From Schizochytrium sp. TIO01 (lineage: Eukaryota; Sar; Bigyra; Thraustochytrida; Thraustochytriidae): DNA of 64,000 nucleotides. Position 1 is the stretch's first letter; every line of letters begins with the position of its first letter. Shown here one piece after another: positions 1-64,000 of the stretch. The stretch spans positions 7,398,668-7,462,667 of the forward strand of contig SMSO01000032.1 of assembly GCA_004764695.1 (NCBI GenBank). Reading direction: 5' to 3'. The position numbers and the translations under genes are program-made. The notes under the pieces are model-generated. The model was not told the DNA's origin, did no database searches, and worked only from the letters and a program-made list of their open reading frames with translations.

Positions 1-339
1 ATTTAATTTAGTTCACCGTCATAACACTTGAAAAGCTCTGCTTCCTATTGAAAATAAAGAGAAACTTTGTTCTCTAGATTTGGCGAGTAAACTGAGTGAC
101 ACAATAAGGTTTCTAAAATTGAAGGGAATGTGTCATCATAGAATACGACAAGTTCAACTGCATTTAGTTCATGAATACCGCTCAACGCTTTGAGCATATC
201 TTTGTTAAATACGGGTTTCCGTTCATTTTGCTGAAAGAAATAAGCAGGTAAAGACTAGAAAGTGGAAACTTGTCTATGGCACTACTGGCCGGCAAGAAAA
301 TAGCTCATCCTTGCAGCCAACTTGCAGCCAGATGTTTGC

Positions 340-1110
340 TTACTCCTCTTCCTCAGGCGGCGCCAGAATCTGGTTCTTGATGCGCTCTACTGCCTCATCG
401 ACTTCAGTCATCTGAGTGTAGAAGTCAAGGAATTTACCGTCCGGTCCGATTAGGTAGCTGACAATGCTGTGATCCACAAGGTAATCATCCTCATTTTCCA
501 AGTCCTGGTCCGCTACGGAATGGTACACGCGGAAGGCTTTGCAGGCGCGCTCAACTTGACCAGGCGTGCCTGTGAGGCCGAGCATTCGCGGGTGAAAGTC
601 CTTAACGTAGTGGGCAACCTGCTCGACTCCATCGCGCTTGGGATCCACAGAGATGAACACAGGGAGGACGCGAGGCCCGATTTCGGGGTCCTTGTCAAGC
701 TTCTCTACAATATCAGTGATCTTGATGAGCTCCGCAGGGCAGATGTCCGGACAATACGTGAAGCCAAAGTACAGCAACGCGTGGGTATGGCCACCCTCGC
801 GCATCGAGGCGTCCGTCACGGGTCTTCCATTGTGGTCTACAAGCGTCCACGGGCCGCCAAGGAGCGGCTTGCCAATGACCCGAGAGTTTTTAGCGCGAAC
901 GCGCTCGATCTTGGCCTCCTTCTCGCGGACGTAGTAGGTCACCAGGCCGGCGCCAACCGCTGCCATGATCGCAAAGCTTGCCCAAGAGATCGGGCCGCGG
1001 CCACGGCCTTCGCCCTGTGGGGTCGATGACATGAGCCGCGCTGCTGGCATTCTGCTAAAGCCGGGCCTCACGGCCGTCCGCACGTTGCACAGCACGCGAG
1101 ATGCCAACAT
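340..1110 (-). CDS. SCO1: SCO1/SenC-family mitochondrial copper chaperone for cytochrome c oxidase
   Basis: This 256-residue protein belongs to the SCO1/SCO2 family, which delivers copper to the CuA site of cytochrome c oxidase subunit II from the inner mitochondrial membrane. The N-terminus is rich in Arg and Ala with no acidic residue in the first 30 positions, as expected of a mitochondrial presequence. A membrane span lies at about residues 42-60. The thioredoxin-like domain follows, with the copper motif TYCPDICPAE (Cys120 and Cys124) and the distal ligand His214 in LVDHSIVSYLIGPDGKF. All three copper ligands are present and the length is close to that of yeast and animal SCO proteins. 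The start is an ATG and the frame has no breaks. SCO1 and SCO2 cannot be separated from sequence alone. The tail ends in acidic residues (PPEEEE), which may be lineage specific. It reads away from the large gene-poor stretch to its right. Confidence 0.93.
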   Translation of the reverse strand: MLASRVLCNVRTAVRPGFSRMPAARLMSSTPQGEGRGRGPISWASFAIMAAVGAGLVTYYVREKEAKIERVRAKNSRVIGKPLLGGPWTLVDHNGRPVTDASMREGGHTHALLYFGFTYCPDICPAELIKITDIVEKLDKDPEIGPRVLPVFISVDPKRDGVEQVAHYVKDFHPRMLGLTGTPGQVERACKAFRVYHSVADQDLENEDDYLVDHSIVSYLIGPDGKFLDFYTQMTEVDEAVERIKNQILAPPEEEE

Positions 1111-4100
1111 GATTATCGCTTCCCTGACCTTCTGCTTCTTGTCGAAGACCTCAAAGCAGCACTCGACAGACCAACTAACAGAGCTTGAGCCGCGCGCTAG
1201 GTGGTTTCAATCCAAGTTTGTATGATTGATTTTAAATTTCCGAGTTTTGCTTCGAATTAAATTTCGAACTCAATTCGAACTCATTCGCTGGTATTCTAGC
1301 TCAATTCGGGCTTCTCATTCCACCTTCAAATGCAACATTAATAATGGGGTAGAGATATTTGAGGTGCACGCAACCACAGTCTCGCTCATGCGTTGAATCT
1401 GGAGCTTTCCACACTGTATTTCTAACCATGCTGATTCTTTCCTGGTCTGAAGAACGTGCTGCTGCTGCTGATACTCTTGCTACTAGTACGTAGTACCTAA
1501 GTAGGTGACTTTTTAAAGAGCAGCAGCGGAGAGAGAACGTCTACACTAAAGTAGACATTGGCATTAGGTCATCCTATGTATAGAAAAGAAGCTCCTTTTG
1601 CCTACAATGTCTGGTTCCAGGTGTTCTTTGGATTTGAAAGTAACCAGAGGCTGGAGGAGGCGCATCAAAAGAAGAGTTCAGCCCATTCTTCATTTATAGA
1701 AATGGTAAGGTCATGACGAGAAAGATCACAAGGTGATGAAATACTTTTCTCAGAATATAGCTTCAAGGGCAAGGCTTTAAATTTAAATCTGCACAATAGG
1801 CTGAAAACACAAAAACTCTTCAACTAGATTAAGGAGGTCTCTGCACAATTTTGAAGGAAATGTGAAAGCGATCAACAGATTTTGTTTCCTTGATGAAAGC
1901 GCTCCCTGTATCTTATAAATGATGGGTTTTTGTTGCATTTATTAATAGACAGCTTATAATTAGACTAGGGACTTCAGACTTTGCTCACGCTGATAGCTAC
2001 CAAATCTCTAAGATCTGTTGTAATCTTCTTTTGTCTGTTGATTTTAAAGAAAGACTTCCTTTTCTGCAAAACCTGTGAGAGTAAATGATTACACATCTGT
2101 ACTAGTCCTCTAACCCTCTCGTCGAACAAGAAAAAGAATATATTTTACATCGATTTATTTCCGAAAGGAAGCAAAGAGTACCAAAAGTAAGATGGATATA
2201 TGAAAGCCTGAATTGGAGATTTTTTTAAGCCATATATCGGAGTAATGTTTCTGTGATTCTGACCCTAGGTACTATTTCTCCACTTATTAGTTTCAGTTGC
2301 CATGGGAAAATGGACGAAGTTTTGCTCCACCTGGAGTTCTACTGCGATTGAAGTCGCACAAAGAACACGCAAAGCTTCTTTCAGCTTTCCTTTTATGATG
2401 CCATGATTCTAATAGCTCAATTGAATGTGAAAGTGGTTTGAGCCTCTGCAACTTTTGCAACGAGCATCAAGGCTTTATTCACTGTTTTTATTCATTCCTT
2501 TGAGTTCACGCAAGTTACCGTTTGCTATCTTTCCCATATGGGTGTGGACTGATCCTTTCAAGGCATCACCATGGATCGCAAACAGGTAATGTACGCTCGC
2601 TCCCAAAGGTGCTCCAATATTTTACAAATTCACGTGTCCTGGTTGTGCAGGTAATTTTCACTTCCATTCGCCTCTTTCTCGCAGCATATTTTCCTAAGCA
2701 CTAGTACAGATACCATGGCAACGATTTGTCAGGCAGTTTCGAAGTACAAGGTGCTCAGGAATGGGAAGCAGGTATTCGTTGTCAAATAATTCATCTGCTT
2801 TCACGTTTCTGACTCAAACTACTACCTAGGTACCCTAAGCGAAACAGTAAAAGCGTCTTAGCGATTATCCATCTCCTATTGACCACAAGTGCGGGGCAGC
2901 TGTGAGCGAATTGAGGCTTAGACGAGCTGGCTGTAGAAACACTGCCTAGCATGGAGAAAACCAATAAACTCGGAGTCAAGCCACCGTTGTTGCGCCCGCT
3001 TCCCTCAAAGGAAAATCTGGAGGCGTGATTCCCCATTGTATCAGTGCAGCTACTGTTGTTGATTTTACTGCTGGCTTTCGGGAGCCTTTGTTGTCCAGCC
3101 CCTCACAGTGGCAAAATTGTGCGCCCAGGAGTGTGCGCTGACTAAACACAGCAATCTTTTAATATATATATATTTTTTTTAATTTAACACAAAATGGTGG
3201 AGGTTCTCGTATTGTCGCGCCACCAGGTATTTCCTCTTTGTGAGCGGGGAGATGAACTTTCGCTTTCATCTGATAAGTGAAGTGAACTGGTGCTTTGCTG
3301 CTCCCGGCCTGGACAATGATTTGCACAAAGTTGAGTGCCTCTTGTTTCCAGCAAGTGTTTCCTCCTATTTGTGAAGTTGTGAGCACCCTACCGTAGTAGC
3401 TATCCTACCTAGGCATGAAGGAATCCGGCAATAATTTTGAATTTGCTTCCCACAGCTGTTGTGTTCTGATTCGCGATGTTCTTCATCACTGCAAAAGAGT
3501 CAACGAAAGCCTCAACAACGAGTCCACATCGCCGACTTCACGAACTTGAGGGCAGCCAACAGCAAGAGCTATAGTCTGCACGCCGACCTCGCCTTTTTCC
3601 TCCGTTGGGAACGGCGATCATGGCCATTGCGTCTTCGTGAGCTTTGCCTTCACCAATCAAACCCTGGTGAACGCTCGGCCTGCAGCAACGCAATCAGGCT
3701 GCAGCTGCAGCTAGCTGGTTAGCTTTTAGGCATGCTTCCACAGCGAACGATTAAAGTGAATTCAGGTGGGGTTCTGTTGCTCTAGCTTTCTCCGGTGCTT
3801 CTCGATGTTGCCTCTGCGGAACCTGATAAGCGAGCTGCGTAAGCTGCGTAAGCTAGGCTTGCATAAGGAGCTGCTGCTTACGACTAGCTTTGAACAGCTG
3901 TGTCCAGGCACGCCGGACTCAAGCTTCCTCTCCAAAGCTGCTAGGAAGGAAGGAAGGTTATCTTAAGCTTGGAAACGATCAGCCTGCTGAGCGTCGTGTT
4001 CAACCTTTCGACTTGACTCACTCATATTTCCAGAACGATGTGAATGAGCGGCATTACCTGAACTTTTGTTTATTTATTTATTTCCAAAAGCTAACTCTTG

Positions 4101-5879
4101 CATCGAGCTTAAGAAGTTTTCTATTATATTTATTTGTTTTTTTGTTTATTTCAAGTTATATTTTTCTACCAAATCCTCAGGCTACAGTAGGATAGGATGA
4201 TTGTCACAAAATCAGGAGCTTGCGATCTTCTTCTTTGGTGTAGAAAGTGGAGTACAAACCTACTTATTCGATGATTTGCTGGCTGTTCTGTTTGGTGCTT
4301 CGTCCAAGGCTGTTTCAATTGGTTTTAGAGGCTTTAAACTAGGCATCCGGTAAAATCTCAAATAATTAATTTCTCAAGATTGTAGAAGATTTGAAATGGT
4401 GCAATGGAAGAAATTCAACTTACCAGTCTTTTATATATTGGAAGGCTCTTTTGATCTACTTAATAGTAGTGGTCGCACGCTAGAAAATGCGCAACAACTG
4501 AGCAATTCGTGATTCTTTTAGAGCTGCATCTTACTCTCTTTTACCCTAAACCTACTTTAATCTCACGCCGTGATGTACCAATGTCAAGTAGGAAACTGTG
4601 CAAGGTTTTCTCCGCTACGAAACGAATTGAACACTGCTAGCCCACCGTCTTTATTGATTTTCGAAGAATCATCTAACACTGACTTCTCTCATTATTATAC
4701 ACAAATAATGAACTATTCTTTTTCATTTCTTTTTACATAAACTGGCGTTAAAGAAAAAAGAAAAAAGAAAAAAAAGTTAAAATTATAATAGAATAATAAG
4801 AAGGATTAAAACAACAAACGTTTTTTTTCTTTCTTTCTTTTTCCTTTTTTCATGTTTCCTTTGTTGTCTCAAATGATTTTTTGTTTCAAAGCAGGGCGAG
4901 GCGAGGGTTCTTTGGGGATGGTATGAATATAAAAGGCAACGCAGTACAGCGAGTTACCACTGGTGTGTTTGTTGACTAATATGGCCTTTCTTTTAATAGG
5001 CTATGCCATTCTCGGTTCAGAAGGTCCACGCATTTTGTCTTGAGACGATGAGGAACCCGAAGTAACAGGTTTTACAGGACATTGGTTGTATTATAGGTAT
5101 CAACATACTAATTAGTTACTCCTTGACAATAAACCCCCTAAGATCCACAAACTATTGCTCTTTGCAACTCTTTTGTTGGACTGGCTCGTCACGCTTCAGA
5201 TAGAATTTCAAGAATTGAACTTTATTTTCACGTTAGCATATAAATGTCCCGAACAGTCTACAGGGACAGGTTTATAACCCCTTTGGCACTGCCACTTAGA
5301 CCCAGTCAAACCATGTGTAGATCACAAGGGAGAAAATTTGTAAATGCTCTACAATCGAAACCGCTAATCTACGCCCAACGACACACATCGAGATGCTAAC
5401 TGTTTGTGGAGAACCATTCTTAAAGGGAAACCTCAGAGGGAGTTGGGATTGTCATTACAGCAGCTTGCTGCAACAACAATATCATCAACAGAGGCATAAG
5501 AGCCTTGTTGAAAAGGAAACGTTGTTACTTATTGTTTTGCTTAGCTTAGCTTGCTTGCTCTCAGATTCAGCAACTAAATGTAACTCTTCGCAGGTGTAGA
5601 AATCTTGGATGGCAGAACCATTCTATTCATTGGCACTTTATGTAGAGAACAGAAATGCTTCGGAGAATATATCAACTAACTTCGAGGTTCATCCAATGAT
5701 ATACTTCAGGGCGCATTGATGTATTCATTTTCCACATTCCGAGAATTACCTTAAAACAAAGAAAAGGTATCTGAAAGTGACTGTGGAAACCTGGTAAAGC
5801 ATCTTATGGGTCTCCATCAAAATCAATACTGCAATGTCAACTTTTCATGTTACGCTCAATAAATCTTCAATCATACACT
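1111..5879. other. Gene-poor AT-rich intergenic DNA
   Basis: I see no supportable gene here. The part next to SCO1 (1111-1330) should hold its promoter and contains short repeats of TTCGAACTCA (about 1250-1300). Other content is a (TA)n/T tract near 3163-3181, A/T-rich tracts at 4070-4150 and 4740-4850, and TAGGTAC/GTACCTA words at 1493, 2266 and 2827. Open frames on either strand are short, have mixed composition and resemble no family I know. Two short ATG frames followed by GTA (near 2571 and 2709) could be first exons, but nothing downstream supports that. Confidence 0.5.
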
Positions 5880-6150
5880 TCAGGGTGGTTTCTCTACAGC
5901 ACCACTGTACTCTTCTCTCCTTGAAGCAGTGTTAATGATGACATTCGTTAGTGTTGCATAAGCCGTTGGGCATTCTCGGACTTCATTTGAGAATAGTAAG
6001 ACTATAGAGAACAGGTTATCTTGTTTTGTGCTGCTTCTTTCTTTTGTAAAGCTCTTTAAAAGTCTAATCACCAAAGCCCGTGCATCGCCTGGAGCAGGTG
6101 TCGCAAGGTGTAATGGTACATGATTTTGAGCTGCATAGTTCACCATACGC
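5880..6150 (-). pseudogene. Possible ankyrin-repeat-like exon or gene remnant
   Basis: On the minus strand a short open frame begins after a good splice-acceptor-like sequence (pyrimidine run ending in CCCAG, at 6153-6151 on the plus strand). It reads VNYAAQNHVPLHLATPA and then GDARALVIRLLKSF. The xPLHLAxx core and the xVIRLLK helix resemble one ankyrin repeat. The following 50 residues resemble nothing I recognise before a stop at 5880. No convincing upstream exon was found. It may be one exon of an undetected gene, a decayed fragment, or chance. The RanBP2/ankyrin gene at 43-44.6 kb shows that the genome has other ankyrin proteins. Confidence 0.25.
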
Positions 6151-9100
6151 CTGGGAGAGGTAAGCAAAGCGCATCTATTGTCCTTTGTTGGCTAAGGTAG
6201 TCCGCAGATCAACATTAAGGCCTCATTATAGAATAGCAGTACATAAACTGACTCTCCGACTCTTCAGGATTCAGAATTTACAAACATGCGTTACGCGGGG
6301 CAGTCTACGGAAAGATGGATTCCCCCACTTTTGTTTTTCTCCTTTTTGTCGTTTTGTTTCTTTGGGGCCACTAGTCCTTACAAAGTCACGGGACTTCATT
6401 CTTTCTGTAAATGCGAAAGCCGCGCTCTCCCAAATGCGAAGGGACCTGCACGCAAAGGCTCGTGCACAGTGTGACTTGACAAAGACTGGATATGAACAAC
6501 TAAGACTCCTCCTCTCGGTACCACAAGCGTCCCGCTTGACTCTTTATATGTCAGTTAGCTAAAGTCCGCTAATGTAATACATGATAATTTTATAAAAATT
6601 AAGAATACATTAAAAAAAATATAAGTAAATTAAAGTAAATTAAAACAATACATTCTATTGCATAACATTAGAGGTAGTAACAGTAAACCAGGGGGTCCTC
6701 TTTTCTTCCTTTTTCTCCTAATCCTTTTGAAGGGAGGGACCTCAGGAAAAGTTTTTGTCTCTATCTATAGCAGCTAGCTTTATAGTGATCCGCTTGACTT
6801 GTGTAAAAATAAACCCGTTCTGGTGGAGAAGCGAAGAACTTTGGCTTGAGCAGAAACCGCTGCATCGACCACAGCGTTGTGACAGGCCATGTCCGCACGA
6901 ATATCGAGATTTGACAGTGAGCTGCGGTGTGAAGAGCAGTCCATGCCATCGCTAGAAAGTCGTTGCTGGAGGTGCTCTCTTCGCTGAGCAGTTGGTACTT
7001 TCACGTGTGCCCTGTAACCCCCTACTTCAATTTTTTAATTTTCTAATCAACCTTCAACCTTAACTTTGGAAACAGACGCGAGGACACCGCACGCACATCT
7101 CAAAAGGTGGCGTGTTGTCAGGTGGAGCAGCGAGCCTGCTCACAGCCCTCTGCACACCGACACAGAAACTAGGATAGGCTGCTAGACATCCCCAAACTCA
7201 GCCTCCACCTCAAGTTTGTTATGCAACCTTAATCATTCTGCTCTCAGGACCCAACGCAGCAGGTAGTAAGTAAATAAGTAAATGGCGCCCCGCCGCCTTT
7301 CGAAGCTGCTGTTATTCTTAACAATTCCATCATCATGCCTTCTTCAGCGTGAGGACTCGTTAAAACGCAAGCTCTGTCACCCGGAAATGTCATCCCCATC
7401 GTGATTAGGTTTCTGCCGTCATGGCCGGTCGACGTGTCGATGTGTCAAGCGAGCGGGTCGTGCAATATTTGCTGCAATTTCCAGCACAACCCATGCGCCA
7501 GTGCTCGATTGGCGAGATAGCCTGTGCCACCAGGAGAAGCTGCAACACTCACTGCTGGTTTGCTCGTTAGCTCGCTCACCTGCCGAGAACGCCTCAGGAC
7601 ACAGCTCAAACGCGGACAAAGTCAAATCCAAGGCACCGAAAGGGCAATAACGCTCTCTCGCTGCATGCACAGAGCAAAACGAATGGCCAAGCGCGTGAAT
7701 TCATTCGACTTCGCCTTCTTCGACGGAGTGCTTCTCATCGGCACCTGCCTTTGCATCTTCTTTTCTTTCCTTCTCCTTCTTTCATACTATCTGCCTCCAT
7801 ACTGTTATTATTGTTATTGTTATTATTATCATTATGATTTATTTTAAAGTGAAAAAAACAATTATCAGAGCTTGTTATTCTTTAAAGACGCTTAAAAAGC
7901 ATATTTCTGCAAGTTAAAGATTAAATTAATTTGACAACTTCATTCATAAAAAAAGGCACCTATATATATATATATTACTTTTGGCCTTCTTCAAGCCTGC
8001 TCACCGCAATTTCGAGCTCTCGACTAGAACGCTCAGTGGCACACCACCGCACGGTCGTCGGCCGCTACAGTCCCGCTCGATTCCAAGGCAGGACTTCGGG
8101 GCGACTTGGCCGCCAATCGATCGATGCGCAGAGTGCTGAGGGATCCATTGACTCAGACAGAGACGGAGTGAGTGTGTGTGTTCTGCGAGGTTTCTCTTCT
8201 AGCTAGAGGTAGTCTGAATTAATTGATTAATTAGTTAATTAATTAGAACTGCGCTATCTGCTGCTACGGCTACGGCTACGACCTACTGACGCCTTTGGGA
8301 AGTATTCAGGCACAGACAGTCCAGCCTCCGCCCTTCTTCCAATATTTTGTGAGGAGCTTCAGCCTAAATTCCCCACAACTCGAGAAGCTGCGAGAAGCTA
8401 AGGGCTTCTTCTCCATCACTGTTGATACTCCCCCGATGACCCCCTGATTACCTGCGCCGCCATGTGTGCCCGCGGTGCAATTCCTCTGAAGGGTGGGTTG
8501 CTGAAGGACTCTTTGTCGTGGTGGGCAGTTTTGAGAAGTGGGGCAAAAACGCGCGCACCGCCATGCTGGTCAATCGACGAGGAAAGAAAGCTTTGCCACG
8601 GACCGCCCAGTCCAAGACCAAGAGCAAAAGAGCGAGCAAACAGGTCGGCAGACAGGCCGGCAGACAGGCCAGCGATCCGCCATTCACCCATGCACTGATG
8701 CGTGTATTTATTTATGCATGTTTATGTATGTACGTGTGCATGTGTGTATATCCGCGCGATGGAGGAGAGGTCTGGCGGCGATTCTCCGGTCTTACGAATG
8801 AATAAAGTAATTTCATTTTATATAAATATTTTTTTAGTTTCAGGGAAAATTCATTTTTATAATTTTTATAATTATTATCACTGTTTATTTATTTATTTAT
8901 TAACTGCGGCAAATGTAAATTGAATACCAACTGGCCGTGCTCCTTCCTTTTCCTCAACTGAAAATGAAGCAGGACCTGTTGTGCTCCACCTGCTTCTACA
9001 CGTGACCAGAAACAGAAGGCAGATACCTTGCTTTGAAACTGATCTAATGCCAAGTACATTATCTGTGCGAGGTGGCAGTGGTGCCCTTGTGCGTCCTATC

Positions 9101-9263
9101 GCTTTCCTGAAATGAACTCCACCTACTGGAATACTACTGCCGAGGCCACTTTTGAGCAACCGAAAAGGCCTAAAAGAATGAATTCTCTACCGCTCGACTC
9201 TTACCGGCACCGCTAAGAGGTCGCTAGTCGGGATACAGGAGTAAGAAGGAAGCAAAAGCCTGT

Positions 9264-9264
<1 letters not shown>

Positions 9265-9294
<30 letters not shown>
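9265..9294. repeat. (GAAA)n microsatellite
   Basis: Uninterrupted GAAA tetranucleotide array of about seven units in non-coding DNA. Confidence 0.95.
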
Positions 9295-9684
9295 ACGAAG
9301 GTACGTTTCTGTAAAAGAAGCCAAGTGGCTCATTAGGCACGGCGTGGTTGCCTGCTTGCCTGCGTGGCTGCCTGCGAACGTGGATGTATGGCTGCTGGCT
9401 GCATGGCTGGCCTGGCTCTGCCTCTGCCTTTGGCTAAAGAGCTGCGGCTAGTGCTGGTCTCGATTGCCCGACGGGTGGTCCTCTTGGAGCTGTTTTACAT
9501 TCACTTTTCATTTCTCAAGATTGCCATTGGGATTTTTTGTGTTTGTTCTTTTATTATTGCTGTTCTTACTATTCTATAAGAATCGAAAATTGAAAATTGA
9601 AGGCGAAGTGCTTTGTTGCACGAACGAACAAAACGTCGTTTTATCGCACCTACTGTCCTTGTGTTCCTTGGTCCCTTCGTTCCT

Positions 9685-9752
9685 TGATTGATTGAATGTT
9701 GATTGGTCGATTGAATGTTGATTGATTGATCAATCGATTGATTGATTGATCG
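9685..9752. repeat. (GATT)n imperfect microsatellite
   Basis: Imperfect GATT array interrupted by GAATGTT and GGTCGATT segments. The words TTGATTGAATG and TTGATTGATC recur. Confidence 0.9.
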
Positions 9753-9885
9753 TGGAGATATCTTTGCTTTCTTTATGAATGCTGTTATCGCAATAGCTGG
9801 AGGCGCTCTAGCGAAGCCCTAAGCGGGTGCTAGTCTCAGTGTTTTGCGAAATCAAGACTGAGTTGTGAAAGTTGACGCGGAAAGC

Positions 9886-9929
9886 CAACAAACAAACAAA
9901 CAAACAAACAAACAGAAACAAAGAAACAA
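9886..9929. repeat. (AAAC)n microsatellite
   Basis: AAAC array with a few G interruptions at its right end. Its complement (TTTG)n recurs as a larger array at 40.9 kb. Confidence 0.95.
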
Positions 9930-10350
9930 ATGGAGCCCTGATTCGTTCCGGAAGGGACCACGAGTTAGAAAACTGGCGGCTGAGACACATGTGAGCAAAT
10001 GCATGCGCCATACCGAAGTCTGTTCCATCTTCATGGTCACAGGGAACATAGTACGAAAAGAGAAAAGAAATAGAAAACTAGAAGAGGAGAGATACCTAAA
10101 TAATTAAAAAGAGCGGCGCCAGGCCTGGAAGTGTGATCATCCGCACTTGCTAGCGGCTACCTACCCAAAACCTCTACCACCTCGTCCACTCACTAGCAGT
10201 ACCTACCAGCTGATAATTCCATCACTCACGAAGCCCCACTTATAGTGTTTTGAGTATCAGAGGGGCTACCCATCGTGAAAGTAGGTCAGGTACTTACTCA
10301 ATTGCTGAGAGGAAATATAAGAAATATATTTACTTTAGAGAAGGAACTTG

Positions 10351-10398
10351 AAAGAAAAGAAAAGAAAAGAAAAGAGAAGAAAAGAAGGAAGGAAGGGA
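10351..10398. repeat. (AAAAG)n then (GGAA)n microsatellite
   Basis: Purine-only tract: AAAAG units grading into AAGG units. Confidence 0.9.
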
Positions 10399-11355
10399 AG
10401 TTTTATAATTAGTTTAAAAAGAATTAATTTTAACGGAGGAAAAAAAGGTGGGCGGTGCATTGGTTGATAGTCTGTCTGTAGAGAGAAGGAGACTGGGACC
10501 AGTGCCCCCGTTGCTGCAGAGGCAGCGGTAGATAGACATCTTTGAAAGCTCTTTACTTGTTTGTCTACTGTTGGTCTTTTCCATTTATTTGCTTGATATC
10601 ACCGTTTTTACAACAACTTGAGTGTTAAATTTTAATTAAAAAATAAAACAAAGAAACATTCTGGTGGTATATTCTATGTTATTTTAAAAACTTCTTTTAA
10701 AGGCTGTTCTTCTTCTCTTCATTTCTCTCTTCCGGCAACAGGATAAAATATTTTTAGGTTTTTAAGAGGAAAGAAGCAAAGAAGAAGAAGGAAGTAGGAA
10801 GAAAGAAAGAGCTTGTCGAGAGAAACAGAAACGCAGCGGCAAACCTGAATGAGATCAAGTCGCACGACGCAGGCAGTCGGGTATACTAGCGACGGCGCGC
10901 CGCGCCCTCGCCCCAGCGGTGCGTGAGGTGAAGAGCCTAAATACTGATCACGTTCCCAGGAGCGGTCGAAAGTCCTGCCTTAGGTTGCAGGACCGAAGGC
11001 CGCGTCGCGGGATCCACGCTATTGACGTCAGTGACCCCGCCGGGTTGTCTTGTTCTTTGGCTGTGTTTCTGTTCTCTTAGTAGTAGCAGCCAACTGGTAC
11101 AACTCCGCCTCGGGCTTGAGCGCAAGGCGAGCAAAGTCTTCAAGTTTGACGCGAGGCGGCAATTTAGATAGCCACTTGCACAGACTCGGTTGTTTCTCTG
11201 GAGTCATTTAGGTTGACTTTGTAGGCAAACCGGGAACTTCTATATATATACCAACTTTCCATAACTTCTTTACGGTTGACCTCCGAAGTAGAATTTCAAG
11301 TTCAATTTAGAGAAGGCGGGCGTTGCTCGGGCGCCCGGGTTGAAAGTATCTGAAA

Positions 11356-13515
11356 ATGGCAGCGCTTCCGGGTACGGAGAACTGGCCAGAAATTAGCTTT
11401 GCCGAACGACTAAGGGAAGTCACCCTGGTGTCGAGCGAACTTGTGATTGCACTATGCTACTTTGTGATTCCCGCACTCATTTTCTGGTACACTCGTGGTA
11501 TTCAAGTCGCAGCCTTGTTTCTCAAAGTAAGAATATGGTTCATGCTCTTTATCGTATGCTGCGGGTTAACACATTTCTTTGGGTTTCTTGGGTTTTGGTA
11601 CATCATGCCTAACCTCGTGGTACTCGGAAAGCTTGCCACGGCCACGGTCTCTGTAGGAACTGTTTGTATTCTGTTGAACTACATGTCAGAGATTCAAACC
11701 CTCATGGCTCGTGCATCGGCTTTGGAAAGGAGCGTGGAGAAAGCTACCTCACAACTCATCTCACTTAAAACTCGAAATGAGGAACTTGCGCGACTCAAGG
11801 AAGAGGCTATTCGCCTGGCAACGATGCGACAGGAGTTCATCTCTACTGTATCTCATGAGGTCCGTACTCCGCTCCAGAGCATTATCGGCTTTGGCGAAAT
11901 CCTTGAGCAGAGCGACCTCGACCCTTCACAGCAACAGATGCTTAAAACAATGCTTGAGAGCTCAAGAATGCTCTGCACAATCATCAACGACATCCTTGAC
12001 TTTAGTAAGTATCAAAAGGATGACTTCGTACTCGAAGATGAACCTTTCCCTATCATGGATGCCATCATCTCCTCTCTTCGCATTTCTTCAAACCGGGCGA
12101 CTAGTAAAGGTGTTACGCTGCGCTACAAAATTTGCAATCGTGTACCTGCCATTGTGTGCGGCGATCTCACTCGTATCGTACAGATTTTATCAAATTTGAT
12201 CTCTAACGGTGTTAAGTTCACGCCTGAAGGTGCTGTAAGTGTCCATGTTAATGTCGTCGAATCAAAATATGTTATGGATGCCTGGCTGCAAGACTTTTTC
12301 AATAGGCCTTGCACCTTCACACCCGTTCAGCCTAGTACCGCCAGTGACTTTGCTTCTATTGATGGTGTCGCGACTAAGCCCCGTACAATCAGTGAGACCA
12401 GTATAAGCAGCGAGCATGAAATCCCTATCCGGCCTAGCTCACCAACTGAAAACTCGAAACTTCTTGAGTCTCACCTCACTCCTCCCTGCGTTGACTCTCC
12501 TAGAAAGTCGAGAGGCCATAACAAAGATCTTCCATATGGTAAAAACCGGGAGGGGCCTTGGGGTATCATGTTACAAGTTATTGACTCTGGTGTTGGTGTT
12601 GCTCCAGAATCTTTTAATCGTATTTTCCGGCGTTTCATGCAGAGCGACACCTCGACCACTCGTATGTTTGGTGGAACTGGCCTTGGTCTGTCTATCGTTC
12701 AACAGCTGGCATCTCGTATGGGAGGTACTATCCATGTCGAAAGTGTCCAAGGGAAAGGTTCGATTTTCACTGTCTTTCTTCAACTGAAACCAACCGAGGA
12801 CAGTCCCTTGCTCACGCCATCGACATCATACGAAGTTCTACCTCCTCCTTCAATCTCACCAAAAACTGACCGTGTTGAAAAGGGACACAAACCCGTTGAC
12901 ATTGCTACTGTTGAGGACGCCTTACAACAATCGAATAGTGAAGTTGAGTCAAAAGCAGCAGCCGCATCAGAATCCGAGGTACCTCGTCCCAAATCTTTGC
13001 CAAAGACACCACCCAAGTCCGCGAAAAGCAATTCAACTAAGTCGCAGGTTCCAGTGACACCCCACAGAGCAAGGCGCGTTCTTCTTGTTGATGATAACGA
13101 GATTAATCGAGCTGTCACTAAGCCTATGTTACATAAAGCTGGCGTCCCCGATGTCAACACTGCATCCAATGGGCAGCAAGCCTACGAGGAGTTGGAGGAT
13201 ATGTCCGAGCCCTACGACGCAGTTTTCCTTGACCTTCATATGCCTGTTATGGATGGATACACCACTGTTGAAAAAATCCGAGCCAATCTCCCCTCGATCG
13301 ATAATATTCCCATTTTTGCCTTCACAGCCGCATCCTTTGACAATAAGGAAAGCCAGGAGCTTCGCGAGAAGGGTTTCTCGGGAATTGTTACTAAGCCTTG
13401 CACTCTTGCTCGCATTAAAAAGGCTCTCGACCTCACGATCGAATATAAGGAGAAGTTGATCTCCGAGGATGAACTCTTCACGCGCAGTGAAATGATCTGC
13501 TCGCAGCGCAACTAA
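11356..13515 (+). CDS. Hybrid histidine kinase with ethylene-receptor-like membrane sensor domain
   Basis: This is a 719-residue membrane-bound hybrid sensor kinase. Three hydrophobic helices (about 27-45, 57-80 and 85-108) are followed by a coiled coil (115-155). A HisKA domain follows with the H-box STVSHEVRTPLQ (phospho-acceptor His167), then a HATPase domain with an N-box (SNLISNGVKF, about 279-288), G1 (DSGVGV, from Asp410) and G2 (GGTGLGLS, from about 439). A C-terminal receiver begins at about 573 (VLLVDDNEIN), with phospho-acceptor Asp626 in FLDLHMPVMDG and Lys680 in VTKP. The membrane region matches the plant ETR1 ethylene-binding pattern. ALCYFVIP carries Tyr35, Ile38 and Pro39. CGLTH carries Cys69 and His73, the spacing of the ETR1 copper ligands Cys65 and His69. 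ETR1 Asp25 aligns with Glu28. No GAF domain is present. A Ser/Thr/Pro-rich insert of roughly 80-90 residues sits inside the ATPase domain (about 315-398). The ATG has purines just upstream. The ligand is inference. Confidence 0.92.
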   Translation: MAALPGTENWPEISFAERLREVTLVSSELVIALCYFVIPALIFWYTRGIQVAALFLKVRIWFMLFIVCCGLTHFFGFLGFWYIMPNLVVLGKLATATVSVGTVCILLNYMSEIQTLMARASALERSVEKATSQLISLKTRNEELARLKEEAIRLATMRQEFISTVSHEVRTPLQSIIGFGEILEQSDLDPSQQQMLKTMLESSRMLCTIINDILDFSKYQKDDFVLEDEPFPIMDAIISSLRISSNRATSKGVTLRYKICNRVPAIVCGDLTRIVQILSNLISNGVKFTPEGAVSVHVNVVESKYVMDAWLQDFFNRPCTFTPVQPSTASDFASIDGVATKPRTISETSISSEHEIPIRPSSPTENSKLLESHLTPPCVDSPRKSRGHNKDLPYGKNREGPWGIMLQVIDSGVGVAPESFNRIFRRFMQSDTSTTRMFGGTGLGLSIVQQLASRMGGTIHVESVQGKGSIFTVFLQLKPTEDSPLLTPSTSYEVLPPPSISPKTDRVEKGHKPVDIATVEDALQQSNSEVESKAAAASESEVPRPKSLPKTPPKSAKSNSTKSQVPVTPHRARRVLLVDDNEINRAVTKPMLHKAGVPDVNTASNGQQAYEELEDMSEPYDAVFLDLHMPVMDGYTTVEKIRANLPSIDNIPIFAFTAASFDNKESQELREKGFSGIVTKPCTLARIKKALDLTIEYKEKLISEDELFTRSEMICSQRN

Positions 13516-14414
13516 AGTTCCTTCGCGTATGAAGATCCTTGAATAAGGGATCATCCAAGACAAGCGCTCCTACCTTGCTTGCCAGCAGGAAATGTTCACT
13601 TGTCCACTCGGGTAGGCCCTGCTTCGGGAGTTTATAGTTTATAAAATCTCAGAAGCTCATTTCACATTTCGGAGATTCTGAGTCAACAACTAATTTCTCC
13701 TCTGCCTATTAGGAGGTATGATGCATATATCTCTTCCTTATTGCCTTGTCTCTATTTTCAAAAGTTCATAAGTCATGGGAGGCTTACTCCCTACTTTGTT
13801 TGGTCAGCGTTGCAAATTTTACGCTCCAACTGTTTCTGGTTATCACAAAGCCAATTACATGCATATATCAATAATCTATAATTTTCCTTCTTTATCTTTT
13901 TCTTTTTTCAAACTTCATCAGAATATCCTGACCCAATTATGCTTGAACTAAATCCTTAAATCCTTAGTGGCACCCTTGACATGATGTATTCTTAAGTTGT
14001 ACCATATGCAAAAGGTTGTCCATATCGAGTTTACGTTCTCTTTTATTTCCTTTTTGCTATCTCTTTGCTTTTAAATGGTAATATTTTATTTTAAAAAACA
14101 AAAAACAGAAAACCTACTACTTCTTTTGTTATTCTATAAATCCGTTGAACTCCTCGAATAGCTGTTTAATTAATTACCTTGATCTATATAGCGTCCTTGT
14201 CGTCTATACCTTTCCATCTGTCTTCTATCTATTAATTGTACAATCAAAGGCGGGACAAACCTTGTCATCAGTAAAGCCCAAGGGGAGCAACGTCAACATT
14301 ATTTATTATCACATCCTTTTCCCTCGAACTGCGCTTGCAACTTGTTTATTCTGCTTCAGTAGAGAAAAGACACCTCATGCTGTATCAAAGACTTGAGTTT
14401 CGGAACCTAAAACA
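13516..14414. other. Intergenic region between two co-oriented genes
   Basis: About 900 AT-rich bases without a supportable gene. The left part should hold the 3' UTR of the histidine kinase. Two pyrimidine-rich tracts lie at about 13880-13910 and 14040-14070. The right part is the likely promoter of the next gene. I see no clear TATA element. Confidence 0.5.
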
Positions 14415-17252
14415 ATGGTAAAGACAACAATCCCGCATGGCATCCGCATAGACCTTTCTGATGGGCGACTAAACCAGGAGCACTATATCACCCTAAATAG
14501 GATCCTCACAAATGCTATAGTGATCTTGCCAGAAGACTATGACAAGGAAGTCCGCGTCGAGCTATGGAGGTATGACGACAATGGAGACGAGTTCCTTGCT
14601 GGGGGATGGATTGATCTATCGAAAGCGAAACCTCCTGCTACTGCAGAAATTATGCTGCTCAACACAGAAGGAGAAAAGACATTCACCTTGCAAGCCAAAC
14701 TCACCACTCCAACAAAGCAGGAGTATCAAATACACGTTGAAAGCAAATCACAAGATGATGATGATGACAAAGCCTCTTACTCGTCGGAACATTCAAAAGG
14801 CTCGTCTTTGCACTCGAAGCACTCATCTAATTCTACGGATGAGCATGACCATAATCAATTTACTCTTACTATCCAAAACCTCGTGGAAACTATCGAAATA
14901 GGCTCTCTTACCCAATGTAAGCATGCAATATCTAAGCTAGCCAGATATGCTTCTATCTCAACTGGTATTCAGACTCGAATGATGAATTGCTTTGGGGTTA
15001 CTGGTCTACGCACGATCATTTGGCAGCTCGAGCGCCATGATCCTGAACTAAGTAAAGCAGTCCATCGCCTTTTATGCTCTCTTACAAGATTCTCACCCAA
15101 CCATATTGTACGCATTGCTCGGGCTTGCGACTGGCCAGGCGTCTTAAGAGAAAACAAGTTCTATTATTACATCCCTCATGCAGTCCTTCGTGAGGCTTTC
15201 ACAGAGACACACACAGGAGTCCTATCAGAGGAGGCGTATGCTGAGTTTGCTGAAGAATTTGTAAAGGAGAACTCTGCTGATATTGGTGTTCCAAGCCTTG
15301 CAGTTGAAAGTGAGGCTATTTTTGAAGCTTTACGAACAGAAATGAACGAGAAAAAACTCAGCTTAGGTTACCGACTCGTTAAACTTTTTGCACTATACAA
15401 CAACTTGTGCACGGCAGGAGTATCGCCGGAAGCAATAGCAGAAGACCCATTCGTCCAGGTTCAAGTAAGTCTTCCGCCCGGAACATGTATCAAACGATGG
15501 TCAGATCTGAGAGAGCGTTACTTATTTCAGTATTTTAAGCTACAAAATACTACTGCAGAGAGTTTGAAAGAAAACATTACATTGTTGCAAGACTTTATCA
15601 TGGGTATTCATGGACAGCCTGCTAAAATTACAATCATTAACATACGAAGAAAATCACGCTCTCGAATCCATATTCGCGCGCTTGTTGGAGAAGAGGAGCG
15701 AAAATTCCGTGCGTCCATTGACCTTCCTAATAACCAAGATGCTTTGAGGCTTACAGACGAGGAACTTGCACAAGTAGCCTATCGCTGTGACATTGCATCA
15801 AATCAAAATAATCAGACGATTTTACAAGATTCACACGATATAAAAGAAAGTGCCAACCATAATGACGCACCTATTATGCTACAGCCTATCGAAACTGAAG
15901 CAGGAAATCGTTTCCAGCAGAACAAGAAGAAATTAAAATCAGAAAAGGCGTGTCTTTTAGGGGAATTGGCGAATATTATGCCTCAGGTAGCGGAGTGCTG
16001 GAATAAAGGGAGCCGTGAAGCAGCTGGCAAACTTCTTGTACAAGGCTGTTTGCCTATGATTACACACTTGGCAATGCAGCCAGGTCTTCGAGCCGACGTC
16101 GCAGATGCTGTTCGAAGAGTAAAGCTTAGTCCACAGAACCCACGAGAAATCTATGAGCTTTGGCAGCTTTGTGAGGATCTCACTGAAGATCAAAGTCCAG
16201 CGACTAGGTTAACATCTTCTATGTCACTAGTTGCAGATCTTTGGAATAGCAACAAACGTGTCGAAGCCGGTACACTCTTAGTTGCAAAGAGTACGCCATT
16301 GCTAAAACATCTTCCTTCACAAACAAACCTACGAAAAAACTTGGCAAATTCGTTAAAGCGCGTTCGCTTGAAGCCTCAGAATGAACGGGCTATCATGGCT
16401 TTGTGGCGAGTCTGCGAAGAAATTAATCGAGAACTCAATTTACGCCAACTTCAACACCCTCAAAATGGGGACTCAACCAGTCATTCTAGTCGGAAATTAT
16501 CTTGCGACATTGCTCGCCATAACAGACTTACCAGAGAGACAATTTTTGAGGAAACTCGCAAGACGAAAGACCAAGCTTTTGAAAATTCTCTTGCTAAACA
16601 GCGTGCTAGGCAAACAGCAATTGAGGAATCCCGTGCACGTCTGAGGCATGAGCGCGAGCAAGATGCTTATCACAAGTCATTAGAAAAAACAAAAGAAGCT
16701 GAGCGCCTTGCCCGATATGAAGCGGAATGGTATCGTGAAGAAATGCGATTACGAGAAGTTGAAGCTAAAATGCGAGCAAAAGAGGTGCGTGAGGATTTAA
16801 AGCGGAGAGCAGCAGCAAAAGCTCACAATGACAAAGTGATGGAAGAACAACGCAAGCGAGTACAAAAAGCAAATCGTGAAGCCTTTCTCGAGCAGGAGCG
16901 CCGTAAAGAAGAGTACGAATCCCGGGCACATGCTCGCGAGAATCGATTGCGTTATAAAGAGCAACAATCTAGAAAATCGAAGGATCGTAAGCCGATCCCT
17001 GAGCACTTGAGCTATGAAAGCAAACAGAGAGCTCGCCCACCAATAGGAAAGTGCCATACATGTCATCCACCGTATATCAAACCAACAGAACAGAATCAAA
17101 ATCTATATGCGACGGTGGACTGGGAAAACGTATGCGATTGGCCAGAGTTGCCAGATTTTCAGTACATTGAAGATTCTGCAATTGATATCGCAGCAAGAGG
17201 TATGTTAAGTAAGAAGAAGACCACTCCTGTCCGTCGACACAAGAAAAAGTAG
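14415..17252 (+). CDS. Uncharacterised 945-residue protein with tandem helical repeats and coiled-coil tail
   Basis: I do not recognise this family. The first 110 residues look beta-rich (EVRVELWRYDDNGDEF, then a Lys/Thr segment), followed by an acidic/Ser-rich linker (about 112-142). Residues 145-480 are mainly helical and might form an armadillo-like or other helical array. Two direct repeats of about 75-80 residues follow, at about 511-590 and 596-673. Matching elements are VAECWNKGSREAAGKLLVQG / VADLWNSNKRVEAGTLLVAK, then RRVKLSPQNPREIYELWQLC / KRVRLKPQNERAIMALWRVC. From about 685 to 865 there is a long, strongly charged Glu/Arg/Lys helix typical of a coiled coil. The end carries a CxxC pair (KCHTCHPP) and a basic tail (RRHKKK). 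Such an architecture is common in cytoskeletal or flagellar proteins, but that is inference. Its stop is 178 bases from the stop of the convergent coiled-coil gene. The ATG (aacaATGg) has a good context. Confidence 0.85.
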   Translation: MVKTTIPHGIRIDLSDGRLNQEHYITLNRILTNAIVILPEDYDKEVRVELWRYDDNGDEFLAGGWIDLSKAKPPATAEIMLLNTEGEKTFTLQAKLTTPTKQEYQIHVESKSQDDDDDKASYSSEHSKGSSLHSKHSSNSTDEHDHNQFTLTIQNLVETIEIGSLTQCKHAISKLARYASISTGIQTRMMNCFGVTGLRTIIWQLERHDPELSKAVHRLLCSLTRFSPNHIVRIARACDWPGVLRENKFYYYIPHAVLREAFTETHTGVLSEEAYAEFAEEFVKENSADIGVPSLAVESEAIFEALRTEMNEKKLSLGYRLVKLFALYNNLCTAGVSPEAIAEDPFVQVQVSLPPGTCIKRWSDLRERYLFQYFKLQNTTAESLKENITLLQDFIMGIHGQPAKITIINIRRKSRSRIHIRALVGEEERKFRASIDLPNNQDALRLTDEELAQVAYRCDIASNQNNQTILQDSHDIKESANHNDAPIMLQPIETEAGNRFQQNKKKLKSEKACLLGELANIMPQVAECWNKGSREAAGKLLVQGCLPMITHLAMQPGLRADVADAVRRVKLSPQNPREIYELWQLCEDLTEDQSPATRLTSSMSLVADLWNSNKRVEAGTLLVAKSTPLLKHLPSQTNLRKNLANSLKRVRLKPQNERAIMALWRVCEEINRELNLRQLQHPQNGDSTSHSSRKLSCDIARHNRLTRETIFEETRKTKDQAFENSLAKQRARQTAIEESRARLRHEREQDAYHKSLEKTKEAERLARYEAEWYREEMRLREVEAKMRAKEVREDLKRRAAAKAHNDKVMEEQRKRVQKANREAFLEQERRKEEYESRAHARENRLRYKEQQSRKSKDRKPIPEHLSYESKQRARPPIGKCHTCHPPYIKPTEQNQNLYATVDWENVCDWPELPDFQYIEDSAIDIAARGMLSKKKTTPVRRHKKK

Positions 17253-17430
17253 TCATTATCTTTTTTATATAAAATCAAAACAGAGATTTGCGAAAATGAC
17301 TAGGGATGCAGCTATGATTTTTTTTTTTTAATTTTTTCGTGGAATTGTATAGTACAGATACATTTGGTAAGATGTAAAAATATATACTTGATTGTAACAT
17401 CACATAAGTCAATAATTATCTAACAAGCTT

Positions 17431-19473
17431 TCACATATCATCATCTTGGGAGGCTTCTGAAAAGACTTCATCTTTGTGATCGCTTTGGTAAGATTTGCGA
17501 GGAGACGATAAATCCCCATCGCTAATCTCATCTCCACCATCTCTTCGCTGATCTTCCAAACTCTCAAGAATATCTTGGAAGGTTGGGACATCCGGCAACT
17601 CTCTAACACCAGCCCTTTTCAAACGAACCTTGAGAATTGATGCATGATTTAAATAGGTTTCAAGAGCAAGTCGCAATGCTTTGTTTTGCCACTGACTAGT
17701 TTGCAGCTCTCGATCAATACTTAATAGCTGATCCCTTAAGTACTTGTCACGACTTTTGACCTCTACTTCCACAGCGGATTTGATGTTCTTCTCTTCGAGA
17801 ATACTCAATAACTTACGACGATGCTTCCTTTGAAAGTCCTCTAGGTACTTAGTCAAACGTTTTTTGTCACGTTGAAGCTCGCGCACCTCCTTTCGTTTGC
17901 TATCAAGGCTGAGTCGCAACTCACGCACATGCGTTTCGGCCTCAGAGACCTTCAGCCTTGCGAGCATTTCAAGATCCTCCATGTCTCCCTCCAGCTCTTC
18001 CACGCGTGTCATAGCTTTCTTTGCTTCAGCTTGAGCTATGTCTCTAGCCTCATTGGCTTCTTGGACATATGAGTCATATCTATCGCTCGAAGGGAGAGCC
18101 TCATCTCCATCAGCTGCAGAAAAACTGCCGGGCTTGTTTTCTTGGGATTGAAACGAGGACACTTTTAGCTCTTCCAAGGTCTCTTCTAAGTTTTCGATAT
18201 GATCGTCTTGGGCTTCAAGCTTGGCAGTGAGATCTTTTTCAACTTTCTCAAGGCGTCGCTCTGCAGTATCAGCTCGTTTACGCTCTGCGGCAAGGTTTTC
18301 AGAGAGTGCCCGATGCTCCTGCGATAATCGATCGCGATCTTCTTTTGATGCCGAGACTTCAAAAAGACGTTGTTTTGCTTCAGATAATTGAGTGTGCAAC
18401 GAATTTACTTCATCGAGCATGGATTCCTCACGGTTTTTAAAGTCTTTAATCTTCTCTAGGAGTTCAAGTGACTCTCCGCGCGCAGTTTGGCTTTCTTTTC
18501 CTGCTCGACTATGATGCTGCAACTCTCCTCGTAATTGAGCCAATTGAGACTCCAGCTGGCGGACCTCATCCTCGAGTCCTTCTTTTTGGTGAGAGAGTTC
18601 TACATTCTCACCTTGTAACGTGCTAATTGTTTGTTTTAATCGACCTTGTTTTTCGCTCATGCGATCGAGTTTATCTCGCACTTGATGCAAATCGCGTACC
18701 TCACGGCGCAGCTCATCTATAGTATCTACATAAGCTTTACTACACCGTTCTCGTGCCATCAGCTCAACCTGCAAGTCTTCTATCTTAGCCAAAAGCTCTC
18801 CAACATGAGCACTACGCCCTGTGCTTGGCCTCGTGGATTTGTTATCATGTTCACGGACATTTTCTGTCTGTTCCTCATCATCACTTCCAGCATTATCTTC
18901 ATCTGCTTCATCGATAGAATAGTCTTGCTCACCAGTTTGATTAATCCTTTTGATTTGGCTACGCTTAGCGCGCGGCAATGTCTCATCTATGTTCTCAACG
19001 TCTCCACATTTACTTTCAGAGTCTTGATTATAGGAATGAGACCTTTTTCGTGCAGCTTTGCCAAGCTCCACTCTTAGGCGTCGTATCTCCAAACTAAGCT
19101 CTTCGCGAGATTTTGGACGAAACCTTTTGGGACCGCCAAGAGTTTTCTTGATAATAAACTCGTCAATTTCATTCGATGATTTTCCTGTAGCGCTCTCCAA
19201 TTCTCTCTTTAATACATCCACAACAAGGTCTTGTTCTTTACCTTGATTTCGTAAGGACTGGATGAGAGCGGTGCGGCGGGATTCTTTCCCCTGAGACTTT
19301 AACGTGTCAACCTGCTTCCGTAGCTGGTCAATACTTTTCATCAATGCACGGGTTTTTTGTTCGTGCATTGTCTGGAGAGCGCGAACCTTGCTTGACTCAC
19401 TTGCACCAATATTATCAGCCATGGTGCTGTGTTTTGTTGAACTTTTCCTGTGTATTGTTTTAGATGCAGACAT
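17431..19473 (-). CDS. Long coiled-coil protein of unknown function
   Basis: This 680-residue protein is dominated by heptad-like Leu/Glu/Lys/Gln sequence from about residue 25 to 590, with a Ser/Asp-rich acidic gap near 175-215 (DEADEDNAGSDDEEQTEN). The C-terminal part, with RSRDKYLRDQLLSID and then NKALRLALETYLNHASILK, looks like a compact conserved helical end. The tail is acidic and Ser-rich (ISDGDLSSPRK). I see no catalytic motif or membrane span. The open frame continues 25 codons further upstream to a TTG, so I place the start at the first ATG (context acaATGt). A second ATG 17 codons further in (19422) is an alternative. Similar coiled-coil proteins act at centrosomes, basal bodies or Golgi, but I cannot assign one. 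It is convergent with the 945-residue protein and divergent from ARPC1. Confidence 0.82.
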   Translation of the reverse strand: MSASKTIHRKSSTKHSTMADNIGASESSKVRALQTMHEQKTRALMKSIDQLRKQVDTLKSQGKESRRTALIQSLRNQGKEQDLVVDVLKRELESATGKSSNEIDEFIIKKTLGGPKRFRPKSREELSLEIRRLRVELGKAARKRSHSYNQDSESKCGDVENIDETLPRAKRSQIKRINQTGEQDYSIDEADEDNAGSDDEEQTENVREHDNKSTRPSTGRSAHVGELLAKIEDLQVELMARERCSKAYVDTIDELRREVRDLHQVRDKLDRMSEKQGRLKQTISTLQGENVELSHQKEGLEDEVRQLESQLAQLRGELQHHSRAGKESQTARGESLELLEKIKDFKNREESMLDEVNSLHTQLSEAKQRLFEVSASKEDRDRLSQEHRALSENLAAERKRADTAERRLEKVEKDLTAKLEAQDDHIENLEETLEELKVSSFQSQENKPGSFSAADGDEALPSSDRYDSYVQEANEARDIAQAEAKKAMTRVEELEGDMEDLEMLARLKVSEAETHVRELRLSLDSKRKEVRELQRDKKRLTKYLEDFQRKHRRKLLSILEEKNIKSAVEVEVKSRDKYLRDQLLSIDRELQTSQWQNKALRLALETYLNHASILKVRLKRAGVRELPDVPTFQDILESLEDQRRDGGDEISDGDLSSPRKSYQSDHKDEVFSEASQDDDM

Positions 19474-20808
19474 TGTTTTTGTTCGTTTGTATTGAAGGCG
19501 ACCTTCCCGCCAATAGTAAGTGAAAGCCTTGCTCCACCAAAGCTCCAACTTCTTGATCTCAACCTATGCAAACGTTTGCTCACAAACCAACAAGTACAGC
19601 CTTCTACAATTTAATATCCTCTAGGTTTAGAAACACTGCCTGAGGTGAATGATAGAATTGTTGAGCTTAGTGCAAGTAAATCTAATTCCAGAGATATTGG
19701 CGCAGCCCTTACTAACCCAAGACGTGTTCCTTTTGATCCTTTAGGCTAAACTGATCAAAAACGTTTCAAATAACCAAGCGGACAACCCTTTGATTGCCAG
19801 AAGCCGTAGGTGGCCCAGTTCAAGCTCCGGGGTTCCTGATATCCATGCAGATCACTCGTTTTGGGCTTTACGCTTGCTCGAGAAATATGAACAATACTTG
19901 GCCCCTAGTCCCGCCACTTTGCTCCTTATTTCCAGCTTTCCAAGAGCCCTTTTTACTAAGATGAAACAAATTCAGGGCCTCAGGTAGACAAAAGCATGCA
20001 AATGAGACTTTACCCAGGTCCCCATCTGCTCCCGTAACGGCCACCTTTGGCTAATGTTTTGCAAACTACCCCCCTTTCTGCACTGTATCTCCCTCAGACA
20101 CATATACCCCCCATTGCCACTGGAGTATTTTCTGCATAATTTACCTTGTGTGTGAGTCTGCCCTCACTGCAATTAATGCCTCACATATATCTGCACTCTG
20201 TGGCCTTTGTAGGAGGCAAGTTGAGGTGGCATTCAATTTTCTTCGCTATAAAGGTGGATTTTTGTGAGAAGATACCACTGGGTCTCTATAATGGTAGTGG
20301 AAGGGAAGATACACAACCCGCGTAGTCGCAGGATAGTCAATAGACAAAAGCAGCGAGCGAGGGCTTCTGCCTCTTCAGACTTTGATCGAGCGCGAGTCCG
20401 CGGCGAACTTCGAGCCCTTCGTGCGTGCGAGGCGTGCCCCGAGGCCCCTGCGAAACCAGGTATCTCCAAACCCCATCTGAATCCCCCGAGCGCGGATCAG
20501 ACAAAGAGGCAGATCCAGTCGGCCTCTTTGAATCAATCCCCCACTTCTTACTCTTCTCTCCGGTGTTCACAGACGAAGAAAGAAAAGGTCGGCGAATATC
20601 CAAATCTAGAAAGGGCTTGCGAAGGTCTCTGTAACTCATTAGTCGATCCTTGAAGTCGTGCAGTGGAGCGGCCTTGAGCGACCTTGATAGCTAAATTATT
20701 GCTTCTTGTGAAGAGTCAAAGACCTGCTTTCGGTGCGGGATCTTGGATTCGTCAATTTTCATTTATTCTTGTGAGTAAGATTTGCTTGCAGATTAAGGAA
20801 GTGTCAAG
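19474..20808. other. Divergent intergenic region: coiled-coil gene and ARPC1
   Basis: About 1.3 kb between two outward-facing genes, so it should hold both promoters. A TATAAAGG-like sequence lies near 20247. The GC-richer stretch at 20380-20560 gives shadow open frames on both strands, but none resembles a protein family. No supportable gene. Confidence 0.5.
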
Positions 20809-21954
20809 ATGAGTTTGCTTAAGCTCAATACCGTGGGTATCACTTGCCATGCCTGGAGCCCCGACAGGAAGCGCATTGCCGTGTGTGAAAATACGGAAAA
20901 GGTCTTCATTTATGGAAATGCTGACAAGCCGGACCCCAAGGACTGGGTGAAGGAGCACGAGCTAGTGGGCCACGACCTCGTGGTTTCGGCCATTGACTGG
21001 TCCCCTGTGCATAACAAAATCGTCACCTGCTCACACGACCGTAATGCATTTGTGTGGACCTTTGCCGACGGCGTATGGAAACCAAGTTTGTCCATTCTCC
21101 GAATCAACCGCGCTGCTCTTGACGTCAAGTGGTCCCCTGACGGCAACAAGTTCGCAGTAGCTAGTGGTGCCAAGGTCGTCCCAGTGTGCCACTACGAGAA
21201 GCAGAACGATTGGTGGATTTCTAAGATGATCAAAAAGCACAAGTCTACTGTCACCAGCGTTGCTTGGCACCCGAACAGCCAGCTCCTCGCTACTGGTAGC
21301 ACAGACTTCCGCTGCCGCATCTTCTCTGCACACATCTCCGACATCGAGAGTGGTATTGAGACTGTTCTTGGTGATACTGGCAAGACCCCATTCGGTGACC
21401 TTCTTATGGAGTTTGATGCCTCTAATGGTTGGGTCTCTGATGTTGCTTTCTCCCCTGAGGGAAACAAGCTAGCTTTTGTTGGTCATGACTCCACTGTGAG
21501 CTTTGTTTCTCTCGAGTCTGGCTCCCCCCAATGCCAGACTCTGAAGTCTAAGAACCTTCCCAACCAGGTTGTGATGTTCCTCAGCGAAGATGTGGCTGTA
21601 GCTGCTGGCCACGAGTTCAACCCGGAAATTTACCAGTTTGACGGATCGTCTTGGTCTTGCCTTGGTTTTGTGGACCAGAAGGGCTCTGGCGGCTCCTCAG
21701 CTGCTAAGAAAGCGGCATCGAACTTCAGCGCGGCTCGCAACATTTGGGCCAACAAGACCACTCGCGGCACTGAGTCAAACGATGGTGCTGACGATCTCTG
21801 GACTCGCCACCACAACACAATTACGGACATCCACCCGTACTCCGATGAGCTTACTGCTGCCAAGATCGACTCCTTCTCCACCTCGGCCCTAGATGGTCGC
21901 ATCTGCATTTGGACCTCGGATGACCTTTCCAAGGTTTCTGGCATCTCTCTCTAA
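20809..21954 (+). CDS. ARPC1: Actin-related protein 2/3 complex subunit 1 (ARPC1/p40)
   Basis: This 381-residue WD40 protein is the beta-propeller subunit of the Arp2/3 complex, which nucleates branched actin filaments. The N-terminus fits ARPC1: GITCHAWSPDRKRIAVCENT, then ELVGHDLVVSAIDWSP and VTCSHDRNAFVWTF. Further repeats include WSPDGNKFAVASG, VTSVAWHPNSQLLATGSTDF and VSDVAFSPEGNKLAFVGHD. Between the last blades is the loop (about 290-330) that in ARPC1 carries the helix protruding from the propeller; here it contains AAKKAASNFSAARNIWANKT. The length is typical of the family (about 370-380). The ATG follows aag (gtcaagATGa), and codons are GC-ended and biased, as in highly expressed genes here. 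It implies actin-driven motility, endocytosis or membrane-network formation. No breaks. Confidence 0.95.
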   Translation: MSLLKLNTVGITCHAWSPDRKRIAVCENTEKVFIYGNADKPDPKDWVKEHELVGHDLVVSAIDWSPVHNKIVTCSHDRNAFVWTFADGVWKPSLSILRINRAALDVKWSPDGNKFAVASGAKVVPVCHYEKQNDWWISKMIKKHKSTVTSVAWHPNSQLLATGSTDFRCRIFSAHISDIESGIETVLGDTGKTPFGDLLMEFDASNGWVSDVAFSPEGNKLAFVGHDSTVSFVSLESGSPQCQTLKSKNLPNQVVMFLSEDVAVAAGHEFNPEIYQFDGSSWSCLGFVDQKGSGGSSAAKKAASNFSAARNIWANKTTRGTESNDGADDLWTRHHNTITDIHPYSDELTAAKIDSFSTSALDGRICIWTSDDLSKVSGISL

Positions 21955-23085
21955 GCCAAAGCTAGCAGCTACCTGAGAATAAGACGAGGGCCGGGCTTTG
22001 ACCGATGAAAGCTTAACCAAAAACCAAAGAGCGCTTCCTACGCGAAATATCCCTGCCCACTTTTGCTCCTTTCTTTTGCCATTACGTTTACGACCACATC
22101 CCACATGGCGTCAGCGGGCTCGTGTGCCTACTAGCCTACCCACATCAGGAAGGAGGATACATGTGCCACACATTCTTCTCTGGGCTTCGAAATTAGTATT
22201 GAGAATGAATGAATTGTTGTTGATAGCATACTTTACGTACATGCCAAGACACACGCCTACATAAAAGTGGCTGTGAAACTTTTTCTTCTTTTCCTTTCTT
22301 TTCCTTTCTTATCCTTATCCATCCTTCAGACCTCCTCATTTCTGTTCCCCTGCGGTATCTTGTTCAATTGTTCTTTACCTTCTTGTTTGAGCGCAAACAT
22401 AACTAGACTAGATGCCCACATATTCGCACCAAATTCAGTTGGCTCTTTTGATCTTTTTTTACCTCATTCAAATAAGATATGTAAATGTACTTCCTTCGCT
22501 CGAGGAGGGGAAGGAGTTATGGGCGACCTGCATTAGAAAACATCACGTATGATCTTGACACAGGCCTGCAAACTCTTGGGTTTGTATGTGGGGGGGAGGG
22601 GCGTCGCAATTGAAGGCTTAAAAAGCTATTTTAATGTTGCCGATATGGCTGTGGTGATATTAAATCCGAGGCAGTTGTTCAAGATCAAACTTTCAACGAC
22701 AAATTGGAAAAAAAAAATTGAGGTCTCGATCAGTTGATCTGGCTTACAATTAATGTATAGTATATCAAGAAAGCTTGCACCATCTGTACGCGGAGCCCTG
22801 AGGGCTTAGCCGGGATACAGTGAGTGAGACAAGCTCTAGAGGAAAGCAGCATTAGCATTACAGCCTCTTAAAGGGTTTGATAGTGCTTCACAACGCGGGC
22901 CTACAGAAGCAAGCTGTTTTTCTCTCGAGTATCTTCACTCGCAGCACTCAGGCCCCCCATTCCCTGCTACATCCGCAGCAGCCGATTACCTTTGAGCACA
23001 ATAGCTCAAAATCACGTGCAACATATATTAGAGATACGCTTTGCTTAAAGGTTTGACGGCTGCAAACATGAAAGACACCAACCAC
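21955..23085. other. Convergent intergenic region after ARPC1
   Basis: About 1.1 kb holding the 3' UTRs of ARPC1 and of the convergent membrane-protein gene. It includes a pyrimidine-rich stretch (22275-22330) and a G run near 22588-22600. Nothing gene-like. Confidence 0.5.
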
Positions 23086-23874
23086 TTAGTCGCCGTTGTC
23101 ACCAGTGTCTGCGGCCCCGGCCCCGCCGGCACCAGCACCCGCTCCAGCGCCACCAGCGCTCTTGTCATCCACTGGCAGAGCAGATTGTATTGGTGCAACC
23201 TGCAGCACGAGCTGAAGGTTCATGAGCATGATATAGGCAAAAATCAGGAAGCCAAGGATAAAAAGAAGCTTGACCAAGGTCGAGTCGCGCACGCCGGAAA
23301 GGTCCTGCATTGCGTCACGAATAAAGGGCCCCCAACCATTGTCACCACCTTTACCACTGCCCTTAGACTTGGACTTGGACTTGGACGACTCTTTGCTACT
23401 CTTGCCACTGCTACTAATCGTAATTGCCACCTCGTCGGAGCTCTTCTTCTTGCTACCGCCGCTACTACCGCCACCACTTTCCTTATCCTTCGACTTGCGA
23501 GAGGTAATGGACTTGCCTGACTTGCCTGCCCGAGATCTGGCAAGGCCGCTGGCATCTACATCCACGTCCACAATGGTCTCCATTGACAAAGGCTTCAAGA
23601 TGTTCTCAGATACATTCTCAGAATCCTTCTGCTCCTCAACTTCGACCTCAATTGCTTTAAGCTCATATTTTGCAGGCTTCTTCTTTGACTTTTTTGATAC
23701 GTCGACCACCACCGGCTCCGAGATCTTGGCCTGCACTGCCTCGCGACCTGCGCCGCTTGAGAGAGTTTTGGCCAAACCCGTAAGCTCATGTCCATTGTCA
23801 GCATTAACACTGTGAGCAGGGATTCTCACAGCTAGTCGAGGCATCGCAGATACTGCAGCTGCTGCGGGCGCCAT
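23086..23874 (-). CDS. Small Lys/Ser-rich protein with one C-terminal membrane span
   Basis: I do not recognise this 262-residue protein. The first 190 residues are disordered-looking and rich in Ser, Lys, Val and Ala, including DVSKKSKKKPAKYELK and a run of SSKESSKSKSKSKGSGK. One hydrophobic helix follows (KLLFILGFLIFAYIMLMNL, about residues 208-226), then a Gln/Pro segment and a tail of Gly/Ala repeats (AGGAGAGAGAGGAGAA). The single late span with a large basic N-terminal part suggests a tail-anchored-like protein with a cytosolic N-terminus, except that the roughly 35-residue tail is longer than usual. The open frame runs 11 codons further upstream to a TTG. I use the ATG at 23874 (context aacATGg, followed by Ala-Pro-Ala). 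It is convergent with ARPC1. Confidence 0.75.
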   Translation of the reverse strand: MAPAAAAVSAMPRLAVRIPAHSVNADNGHELTGLAKTLSSGAGREAVQAKISEPVVVDVSKKSKKKPAKYELKAIEVEVEEQKDSENVSENILKPLSMETIVDVDVDASGLARSRAGKSGKSITSRKSKDKESGGGSSGGSKKKSSDEVAITISSSGKSSKESSKSKSKSKGSGKGGDNGWGPFIRDAMQDLSGVRDSTLVKLLFILGFLIFAYIMLMNLQLVLQVAPIQSALPVDDKSAGGAGAGAGAGGAGAADTGDNGD

Positions 23875-25221
23875 GTTGAAGCTAGTTGAAGTGAAGATGT
23901 AACGCAATAGTGTTGCGTGTTCCTACTTACGGTAGGCACACCTTCGTGAAGAGAAGTCGTGCAGCGGTTTTGGCCAGTGGCCGAGTCCTTGCAAACGGCA
24001 CGGTCTGCTTCCCGGCCGCTTCGAAGGATGCAGAACTCGAGCGTTTTGGCTTCTCCGCCAGAGGACTATCACCGGAGTCGATGGGACTCTGATGATAGTC
24101 TGGACAGCGCGCGCCAGTTTGTTTGATTAAATTAGACAAATTTTTATGAAAGACAACACATAGTATTTTTTATGGTAAAACAATAGCAATACAATGATAA
24201 ACATTGTTTTCAGGAGCAGGAGATTGGAATTCGTCTTATGTTGAGGAAAGTTATCTTGGACTTTATGCAAAGGAAAAACTTGCGGAGTAGAGATGGGATG
24301 AACTTGAGATCATCAACATTACAAACATATGGAAGGATGCAAATACGTTTAAATTCGACAAATACTTCAAGACATGAGCTTAACTACAAGGAGGCATAAC
24401 AAACTATGGCATGTATTTGTACAATGCCTGATTTAAGACTAACGCAGAACAATGTGCTCAGAACCGTAAATTCAATATATTTATATATATTTAATGGATC
24501 AGTTATGCATTCAAGTTATCATTTTATAGTTTCAAAAGTAGCGGAGCCTCGCTAAAATCAGAAAGAGTTAAACGTATGCTTGAAGGGTGATGAATGACAA
24601 CTTCCAATTTAACTTGAAAGTCTTCGCTACGAAACAATCACATAGAGCACACTTTCAGCCCCACCTTGTTTTAATCTAAGTTGATTAGATGGGTATCTTT
24701 ACGGTTGAGAATTTTGGCGAAACTACTGTTTTTGCTTGGTCTATTTCTTGCTGCACATTTTCTGTGACCTGTTTCTTTTCAGAACGAATGTTTCCATGTA
24801 GAAAGCATCAATACTTTAGTGGTAAATAGGAGGTAGTCATACAGTCTGGATAGCGCTATCAGCTGCAGCTTTGTCACAAACGTGGGTCACTGGGTCTCAA
24901 TAATTCCTTATTCCTTGACAGCTTAAAGATCTTCGGAATCACTAGGTAGGCCGACCTATAGAACTACTAGCGAGCTACATGGTAGTATTGGCATTGCCTA
25001 GTAGTACCTACTCTAAGATGATACGACTACAACGAGGTAATACTGAGGTTATCATGCGATCAAATGATCGTGTTGAGAGAGTCCGACCTAACGCTGGAGT
25101 GCTCCGTAGCAGAACCAAAACATTGAAACAGCGCTGGTGTATATTAGCATCGAAGACCTCGAGGGATACCTGGGTTTACAAGTATCGCTAGTTTCACAGT
25201 CAGGAGAAGTTGTCAAGCGAA
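23875..25221. other. Divergent intergenic region: membrane protein and crotonase
   Basis: About 1.35 kb that should hold two promoters. AT-rich TATATATTTATATATATTT lies at about 24478. The segment 24940-25012 is dense in CTAG, TAGTA and CTACC words, including a GTACCTA at 25004. No supportable gene. Confidence 0.5.
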
Positions 25222-26106
25222 ATGCGAGTTACTGCGTTGGGAGCCAAGCAAGTACTACAGCGCAGAAGCACTCCAACTGTGCAAATTCTGCGGAATATGT
25301 CATCGTCGACGACATCAAGAGCATCAGGAAATGAGCTCAATGTAGATCTGTTCGAGGATGGGCGCCTGGCACGAGTGAGTTTTGCTCGGCCGCAGCGAAT
25401 GAATGCGCTTAGCTTTCCTATGGGAGATGCCTTGCTCAACCTCGACAAGAATTTGGAGGAATCTGTTTTGAGCGTGGTGATCACTGGAGAAGGAGGCCGT
25501 GCATTTAGCACAGGCCGCGATCTAAAAGACAGCAAGTCCCATACGCCTGAACAAGCGGACGCATATATGAAGTTGGCGCGCGATACCGTTCTTGCAATTA
25601 AAGCAATGTCTCGGCCAACAGTAGCAGCTGTCAATGGTTTTGCATTTGGATGGGGCATGGAGGTTGCTCTTGCTTGCGACCTTAGAGTCGTAAACAAAGA
25701 AGCAACTCTGTGCTTTCCAGAGTGTGGTCTCGGGATTTTCCCGGGAGCCATGGGAACGGTTCTTCTCCCCCGCTTAGTTGGACCAGCCATCGCTAAGGAT
25801 CTAATCCTCACGAGTCGCAGATTCTTGGGTCAAGAAGCCTTTGAGCTTGGTGTGGCAAACCGGGTAGCGGAGAATGCTGAGCAGTGTGTTGATATTGCTA
25901 TGGAGCTTGCAGGACAAATTTCTAACAACGCGCCTCTTGGAATTAAGGGTGCCTGTACCGTTATTGACGAAGGTCTTGACCTCAGTTTTGCTGAGCATGC
26001 CGCACTTTCTGACAAGCATCGTTTTCCTCTCAATGACACCGAGGACTTTAAGGAGGCTCTTGTTGCATTTGCAGAAGGTCGTAAACCGAGCTTCAAGGGC
26101 CGCTAA
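25222..26106 (+). CDS. Enoyl-CoA hydratase/isomerase (crotonase) family protein
   Basis: This 294-residue crotonase-fold enzyme most likely acts on acyl-CoA thioesters. Oxyanion-hole motif 1 is AFSTGRDLKD (about 94-103) and motif 2 lies in NGFAFGWGMEVALACDLRV. The two acidic residues used by hydratases are present: Glu147 (GMEVAL) and Glu167 (FPECGLGIFPGAMGT). The N-terminus (MRVTALGAKQVLQRRSTP) is basic with no acidic residue in the first 37, fitting a mitochondrial targeting sequence. No C-terminal peroxisomal SKL-type signal is seen (it ends FKGR). The open frame begins four codons earlier at a TTG, so I use the ATG at 25222. AUH, ECHDC2 or generic enoyl-CoA hydratase cannot be separated, so the substrate (fatty acid or branched-chain amino acid catabolism) is open. 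Confidence 0.9.
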   Translation: MRVTALGAKQVLQRRSTPTVQILRNMSSSTTSRASGNELNVDLFEDGRLARVSFARPQRMNALSFPMGDALLNLDKNLEESVLSVVITGEGGRAFSTGRDLKDSKSHTPEQADAYMKLARDTVLAIKAMSRPTVAAVNGFAFGWGMEVALACDLRVVNKEATLCFPECGLGIFPGAMGTVLLPRLVGPAIAKDLILTSRRFLGQEAFELGVANRVAENAEQCVDIAMELAGQISNNAPLGIKGACTVIDEGLDLSFAEHAALSDKHRFPLNDTEDFKEALVAFAEGRKPSFKGR

Positions 26107-26938
26107 GTTTTGCTCTTTCATGTTTCCATCAGCATTCCTGATTTCCTTCTTAAGTTATAAGTTATTCGCTACATTACAAGAATTGTAACACCCTTGTTTA
26201 CATTAAACTTGGTGGAAAGTTTTTAAGAAAAGAAGAAAAAATCCTAGTTGAGTTCGCGTTTGTATCTAGCGGTGTGGCTCAATAACATAAGTATAATTGT
26301 ACAATTGAAGAATTTTGATTACCAATTAGGATATTTTAGAATTTCGTTCTTCAGAGTGGCAACCTTTGCAAATGAGAGCCCAACTCGAGAGCACAGGCAG
26401 CATCAGATTGTAATCTTCCATGATTTGAAGTGAATGCATGTGCCTGAAGTCATAGTCCATAAATGTCAGTCCAATCTCAAGAGCCAATAACAACCAGTCA
26501 CAATTATCGTGTAGAACGTTTGGAACAATAAAATTGTAAACGCTGGGGAGCAAAAATAAACCAAATAAGGCTGTCTCTGCGGGTCTCTCAAGTCAGAGTT
26601 GAATCAACCAGTACAGTACTTCATTAGTCATCGTGGTTACCTGCGGAGAAATACAGAGGCTAACCTTCCTGCTAATCTTTTAAGCTGTCCGGCGCTCAAA
26701 GGTTTTGGTGTCACAAAAGTTGTTGGCATCATCGCAAGTATTTCGACAGCATTCTCGTCTTCTTCAAGCTGTCAACTTTTACAGAGAAAAAAACTCAAGG
26801 TTTTGCTGGGACACTCAGTAGTTATACAAAAGCGAGCTTGGCCAATTTGGTTGTGTGTGCAAAAGTCTAATTAAGCCAAGAGTGTTGGAAAGGGTCGCTT
26901 GGAAAGGGTCGCTCACTACGGACTATTCCATACATTCT
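26107..26938. other. Intergenic region
   Basis: About 830 AT-rich bases between two co-oriented genes. A short direct duplication, TTGGAAAGGGTCGC, occurs at about 26884-26911 just before the next ATG. No supportable gene. Confidence 0.5.
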
Positions 26939-27376
26939 ATGTCATCGTCTTCCAGCCATAGCGAGAAGGACCATAAGAAGCGACGATGCACAGTCCACAT
27001 AAGTGAAGAGCAGGCTAAGGAAATTGAGGAACTTGTGAATCAAGAAGGCTCGTCCTTTCAAAGGCGTTTCGCGGTATTTCTTAAAGAAGCCTTGCACCAT
27101 GCTAAAATTGCACACAGTAAAGGCTTATTTCAAGCTGAACCTGTCCTTTCACCAGCAGCAAGACGGCAAATGCTTTCTCGAAAGAAGCGTAAGCAACGAG
27201 AGACAGCATCCGAATCTCTTGCTCCCCAGGATATCACTTTAGCACCCCCCCTCAATCGAGATGCACCGCGAGGTTCCCCACTGAAAACAACAAGCAATCA
27301 ACCAGATATGAAAAAAAAAGCTGCAAAGTCAGACAATGAGAATGGCGATAGGCTGCACAAGGGTGTCTCGCACTAG
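26939..27376 (+). CDS. Small basic protein of unknown function
   Basis: A 145-residue open frame beginning MSSSSSHSEKDHKKRRCTV. A predicted helical part follows (SEEQAKEIEELVNQEG, then FQRRFAVFLKEALHHAKIA, about 22-62). The rest is basic and disordered-looking (RRQMLSRKKRKQRETAS), ending in a Lys/Asn tail. The helical part could be a small histone-fold-like or dimerising domain, since it ends in a helix with alternating hydrophobics before LSPAARRQML, but I cannot place it in a family. The open frame extends 28 codons upstream of this ATG through sequence with repeats. The convergent WD40 gene ends 147 bases beyond its stop. Confidence 0.6.
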   Translation: MSSSSSHSEKDHKKRRCTVHISEEQAKEIEELVNQEGSSFQRRFAVFLKEALHHAKIAHSKGLFQAEPVLSPAARRQMLSRKKRKQRETASESLAPQDITLAPPLNRDAPRGSPLKTTSNQPDMKKKAAKSDNENGDRLHKGVSH

Positions 27377-27523
27377 AGCATAAGATAGAACAGCATTATG
27401 CCTTCATGTACATTGGATTACTGTAGAGTATTTAAAAAGAGGAATCTACGAGAGTGTCTGTTTTCCTTTCTTAAAACAAACGAAATTAAGCAATAGGTTC
27501 GGCTAAAGCTTAGACTGGGCATC

Positions 27524-30478
27524 TTAAGGTAGTGAAATAAGTTCATGAATGAACTTGCGGCGTTCTGCCCTAGGATCCACTTTTGATTCTGCCAACTTGC
27601 TCTCTTCACTTGCGTTGACGAGCCCATGTAAAAGATCATCTTGGCTATCGCCACCTTCAACTCCTGTAGACACTGAATTTCTGGCAGATTTCGCATCAGG
27701 AGCAGCAGATGATCTCTCGCCGTCATTCGATTGAGAGTCCGTACAGTCTGTCTCGTTTGTTTCGGGTTCATCGAATTTGGGCATACGAGCCAGCATCAGG
27801 GTTTGTCGATGACGTTGCGAGCGTTTGAGAGTCTCATCCAGAACGGGTCTTGTAAAAGGAACATTCCAGAAGGGGCTTCTGTGGATCCCTCGACCTGCTC
27901 CAGTGATTAGCGAGCCGTATGGTGCCCCAGTATTGAGACTAAAAGCCTTTACACAACAATCATAACTTGATGTAACAACAAGTTGTAGCTTGAAACAAAC
28001 GTCGACACATGAAATTCCATCATCGTGGGCACTTGATTGGGTCCAGGCCTCTTTCACAATGAGCTCACCTGATCTATCTCGAGAAATATGGTATGCTCGA
28101 ATTGAGCCAAATTCGTCGCCAGTGACGAGAAGCCGCAGTTGTGGCTCGTATGCCATAGATAGAATCACACTAAGCTCTTGGCCTTTATGTTCGCCACGCT
28201 GCCGCAAATTGGGCACCTCAAGCTCAGCAGGACCACCATGATCCTTTAAAGGAACTGTCCAAAGTGATAGGACTCCGGATCGGTCGGATGTTACAACGCA
28301 ATCTGCTTGTGGAACGAACTTGACAGAGGTGAGATCCGCGCTACAAAACACTTTACCGTGAAGCTTCCCACTTTCGAAATTCCATAACCTCACAGACTTG
28401 TCCAACGAGCCTGTGACGATGAGTGCTGACTTAGGATCGTAATCTGTACAAGAAATATCCCCATCGTGAAGAAATAAACGATCCATTTCACGCAGTTTCA
28501 CACCATGCTCTGGATCAAGTTCATTGTGTAGAACAATGCTGCGATCCCAAGAAACAGATAAAAGGATCTTATGTCCTTGACAATAGGTAATTTTAGAGAC
28601 TTCAGCATCATGAGGATCCAATGTTTTCATGAGTGCACCACTGGTGTAGTTAAAAACGTAAATGTTTCCAGCATGATCTCCTAGAAGGAATTTTCGTTGG
28701 CGATCATCCATGCACATAGTAGTGATATCACTAGGCATCAGATTTTCGAAGCGTCGTAATTGCTTGCCCGTAAAGAGGTCCCACATTTTGACACTGCGTC
28801 CTGTTGCAGTAATTATAGTTAGGGTAACTGTATTAATGCAGACAGCAACAACAGGAATGTCTTCTGCAACCTTATTTGTAACAGGATCACATTGGTCAAA
28901 GAGTTCGATTGAACGAGCTCCTGCTACCAACCGACTCATATATGGGGCTTCGTTTCCCTTATGGGAACTCAAAGCAGGCTCTGCATCTTCCTTGTTTTCT
29001 GAAATATCACGTCGCTGGCGCTGGCGTTCCATGAGCTGCATATCGAATCCTCGTGCAACTGTGAATGAACTCATACCTTCAAGTGTATGTGGAGGATCAT
29101 CTGTAAAGGTTTGAAGACATTGAAAGTTGCGTAGGTCCCACATCTTAAAAGTTCCACTCGCATCACCCGTAATGATTTCATGAGCGGAACCAGGGACGCC
29201 ATGGATCTCTACAAGCGAATCTTGATGGCCTTTCAGTTTATAAGTAAGAATCGGTGAAAATGGAGTCCACACGTACGCCTCATGATCAATTCCACCTGTA
29301 ACTAATAATTTATGCTCTTTGTTATACATTGCTGAATAAACACCACTCTCATGCCCTGCAAGGCGCTGCCGCTTTGCACAAACATGCAAGTCCCATACAT
29401 ACACCATCGTATCCATGCCGCCCGAGGCGATACAATCCAGGTCGTCGAGATGTACCAGACAAGAAGTTATATCCTTGTGAGCGTTCATAATACATGCTCT
29501 TTCACTTCGCGCTTCGACATCCCAAGCGTGGACAAGACCCATGACACTCGCACTAAAAAGCATGCGGTAGCGGTCAACCCAACACAGAGCTGCCTGAGCA
29601 TGGGGTGTCGGCCATAATGACTTCACCGTGAATTGACGCTCGCCAGGGGCTAGATCCCAGAGACAAATGGTTGAGTTTGAACATGCTGTAGCCAGGAATC
29701 CAGGAATTAAGCGCGAACCTCGTTTTATTGGACTTGTAATGTACTCAGCGCAAATAGGAATACCTTTGTTGCCCTCCAGGCGACCGAATGAGCTTGTAAG
29801 GTCTTGCGCATCGTAAAGGTGTACAGTTCTCGAGTGATTACGTAATACTGCGACAGTGTCTAATTCATCAACGTAAAGCATTTGCTTTACTCGATTTTCT
29901 TCAGTTGGTCGACCATCTCCAAGATCAGGTACATATTTAAATGGCACAGTAAAGTTATCTTCTACCAATGTTGCGCTTGTATGATTCGTAGTAAACACTG
30001 TCGACTTTTCAACAATAAAGGCTGTCAACTCGTTCCATTCCATGGTACCATCTCCATTTACATCAATCTCTTGAAATAGCTCGCAGAGATCACCTTCACA
30101 CATTTTGGGCAGATGACATTTCATAATTGTGACAAATTGTGCCAAATCTACCTCACCTTCACCGATGCGCTGAAAATCACTTCGTAATTTATCCATGCAT
30201 TTATTGTCTAAATGTTTCATGATTTCATGGACCAGACCTTGGGAGTAAGCCTTCACTGTCGCACATTGTGATCGGGGCGATAAATAGCTGTGTCGCCGAA
30301 GCAAGCGTGTGCTAGCGTCCTCATCATCGTCACTAGATTCTGAGTCACTGTTGCTTTTGCTGTCATCGTCGCTATCGCTGTTACTTTCAGCTTGACTGCG
30401 TTGTTTGCTTGCCGATAGAAGGAGATCGAAGGACGTTTTCTCCTCATCAAACGTGAGTCCTTGGGAGTATTTTGACAT
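27524..30478 (-). CDS. EF-hand and WD40-repeat protein (WDR49/WDY-like)
   Basis: This 984-residue protein has an acidic Ser/Asp-rich segment (about 30-55), then a calmodulin-like region with one canonical EF-hand loop, DVNGDGTMEWNE (139-150). All calcium-coordinating positions are suitable (Asp139, Asn141, Asp143, Glu147, Glu150). Many WD40 repeats follow from about 215 to 900, for example TACSNSTICLWDL, ASGGMDTMVYVWDL, VTGGIDHEAYVWTP, ITGDASGTFKMWDL, VTGSLDKSVRLWNF and VTSSYDCCVKAFSL, which is enough for two propellers. The EF-hand plus double WD40 order is that of WDR49 and WD-repeat-on-Y proteins, found mostly in ciliated eukaryotes; a flagellar role is inference. The open frame continues 21 codons beyond this ATG to a TTG, so I use ATG 30478 (MSKYSQGLTF). 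It is divergent from the giant ATPase gene. Confidence 0.88.
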   Translation of the reverse strand: MSKYSQGLTFDEEKTSFDLLLSASKQRSQAESNSDSDDDSKSNSDSESSDDDEDASTRLLRRHSYLSPRSQCATVKAYSQGLVHEIMKHLDNKCMDKLRSDFQRIGEGEVDLAQFVTIMKCHLPKMCEGDLCELFQEIDVNGDGTMEWNELTAFIVEKSTVFTTNHTSATLVEDNFTVPFKYVPDLGDGRPTEENRVKQMLYVDELDTVAVLRNHSRTVHLYDAQDLTSSFGRLEGNKGIPICAEYITSPIKRGSRLIPGFLATACSNSTICLWDLAPGERQFTVKSLWPTPHAQAALCWVDRYRMLFSASVMGLVHAWDVEARSERACIMNAHKDITSCLVHLDDLDCIASGGMDTMVYVWDLHVCAKRQRLAGHESGVYSAMYNKEHKLLVTGGIDHEAYVWTPFSPILTYKLKGHQDSLVEIHGVPGSAHEIITGDASGTFKMWDLRNFQCLQTFTDDPPHTLEGMSSFTVARGFDMQLMERQRQRRDISENKEDAEPALSSHKGNEAPYMSRLVAGARSIELFDQCDPVTNKVAEDIPVVAVCINTVTLTIITATGRSVKMWDLFTGKQLRRFENLMPSDITTMCMDDRQRKFLLGDHAGNIYVFNYTSGALMKTLDPHDAEVSKITYCQGHKILLSVSWDRSIVLHNELDPEHGVKLREMDRLFLHDGDISCTDYDPKSALIVTGSLDKSVRLWNFESGKLHGKVFCSADLTSVKFVPQADCVVTSDRSGVLSLWTVPLKDHGGPAELEVPNLRQRGEHKGQELSVILSMAYEPQLRLLVTGDEFGSIRAYHISRDRSGELIVKEAWTQSSAHDDGISCVDVCFKLQLVVTSSYDCCVKAFSLNTGAPYGSLITGAGRGIHRSPFWNVPFTRPVLDETLKRSQRHRQTLMLARMPKFDEPETNETDCTDSQSNDGERSSAAPDAKSARNSVSTGVEGGDSQDDLLHGLVNASEESKLAESKVDPRAERRKFIHELISLP

Positions 30479-31289
30479 TCTTCTTGATTTATGAAAAGTT
30501 AGTTTACGAAACCCAGATGAGTAGAGAAAGCTGTCGCCCAAGGCGCAAGGTTTTCCTGTATTGTATTGATCGGTGCTCTTCTTGATTAAGTTTTCATTAG
30601 CGTCGTACGCTCATCCGCTTTAGAAGGAAGGCATTGGAAGCTACTGCCCCTAAGTAGAATAGAAATGTTTCAGGGGCTAGTAGCAGTAACACACCCCTTC
30701 CACTGCATCATAAAGAGTTCCCAATTTATTAATATTATTATTATTATTATTTTCAGCATATTGGTTCACCGCGGTTGGTACAATTGCCACTAGATCCTAC
30801 CTTTATAATGTCAATCTAGTTCTTCTGACTTGTCATTACAGTTTTATTGGCTTCATGATATAAACAACAAAACCTTCAGTAACTCATTCTTTCAAGGGAT
30901 AGGAGATCATATGCCAACATAAATTTGTTTCAAACCGCTGACTGTCAAAAAATATCAAATATCGACCACGAGCACAGGGATCGCAGGTTAGTAAGATATA
31001 GTACAGACCACGAACAATCCGTTGAGAACATCTGAAATCTCAAGATCTTTAGTAACTTTTGGAACATATGGAACTAGGCGCGACCAATTTTGCAGAAGAA
31101 GGAATCACTCTCTGCAGTGCCCATTTAGCATTTTCTAGGTGGGTGTGAACTAGCCCAAACTACTCCACGTGGAGTGAAATCTGTCTGGGCTATCATAAGC
31201 TTGTGTTTTGAGGGCTTTTAGCATTTCTTGGCTCCTCAATTCGCCCTTCAGATCAGTTCAGGTCCCAGGAAACAAGTCAAGTTGGCAAC
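30479..31289. other. Divergent intergenic region
   Basis: About 810 bases between outward-facing genes, with an (ATT)n tract at about 30730-30750. It should hold both promoters. No supportable gene. Confidence 0.5.
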
Positions 31290-34200
31290 ATGAAGGCTCG
31301 TGTGCAGGGTAGCAGCAATGCAAGCTTTGAGGAGGCAGTAACCGTGAATCAGAGGGGTCTTATTGACAAGATCCTGGCACGGTATTCCACAGAGCTTACA
31401 CTTTTTCGGGAGCTCTTGCAAAATGCGAACGATGCTAAAGCTACGGAGCTTCAGATTAGATTTTCAGGAACAGGATACTGGGATGATCATGAGGAGACGA
31501 ATCTTGCGCGGGATGACAGTATAATCGGAGGTGTAACTCATGTGAAAACTCAAGACGGGATAGGGTCATCAAAAATTAGCACAGGTTCAATTGCTGGTAA
31601 CGCACAGGAGTTGAACCACCAGCAATCCCAACAAAGGCGCCGTAATAGAGCTATGGAAGATGAAGAGCGGAGCTTCACAGGTCTACGTCTTTGTAACAAT
31701 GGCATGGTATTTCGTAGTGAGGACTGGAACCGCATCAAGAGTATTGCAGATGGTAACCCTGATGAAACTAAGGTGGGTTTCTTTGGTGTGGGCTTCTATT
31801 CAGTTTTTAGTCTCTCAGACGAACCCACAGTCCTTTCTGGCCCAAAGGCTTTATCATTCCATTGGAAAAAGGATGCTCTCTTTGTGACTCATGGCGCTCC
31901 TCCGGAAGCTCGGGATGACGATCCTGAGGAAGATAAAATCATGTTCAAAATGGTACAGGATGAAGGCTGGACTGTGTTTGACTTGCCTGTGCGTTCTGAC
32001 CCGCCCAAACCAAAGCTACCAACTCCCAAAGAGCTGGCAGATTTTTTGGTACGCTGTCTCACATTTACCACGACTCTCGAGCTTGTAGAGGTGTATTATG
32101 ATGGACGGCGCGTGCTTTCTGTAGGGCGTGAGAGCACTAGCGATGTAACCTCGATGAGGGTCGGGTCTCAAGCATCCATGCCACAGGGTAGTATGTTTCG
32201 TTTTCAAGATGCTAGGACAGAACCTCTTCGTTACGCAATTCAGCATTATGATCGCCCAGCACCTGTAGTAGTAGAAATGATGAGAGTTTTGTCAAACTTT
32301 TCAGTCCATGTAGATGAAAGCTTCAGAGCGGCAATGTTCCGCGTCACAAAGAAAAATCCACCACGCCAGGTTGGAGTTCAACTTATTTTTGACACAGGCA
32401 AAGCATTGCAAACCTCCGCCACAGCTGCATCATGGAAAGACTTGGAATCTTTTTCACCAGCTTCGGCTCGAGGTGGTCACTTTTTCATTGGCTCAGGTGT
32501 CACTCAGCAGACTACTGGCTCAAAGTGTCATTGCAATGCACCATTCATGCCTACAATGGAGCGTAATTCAATGGACTTATCAGATATCACACTTGCAACG
32601 TGGAACCGAGCTCTTCTCTGGGCTACAGGTTTTCTTCAGCGCATCACATTTGAGCACCTGTGTGCCCCAGATCAGGGCGTGGCTTTTCAGTCTCGAATTG
32701 CCCCCCCACCAGCAGCAAGGTCCGGACTTCAAAACGGTAGCGGGGAAGCTGTCTCAGCAACGACTAGAAAACGAAATGAGAAGCTTTCTGCACTTTTTGC
32801 ATCTTATGATGCAGAAGAAGTATCCCAACATCAACAACAGCAAAAGGAAATGCAACAGCATCATAGCTCTACTCAAAGCTCCCAAGGCGCACAGGGCGAA
32901 GAAGCTACAGGTGCAACAAGTGTACCTCGGAATAAGGATACAAAATCTTTACAGCAAGAAAAGCGTATCCGTGTTCTCTCTGCAATGGCTACATTTGCTA
33001 TCAAAGAAACAACGCCTGTGCAGCAGGTAGGTGATATTGTTCTAGCTGGATTTTACAATGCTCTTAAAGAAACACCATATGTTTGGACAACCATGGGTGT
33101 TCGTAGAGCAACGCATGCGCGTATCAAAGACCGCACTGGTCTACATGAGATCGTTTATCATGCTGCTTCTATAGTCGATCTTCCTTCAGAAGTCCCCGGT
33201 CAAACCTCTGGTTCGCAAGCCGCAAAAGGTTTATCTTCAGTCGCCGATACACTTGCCAAGCAGGCGCGTTCAGCTATGGGCTTTTTTTCCTCCTTCATGG
33301 GGTCAGATAGTCAGCAAACTAATGACTCTTCATCTGTAAAGACTCGAAAAAGTGAAGCACCAATAAAAGAGTCACTTGCAGTGCTTTGCAAGCGTTTTGT
33401 CAAGGAGCTTAAACAACGAAGGTTATTGCGAGAACTTGACGTGCGCGATCTTGCTGCAGAACTTCAAGCTCGCCCGCTGAAAGACAACGAGGAGGTTATC
33501 AAATTGCTGCGGTGGTTACTTACGCGAGAACGTACACTGCGTCAATTGCGGGAGGAAGCAGCTGCTGATCGCGTAACATGCTTTTGTGATTGGTGCGGCA
33601 ATCAGATAGTGGTCACTCTTGAGGCTCTTCGTAGAGATATCCAGCGTCAAAAAGAGGCAGCTCAATCTCAAGGTTTTTTTAGTCGAGTTACCGCGAGCCT
33701 GACAGGCGGCAACGGCAACGATGATATTCAAGTGTCGTTAGAGTGCTCGCGATGCCAACAGATTTCATTTGTTAACCCGCACGAAGTCATCAGTTCGCTG
33801 AGCCAGGTGCAAGCTGCGACATCGCTCCCAAACAACAAGTTACTGGGCATGGCACGCACGACTGAGGGCAAACATTTATCTTCATATTCAAGATTTATCA
33901 GCAATACACTTCAGAAACGCATCAAAGCTTCGAGTGACAAGGGAATGCCTGAGCGCCTTGAAAAGGCGTTTTGGTCATCGAGAAGTACCCAGCAGAATGT
34001 TCTTCCACTGAGAATTTCACAAGAATTTAAGGACGAGGAGCTTTATGGTGTTGCGCAATGGGTGAATCCCCTATCATGGCAGGATTGGTGCAACGTATGT
34101 ATTTCAGTTGCCAGAAACGCTCCTCGAGTTCAGGCCTCCCAGAACACAAAGGCAGCATCTTCAACTACCAATGCAGATTTAGGTCAAAACGCTTCTGCTG

Positions 34201-37200
34201 ATGATGCTACCATAGGTAACGGAAGTGCCAGCAGTAACGTTAGTGAGTTAAGTCTAGAAAACCTTGCGATTGCTTCAAATGTAATTCGTGTGGTTGCATT
34301 TGCTCTGTACTATAATGAAGTACAGGGTGATGGTCAGGCCTATCTTATGTCTCTTTTAATTGGCTCAGAGTGTATGCCAGTTCGTACTCGTCAACTCATG
34401 AAACCTGCAGAGACATATCTGGGCGCAGAAGCAACGGGTGGCTTCTCAAGCCTTCCTGTAGCTGCTTTGTGCGAAGCTCTTGAGGATGGAACTTATGTCA
34501 TAAATGAAGCGGTTCCCAAAGACCAGGCTGTGGTCCGATTGATGAAGCAATTACACGTTAAACAACATGTAGATCTAGCGTTTGTGTTCGAGGAGTTTAA
34601 CAAGGGTTCACTAGGCTGGAACAGACAAGAGATTCTTCACTACATTGCTGGCCTTCGGCATAAATTAGATCAAAACGAGATGAAGCGGCTCCAGCGAATG
34701 TGTTTTCTTCCTAAAGTCGAAGTCCGCGATGGAGGAAAAGCGTACCCCTCTTTGCAGTCTTTTGATGCCTCCACATTGCATTTTCCTAATCCTGAGATTG
34801 CTAGTCTTGGGGTGCCAATGGTATACGCTGTTGTTGAGGAGGGTCTAGCATTTGATTCAGAAGAAGGAAAAGACACAACTAAGGGAGGCTCTGCAACTAC
34901 GGCACGCTCGTTCTTCGATGTGACAGCCGAGAAAATGGACAATGCAACACAACTCCTTCTCAAGGAACTCGGTGTTCATACCCATCCATCGCTTGAGGTT
35001 GTTCTCCATCGTGCTGCTTCCGGGCCTGACGAAAAGTCGCGCCAGGCAGCCCTGTGGTATTTGGTGAAACATTTTGAGATCTATCGCAAAGACTATTCTA
35101 CTCGAGTCCGTCTTGCATTCATCCCATGTACTGATGGCAAGCTTTACCATCCTCTACGTTGCTTTACGGACCCCCAGGTTGCATTCTTAACGCACCCGTG
35201 CGTTGACGATAATTTCTTACCGGCTAAATATGCTCGACTCTTGGGTGTTCGCGAAAGCCCATCTTCAGAAGAAATTATGCAAGCTCTTGTTCGCTCCCCA
35301 CCAGAAATCAAGGTAGCATCGAAGGTATTCGAGTACGTTGCGACACTTCTCCCTTCCATGCAGCGTTCACATCTTCACGAGCTGAGTAGTAAGCCAATCA
35401 TTCCCTTACAATCTGACCAAGGGCAAGTGCAGTATAAGTCCCCTCGCACAGTTTACTTCCGTCCCCGGTCCAAGGCGAGGGGTAGGTATGAAGGTCTTTT
35501 CCCTTACGTTTTGTATGAGTCGGATGCAGCAAATATGTTCTTGCGGTCTGTGGGTGTACGTGATGAGCCTACCGTAGATGAACTCGCTGCGCTGCTTTCA
35601 AACAGCGAGCAAGCAGAGCGACACTTTCAGAGAGAAGGACCTGCAGCATACCTTCAGGTATTACGGTTGCTTGCAGTAGAATGGGGTTCGATATCTGCCA
35701 CAACTCGCACCAAAATGTCTCGTGCGAAATGCCTCATTGGGGTGAAGAGCGTACATATTAGCACAAGAGAGACAGATTCTTCCTCAAACGTAGCTAATCT
35801 CAGCGGGGATGATACCATGGTTCCTGATGACGACGATGAGGTGATGGAAACTGAAGGTGAGGGTGTTACCTACCATTTGGCTACACCTCGGGAAATCTAT
35901 ATTAATGATCATGCAGTCATGTATAGAATTTTTGAACCCATGGTTGCACCCTCAGAAGACATCTTCGAACCCATGTATCAAAGTTTGGGAAGCCAGACGC
36001 TGTCAACTGCAGTCGCAATTCGAACTCAGCCTACTCCACCTTATGCTGTCACGGATGCCACAAGGAAGCTTGAAGAGAAAATTCGACGCCGTGTTCAACT
36101 ATTCTTTTTCAAGCGCCGCAAATCAGACTTTACATCCGATGCAGATAAATGGATGTCTGTCTTTCACAATCAAAGCAAGTCATTTATTTATGAAGTGCCA
36201 CATATTACCCGTATGCTTGAGCTCAATGGAGTTCGCAAAAAAATTAGCGTGACAGCATTCGCTGTGAACGCCCGTAATCGGGCGCTTCTTGTAACTGCCC
36301 GATGCTCTGTATCTGATTGTGCCTCAGAGTTGTGCAGCGTGCTGCTCCGGAAAAGTACTTTGAATGATAATCTTTTGTGGAGTACGATCATTCAAAGCTC
36401 AGACCAGCAGCTACGTGATCAAGGTTTTCCTGTAGCTCGTAAAGTGAACAATCCACCACCTGTCGCTGTACCTGTCGCACAGCCAGTTGCAACAGAAACA
36501 GATTCTTCATCGACGCAACATGGCAGTAGTGTAGCATCATCTGCAATAGCCAAAACGCTTCAAAACAACGCAGAGAATCCTTCTCAGCCTCAGGAAAGCA
36601 AAAGTGAGACAGCTGTGAAAACACCTTCACCTACCTCTGCGGCAAGTTCATCAAGCCCTGATAATAGCTCTGCGGCAGGATCCAATGCAAAAACACCTCC
36701 TGATTCATCAAGCAGCCCAACTCACGAAGCTTCACCTCCGCCAGCCCCACAAAAACGTCGATCGCTTCGTAATTTACTCGGTTCTGTTTTACCCAAAGGT
36801 TCAAGCGGCAGTCTAGGCAAAGCTGCAGCTGCGGCCGCAGCAGGCCAGGATCTTGATAAACTTAAATCGCTGATTCCTCCGCAAATGCAACAGCAGCTTC
36901 AGCAGCAAGCTCAGGCTCAAGCACACCAAGGTCAATCAACAGTACCTCAAGAAGGGGCACAGGGTGGATCTTCAACAGCAGATCCCCTAGTTAATAGAGC
37001 ATTTAGAAAACAAGCGCTTCAATCTGGACTGAATCGTTGTAACCCTGGTGGTAACGCTGATGTAATCCGTTCTGCAGCAAGTGAGCGTGTGATGGCGCCG
37101 TTACTGGATGACTTGCATGAACATAATCTAGTTCGGGTCCCAATTCAGTTCGCTGGTTTGGATTGCTATGTCGAAGAAGGAGCTGGTTCTCCTGATATTT

Positions 37201-37643
37201 ATCAAAAGCGCGCTGTTGAAGCCACAGCATTCGCTCAGCTGCTGTTAGGCATTGCTTTTAAGGTTTTTGGTCTTCGTAGCGGTTCAGTTTGTCACTTGTA
37301 TTACCATCACCAAGGACGCACTGCCGCATTCAATCGTGGAGGAGCCTTGTACTTCAATTTCGATGTGTTTTTAAATCAACTTGAGCTGTCAGGATGGGAT
37401 GTGCATACACTAGTAGGCTCTGACATGCAGCCTCGATTTGTTCTCCCGCCAGAGGCCATCATCGACTGGTTTGGTGTTTTCGGCCATGAGCTGGCTCATA
37501 ATCATAAGGGTGAGCATGATGCAGAGTTTTCCAATTGGATGATGATGTATTTGACCACGTATGTGGAGAATCTTTCTTCTTATTTAGATCAGATTCGCGT
37601 TGCTATACAAACTCAAGAGCTACCTCGCGCCCTTGAGTTGTAG
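31290..37643 (+). CDS. Giant GHKL/Hsp90-like ATPase-domain protein with C-terminal HExxH motif (DUF3684-like)
   Basis: A 2117-residue protein in one uninterrupted exon. The N-terminus is a GHKL (Hsp90/sacsin-like) ATP-binding fold: ELLQNANDAKATELQI (about 41-56), LRLCNNGMVF, and the lid/glycine motif KVGFFGVGFYSVFSL (161-175). This start resembles sacsin and the fungal family with Pfam DUF3684. Residues 766-822 hold two CxxC pairs (Cys766/769 and Cys819/822), a probable zinc ribbon. A coiled, mixed middle follows, then a Ser/Pro/Gln/Ala-rich disordered part (about 1730-1910). The C-terminal domain ends with the zinc-peptidase-type motif HELAH (2066-2070) within FGHELAHNHKGEHDAEF; His2076 is a possible further ligand. 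I recall a similar HExxH at the C-terminus of the fungal homologues. Chaperone-like ATPase activity is likely, and peptidase activity is only suggested by the motif. The ATG follows gcaac. Confidence 0.88.
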   Translation: MKARVQGSSNASFEEAVTVNQRGLIDKILARYSTELTLFRELLQNANDAKATELQIRFSGTGYWDDHEETNLARDDSIIGGVTHVKTQDGIGSSKISTGSIAGNAQELNHQQSQQRRRNRAMEDEERSFTGLRLCNNGMVFRSEDWNRIKSIADGNPDETKVGFFGVGFYSVFSLSDEPTVLSGPKALSFHWKKDALFVTHGAPPEARDDDPEEDKIMFKMVQDEGWTVFDLPVRSDPPKPKLPTPKELADFLVRCLTFTTTLELVEVYYDGRRVLSVGRESTSDVTSMRVGSQASMPQGSMFRFQDARTEPLRYAIQHYDRPAPVVVEMMRVLSNFSVHVDESFRAAMFRVTKKNPPRQVGVQLIFDTGKALQTSATAASWKDLESFSPASARGGHFFIGSGVTQQTTGSKCHCNAPFMPTMERNSMDLSDITLATWNRALLWATGFLQRITFEHLCAPDQGVAFQSRIAPPPAARSGLQNGSGEAVSATTRKRNEKLSALFASYDAEEVSQHQQQQKEMQQHHSSTQSSQGAQGEEATGATSVPRNKDTKSLQQEKRIRVLSAMATFAIKETTPVQQVGDIVLAGFYNALKETPYVWTTMGVRRATHARIKDRTGLHEIVYHAASIVDLPSEVPGQTSGSQAAKGLSSVADTLAKQARSAMGFFSSFMGSDSQQTNDSSSVKTRKSEAPIKESLAVLCKRFVKELKQRRLLRELDVRDLAAELQARPLKDNEEVIKLLRWLLTRERTLRQLREEAAADRVTCFCDWCGNQIVVTLEALRRDIQRQKEAAQSQGFFSRVTASLTGGNGNDDIQVSLECSRCQQISFVNPHEVISSLSQVQAATSLPNNKLLGMARTTEGKHLSSYSRFISNTLQKRIKASSDKGMPERLEKAFWSSRSTQQNVLPLRISQEFKDEELYGVAQWVNPLSWQDWCNVCISVARNAPRVQASQNTKAASSTTNADLGQNASADDATIGNGSASSNVSELSLENLAIASNVIRVVAFALYYNEVQGDGQAYLMSLLIGSECMPVRTRQLMKPAETYLGAEATGGFSSLPVAALCEALEDGTYVINEAVPKDQAVVRLMKQLHVKQHVDLAFVFEEFNKGSLGWNRQEILHYIAGLRHKLDQNEMKRLQRMCFLPKVEVRDGGKAYPSLQSFDASTLHFPNPEIASLGVPMVYAVVEEGLAFDSEEGKDTTKGGSATTARSFFDVTAEKMDNATQLLLKELGVHTHPSLEVVLHRAASGPDEKSRQAALWYLVKHFEIYRKDYSTRVRLAFIPCTDGKLYHPLRCFTDPQVAFLTHPCVDDNFLPAKYARLLGVRESPSSEEIMQALVRSPPEIKVASKVFEYVATLLPSMQRSHLHELSSKPIIPLQSDQGQVQYKSPRTVYFRPRSKARGRYEGLFPYVLYESDAANMFLRSVGVRDEPTVDELAALLSNSEQAERHFQREGPAAYLQVLRLLAVEWGSISATTRTKMSRAKCLIGVKSVHISTRETDSSSNVANLSGDDTMVPDDDDEVMETEGEGVTYHLATPREIYINDHAVMYRIFEPMVAPSEDIFEPMYQSLGSQTLSTAVAIRTQPTPPYAVTDATRKLEEKIRRRVQLFFFKRRKSDFTSDADKWMSVFHNQSKSFIYEVPHITRMLELNGVRKKISVTAFAVNARNRALLVTARCSVSDCASELCSVLLRKSTLNDNLLWSTIIQSSDQQLRDQGFPVARKVNNPPPVAVPVAQPVATETDSSSTQHGSSVASSAIAKTLQNNAENPSQPQESKSETAVKTPSPTSAASSSSPDNSSAAGSNAKTPPDSSSSPTHEASPPPAPQKRRSLRNLLGSVLPKGSSGSLGKAAAAAAAGQDLDKLKSLIPPQMQQQLQQQAQAQAHQGQSTVPQEGAQGGSSTADPLVNRAFRKQALQSGLNRCNPGGNADVIRSAASERVMAPLLDDLHEHNLVRVPIQFAGLDCYVEEGAGSPDIYQKRAVEATAFAQLLLGIAFKVFGLRSGSVCHLYYHHQGRTAAFNRGGALYFNFDVFLNQLELSGWDVHTLVGSDMQPRFVLPPEAIIDWFGVFGHELAHNHKGEHDAEFSNWMMMYLTTYVENLSSYLDQIRVAIQTQELPRALEL

Positions 37644-38151
37644 ATGTGTTTCAATGGAAACACGAGGGTCGTGACTTACAAGATAATATAAATGAAATTA
37701 AAATGTGGTTCCTTTATTTCGAACTAAATTAGATTCAGACATTTTTTTTTTTGCTGGCATGCCAGTATGATGTTTGGTCGAATGCTTCGAAGATTTTTTT
37801 TTTCTATAATCTGACTGCAGGTTAACTTATCACAACGTGGTTTTTCTAAACATAAAATGCGAATTGAATATAGGCCTGTACGGAGAGAAAGAGAGACAAA
37901 CTATGCGCTTTGGTAAAGAAATCCAACAACAAATATATCTTTCAGAGGAAAGCGCAATCTTCCTATAAAGCGGCTTCAAATTGAAAAGAAAAAAGAAAAA
38001 AGAAAATCTTGGAATAATGAGAGAGACAAATCAAAAGTGAAAGTAGAAATAAAATCTATGCATGCGTTGATTGTGCCTGACCTGATTCAACTTTACTAAT
38101 GATCAAGTTGTTTAGGAAAAAAAATATTCATTCTGAACCTTTGACTGATGA
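37644..38151. other. Convergent 3' region
   Basis: About 510 AT-rich bases between two convergent stops, with T runs at 37742 and 37795 and GAAAAGAAAAAAG at about 37983. Likely 3' UTRs and poly(A) sites. No gene. Confidence 0.6.
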
Positions 38152-39831
38152 TTAGTTTAGATCAATTCTTCTTTCTTTCGCAAACTTGTTGATGACACGA
38201 ACAATATACTCAACTTGCGGATTAGAGATATTTTTGAGCATCTTGACTACCTCTCCAAGATATTTGGTCTCATAGTCTCCTGAAGCAACCTTAGCAAGAA
38301 CTCCACAGGCGGCACCTCGAAGAGCCTCCCACCACATCGTATGGGCATCACCTTCAAGCCTGTATAAGGTTGAGGCAGCTTTTGCTGCGTAGTAAAATTC
38401 CCCTACTTTGTAGCAGTCATTTGCAATGAGCTCAAGGAGAGCAAAAGAATCTGTTCCACTGTCCATCTTAAGGTAAAGTTCCCACGCCTGTTCTGCACGT
38501 TTTGAGCCTCGGATTTGAGCTCTGGCCAGGTGTGAAAGAAACTCAAAGGAAGATCGGATCTTTTCATCCTGAACGAGCTGTAAGGTATCTTCGGCTTCAC
38601 GATACTGTCCAGTGTTACACAGGGATAGTCCATAGTTGTAGTTGAAATCGTCATCATTATACAGGTATGCCTTAATTGAGTTCAGGTAGATGTTCACATC
38701 CTCAAATTGCTTGAGCAAGAAGAAACAGCTGGCCATGCACTGCCGGCCTGGGATAGTGTCACACTCGGAAGCACTTGCGCCAACTAGCTGGAAGAATTGC
38801 TGAGCCTTTTTCAAATGTTCACGAGACCCCTTGGACTGTCCAATAGACGCGTTGACCACACCTTTAAGAATATATTCCTGCGGGGTCCCAGGTTCGATGT
38901 CCTTTATCAGCTCATAGGCTTCGTCAATGTCATCGTTTCGGAGGTGGTAGATTACGAGATTGAGTCGTGCCTCAGGCAAGAAGTCAACAAGTCCAGGAAG
39001 AACCTTCAAAGCATTTTCGCCATTACGAAATACCACGAGGTTGTGGCGAATGAGGTCATTATCATGCATGGTATGACCTTGTTCACTCAATGCCTTAAGC
39101 TCTGCTTCTGCAGCTTTTCCATTATACAGCCGAAAGTGATTACAAGCTTTGAGATTGATTGCAATGACACTGTCTGGATGTGCTTGCAAGTAGACAGCAA
39201 GAATCTCCAAAGATACATCATAGTAGTCCAGCTTGTAATAACACATGGCCACATAGACATTGAGCGCTAGGTCATCACGATGCTGTAAGAGAAGCTGTTT
39301 GTAGATATCCGTGGCCTCTTGGTAGTGATTGCGAAGATAGTGAATGGCTGCAAGACTAAGCTGGTCTTCCTTTGTATCAGCAAGCTTTTGGTGGTAGATC
39401 ATGAGTTTATTTTCGTCATTCTGCTTATGGGCGATGTGGAATAGAAGACGATTCTTCAGAGCTGAGTCGGGTCCTTTTAAAGCATCTTCCTCTGCTTCGT
39501 CGTACATTTGCAGATAGTACATACAGATAGCGATGTATAAGTGAACTTCCTTTCCTGTGGACCCAAAGCGCTGCAAATCTTGGAATGCTTCCAAGGCTTT
39601 TTTGTAATCTCCAAGATGAGCAGCGCAGTAGCCTAGCCACATACAATTTTCAGCATCGAAATCATCCGAATGCTGGTTGAACTCGAGAAGTGCAATTGCA
39701 CCCGTGTAGTCTCTTGATTTAACATATTCCTCTCTCTGCGGTCTTCTTGCTTTGTTCTTTTTCGCCGCTCGGCTTCCGAACCTGGCTCCGCCACTAGAAA
39801 GGCTGCCGGGTTTTGTAGCGTTGAGGAGCAT
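38152..39831 (-). CDS. IFT56: Intraflagellar transport protein 56 (TTC26/DYF-13)
   Basis: This 559-residue tetratricopeptide-repeat protein fits IFT56/TTC26/DYF-13, an IFT-B subunit that carries motility cargo into flagella. Its length is close to the human protein (about 554). The N-terminal part is basic (RAAKKNKARRPQREEYVKSRDYTGAI), then TPR helices run through the whole protein: NCMWLGYCAAHLGDYKKALE, VHLYIAICMYYLQMYDEAEE, LNVYVAMCYYKLDYYDVSLE and VIAINLKACNHFRLYNGKAA. The C-terminus has EYIVRVINKFAKERRIDLN. No signal or membrane segment. The start is the first ATG of the frame. Presence of this gene implies the organism builds a flagellum at some stage. It is divergent from eIF4E and convergent with the giant ATPase. 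Confidence 0.93.
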   Translation of the reverse strand: MLLNATKPGSLSSGGARFGSRAAKKNKARRPQREEYVKSRDYTGAIALLEFNQHSDDFDAENCMWLGYCAAHLGDYKKALEAFQDLQRFGSTGKEVHLYIAICMYYLQMYDEAEEDALKGPDSALKNRLLFHIAHKQNDENKLMIYHQKLADTKEDQLSLAAIHYLRNHYQEATDIYKQLLLQHRDDLALNVYVAMCYYKLDYYDVSLEILAVYLQAHPDSVIAINLKACNHFRLYNGKAAEAELKALSEQGHTMHDNDLIRHNLVVFRNGENALKVLPGLVDFLPEARLNLVIYHLRNDDIDEAYELIKDIEPGTPQEYILKGVVNASIGQSKGSREHLKKAQQFFQLVGASASECDTIPGRQCMASCFFLLKQFEDVNIYLNSIKAYLYNDDDFNYNYGLSLCNTGQYREAEDTLQLVQDEKIRSSFEFLSHLARAQIRGSKRAEQAWELYLKMDSGTDSFALLELIANDCYKVGEFYYAAKAASTLYRLEGDAHTMWWEALRGAACGVLAKVASGDYETKYLGEVVKMLKNISNPQVEYIVRVINKFAKERRIDLN

Positions 39832-40680
39832 ATTAATCCTTTACCCTTTCTCCTTGCAGTCCTTCTCTTGGGGGTTGATCCCGTCGACAACTTTAGAGGG
39901 CACCCTTTTGAGCGTCTGCTCTACGTATGTGCGAAGTGTCGTGAGTTCCAGTTTAATACCCAAGCTAAAACCAAAGCAAGGATGGCACTGCAAGACGAGC
40001 TCCCCGTCAATTTATGGCAGCCCCACGTCAATCGTCGTGCCCTGCCTCTCTATTTGATTCCAATTTATCCTATTTATGGATCCCTTTCAAGCTGATCTAC
40101 AACTTCTTCGCTTTCCTCTAAAACCCCATCCCTTCGCTTACTCTCCATACTGTTCAATTCCACGGATATTCGCATTCCATACCTCCCATCAACTCCCAGG
40201 TGAACGGTCACATATTGCACCATAATCTAGTACCAGTACCTTCAGATGCATGGCTGTCATAAAAAGGCACCTTCTACGCATCTATTATCAATCTCACATT
40301 TGTTACCTCCAATATATATCAGTTTAACCCTGGTCTCTGTAATATATAGCAACTACGCCACTAACTACGTGCCATCCACTCACAGTTTGCGAGTCACAAA
40401 GTGCGTGATAGTGGAATCAGTAAGGGTTTGTTTATCGTAGGGTAAGCTAGCACTTGTGGTAGTAGTGGTGTGCGTGGGGCGTTTACTATGGACCAAAAGC
40501 GCCACTCAGTGAAGTATAGCTATAGTTCACTGTATATATACAGTAGAGAATAGATCGCGGCAATAGGCAGCGAGTGAGTGGCGCGAAGAAGCTCTGCTCG
40601 CTTTCTTTTTCTTTCGAGGTCGTTGGTTTTACTCTCTTTCACGCACAAAGTAGCTTACGGAGGACTGTGAGTGCGAATGA

Positions 40681-40704
40681 TGTATGTATGTATGTATGCA
40701 TGCG
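40681..40704. repeat. (TATG)n microsatellite
   Basis: Short TATG array, then TGCATGCGTG. Confidence 0.85.
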
Positions 40705-40908
40705 TGTATGAATATGCAGGCATACGTGTACAGCTTCGTGCACCATTTCCCCGTCGTTGTCCTTCATTGACTCATTGTCACTCATTTCTGGTTACTACCT
40801 ATTCTGCGGATCACTCATTCTTTTTCACTGATGATTCTTACATTGATTGACTTTGGTGATAGTAGTTCTTTCTGTAGATAGAGCTTTATAACTGACCATA
40901 AAATACTG

Positions 40909-41151
40909 TTTGTTTGTTTGTTTGTTTGTTTGGTTGTTTGTTTGTTTGTTTATTTGTTTGTTTGTTTGTTGTATTTGTTTGTTTGTTTTGGGGTATTTGT
41001 TGGTTCATCATTGAGTCGTCTATTTGTTTATTTATTTGTTTATTTATTTTGTTTATTTATTATTTATTTATCTATTTATTTATATGTTTGTTTGTCTGTT
41101 TGTTTATTTGTTTGTTTGTTTGTTTGTTTGTTTGTTTGTTTGTTTGTTTGT
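40909..41151. repeat. Large (TTTG)n/(TTTA)n compound microsatellite
   Basis: About 240 bases made mostly of TTTG units at both ends with TTTA units in the middle (41025-41085) and a few interruptions (TTGTATTTG, TTTTGGGG). It is the longest tandem array in the window and lies about 500 bases upstream of the eIF4E start. Confidence 0.97.
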
Positions 41152-41646
41152 GATGGTAATACACTATGGGAATCTATAACCTATTCCGATTAAAGTATTT
41201 TTATTTCTTCATAAATGATTGATGCTCAATCATTCATTCACTCTTTCGTTCATAAGAAAGGTAGCTGGCTGGGTGGCTAGCTGGTCAATCTCTGCGTGGA
41301 GAGCCCGAGCTTCGCGACTCGTGCGCAGGCCCCTGACTCGAGTGAGGTGACGACTTTGCGTATTTAGGGAGCGGTTTGGACCGCTTGCTCTTGTGGCATT
41401 CTACGTATTGTGTGCTTGCGTTCGCAGCATCCAGCCGCGTCGGCCTTCATTAGCTGGCTTCCATCCGTCTATCCTTGGGTTCATCCATCGATCGACAATT
41501 TCGCCTTCGAAGTCGATCGTGCCGAGGCTCGATTAGATCTTATCGATTGTTGAATTGGTATCATTACCAGATCGACATTCACTCACGCATACACTCGCAT
41601 TGACTGCTGATTTAGATCTCACGCCGAGAACAAACTAGAGTAGAAA

Positions 41647-42294
41647 ATGACGGACGCTCTCGCAGCTAAGGGCTTTCACCCTCTCCAGAACGCGTGGTGC
41701 TTCTGGGAGCACCGCAAGGGTGGCACCGGAAGCGACTATGGCTCGAAGATGTTCCAGCTTGGTGAGTTCCAGACTGTGGAAGACTTTTGGCGCTTCAAGA
41801 ACAACCTTCCGCAGCCGAGTGAGGTTTTCTTCACGCCGCAGTCTGGACACAAGAAGTTTGCGGACCGCGAGATTGATGGCTTTAGCATGTTCAAGAGTGG
41901 CATCAGACCTGAGTGGGAGGACAAGGCCAACCTGTACGGTGGCGAGTTCTTCTGCCGCCAAACCATGGCTCCGGCTCACCTCGATGAAGCTTGGGAGAAG
42001 CTGCTGCTCGGCCTCGTGGGCGAGACCATCGACAGCGGTGATGAGATTTGTGGTGTCCGTGTTGTTGACAAGTCTAAGGGCAACAGGCCCACATACCGTT
42101 TGGAGATGTGGTTCCGGTCCCGTGACAAGGATGTTCTTGAGAACCTTCGCACGCAGCTTCAGAAGTGCCTCGGAGCCAACCTGCTCAAGGAGTACATGGA
42201 GCATAACGCTGCCATGAACACCCACGGCGCAGGTGCACCCAAGGCTCGGCCCTCCGGACCTGCCGCTGGCGGCAGCAACCGCTCGCTCCGCTGA
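41647..42294 (+). CDS. Eukaryotic translation initiation factor 4E family, class III-like residues
   Basis: This 215-residue protein is the mRNA cap-binding eIF4E family. Motifs are HPLQNAWCFWEHRK (about 11-24), TVEDFWRFKNNL (43-54), and IRPEWEDKANLYGG (86-99). Trp17 corresponds to human Trp43. The cap-stacking Trp56 of human is replaced by Tyr31 (GSDYGSK, with a one-residue shift). Trp90-Glu91 corresponds to Trp102-Glu103, and Trp48 to Trp73, the eIF4G/4E-BP contact. Retained Trp43 with substituted Trp56 is the published definition of class III eIF4E, so this may not be the main initiation eIF4E. An insert (QPSEVFFTPQSGHKKFADRE, about 55-74) precedes the acidic loop. The tail is Gly/Ala/Pro-rich (GAGAPKARPSG). 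The ATG context is gaaaATGac and codons are strongly GC-ended, so it is probably well expressed. Confidence 0.92.
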   Translation: MTDALAAKGFHPLQNAWCFWEHRKGGTGSDYGSKMFQLGEFQTVEDFWRFKNNLPQPSEVFFTPQSGHKKFADREIDGFSMFKSGIRPEWEDKANLYGGEFFCRQTMAPAHLDEAWEKLLLGLVGETIDSGDEICGVRVVDKSKGNRPTYRLEMWFRSRDKDVLENLRTQLQKCLGANLLKEYMEHNAAMNTHGAGAPKARPSGPAAGGSNRSLR

Positions 42295-43282
42295 AGACCC
42301 ACCCCAGGCGCTGGAGACCCCGAGTGAATACCATCACTGTCAGTACTCGCTCGTTCGGGGATGCGCTTCGTGTAACCTTTCAGGCCGCTGCACTCACTTA
42401 CTATTCACGCACTTGATCGGTCATTATTGCCAGCTTGGTACCTGCGTGCAAGCACCATTGGAGACTTGAAGAAGAGAAAACCGACTAATCGACCAACGAT
42501 CAACTTTGATCAAGCAACTAATCAACCAACCAACCTACCTAACATCCAACCAACCAACTAACCAACCAACTAACCAAATAACCGACAAAGAAAAATAACA
42601 TCATCTTATAAGAACTAATCTTCCCGCACATTTTTCACGAGGGCCTATTGAAATGCTCATAAATATCCTTGACAACTTGTGTACTTCTTTTAGAATAAAA
42701 TTGCGTTTCAACTCAAGTTATCGTTTAATGCCAATCTACCTTATTTCTAAAAATCATACTGCTACAGTTGAATTCCTCTAACATGGAATGGTACTCATGG
42801 CATGTTTCCCATCGCCTCATTATTACCTCCACATCTTAGCTAGGGTGCTTCAGGAAATTCCAGAAAGCACTGCAGTGAACTAAGGCTATAAAATCAATAT
42901 TGTGATTTCCCAATCACAATATAAGGGAAAGAAAATAATCAAACAATCATCATGGCCCTAGTTACTTTTTAGATTCTTCGTTTTAGTTAGTCTGGGATTT
43001 TACTTGTACTTTTCATCGGAGGACTTTCCAATTTGGGGGAGTAGTTTTAAAACCCAAATTATTAGATCTTTTCACCTTGCGAGTCAATTCGATATGTAAT
43101 CATGGTATGATTAGACCCCTAGTGAATGAAGCTTCCTTAGGAAAGAATTTCACCGTTAGGAGAAACTTCTAATGTGCTTTGATGGCAATTTTCAAACACA
43201 GGAGATAGGGTATTAACAATAAAACGAGAAGTACATAAATGTGTATGCTTCGTTCACAATTATTTCCCTTAGAAATCGATTT
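42295..43282. other. Convergent intergenic region
   Basis: About 990 bases; the left part holds an ACCAACTAACC-type degenerate array. Elsewhere AT-rich 3' sequence with no gene. Confidence 0.5.
42494..42587. repeat. (ACCAACTA)n degenerate tandem repeat
   Basis: ACCAACCAACTA-type units with substitutions, just 3' of eIF4E, probably in its 3' UTR or beyond. Confidence 0.85.
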
Positions 43283-44614
43283 CTACATCTTCAATAAAGG
43301 AAGGCTTGACTTTGCAAGCTGTACTTGTAAACGCTCCACAACATGGTGATGGGCTCGTAGAACAGCAAGGTCAATTGCTGCAAACCCATCTCTGTCGCGA
43401 AGATGAATGTTTAGAGGCTCCAAGTTTTGACACTGACGCATTGTATCATTAGACACTAATAGGAGAGACACTACGCAGTCTTCATGACCTGCAATAGCAG
43501 CCACCATGAGCGGTGAAAAACCTGAGATTGGGCAAGTAGAGTTTAAGTCGGCTCCAGCTAAACCAAGAGCTTCGACACAGCGATTGTGGCCTTCTCGGCA
43601 CGCCACATGTAATGGGGTAAATTCATCATATCGTGTTCGAAGCTCGGTCTTGGCACCACGCTGAACTAGAAAGAGAGTAGCTTCTTCATCGCCGATTTCA
43701 CACGTGATATGAAGGGCTGTGTATCCGTCCGCTCGAGGTTTATTTATGTTGCCTCCATGAGAGAGATATAGCTCCAAAAGATCAAGTCGGCCCAGGGCCG
43801 TAGCCCAGTGTATACCAGTCCACCCTTCCGAGTCTGCACAATCGGGATCTACGCCAGCCTCAAGCAACGCTGCAATTTGACGCTGGTCCAAAAATTTGCT
43901 CGCTCCAGCTACTGTTTTGCATGGAGGGTGAAACGGCAGTGTCATCGTGCTTGGCAAATAACCCTTAGGTCTTTTGCAGACAACACAAACATCAGAAAAC
44001 TCGCCATTAGTCTTTGTGCATAGCGTACATAACCATACATTTTCCTCACTTTCTTGGCGTTTTTGCTGCTTGTTAGAAACAAAAGGTTTGAGATTTAAAT
44101 TGTTTAATTGTTCGTCAGACTTTGAGTCTTCTTCGCCACCTTCTTCGTCGCTGGATTCTTCAAAATTAAAGGATGTGGTAAGCAGTCTCCTGCTACTTCC
44201 ACGATCAGCCAAACTTAAGTTTCCTTTTCTGCTCTGCCCCCTTTCGACGGTTATGGCACGTCCTTCGGGTTCTTCCGGTTGAAGAAGATCCTTTCTTGAC
44301 GCGTGGTTCCCCGACAAAAGAGCTTTGCGAGATGAATGTGCTCTGCCAAGCTGCATATTTGCAATTTCTAAGAAATACCTCAAACAACTACAACGAGATT
44401 CATCAGCCAAGCAAGCCGCATCCAAAGGCGTGCTGCTGATTGCTCTCGCTATCTTTTCTGTATTGGACTTTTCTCTCAAAAGCACTCCAGCAATCGTTCT
44501 CAACCTAAAGTTCTCTTGATCGCACACCCCACTCGACACGCGCAGCGTCACGAGACATGGAGTTGCGATAATTCGTGCACGTGAATGTATGATAAACAAC
44601 TCTAAGGTTATCAC
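43283..44614 (-). CDS. RanBP2-type zinc-finger and ankyrin-repeat protein; 5' end unresolved
   Basis: The open frame encodes 443 codons from the last upstream stop. The first part (about 35-85 of the frame) reads RTIAGVLLREKSN then TPLDAACLADESRCSCLRYF, which looks like one degenerate ankyrin repeat. A Ser/Glu-rich acidic part follows (FNFEESSDEEGGEEDSKSDE), then a RanBP2-type zinc finger, WLCTLCTKTNGEFSDVCVVC (W-x-C-x2-C-x10-C-x2-C). Four or five ankyrin repeats follow, for example DSEGWTGIHWATALGRLDLL, DGYTALHITCEIGDEEATLF and DEFTPLHVACREGHNRCVEA. It is probably a scaffold or ubiquitin-binding protein; the partner is unknown. There is no ATG in frame between the upstream stop and the codon at 44356, yet the sequence before it looks coding. 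Another-frame ATG at 44558 reads 17 codons and stops; a short intron or a frame error may join them. Confidence 0.8.
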   Translation of the reverse strand: MITLELFIIHSRARIIATPCLVTLRVSSGVCDQENFRLRTIAGVLLREKSNTEKIARAISSTPLDAACLADESRCSCLRYFLEIANMQLGRAHSSRKALLSGNHASRKDLLQPEEPEGRAITVERGQSRKGNLSLADRGSSRRLLTTSFNFEESSDEEGGEEDSKSDEQLNNLNLKPFVSNKQQKRQESEENVWLCTLCTKTNGEFSDVCVVCKRPKGYLPSTMTLPFHPPCKTVAGASKFLDQRQIAALLEAGVDPDCADSEGWTGIHWATALGRLDLLELYLSHGGNINKPRADGYTALHITCEIGDEEATLFLVQRGAKTELRTRYDEFTPLHVACREGHNRCVEALGLAGADLNSTCPISGFSPLMVAAIAGHEDCVVSLLLVSNDTMRQCQNLEPLNIHLRDRDGFAAIDLAVLRAHHHVVERLQVQLAKSSLPLLKM

Positions 44615-46197
44615 AGTTATGTCTCAGGCATGTCTCATTCGCTATCAGAAACAAAGTAAAAAAATCATGTTTATGCAAACTCAGAGGTCAAGACCATGAA
44701 CACAAGACCAACAACAATTTACTACATTCAAATTCCACGAATAGCAAACTGATTTGCATATTAACAAAACAAACTCTAAAGAGATGTCTCTACCTCTAGT
44801 TATGAACCGCTTTAATCGTGATCAAGCAATAATGGGCATCACTCAGTACATGGTGGGTACTTACTTTACAGCCAGATCATTTCTGAAAACTTTGGGTCTC
44901 CGCATTATGGGTAATTGAATGCCTCTAATTATTACTTTGTGAAATAAAGCCCATTCAGGATTTGATAAAGAAAGGGCAAATCAAATTTATGATTCCCCAA
45001 GAGAACTTAAGCTTCCTACATTATACCGAAACTAGAACTGGCGTATATTTTTAGCTATCTCATGACATCTCATATGAAGAGAGAGCTCTTACAAATTGCA
45101 AAACATAACCTTTTCATCAGTATTAGAAAAGCCAACCAAAACTACCTACCTGCTTAGTCACTTCTAAGCCTACTCGTATACATATATTCAAAATTAAAAA
45201 CAATTAAAAACAACTAATTTAAAAAAGGAAAGGGGTAGAAAGACGAAATGGAAACCAGGAAGCAACGTTCGTGTTTTTAACAGCGGCCTGACTTCGTTAT
45301 CACAAACTGCCCAAATTTCCATATTTCTACAGCTCAGCGGCCCTGAATATAGCACTATTACGCGCAATGTTGCATTGGGTTTACTTATTTCGAAGTGGCA
45401 AGAACAGCACAAGAAAGAGAAGGAAGAAAAGAGAAGTAAGGGTTCTCACTTATAGGGTTCAGATAGGCATTAAACTAAGGTACTATGTAACACTAGCCGT
45501 TGGTTGTCACCGGATCTCTTTTCCTGACTGTATTGGTACCAAGAAAAGAGTGCGAAGGACTTCCACTATATCACTGAGTGGAACGAGTCCACCAATGTAG
45601 AGCTTTGAAAGTAGTGGAGCTTATACTGAGCACTATCGAATCACTGGAAGGAGAAGTTACTCAGGGGCAAGCGCACGCTCGCGACGTGCGCAAGTCTCAG
45701 AACGTGCGAGACACGAAAGGTTGTTTGAGCAACAAGCTTGCAAGCAGGCTACCTACTCATATATTGAATCGATCTGTATATCGGCAGGTGCTGGCACACG
45801 GGAGCGAACTTCACCTCTCCTGAAAAACAGCCTGCTCGTCGTTCTCGAATCCTTGCTGGACGGATCAAGACCTGAAGCTGGGGCATTCAAGTTACAATCC
45901 ACGTTGAATACGGTGCATTTAGATAGCTAGTGGAGAACAGGTACACTGTTTGTCTGAACTGAGGCGAGTCTAGTCTTATTTTCAAACTTGGTCTCTGGAA
46001 AGCAAAACTTTGTTAGAAAGAAAAAAGCATTCGTACCAACGAAGAAGTAGTAGAGGTGCAAGTACTGAGCTTCATTAGCATCTTTGAAGTTTTTTCTAGT
46101 TTTGACCTTTTCTGAATCTTTATTCAGTTAGCCTGTATGGTGAACTTCCACTGGATGTGACGTTGCGAAAAGGGTCAAATCAACACAGGTGGACATC
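44615..46197. other. Divergent intergenic region
   Basis: About 1.6 kb before the 7TM-RGS gene. AT-rich on the left, mixed on the right. Short frames at 45367-45930 resemble nothing known. Expected to hold two promoters. Confidence 0.5.
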
Positions 46198-47874
46198 ATG
46201 GAGCTTGATGCCAGTAATAAAGACGTGATTATAGGATGGTGCGTTTTTGGAGGCATGCTGGTCTTCTTTAACACGCCATTAATATTCATGCTTGTCTGGA
46301 GAAAGCATCGATATATAAAGATTAGAAACATGCCTCTTATTGCAGAGATTCTAATGCCAAGCTCTGTATCAGCCTCAATCAGTTTCACATCAATATTGCG
46401 CCTAAGGTTCTCTTTATGCAGGGTTTATGAAACTATATATGTAATTCATGCACTTAAGTGCATTCTGCCTTTTCTATTGCTGTATAGACACTTTTATAAT
46501 ATTTATCGGTATGGTGCTGTAGTTGAATCACACTCGAGCGAGGAGGCTACGCAAGGTCGACAATTTAGGCGAAGTATACTAAGCAACTTTGCCTTAAAAT
46601 ATTGCGCTCGGGATCCAAATTTTCCTCGCAAGGCCCGGATTTTCGAATTTACCGTGCTGGTTAGCTCTATTGTTGTTTGCCAAAAATTCATATCTCATCA
46701 TGAAGATACTGAACTTGACCAGTTCTATATGTGCGGCGGGAAGTTTCATGGACATCTTACCACTAAGTATTTCTTCTTTGAACTCATTTGTATCGGCGCT
46801 CCTTTTGCATCTATATGTCTATTGCTAGGTCGAGGTCTTGTGGAGGAATTGCGACGTATTGGTAAGCAAGGAGACCATTTGGGAATAAAACGAATGCTCT
46901 ACTCCTCGAACAGAAGTCTGCTAGTAATGTCCGCATTTGTGACCGTGGCATATTGGCTTTCCACTTTTGGAATAACGAGCATGTATCCTGTTCACCTTTG
47001 TTGTTTAACAGGGTACGTTACAGTATGCCATGTGTTATGTTGGAATCCGCTATTACATGTTTGGAGAACGAGACATGAAATAATAATGAGAGAGTCTCTT
47101 GATGCAGCTGGCCACTGCGCTTCTGAGCTAGATTTGCTTGAAGCATTCGTAAATTCAACCGAAGGCTACGCGCTACTGCTTCCCTTTTTCAAAGCCGAAC
47201 TTTGTGTTGAAATTCTCATGTTCATTCGAGATGTAAGCACTTTTGAAGCAAAGTTTAATGAGCGCCTACTGAGTGGCAACCAAGGATCTTTGATATACAA
47301 AGATGGTGGGAAAGTTCAACAAGGTTCAAAGATTTCGTCTCAAGTCGAGACTATGGGGGGGGTTCTCGCTTATGAATCATACCTTCGAGTGAAAGCAAAA
47401 GAGGTGAAGAGGATCTATGAAAAATATATTCAAGCTGGCGCGCCATACGAAATTAATTCAGAATCGGCTCATTGCCTTGAGGTGCAAAATTTAGTAAACT
47501 CTGTTCCGGTACAAAGTTTATTAAGAGCACAAGATAAAAAGCAAAAGTCCTTTACTCATTTAAGATTGGGGAGCAGGAAAACTTTTCCAGAAGATACAGT
47601 GTCAAAGGAAACAAATGCTCCTAAGATTATAGATAATCCTATTCCGACGGATTGTTTTCAGAAACTAAAAACCGAGCAGCTAGAGTTGATGCTTATGGAT
47701 CTGTTTAATCGGTTTTGTCAAGCAAGTCCAATTCAAGGGCAAGCTTGGAGATCATTTTGTGATCGACAACGTGAGATCGAGCTCTTACAAGCTTCGCAGG
47801 CCAATGAAAAAGACAAAATGAGCCACACATCTACAAGTGGGGTGGTCCAATCTTCAACCAATATTATTGACTAA
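46198..47874 (+). CDS. Seven-transmembrane receptor-like protein with C-terminal RGS domain
   Basis: A 558-residue protein with seven hydrophobic helices in the first 300 residues: about 10-34 (GWCVFGGMLVFFNTPLIFML), 47-68, 80-105 (VIHALKCILPFLLLY), 145-165 (FTVLVSSIVVCQKFI), 190-215 (YFFFELICIGAPFASICLLL), 235-258 (LLVMSAFVTVAYWLSTFGIT) and 262-288 (LCCLTGYVTVCHVLCWNPLL). An RGS domain follows from about 308: LDLLEAFVNSTEGYALLLPF, then AELCVEILMFIRDV, and KAKEVKRIYEKYIQAGAP. Its last helix (LELMLMDLFNRFCQ) comes after an insert of about 60 residues. RGS domains accelerate GTP hydrolysis by G-alpha. This is the order of plant AtRGS1, so the protein may be a receptor that switches G proteins off. 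The frame begins at a GTG; I use the ATG at 46198 (catcATGg). The C-terminal tail is Ser/Thr-rich. Confidence 0.85.
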   Translation: MELDASNKDVIIGWCVFGGMLVFFNTPLIFMLVWRKHRYIKIRNMPLIAEILMPSSVSASISFTSILRLRFSLCRVYETIYVIHALKCILPFLLLYRHFYNIYRYGAVVESHSSEEATQGRQFRRSILSNFALKYCARDPNFPRKARIFEFTVLVSSIVVCQKFISHHEDTELDQFYMCGGKFHGHLTTKYFFFELICIGAPFASICLLLGRGLVEELRRIGKQGDHLGIKRMLYSSNRSLLVMSAFVTVAYWLSTFGITSMYPVHLCCLTGYVTVCHVLCWNPLLHVWRTRHEIIMRESLDAAGHCASELDLLEAFVNSTEGYALLLPFFKAELCVEILMFIRDVSTFEAKFNERLLSGNQGSLIYKDGGKVQQGSKISSQVETMGGVLAYESYLRVKAKEVKRIYEKYIQAGAPYEINSESAHCLEVQNLVNSVPVQSLLRAQDKKQKSFTHLRLGSRKTFPEDTVSKETNAPKIIDNPIPTDCFQKLKTEQLELMLMDLFNRFCQASPIQGQAWRSFCDRQREIELLQASQANEKDKMSHTSTSGVVQSSTNIID

Positions 47875-47924
47875 ATCGTTGTTGTAACCAATGGAGCATT
47901 GCCACGCACAATCTCCAGCTAATA

Positions 47925-50900
47925 TTACTGATTAATTTGTTGTAGCATGATGGCCGCTCTTTCTAAATTTTCCAATTCACGAAAACCATCTGTTGTAAGA
48001 CGTACTTGTTCCGCAATGCTATGCAGAAACGAAGACTTTTGTCCCATTCCTGCTCTTTCTGCAGCACGTGCCGCCTGACTTGCAAATTGAGTTGCCATGA
48101 CCAAATTCATTTTGGCGCCTGCCTCGTTCTTGATACCTCGTCCAAACCATCCAGCACTGGAGCAAGTTGATGCCAGAGCACCCCTGAGTTTAGCGTACCT
48201 TGTAATTTCTGCCTCAGATTGCTTCCAGTCAGAGCAGCCAACGCGTTGCATACCTGTGCGCGCGCTGGCAGCGCGACGACCCGCTCCATCGTTGAGAAGC
48301 TCTATGCCTATGTATTCTTCAGCTCGCTGATGAGATCCATCAGCAAAGGAGATAACTGCACCTTCTATGTCGACTACTAAATTTCCTTGTGATAGCTGCG
48401 TTGATGCCGTGAACCACCGCGCGACTCCTGAGTTCTTGTCTAGCAGTGCAAGTCCAGCCTGGATGGGCACCCGAGCGATACCCCTTGAAGTTCCTACACG
48501 TACAAGAATACCATTATCGCGTACCACAGGACGTGAGAGGACGCGGGCTTCTTCCAGATGATGTAATTTAGGAAATAAGTCGCGAAGTTTAGACTTCCAC
48601 GTCATAACCGGTGAGCGTCCGCGAGGTGAAAGTGAGAGGCGGTGTATTGTGTTGTCATCAGAAATAACAACCTCCGAGCCGTCCGCACCTCCTTCTATGT
48701 AAAGAAGTGGGCGATTATCACGAGTGCACAAGTCCATGGTCCAAAGATCAGCTAGAGTCTCAGGCTGCAAACCATAAATCTGGCAGCCATGAAGAACAAC
48801 AACTTGCTGGCCATCTAATGCTGCGTGAACTAGAGCAGGACCGAATGGGTCTGCAGTACTTTTGGCCAACGCTTTTGCTTTCGACACTCGAAACATAAAG
48901 GGTTGCCGAATATCGGCATCAGCATCAATAAGGTTTACTTCATAAAGGGCATCAGAACCGTCAGGCGAAGACGGATTAAGCATGGCGCTGGCTTTGACGT
49001 AAAGATTACGCCCCAATGCTGCTAGCCGCTGTGACTGAACACACCCTCCACCAGTAAGGCTCTGCGGACACGCCAATCGTCGGTGGGGCGCGCACAGCAC
49101 ACCAGTCTCAGGATCAATTCCTAGAAGGTCGCCATCTAGAGTAAGTACAACATAGCACTTTCCTTCGGCGGCAGGCGCGATATCAACAATACGGCATGCA
49201 TCTACACCCTCCGGCATCGATAAGCTCCAGGTTGAAACACCATCTGCAACTCGGAACGAGTCAACAGATCGGCAACTACCGGGAAACATTGAAATTTCAC
49301 CATGTATTTGCAACCGGGAAAGAGCACGAGGGCGGTCGGCGTCAACAAGCGGCGCATTCCATAAAGTCCTGAGGTTGTCTGCAAAGTAGCCTGCTAGATT
49401 GCCACCACCTGCAACAACAAGTCGAGACCCAGTTGAATCGATTGCCATAATGCCTTGCGTAAAGATCTCCGATCCAGGAGATTGGGTAGCTACATCAAAT
49501 GGTGCCGCTGGAAGGAACTGTGTTCGGGCATCATTAAAAGAGATGTCCTGGGCTAAGCTGACTTCTGCTGGCACCCAGTTATGGTGCGGTACAAATTTAA
49601 ATGTGTTCGTAGGCCAAGGTATAGCATCTGAAAGGATACCATCCAAGTCTGTGCTTGCAAACAAATGCTTGGAAGCAATAGCAGCAATAATTGCGAGAAT
49701 TGCGGTACGCACAAGCAATGTACCACACATATGCAGATTTGAGCGACCCCCGCTGACTCGCTTAGAATTCTTTTTGCGACGGCGTTTATCCTTTTCCTTG
49801 CTTGATTTATCGCTTCGTGAAGAAGATTTGCTACCTTTGCTATTCGCTTTGCTGTTTTTGCTCGTGCTCATTGATCTACTCTTTCTACTATTTGTGCTAT
49901 TACTTCGGAGATCGCGAGATACAGGTTTGCTCCCACTATGTACGGATGAGGAGCGACGAGGTCTAGAGCCTGATCCGTCTTTACGACCATTTTGGCGTCC
50001 ATCAACTTTACTATCTTTGCGCTGGGCGGTTGCAGCCCTTCCTCGATTGACATCTTCTCCTCGCTTACCTCGCTGCGGGCTTGGTGAAGCGGCCACTTTT
50101 GCAGAATGTTGACTACTACTGTGGTGACTACGAGAGCTGCTGCGGCTTTTGCTTTCAGACCTTGAGCCTTGTGCAGAGGCTCGAGATAGAGACCCCGAGC
50201 TTCTTGCGGAGGAACGGGATAAAGTCCTTGACTTTCTGGTGGAAGAGCTAGAACTAGACCTTCGGCTTCCTGCAGAAGCCCGAGATAAAGATCTTTCAAC
50301 TCGCCGGTGCTCACGGTGGCTCTTGGCTTCCGACTTAACACTCCGTGTAGATGACAGGGACCTTTCATGCCGACGGGGTTTCGAAAAGTATTCTTTATTG
50401 TTCAACATCACGCCTCGGGAAGACGACCGTGACAAGGATCTTTCTTTGGAGTAGGGCTTTGAGACATATCTCTTGGCATTCGATTTGACACTTCGAGACG
50501 AGGAGTTTGATGCAGACCTTACGCTTTGACGACTTGTGCTGCGACCCCGAGCTTCAGTCTTGCCACCCACGCTTTCAGGAGGTTTGCTATATTTAGGAGA
50601 CTTACTGCGCGTCCTTGCTTTACGCGCCTTTGAATTATCAGTCCATGGCTTTCGATGGGGAATGAAACCTAGTTCAGCTGCTTCGCGCAAGGATGCTGCA
50701 CTAGTTGATCTCGGCTTTCGCGAGAACCCCAAATCTGGCCCGGTGGAGACCTTGGTCCGAATGGCAACCATAGCAATATCGTTTTCACTATCACTATCGC
50801 TTTCGAGCGTGAAATCGCCGCTCTCCCCATCGCTGACATACTCCACATTGCCTACAATTTCGTAGCTGTCTACGCCATCGTCGTCAAAGTTCGCCTGGGA

Positions 50901-51119
50901 AATCTCGCTTTCATCTTCATCTGTGAGCGACACGCTGCTCATCGAATCAGCGTCTCCAGAGCTACGCAGTTGCTGTCGAAGCATTTCTTCAGATTCTCGC
51001 TGCAGACGAGCTGTTTCTTCACGCCTGATTTCATGCTTGCGAGCCCTCGCGACAGAATTGAGACCTGCCTTTTCACGCCCGTTTTGCACAGCTCGAGAAT
51101 AAGCAGCTCGAGCAGACAT
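47925..51119 (-). CDS. SR-rich single-span membrane protein with predicted beta-propeller C-terminal part
   Basis: I do not recognise this 1064-residue protein as a known family. The N-terminus (1-130) is acidic (SLTDEDESEISQANFDDDG, SDSDSEND). Residues about 130-460 are a long Arg/Ser-rich stretch (RSKSPKYSKP, SLSRSSSRG, SRRSSSSSSTRKSR), like an SR domain but very long. A basic patch (KEKDKRRRKKNSKRV) precedes one hydrophobic span (LLVRTAILAIIAAIASKHLF, about 468-490). The remaining 570 residues look like repeated beta blades (GTSRGIARVP, SGVARWFTAS, DGLLGIDPETGVL-type segments), suggesting an extracytosolic propeller. With the basic patch before the span, a type II orientation (N-terminus cytosolic) is inferred. 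Phosphorylation of the SR part is likely. Its stop lies only 50 bases from the stop of the convergent 7TM-RGS gene. The first codon is an ATG. Confidence 0.8.
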   Translation of the reverse strand: MSARAAYSRAVQNGREKAGLNSVARARKHEIRREETARLQRESEEMLRQQLRSSGDADSMSSVSLTDEDESEISQANFDDDGVDSYEIVGNVEYVSDGESGDFTLESDSDSENDIAMVAIRTKVSTGPDLGFSRKPRSTSAASLREAAELGFIPHRKPWTDNSKARKARTRSKSPKYSKPPESVGGKTEARGRSTSRQSVRSASNSSSRSVKSNAKRYVSKPYSKERSLSRSSSRGVMLNNKEYFSKPRRHERSLSSTRSVKSEAKSHREHRRVERSLSRASAGSRRSSSSSSTRKSRTLSRSSARSSGSLSRASAQGSRSESKSRSSSRSHHSSSQHSAKVAASPSPQRGKRGEDVNRGRAATAQRKDSKVDGRQNGRKDGSGSRPRRSSSVHSGSKPVSRDLRSNSTNSRKSRSMSTSKNSKANSKGSKSSSRSDKSSKEKDKRRRKKNSKRVSGGRSNLHMCGTLLVRTAILAIIAAIASKHLFASTDLDGILSDAIPWPTNTFKFVPHHNWVPAEVSLAQDISFNDARTQFLPAAPFDVATQSPGSEIFTQGIMAIDSTGSRLVVAGGGNLAGYFADNLRTLWNAPLVDADRPRALSRLQIHGEISMFPGSCRSVDSFRVADGVSTWSLSMPEGVDACRIVDIAPAAEGKCYVVLTLDGDLLGIDPETGVLCAPHRRLACPQSLTGGGCVQSQRLAALGRNLYVKASAMLNPSSPDGSDALYEVNLIDADADIRQPFMFRVSKAKALAKSTADPFGPALVHAALDGQQVVVLHGCQIYGLQPETLADLWTMDLCTRDNRPLLYIEGGADGSEVVISDDNTIHRLSLSPRGRSPVMTWKSKLRDLFPKLHHLEEARVLSRPVVRDNGILVRVGTSRGIARVPIQAGLALLDKNSGVARWFTASTQLSQGNLVVDIEGAVISFADGSHQRAEEYIGIELLNDGAGRRAASARTGMQRVGCSDWKQSEAEITRYAKLRGALASTCSSAGWFGRGIKNEAGAKMNLVMATQFASQAARAAERAGMGQKSSFLHSIAEQVRLTTDGFRELENLERAAIMLQQINQ

Positions 51120-52735
51120 TCTTCTTCAAGTTCCCTTTTGTCTTCGGTCAGCCTCTCCTAAACTAGCTTCAGAGGCCACCTCGCAGCAGGCCTCCACGGC
51201 TTGCAGCTCCACGCGATACCTCCCTCGCCAAACGAATTCTGCAAATCAGCTGATCCCGCCAAAAGCAAGTCTTTGCAGACTGTGACAGCAGGTCCCTCGC
51301 CTCGTCCAGATCCGACGACACTTACCAGCCCACGAAGCGGCCAGTTGACCAATTCTCAATTGTCGCTCGCCCTTCAAGGCCTCAGCTCCAAGCTTCTTCT
51401 GGGCGAGCGAGTTTGCATGTGCAAGCAGAAATTGACTTCCCCTTCTACCAAACAGGTGTTTTGCACAGTGCTTTTGTACAGACACCACTACCCAATACGA
51501 TAAGAGGTGCTAGTGCTCACGCCAAGAGCGTGCACACAATTTAAGGGTGTTCACTACTTCTCCAGTACCATCACCAGAGTCAATCAATATGAAGAATTGC
51601 CCGCACGTTTCATTGCATCGGCCGAGCAATCGAGCATGGTCGCATCACCACCTAGCCAAGCGAGAGCTGTCTTGCTCGACTCGAGTTTAGCGCAATAGGC
51701 CCTTACTTGGGACAGTCTGCTCCACACGTAATAAATTAATTATGAGTGGCTCAGTTACGGGAAACGCGTATTGAAAAATCCAATGTATTACTATCTTTCT
51801 TTCTATGTTTAGGCTAACTGCTACCTACAGTCGCATTCCTATGCGCTGATATACCTGAAACGGTGTCGTGCTATTTACAATTAATTTGATTCTTCTTCTC
51901 TTCTCTGTAATATATTAGCAATGTAAAGACAGAACTCACATCAAAGTCGCCGCTGTTTAGGTTGTGAAGCACAGTTTGGCGATTGGTGCGACGAGCCATC
52001 GAGGTTGGGAATTCTTGAGGAAACAATCTCTGCTACAGATCAAAATGGGTGTGGATTTCTGGAGGCGACGAGCGAGGGACGATTTGGTCAGGTGTATGAT
52101 GGTGCCTTTCACTGCTTGGTTGATGGTAAGTAGGGAGGAAGTAAGTACCTACGACAAGTTTGTAGCCAGTCGGCACGCACGCGCCTAAGGCCCATTACGA
52201 AAACCGGTAGTGTCAGGGTAGATTTACATTGAGTGACACGACTCAGGTAGGGACTAACTGCACGTGTGAGTGAGCGATCAGGATTGAAGCAAACCAAAGG
52301 GACTCGGCTACGCAGGAAGCTGGTTTTTTGCATATTTGCTGTAACTTGTGTTTTAGAGCTGCCATTTAGCAAGTAATATGAGGAATCAGGGAATTATAAA
52401 CATGTCTAGTTTTATTTGGACACTGCAAAGGTGGCGAGGGGAATGGGTCGTTTCGGGAGTAACGACGAAATGTGAAGATTAGCAAAGAACACAGCTTGCT
52501 CTTGTCTAACGTGAAATGAGCGATCTCATCATGCTTCTTTGAGAAAAGAGGCAATTATTAACGTTGATTTTCTATTATTAAAGGAAGAACATCAATAATA
52601 ATTTCCTTCAAGTTATAATTGGTGATTGAGTATGAACTTTGGAAAATGAAAGAATAATTTAGATGCTATTATTGTTTGCGCCTTGTTTTAGGGAAAGGGA
52701 ATGATTCAAAAAGTTAAAGTGGGCGAGTATTTGTC
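51120..52735. other. Intergenic region
   Basis: About 1.6 kb. The left 400 bases are GC-richer and give shadow frames on both strands, probably promoter/5' UTR of the SR-rich gene. The rest is AT-rich. A GTACCTA word occurs at 52145. No supportable gene. Confidence 0.5.
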
Positions 52736-53977
52736 TCATAGGGTTGCTTTGTGAAGATGCTTTTCAAGATAGATCGTAGATTTGCGGTGTAATCCAACCG
52801 GCTTTATGAGGCGGTGAGGCTCAAAATCAATGTTAGCCAAGGCAATTGCTTGATCACCAAACTGAGACAAAAATTCTCGACAAGCTGCAGCATCTGAATT
52901 ACATGCATCAACTACCCTTTGCAATTTCCATGCCTCGAATGTTTGTATAGCCCGAATGCCTTTGCAACCACCGACCTGGAACTCAGATTTTCCAAGGCCC
53001 CTCGGCAGTTCATTCCCAAGCATATCTGGATTCGCACGAATATATTCACGGAGTGCTTCAACAGTATGTAAAAGCATTGGCATGTGCTCCTTAAAAAATA
53101 GTTCCAGGATGGGCCCAAGAGTCTCTGGAATCTGATCATCAGGTAGGAAACCTGCTTGACCGACGGGCTCACTTGTGAACTTGCGTTGGGAAGGATCATA
53201 CGAGGCTTTTTGTTCAGCACCTGGGTATACAAAGCCACGGACACGCTCTACATACTCTGCAACTTCAGGGTAATTCTCTTTCATCATTTTGCCTGGTACA
53301 GGGTCCCGGTACAAATGCGCATAAAGAAAAGTAATGAGCCCAAAGTCACCAACACATGGTGCATTACCAAGCAGATAGCGGTGCTTGCGTAAATGAATCG
53401 CCATTGCATCAAGAAAATTGCGATATGTCTCTTCAATTCCAGGGATGGTGGCTGGAGATATTCCAAGTCCTGGGAGCATCCCGGAAAATTGTTTCATGTT
53501 GCGACGTGCAAGTTGTAGGCGCTTTTCAAGATCTTCCGGGGTTGAATTAGCATGCCCTTCGGGATTTCCAGCGCGGTCCCATTCATGCACTAAAAATTCA
53601 AGCTGCTCAGGGAAGTTCCAACGAAAATGCATGCCAGGTAGAAGAAACCATTGATCTCCAAAGATCTCTAAAATTCTGGCGACAAGCTTTTGACATGGTG
53701 AGCTTGGAATTACCGAGCGGTCATTGGGGAATTTTTTCTCAAAGTAGTCAATTATCACAGTCGTGTCTTGAATCACGGTGCCATCACTATCGATAGCTAC
53801 AGGCACAACTGCCCAGCCTACGTTTGGCAAGATAACGTGGCGGTACACGTCTGCGCTGGCTGTCACCAATCGCAGAGGCAGTCCTTTATACCGCAAGTAC
53901 CCATGAGCTTTCCCGGTGTATGCAGACTGCTCCATGCCCAAAAGCGTCACGACGCCGTCATCATGTCCTTCAGCCAT
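52736..53977 (-). CDS. Glutathione S-transferase-like protein
   Basis: A 413-residue protein with an N-terminal thioredoxin-like domain (VTLLGMEQSAYTGKAHGYLR, then the TVIQDTTVIIDYFEKKFP pattern, where a cis-Pro and the SxxI-type loop of GSTs would lie). A GST C-terminal helical domain follows, with YLLGNAPCVGDFGLITFLYA (the N-capping/hydrophobic-staple Asp motif of GSTs) and YPEVAEYVERVRGF. About 150 extra residues after the GST part (PDDQIPETLGPILELFFKEH and onward) make it longer than typical 200-230-residue GSTs. Substrate and class are unknown; it could be a non-catalytic GST-fold protein. The open frame begins at a GTG three codons earlier; I use the ATG at 53977. It is co-oriented with its neighbours. 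Confidence 0.85.
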   Translation of the reverse strand: MAEGHDDGVVTLLGMEQSAYTGKAHGYLRYKGLPLRLVTASADVYRHVILPNVGWAVVPVAIDSDGTVIQDTTVIIDYFEKKFPNDRSVIPSSPCQKLVARILEIFGDQWFLLPGMHFRWNFPEQLEFLVHEWDRAGNPEGHANSTPEDLEKRLQLARRNMKQFSGMLPGLGISPATIPGIEETYRNFLDAMAIHLRKHRYLLGNAPCVGDFGLITFLYAHLYRDPVPGKMMKENYPEVAEYVERVRGFVYPGAEQKASYDPSQRKFTSEPVGQAGFLPDDQIPETLGPILELFFKEHMPMLLHTVEALREYIRANPDMLGNELPRGLGKSEFQVGGCKGIRAIQTFEAWKLQRVVDACNSDAAACREFLSQFGDQAIALANIDFEPHRLIKPVGLHRKSTIYLEKHLHKATL

Positions 53978-55926
53978 GATTGTCACCTGCAGTGGGGCAA
54001 TCCTAGCTTGCAGAACAGAAGCTCAACTTTCAAGGGATATGATCTGATGCACAAAGCGCAGAGGTCGTCGACCAGTCTGCAGCTCAGTCTGAGCCAAGCT
54101 CTTCAGAATCGCGTGTGACACACGGTTCTCCCTCGCCGCTTTGCACCAAGGCAGTTTCTGCGTCAAGTCTGTTGCTGGCAAGTTCAAGGACCCAGGTACT
54201 GAGCTTTGGAATTCTGATCCCTAGCTAGACTCCCAGACAGGGTCTTTCCGCTCCTTGTCTCTCCCTTATCTTTAACGATGTCTCACCATGAAAATTAAGA
54301 AAAAGCTCGGGACCTCTTTCTTTCAGTTCTCTACGACCTCCAACTTGTCCACGAGACCAGTGAACTACAAAGCTCGATCGCGAGCAGCCCGGAGAGACTT
54401 ACTTGTTTCCTTGTGATGTTGCTGATGTCTTCGGAGATGATACTAGTACCTACTCGAGTATACGGCGTGAATTGCATCGTTCTATCGAGGGTCTGAGTCT
54501 GGTAAAAGAAGAACTCGAGTCCTTAATTGGGTAAAAGTACCTACCTGAACAAAACAAGAGGCAAACAAAACGAAACGAAACGAAATTAAAGAAAAGAAAA
54601 ACAAAGTCAACGTCAATGTCAACGTCAAAATCAAAATCAAATCAAAATCAAAACCAACCCTGGACCTGTCAAGGGTGGACGGACTTAGAAAAATCTTCAT
54701 TACAGAAAGAAACCTTCAACTCCATCCACCTGATAGCCTTGACACTTTTAGAAAGTTTCGCTCTTAGTTGATGTTGATGACGCAGACGATGACGCCTTCG
54801 AAGACATGTTGGTCCGCTATGATGTACTGAAAAACTGAAAACGTGCAGACAGTAGGTAGGTAGGTACCTAGATACTTGCATCGAAAGTAGACTTTGTGTG
54901 TTTCGACTTTCACGTCATTTGTTCTAGTTTTCAAGCTTTATTACCTACCCGAGGTTCAAGTTTACGTGGGGAGGGAGAAAAGGGCACATAATACTAGTGA
55001 TTCAAGGCAGGTGACGATTGTTTGGGATTGGGTTTCAATACCAATGGTTCAGAGCAACAACTTATTGGTCATTCTGGCTTGAGTTTTTACTCAAGTTTCA
55101 CTCAAGCTTAAAGGATTCTAGGGCATATATGATTAGTGAATGTGACTTCAAAGTTGTGCGCATATGTCGCTAATATGGCCAGCCTATTTGAGACATTCTA
55201 CATCGACAGGGATAACACAACATATTTGACAAAGAGAAAAACGGCCTTAAAGCGTTTGCAGCTATCTTCTTTTTTCACAACAACCCAGAAGGAAACACAG
55301 TAGATTATAGAGCTCAAATTTCAATTATTTTGGTATTAGACACAAAGGTAGGTAGGTAGGTAAGGAAGTAATTAAGTAGCGAAGATAGACACTCTAAGAA
55401 CTCGGGCAGTTCAAGTTGTTGAACCCGGTAGGTACAAGCGTCCCCGCGAAGTATTCTGGGTTAACGTGTGCGAATCGGTCGAAGAATCGTCCCTTTCAAG
55501 GTTTTGAAGTATAGAGCAGTTGCACGATGTATCTTGTCAGCGCTCAAACGTAGTAGATATGTAGGAGACGCTCAAGTTTAAGGCCTATCTACGATTCCTG
55601 CTTTAAAAAAAAAGAACCTGCCGTAAAGATTTACTCGTACTACCCGGCATCCCAGAATTTCCTAAAACTTATAAACCACTTGAAGGAGTGACAATGGTCA
55701 TAAGAGGTATGCCAAATAGCGCCTTGGTTGTTGATGTACGAAAAATTCGAAGCTGGGAATAGTGTAAGTTTGATAGAAACAGCAACATTGCACCGAGATT
55801 AAGCTGGCATGTAACATCGTAAAGGAGCTGTAAACCCCATAAGAAATTGGCTTCTAGAACTTTCAAACAGTATGCCAACAAATCTGTCTGCTCTACACAA
55901 TGCCAAGTGGAAAAGCGGTATTCAAT
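53978..55926. other. Intergenic region rich in TAGGTAC words and simple repeats
   Basis: About 1.95 kb without a supportable gene. GTACCTA/TAGGTAC occurs at about 54446, 54538, 54861 and 55429, with (TAGG)n at 54852-54864 and 55346-55362. A TCAAAA-type array is listed separately. Confidence 0.5.
54606..54656. repeat. (TCAACG / TCAAAA)n tandem repeat
   Basis: Six-base units grading from TCAACG/TCAATG into TCAAAA, in non-coding DNA. Confidence 0.85.
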
Positions 55927-57084
55927 TTATTCATCTTCAAGCATTTTCTCAGATTTCGAAAGACCGTCGAAGATGCTTTCCGGCTTGGCATTCTCGAAGG
56001 CGATGCGGTAAATATTGCAAAAGAGGGGGAAGAGATCATCAGCAGCACTTTCTTCGGGAAACTCTGCCTTGAGAATCTTGTACACCTCCGAGCAGGCCAA
56101 TGTACCTTGCAGCTTTTGGCCGCCAAGAAGCTCCGCCTCAATCTCATCCCATGACTTCTGGGAACCTCCCTTTACAAAGGCCTCAGCACACTTGCGATTG
56201 CGACCACCATAGCAAGTAGTAATGAGGTCAGCAGCACCGCAGGACTGCAAAAGGATTTCAATAGGGAATTCGCCTGTGCGCAACTCAATAAAGCGACCCA
56301 TTTCCAAAAGGCCAATTCGGATGATGGCAGCCTTGGTGTTGTTTCCATAGCCAAGACCATCACAGAAGCCAGCACCAAGAGCAACAATGTTCTTGAGAGC
56401 ACCGCAGAGCTCTACGGCCTCAGACCGGCGCACGGTAGTGATGTGGAATTTGGGGCGCTGGAAGAGCTCCTGGAGAACACGAGCGTGCTCTGCAGGACCA
56501 CCAATGGTAGCTTCGGCGAAGTCACCCTCAGCAATCTCAGAGGCAACATTGGCACCCATAAGGGCAGAAACTTCAACGTCAAGGCCCTTGCGGATAAGGT
56601 CGGATACAAGGACGATACCGTTATCATCGAAGTCGATACCCTTGATGAGAGAAATAGCAATGGCGTTTTCACTCATGCTCTTCTTAATTGTTGGCAAGAG
56701 CTTGTCGAGAAACTGGTGGGGGACTACGAAGACAAGCACGTCAGCTTTATCACAGGCCTTGGCAAGATCAGGCTCTGCAATGATGTTCTTTGGGAGCTTG
56801 ATGTTGGGCAAGTACTTGACATTCTCGTGGTCCTCGTTCATGATCTCCGTAAGCTTGCGGCCATTGATCTCTTCTTCGTAGACCCACATTTGGACATCCT
56901 TCTCGAAAAGCTTGGGCTTTTCTGCGCAGTTCTCTGCGCAGAGAATGCCAGCAGTGCATCCCCAGTTGCCGGATCCGATGATGGCAACCTTGAGCGGGGG
57001 CGTGGGCATCTTGCAGCCATCCTTTGACTCAGCCTCAGCCCGAGCGGACAGGCCAAGGGTCATGCTCTTCAGTCTTTGCAGCAT
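55927..57084 (-). CDS. GPD1: NAD-dependent glycerol-3-phosphate dehydrogenase
   Basis: A 385-residue soluble enzyme interconverting dihydroxyacetone phosphate and glycerol 3-phosphate (EC 1.1.1.8). The NAD-binding motif is VAIIGSGNWGCTAG (Gly37, Gly39, Gly42). Substrate-site lysines are Lys148 (SLIKGID) and Lys231 (CGALKNIVALGAGF), matching human GPD1 Lys120 and Lys204. The family motifs GYGNNTKAAIIRIG, TCYGGRNRKCAEAF and the end KLQGTLACSEVY are all present. About 26 extra N-terminal residues (MLQRLKSMTLGLSARAEAES) precede the core and contain basic and acidic residues, so an organelle signal is not clear. It could supply glycerol 3-phosphate for lipid synthesis; this is inference. The start is an ATG, with an alternative at codon 8 or 26. 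Codons are strongly biased to G/C third positions, as in ARPC1 and eIF4E. Confidence 0.96.
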   Translation of the reverse strand: MLQRLKSMTLGLSARAEAESKDGCKMPTPPLKVAIIGSGNWGCTAGILCAENCAEKPKLFEKDVQMWVYEEEINGRKLTEIMNEDHENVKYLPNIKLPKNIIAEPDLAKACDKADVLVFVVPHQFLDKLLPTIKKSMSENAIAISLIKGIDFDDNGIVLVSDLIRKGLDVEVSALMGANVASEIAEGDFAEATIGGPAEHARVLQELFQRPKFHITTVRRSEAVELCGALKNIVALGAGFCDGLGYGNNTKAAIIRIGLLEMGRFIELRTGEFPIEILLQSCGAADLITTCYGGRNRKCAEAFVKGGSQKSWDEIEAELLGGQKLQGTLACSEVYKILKAEFPEESAADDLFPLFCNIYRIAFENAKPESIFDGLSKSEKMLEDE

Positions 57085-57489
57085 CTTTCTATTTCTACGC
57101 TAGCGAGCTTTCTCCAAGGGCTCGAATTCCTAGGCGTGCCTTGTTCTTGTACTTGGTTTTAGCTCGCTCGCTCACAGCCAGCGATGCTCTTTTCTTTCCT
57201 GCTTTTCCGCTTCACTGATGGACCAAAGCGCTGATCTCAGGATTCCAAGCAGAACCTTGGGCACGCTATTTCCTGGACCGTGTCTTTGCGGTTTTCCTAA
57301 AGCTAGTCTCTTGAGTTGCGGGTTTGATTCAAGGTTTGCTTTGGCGTTGGCGCCTCTGCGGATAGATTGACTGCTGATGACTTGCTGACTTGAGTCTGAG
57401 ATTTGATTCACTCAATGATTTCTCTTTTTCCTTTTCTTTTTCTTTTTATGTTTTCATTTAATTTTTCTTTGTTTAATCGCATCGCTTGC
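57085..57489. other. Intergenic region 5' of the dehydrogenase
   Basis: Likely promoter/5' region of the dehydrogenase gene on the minus strand, with a T/C-rich tract at 57420-57470. No gene seen. Confidence 0.5.
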
Positions 57490-57497
57490 TATAAAAG
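57490..57497 (+). promoter_or_regulatory. TATA-box-like element
   Basis: TATAAAAG is a consensus-like TATA box. It lies 25 bases before the ATG of the micro-ORF at 57522. A transcription start 25-30 bases downstream would fall near or just after that ATG, so the second in-frame ATG (57609) may be the real one. Confidence 0.4.
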
Positions 57498-57521
57498 TGG
57501 TTCGCTGCATTTTTCGTGGGC

Positions 57522-57686
57522 ATGAATTTCTTCTTCTACATTTCGGGCATCGTTCAATCTCCGCCAATTATCATATTCTTTATCTTCATCGACCCTCCAA
57601 GTCAAGCGATGGGCCCAAGAAACTCTGGCGGAGAGAGCGATGACTGGGAAAACCTTTTTGGTTGCTCTCTACCGGTCTGTACATAA
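57522..57686 (+). CDS. Putative micro-ORF, 54 codons
   Basis: An ATG frame of 54 codons, too short to score by length, beginning with a hydrophobic segment (NFFFYISGIVQSPPIIIFFI). A second in-frame ATG at 57609 begins MGPRNSGGESDDWENLFG and ends after SLPVCT. I do not recognise it. It could be a real small protein, the first exon of an intron-containing gene, or chance. The only supports are the TATA-like element upstream and the acidic/Trp-containing composition of the second half. Confidence 0.25.
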   Translation: MNFFFYISGIVQSPPIIIFFIFIDPPSQAMGPRNSGGESDDWENLFGCSLPVCT

Positions 57687-58316
57687 CGCCTAGTTAGAAC
57701 TTGCGCCATAAGTTGATTTTGGCTAAACATAAGTTTCATTTTCATAACCTCTTTTCTCTGTCCATTTACGCTCTTCTAAGAGTTAGTTCAATGGGATCGA
57801 AACAAAAGCAAATCAAATTGTTTAGTGCCAAATAGTTTTCATAATTTTCATTTCCAATTAAGTATAACTTTTTTCATTGCTCTTTCAAAAATATAATTGA
57901 TTGATCATGAGTACTTACTAATAGCACTACTAAAAGAAACCATGATAGAGCAATCAATGTTAAGCCACTCAAAGAAGAAAGAAGAAAGTGAAAGAATACC
58001 CCAACTGAGTTAAATTACAGGACCCGGGGCATTCTCATTTTCTTTTCCCTCGCCCTCTCGAGTTATCGAAGTCTGTTTCTTCGCCACTGCAACCGTAGTA
58101 ATCGCCGCATCTGTTGAGGTACCATTTTTTAGAGCTAGTGCACAGGTCCAAAGTCTTTATCCCGAGAGCTTCCCGTTCAATTCATGCACCTTAGCGCAAT
58201 TCCCTCTGCTCTCTTTGCTTCACCAATTCTAATGCCAATTCCTCGATTCCCTCTCCTTTTCCCTCTTAATTATCAAAACAGAACAAAGTTTATTCCACTT
58301 TTCATCGTCATTGAAA

Positions 58317-58396
<80 letters not shown>

Positions 58397-59420
58397 AAAA
58401 CTAAAAGAAACTTTTTCAAGGTAGGTACTTACAGCCATAAACAACGGAGCGAGCACATTAACAGGTGTCAATGCTCAGCCAGGCTGCTTTCGAGGGGCGT
58501 GACTAGTTCAACTGACGAGGTACGTACCTAGGTGCCTACTTTGCACGCGAAAGACGCGATCCGCGCGAGTTTGGCCTCCTTCGCGCGGCATAAACGCGAG
58601 TTATTCTTCTCTTTCACTTACTCATCGCATTACATTTCGCCTTTTCACAGGTTTCCTTCGGTTCTCCTTCCTCGCTGACCCATGGTACCTCATTCCTAAG
58701 GTTTAGGGTAGGAGGTCCCTCCCGTGAAAGCTCAGAGATGCTCTGCGAAATGAGGCGAAAAGTCGCTTTCACGCTGCGCTTGCGAGCTTTCACGAGCTTT
58801 TCACCCCTCCCTGGGCAACTTACATGCTCAGAAAGAAGACGCGAGGACGGTCCAGAGCGGCTACGACGGGTGCGGGTCTGCTCGCTAGCCCCGGGGTCCG
58901 AGAGCGTGAGTATCTTGAGGTTTCGAGGTTCCTGAGGTTTCTGAGGTTTGAGATGCTGTTGTTGTTCAACCTTGCCTTGTCAAAAGAAAGAAGAAAGAAA
59001 AAAAGAATGAATGAATGAAAAAAGAATCCTACGATATCATCAATTTCTTTCGAGTACCAGAATTGACATGAGGTTCTTTGAAGGTTTTATCGACAAGGTG
59101 CTGTGCAGAGAACGCCTTTTGATGCAAGAGTCGAGCCTGCGGCTGCCTTGGCAGTGAATTTAGTTCGTTTTAGTACGACTGGCCGCGGCGAGTTCTTGAA
59201 GTATCTCTCGAAGGGCTTTTCATAGTACTCCATTTTCAGAAATCTCCTCGATTCTGAAGAACTCAAAGGTCATGGGATGGATACAAGCGAGTAAAGAGCG
59301 CCTATAAAAACACAATCATAAAGAATACTTTCGAATGGAAAGTCGTCGAAGCAGAGAACCAAACGCATTCTAAATAAACCTTTCTTCTTGAGGTTTACAA
59401 TGTATGTATCTGACATTGCA
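57687..59420. other. Intergenic DNA with a long GAAA array
   Basis: No supportable gene. The stretch includes the (GAAA)n array, TAGGTAC words at 58422 and 58524, and a CGCG-rich cluster at about 58548-58605 (GACGCGATCCGCGCGAG and TTCGCGCGGC). A GTTTAGGGTAGG telomere-like word occurs once near 58700 but is not repeated. Confidence 0.5.
58317..58398. repeat. (GAAA)n microsatellite, about 20 units
   Basis: Pure GAAA array of about 80 bases. Open frames across it encode KERK or FLSF repeats and are artefacts. Confidence 0.98.
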
Positions 59421-59938
59421 TTAGATTTCATAGTTCATGAAGTGTTCTGAATATTGCAGAGCTTGTGCCATCGGCGCATCTCTATAAATGAAAAGTCGAA
59501 AATCAAGCTCAGAAGTTAATACACATGAACTGAAGGCTGCGCTGGCGTCATCATCGAAGGAAAGCCGCTGGAATTGAGCAAAGTCCATTCGCGTGCACAG
59601 CAGCCTACTCTGGGCTACCGGATCACTGTCTATATACCCGATCTCACCGTTTGTAGATCTCTGAGGCGGCATGAACTTTGACAATCGCATCACAGGCGGA
59701 AAGACCAAACGAGTTCCAGGAGGCTGAAGAACACGAATGCAAAAGTAAATATATGTCTTGACCTTCAAGCTGTGACAGAAGCCAATCGGCACTTGCTTGC
59801 AGCTAGAAAGTCGATCGCGTACGAAAGAAGCCAAAACTACCACTACATTCAATTCACCAAGGTCGACTTTGTGATCAAATAGTCTTGAAATTGTCTTGGT
59901 AGAACCCGTACATCTCTTGTGTTCAACGAAATCACTCG
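59421..59938 (-). pseudogene. Unrecognised protein-like open frame (possible gene fragment)
   Basis: A frame of about 172 codons on the minus strand from an upstream stop near 59940 to a stop at 59421. It has no ATG near its start; the first ATGs come after about 80 codons. Composition is protein-like (KTISRLFDHKVDLGELNVVV, then FVRDRLSSCKQVPIGFCHSL, and GEIGYIDSDPVAQSRLLCTR). I do not recognise it. A vague resemblance of VVVVLASFVRDRLSSCK to a helix in DDE transposases of the P-element/THAP9 type is too weak to rely on. It could be an internal or last exon, a decayed gene, or chance. Confidence 0.25.
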
Positions 59939-61054
59939 TTTAATCCCACTCGGAATCGTTTATAAAAACCGCTGCATGCACTGCGCTTCGACGTTGCCAT
60001 GCTATACAAGAAGATGCCTGAACTTCTTCTTGCTTTCCATCATCGTCATCATCATCACCACCATCGACCTCTAAAGTGGCCGAGTCCCACTTAAGCTCAT
60101 GCTTGCTCCAGTGATTCTATTTTTTATTTGATTTCTTCAAGTTGCAAATGATTAGTTCAAGTTCCCAATTCTTGTTATTCACCTTTTTAATTTCTTATTA
60201 AAATTAAAGAAAAAGCATCGCGCAAACATCCCGAGCAGGGCGTGCAAACTTCGCTCAGAGACCCAGAGATCTGATGAATTACACGCTCCCGCACGCTCCG
60301 GTTCAATCGCCAGAAGTTGCAGGAAACCACAAGAAGTCTAAGGCCACCGTGAAGACGACCCTCGGAAACCAGCCAAAGCGCCAGAGCGTCTCCGACATGT
60401 CTCCGCTTTGTCGGAGGACCGCCACTGTTTTGCTGTTCTGTGCTCAGAGTCACTTCAGAACTGAAGAACCTTTGGAGAGACATCCACAAATTACTGAGTA
60501 CCACACTTGCTTAGGTACATATGATATATGTGTGTATATATACACATATATATAACTCACATCCGACTATTATAAATGAAAAGAAAACAAGACAACGAGA
60601 ATTTATAATTGATCACTTTTCATGATGATCTTTTTACATTCCAAGCGGCAACTCTTTGCAGAGTTTATGAAGAAGACGTGCGTCCAGCTGGCCAGGGAAA
60701 ACTGCGGTGAAGCAGAGTCTGTACCCAAAGCTGGTCGTTGGTCGATGATTGCCAAGCCATTGCTTGCTTGTTGTTAATATTGTCAAATGGTTTTCAAGAG
60801 TCTTGAAATATGCACCTGACATCTTGTTATTGCCCAGCAAGCTGGACACTTTGCAAAATGAAGACAATGGGTCTCTTAATTCCAAGTCCCGGCTTTAATC
60901 TCAGCTTCTCTGTCGATGAAAGCTGTTGATCGGTGTGTCAAAGATAGTAGGCGGTGGTAGTACGATCAATCTAATGCAACCAATTTTGTATAAACCATTG
61001 ATTTGCTTGCCCTCCCTCGTTTTCTCTCAAGGAGTATCTTCACTCACTTACTCA
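59939..61054. other. Intergenic or decayed coding DNA
   Basis: No clear gene. A minus-strand frame at 60634-60891 (about 85 codons; GAYFKTLENHLTILTTSKQW and QLDARLLHKLCKELPLGM) has protein-like composition but no recognised domain and starts without an ATG. (TA)n with TGTGTATATATACACATATA lies at 60530-60553. The TAGGTAC word is at 60512. Confidence 0.35.
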
Positions 61055-61339
61055 CTATTGCATTGCATTGCATTGCATTGCATTGCATTGCATTGCATTG
61101 GCGAGCTCGTCCTCTACATCTACGAAAGTATCAAACAAACTCGCGCATTTGCCGCAATTTTTCATGAAATCTATTCGATTCTGTAGGTACTGTTCTGGAC
61201 GGTCTCCATTGCCACCAATGTGCCTCTTCCACTGCGGGTCATCCCAACCTTGGCGAAGATCAGCGCCAAGCCGCCCTTCTTGTTCTTCATTCCTACGATA
61301 ACTTGAGAACCGCGCATTCCTTACCACTGCGACTGACAT
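61055..61339 (-). CDS. Hypothetical 94-codon open frame ending in a pentanucleotide repeat
   Basis: The frame from an internal ATG (61339) reads MSVAVVRNARFSSYRRNEEQ and then GWDDPQWKRHIGGNGDRPEQ. It ends KNCGKCASLFDTF, then FVDVEDELA, running into the pentanucleotide array at 61057-61100, whose 15-base period in this frame encodes AMQCN repeats, and stopping with TAG just beyond. The frame continues upstream past this ATG to 61558. Composition is protein-like. It resembles no family I know. It may be real, an exon, or chance. Confidence 0.3.
   Translation of the reverse strand: MSVAVVRNARFSSYRRNEEQEGRLGADLRQGWDDPQWKRHIGGNGDRPEQYLQNRIDFMKNCGKCASLFDTFVDVEDELANAMQCNAMQCNAMQ
61057..61100. repeat. 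(CATTG)n pentanucleotide microsatellite
   Basis: About eight and a half perfect CATTG units. Confidence 0.98.
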
Positions 61340-61559
61340 TCCTATCAGTCTGGCGAAACAAGTGCCCGAGAGGGGCCAAGCGGTGAGGTGAGATGAGCTG
61401 AGTGGTTCGCGTGGAAGATGGATGAGAGCTAGGTAGGTGTTTAGACTGCCTACGCTGCTATAAAGGTAGGTCATCTCGACAAGTTTGCACCGTAAAGAAT
61501 GATGGATTGCATAAAATGATCTGACCTTAAAATGGAGCGACATGAATGAATTGCTCAAA

Positions 61560-64000
61560 ACTTGATTGTGGTGAGTGCGTTTTTTAGTTGTTTTTTATAA
61601 TTCTCGCTAGGTAATGGAAAGGTGCTCTTTTAAATGTTGTATTGTAGGCGTTGTAGATATATCTATGGCAACGGGAGTAGGCCACACCCATACTACACAA
61701 GGCTGGTGTTTCGTTGCTTTATCGCTGCAGAAAGAGGGTTTACTAAACTAAACTGAACTAAACTATGGTGGTCTGATGGTATTGTAAAATATTGAATAAA
61801 AACATGGCAAACCACCATTACCGTCGGCTTTAAAAAGAAAAAGAATTTTTTTTAAAGCTGATTTGAAAAGACAGGGGCTCAAGTCTTTATATCTCTCTTT
61901 GAGCAGTGGTAACAGCATTGATTTTCTTCAAAGACTTTAGGATAGAAATGGAGAAATGAAACCCACGCACGGCCTGAGATCGGACTAGCTATCAGTATTC
62001 TTATTTGTTTGCATGCACCAACATTTGCTGACGTTCCTAAGATTCTAGGTATGGCACTTGACCAAAGAGTACTTGCCACATTTCAAGTACTTATAACGGT
62101 GTCACAGAGAATGGTATACCAAAAGAAATAAATCTTAGCTAGCTTTGGACGCGAATGCAATGGCTTTAACCATTTCAACGAAGCAAGTAGCTTGGAATCA
62201 ACCTGAATGAGTGTGGGATTATCTAAAATAGTGCGTGGTTAGAGTACCTAACCTAGGCAAGGTATCTATCATTAAATTTAAATAAAAAAAATTAAAAGAA
62301 ATCACTCAAACATCGCTCTCGCATACCCAGCAATTCTGCTTTTTCACAGACACTGCTGACCAAAACAGTTCTCAACTCATATTTCTAGACGTGCCCCCAA
62401 AAGGTCACTCAGGTAAGCGAATTGAAGAAAAGATCATTATTGTTGTGTCGCAAAGAACCCTCATAAATGAGTTAGTAGCATCGAAATTGAAAACACTTCA
62501 AGTAAAATAAAATGTGGAGACGCTGCACTTTCCGTGGCTCCGAATGCTTGCACTTCGCGGAGGAGTGGTCGTGCATAAAACAAGTTTGTACGGGCAAACA
62601 GTGCTCGGCATTCAACTTTAGTGTGCCACAAATTGTGATAAAATCACTGCTGACGAGACTTTCTCAATAGAATGCGAGGTGATGGAGATAATTGGTATGA
62701 GCTGTAGCCAAATACCAAGTACCTAGAGGTGTAGCAAGCTACACTACTATTATCTCACATGCTGATGCGAAAACGCTTTTGCTTTTTTGGTGTTGTCCAG
62801 AGCAACTAACTTCCTTTCACAACAGCAACATAATAACAGTATAGGCGAAGTTAAGGGTAACTTTGGCTATTAAGGGTTTCCTTTTGGCAGATCTTTGGAG
62901 AAAACAAAACCAAAAAGTAAAAAAAAAAAATCAACCTTGACTCAATATTTTTAATCTTAAGGAAATGGGGTCGAGACAGCACTGCTAATAATTATCAAAA
63001 CTGCTCAAATTGAACCCCGGGCCTGGTTATGGCGCCGTAGAGTTGTTACTTTCACACAAACGCAGCACTGTGAAAGAAATCAGCCGTGGCGTGATAAACA
63101 AAAGTGAACTTAAAAAACTCTGCTGCGTGTTCCTGAGCCTTTATTCAAAGTGACAACTACGTGAATTGAATTAACATTACTTATAAGTACGTGAACTCTT
63201 GCCCCGCCCTGCAGGAATGTCCAAATATTATGCATACTTACGGCTCTTGTTGAGTGGAGATTGAAGTTTCAAGAACCTGAAGCAGGCACCAAATTACACT
63301 TTCCAAATCTAATCAAGAAGCAGAAAACTATAGTCTCTGGAGGGACGGGGACCAACCAAGAGCAGGGTGGCCTTGATTGTAAAGTAGTAGAGCTCAGAGA
63401 GACTGGTTTCAGCTTGTCGCAGAACCATTTATCCATATATTATATTAAAAAAAGATATACGGAAATAAGCAAGGGGACAATTTGTTTTAAATACACGACC
63501 TGCTTGCTTCAATGAATCGCAATCAGGTTACTTAAGCAAGGCCTGATATCGATAGGGATAACGTCAACAAAACAATTGAGGAATAGAAAAAGCCTAGACC
63601 TGCCCAAGAAAACACCATAGCAGATCTGAATTTCATCTGCGGAAGGTTACTGAGAGAGACGAGCACTGTAACTGAATGTAGATACTTTTGGCTTTATAGG
63701 TCTACTAGGTTTGCCGCCATCCAAACGTATCTTTCCAGTCTATCCATCTCAGTTTGTAGATCTATACCTTGGATCAAGCAAAGACGGCAGATGCAGGTTT
63801 AGCGAAGGTTGCGCATACTATTGGATTCTAAGCAAAAGCAACTTGACAAATAAAGAAAAACAGAGCTCGTCACCATGTTGCTAGAAAGGAGCGTTTATCG
63901 ATTTCTAATTATTTGTTATTTGGAACAATGTCAATAATGGCCCGCAAGTATGAGCCTTCTTCATCGGTTTGCGTATTATAAATGATCTTTGACGCAGAAC
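61560..64000. other. Gene-free AT-rich DNA to the end of the window
   Basis: About 2.4 kb without a supportable gene. GTACCTA words occur at 62244 and 62719. Frames at 61879-62079 and 63261-63515 have no recognisable domain. A gene could begin beyond the window edge. Confidence 0.5.

Follow-up and report, generated by a model that had tools for sequence, protein, structure and literature searches.

Introduction

Homologues of ethylene receptors have been described in amoebae, brown algae, diatoms, Labyrinthulomycetes and Capsaspora (2019 review, PMC6944256). For Labyrinthulomycetes and the SAR group they are credited to Kabbara et al. (2019), as cited in PMC6944256, and they are also covered in a paper from 2020 (PMC7700396), which describes the SAR homologues as not yet functionally tested. 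Early-diverging fungi are reported to carry homologues with all crucial residues (PMC5285503). Ethylene binding has been reported for two mushroom proteins, one of which lacks a GAF domain; according to the alignment in that study these proteins retain two out of three essential residues, and gas chromatography was unable to show saturation (PMC9603746). Saturable ethylene binding has been described for AzoEtr1 of Azospirillum (PMC11819568), and responses have been reported for a receptor of Synechocystis (PMC6682694).

In Arabidopsis ETR1, the copper is assigned to Cys65 and His69 and contacts Asp25 infrequently, and the plant dimer is bridged by the Cys4/Cys6 pair (PMC6586836). Mutation of either Cys65 or Asp25 abolishes binding, and the role suggested for Asp25 is to position His69 and form a pair with Lys91 (PMC11819568).

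Thraustochytrids are cultivated for omega-3 oil (PMC7277723), and a gas signal acting on their physiology would therefore be useful in practice. Our literature search for thraustochytrids together with ethylene receptor and histidine kinase retrieved no paper, and the search for Labyrinthulomycetes and ethylene receptor retrieved the 2019 review only. Among the matches listed for phytohormones in Aurantiochytrium or Schizochytrium, PMC7277723 contains 'ethylene' only inside the word 'ethylenediaminetetraacetic'.

Results

Gene and domain architecture

The window, which is the whole stretch of 64,000 nucleotides analysed here, carries at 11356..13515 on the forward strand an open reading frame for a hybrid histidine kinase with an N-terminal ethylene-binding-type domain. 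This frame extends from ATG to TAA and was read through 719 codons (719 aa) without an internal stop. In Pfam, residues 25-115 (11428..11700, +) matched the ETR1_N family (PF25487) with an E-value of 1.4e-16 and 61 bits (cut-off 27), and membrane helices are predicted for this region. The only other match at E<=1 apart from the kinase and receiver families was a weak tropomyosin hit (0.69), and neither GAF nor MASE domains were detected at this threshold. Thus, the profile search proposed in the first-pass annotation retrieved the ethylene-receptor-type sensor domain that had been claimed there, rather than no match or a better match to an unrelated MASE or 4TM domain. When the protein was compared with NCBIfam, 138 families matched. 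The 25 listed were kinase families that all scored below their cut-offs and were confined to the kinase, the receiver or the linker preceding them; among these, a family named after MASE3 matched residues 404-482 only, which belong to the kinase.

Downstream of the sensor, HisKA occupies residues 157-220 (11824..12015, +) with His167 as phospho-acceptor in the motif SHEVRTP. The ATPase domain (HATPase_c) follows with its N box at residues 280-290 (+; NLISNGVKFTP) and its C-terminal part with the G1, F and G2 boxes (best stretch 404-478; 12565..12789, +; DSGVGV, GGTGLGL). Between the N box and the G1 box it is interrupted by a Ser/Pro/Thr-rich insert of about 94 residues (12268..12549, +). The receiver (Response_reg, residues 575-691; 13078..13428, +) contains VDDNE, FLDLHMPVMDG with the phospho-acceptor Asp626, AFTA and TKPC, so that its acidic, Thr and Lys residues are in place. 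All elements of a hybrid histidine kinase (HisKA with its His, ATPase boxes, receiver with its Asp) were found in this one protein, as the first reading of the DNA had supposed, and judged by its motifs the complete set expected of a working kinase and receiver is present. Two hallmarks of plant subfamily-1 receptors are missing: the GAF domain that separates sensor and kinase, the absence of which had been noticed before, and the N-terminal Cys pair for a covalent dimer (zero Cys within residues 1-26). Elsewhere in the window (31290-37643), a frame of 2117 aa matched DUF3684 (1e-126) and a sacsin-like family (8e-17).

Predicted structure of the membrane domain

Hydrophobic stretches were located at residues 21-49, 48-84 (two overlapping segments) and 87-107. 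For residues 1-160, a structural model that drew on the window protein and 49 of the 80 bacterial loci introduced below reached a mean pLDDT of 91.9 and a pTM of 0.71. Its major helices comprise residues 15-46, 56-79 and 85-159, which places three predicted membrane helices (the third from residue 85 onward) in front of the kinase. Residues 85-159 (11608..11832, +) form a single continuous helix in this model, leading from membrane helix 3 via a coiled coil into the kinase. The direct coiled-coil connection between sensor and kinase suggested earlier is supported by this unbroken helix. According to the model, the helix would couple sensor and kinase mechanically and directly, where plant receptors have their GAF domain.

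Hydrophobic domains of three helices are widespread. The membrane domain found no sequence match among solved structures, and a Foldseek search of the model against the PDB gave no fold match at E<=0.001, which would speak for a chance resemblance of an unrelated three-helix sensor. Nevertheless, we consider such a resemblance virtually negligible, given the strong ETR1_N match, the fact that Pfam offered no rival sensor family at E<=1, the residue-level match of the site described below and the detection of the domain at two places in 64 Mb. As a candidate in its own right, an unrelated three-helix sensor was rejected on the Pfam result (ETR1_N at 1.4e-16, no MASE).

Residues of the putative ethylene-binding site

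The ETR1 reference sequence in all comparisons was entered by hand. The residues required for ethylene binding by ETR1 we take to be Asp25, Tyr32, Ile35, Pro36, Ile62, Cys65 and His69. Part of this list appears in PMC6586836 and PMC11819568. Six of the seven are kept in the window protein, namely Tyr35, Ile38, Pro39, Ile66 (ETR1 Ile62), Cys69 and His73, and the alignment agrees with the earlier observation that five of them (Tyr35, Ile38, Pro39, Cys69, His73) follow the spacing of ETR1. The positions of the copper ligands Cys65 and His69 are filled by Cys69 and His73 (CGLTH, 11560..11574, +), and Lys92 aligns with ETR1 Lys91. Over the whole domain, 25 of 92 aligned positions (27%) are identical with ETR1, as compared with 6/7 at the site (hypergeometric p=0.0014).

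The sole changed site residue is Glu28 (codon gaa, 11437..11439, +), which aligns with ETR1 Asp25. The first-pass annotation had recorded this substitution correctly but had treated it too lightly: mutation at this position abolishes ETR1 binding (PMC11819568), and Glu occurs in none of the aligned prokaryotic homologues. The longer acid could preserve the charge and the contact with Lys92, or it could disturb them.

Glu28 in comparison with homologues

The comparison for Glu28 covers prokaryotic homologues plus the hand-entered ETR1 as sole eukaryotic relative. For a first set, 80 bacterial loci were kept out of 111 confirmed ones; the search alignment consisted of the window protein and two plasmid-borne homologues. 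The position of Asp25 was occupied by Asp in 79/80 and by Asn in 1/80 of these loci, and never by Glu (0/80), while Tyr32 (80/80), Cys65 (79/80) and His69 (80/80) were retained, in a sample that leans to intact sites because the search patterns demanded site residues (one stretch had to contain Asp/Glu plus Tyr, the other Ile plus Cys). A profile search recovered the domain in 74 of 292 genomes of the phylum of one cyanobacterium. From a second set of 43 loci, 42 were read, 12 of which come from first-set genomes; L132 did not fit the text pattern used for reading. Here, we found Asp in 40/42, Asn in 2/42 and Glu in 0/42. As the pattern itself demanded Cys and His, this set is uninformative for those two residues.

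A third set of 21 divergent homologues comprised the 20 lowest full matches listed for the cyanobacterial phylum together with L132; one partial match was left out, and some genomes contribute two or three rows. Asp was present in 17/21, Asn in 2/21 and a gap in 2/21, and Glu was again missing (0/21). Cys65 was kept in 12/21, His69 in 13/21 and both copper ligands in 7/21. Only 2/21 retained all of Tyr32, Ile35, Pro36, Ile62, Cys65 and His69, and 19/21 had lost at least one of these residues. When scored with a profile built without the window protein and its paralogue, 20 of the 21 surpassed the window protein, although this profile is rich in cyanobacterial rows and favours cyanobacterial scores, and distant rows may be misaligned at single residues. 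The copper ligands or Pro36 were lost in the ETR1_N domains of L174, L178, L171, L168 and others of the cyanobacterial phylum, and domains of this kind could possibly constitute a class of non-ethylene sensors.

Taken with caution, these alignments suggest that the family often loses the site while diverging and that the two protist proteins did not. As loss appears easy in divergent homologues, retention of the site in the window protein is suggestive of selection. Glu at the Asp25 position is, on these alignments, rare among prokaryotes, and the copper site of the window protein is otherwise intact by sequence. The same numbers bear on whether the membrane domain might be a ligand-free remnant that merely anchors and dimerizes the kinase. 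Non-binders seem to exist, since 19/21 divergent cyanobacterial members lost at least one of six residues; however, the window protein keeps 6/7 although 20/21 of these homologues outscore it, and it agrees with ETR1 more often at the site than over the domain as a whole (p=0.0014). We therefore regard a remnant as quite improbable.

A paralogue in the same genome

When the genome of the organism (64.06 Mb, 37 contigs) was searched in six frames, PF25487 matched at two places, and it matched in none of 14 control genomes, all of which are prokaryotes; since introns were ignored, such counts are lower bounds. The second place is locus L002 (C24:5590879-5591133), which is located on a different contig from the window. 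The ETR1_N match of this paralogue (E=5.8e-14) is followed by HisKA, HATPase_c and a receiver with complete motifs, although the locus as read stops short of its stop codon. It carries Asp at the Asp25 position and thus all seven site residues, with 25/85 positions (29%) identical with ETR1 overall and 7/7 at the site (p=0.0001).

The membrane domains of the two proteins share only 22 of 85 aligned positions and hence do not stem from a recent duplication. In a tree of 113 domains and 96 columns, the branches of the window protein and the paralogue were very long, at 4.88 and 6.75 changes per column, and the two were not joined together. A branch with support of 100/89 separates 15 rows including both proteins from 98 rows, which contain ETR1, in a poorly resolved part, and all cyanobacterial rows except L085. 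In AU tests, a grouping of the window protein with the paralogue was not rejected (p=0.18), nor was a grouping with 33 cyanobacterial rows plus ETR1 of the window protein (p=0.45), the paralogue (p=0.38) or both (p=0.43). Two pattern searches of viral contigs, the second with the whole protein as query, gave 31 and 2 matches with zero confirmed relatives, which is a weak test of viral carriage as the patterns were narrow.

The divergence of the two copies could also mean that the window copy has drifted: it might keep copper via Cys69/His73 and sense copper status, redox or another gas, whilst the paralogue remains the ethylene receptor. Glu28 is found in none of the aligned prokaryotic homologues, the paralogue retains Asp and the membrane domains are identical at no more than 22/85 positions, all of which would fit such a drift. 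On the other hand, the remaining site residues and Lys92 are all kept, Glu preserves the charge of Asp, and the sequence showed no sign of another ligand. Weighing both sides, we hold a changed input to be doubtful.

Host organism

The heterokont-like host postulated in the first reading is supported by mitochondrial genes that avoid TTA and by a PfaA-type synthase, which together point to a labyrinthulomycete. In a mitochondrial locus (65% A+T), cox1 contains zero TTA codons between its ATG and the first stop, together with 28 TTG and 23 CTA; the sole TTA of the frame precedes the ATG. The 457-codon frame next to it, judged by eye to be nad4, has 0 TTA, 31 TTG and 15 CTA. TTA is a stop codon in NCBI table 23, the mitochondrial code of Thraustochytrium, and its apparent avoidance fits this code. 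As a side observation, cox1 scored equally at C15:20749-22092, C15:61898-63241 and C37:7229-8572, which suggests that the assembly contains mitochondrial sequence in repeated or concatenated form.

Clusters of PfaA-type synthases are typical of thraustochytrids. A frame of 2172 aa for such a polyunsaturated fatty acid synthase was found at C4:611-617 kb and reached, together with its neighbours, 1157 bits (cut-off 1010). The preceding frame of 1031 aa covers the beginning of the profile (926 bits, by itself below the cut-off). Some 14 kb before the PfaA-type frame, a further frame on the other strand corresponds to profile positions 189-465.

Partner proteins and putative signalling route

HisKA was detected at eight places in the genome, two of which are the ETR1_N kinases; in the other six HisKA kinases Pfam found no ETR1_N. 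One additional sensor observed is a GAF-PHY (phytochrome-like) hybrid histidine kinase (L016:28-3111, C24 ~2861776, 1028 aa read). Receivers were present at 18 places. Seven further receiver frames were scanned, six of which carry an ATPase domain with HisKA not above the cut-off. One HPt domain was found, in a frame of 186 aa with the motif AHSIKGSS. L115:142-2124 (C36 ~4469354) fuses a receiver (Response_reg 5e-11) to an HMG box (HMG_box_2 8e-13) and is possibly an unusual DNA-binding response regulator. This protein and L103 (receiver plus PAS domain) are candidate outputs. The EIN3 DNA-binding family was not found in the genome, which says little as the controls were silent too.

Two frames for copper P-type ATPases scored above the curated cut-off, which makes copper delivery possible; such frames also occur in 13/14 control genomes and are unspecific. 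As a separate observation, the window contains a SCO1/SenC copper chaperone (3e-41) at 340-1110 on the reverse strand, about 10 kb from the receptor gene.

From these components we infer the following route. The protein would form a membrane dimer, in which Cu(I) is most likely coordinated by Cys69 and His73 of the three-helix domain, and ethylene or a similar small alkene would bind at the copper. The resulting change would reach the kinase core through the unbroken helix that starts as membrane helix 3 and alter, in one direction or the other, the phosphorylation of His167. The phosphate would be passed to Asp626 of the attached receiver, then to the sole HPt found and finally to a response regulator, for which the candidate outputs named above come into question.

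Discussion

The window protein belongs to a known kind of protein that is already in print for Labyrinthulomycetes; what is less usual is Glu28, a rare residue among the aligned prokaryotes, beside a canonical paralogue. Sensing of gaseous hydrocarbons outside plants and cyanobacteria, as initially proposed for this gene, is a fair reading of the data, but the novelty implied by that proposal does not hold, because homologues had been published before. With labyrinthulomycete homologues already reported, the discovery is a modest one.

Overall, the window protein belongs to the ethylene-receptor-type sensor family, and we favour as reasonably probable that, in a thraustochytrid-like labyrinthulomycete, it works as proposed. 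The site is kept at 6/7 and 7/7 positions in the two copies despite 27% and 29% identity with ETR1, which argues for a receptor function. The ETR1_N matches of both copies, the three-helix model and the complete kinase motifs point in the same direction, as do the HPt, the HMG-box receiver protein and, unspecifically, the copper ATPases, and the GAF-less mushroom kinase reported to bind ethylene in yeast (PMC9603746) offers an analogy. Against a receptor speak Glu28, which is absent from the aligned prokaryotes at a position where ETR1 mutants lose binding (PMC11819568), and the lack of both the near-invariant N-terminal Cys of the bacterial proteins and plant Cys4/Cys6. Moreover, the mushroom precedent is a loose one in view of its two of three essential residues and the saturation problem (PMC9603746).

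The window protein would probably bind both copper and ethylene. For ethylene as such we lean only slightly towards binding by the window protein, the affinity or ligand range of which is uncertain because of Glu28. Binding by the paralogue seems clearly probable, and with its Asp this copy would be the more standard and safer ethylene receptor of the pair. In this heterotrophic protist the two copies might even read two ranges of concentration or two small molecules, with a canonical Asp receptor complemented by a Glu form tuned in affinity or ligand range; we consider this specialization unlikely.

Microbial ethylene sensing has been little tested; the papers considered here report binding in Azospirillum (PMC11819568) and in a mushroom (PMC9603746). 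As the two putative receptors carry different acids at the key position, they provide a natural comparison for the role of Asp25.

Among the known systems, the homologues of Labyrinthulomycetes and other SAR organisms are, as described in the reviews (PMC6944256, PMC7700396), of the same kind as the window protein and come from the organism group to which its host probably belongs. Arabidopsis ETR1 (subfamily 1) shares with it the three-helix domain, 6/7 site residues, the kinase and the receiver, whereas the window protein differs by the missing GAF domain and N-terminal cysteines, by Glu in place of Asp25 and by a domain identity of only 27%. AbETR2 of Agaricus bisporus is similarly a eukaryotic hybrid kinase with a membrane domain and no GAF, and it is reported to bind ethylene in yeast; as described in PMC9603746, it is unlike the window protein in its fungal origin, in a cysteine in predicted helix 3 and in having two of three essential residues. 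The bacterial ETR1_N proteins (AzoEtr1 and the 80 loci), compared over ETR1_N only, have the same membrane domain with a best identity to the window protein of 37% over 92 columns. Their consensus shows an N-terminal PHGxC with a near-invariant Cys that the window protein does not have, and they carry Asp (79/80) or Asn (1/80) where the window protein has Glu28.
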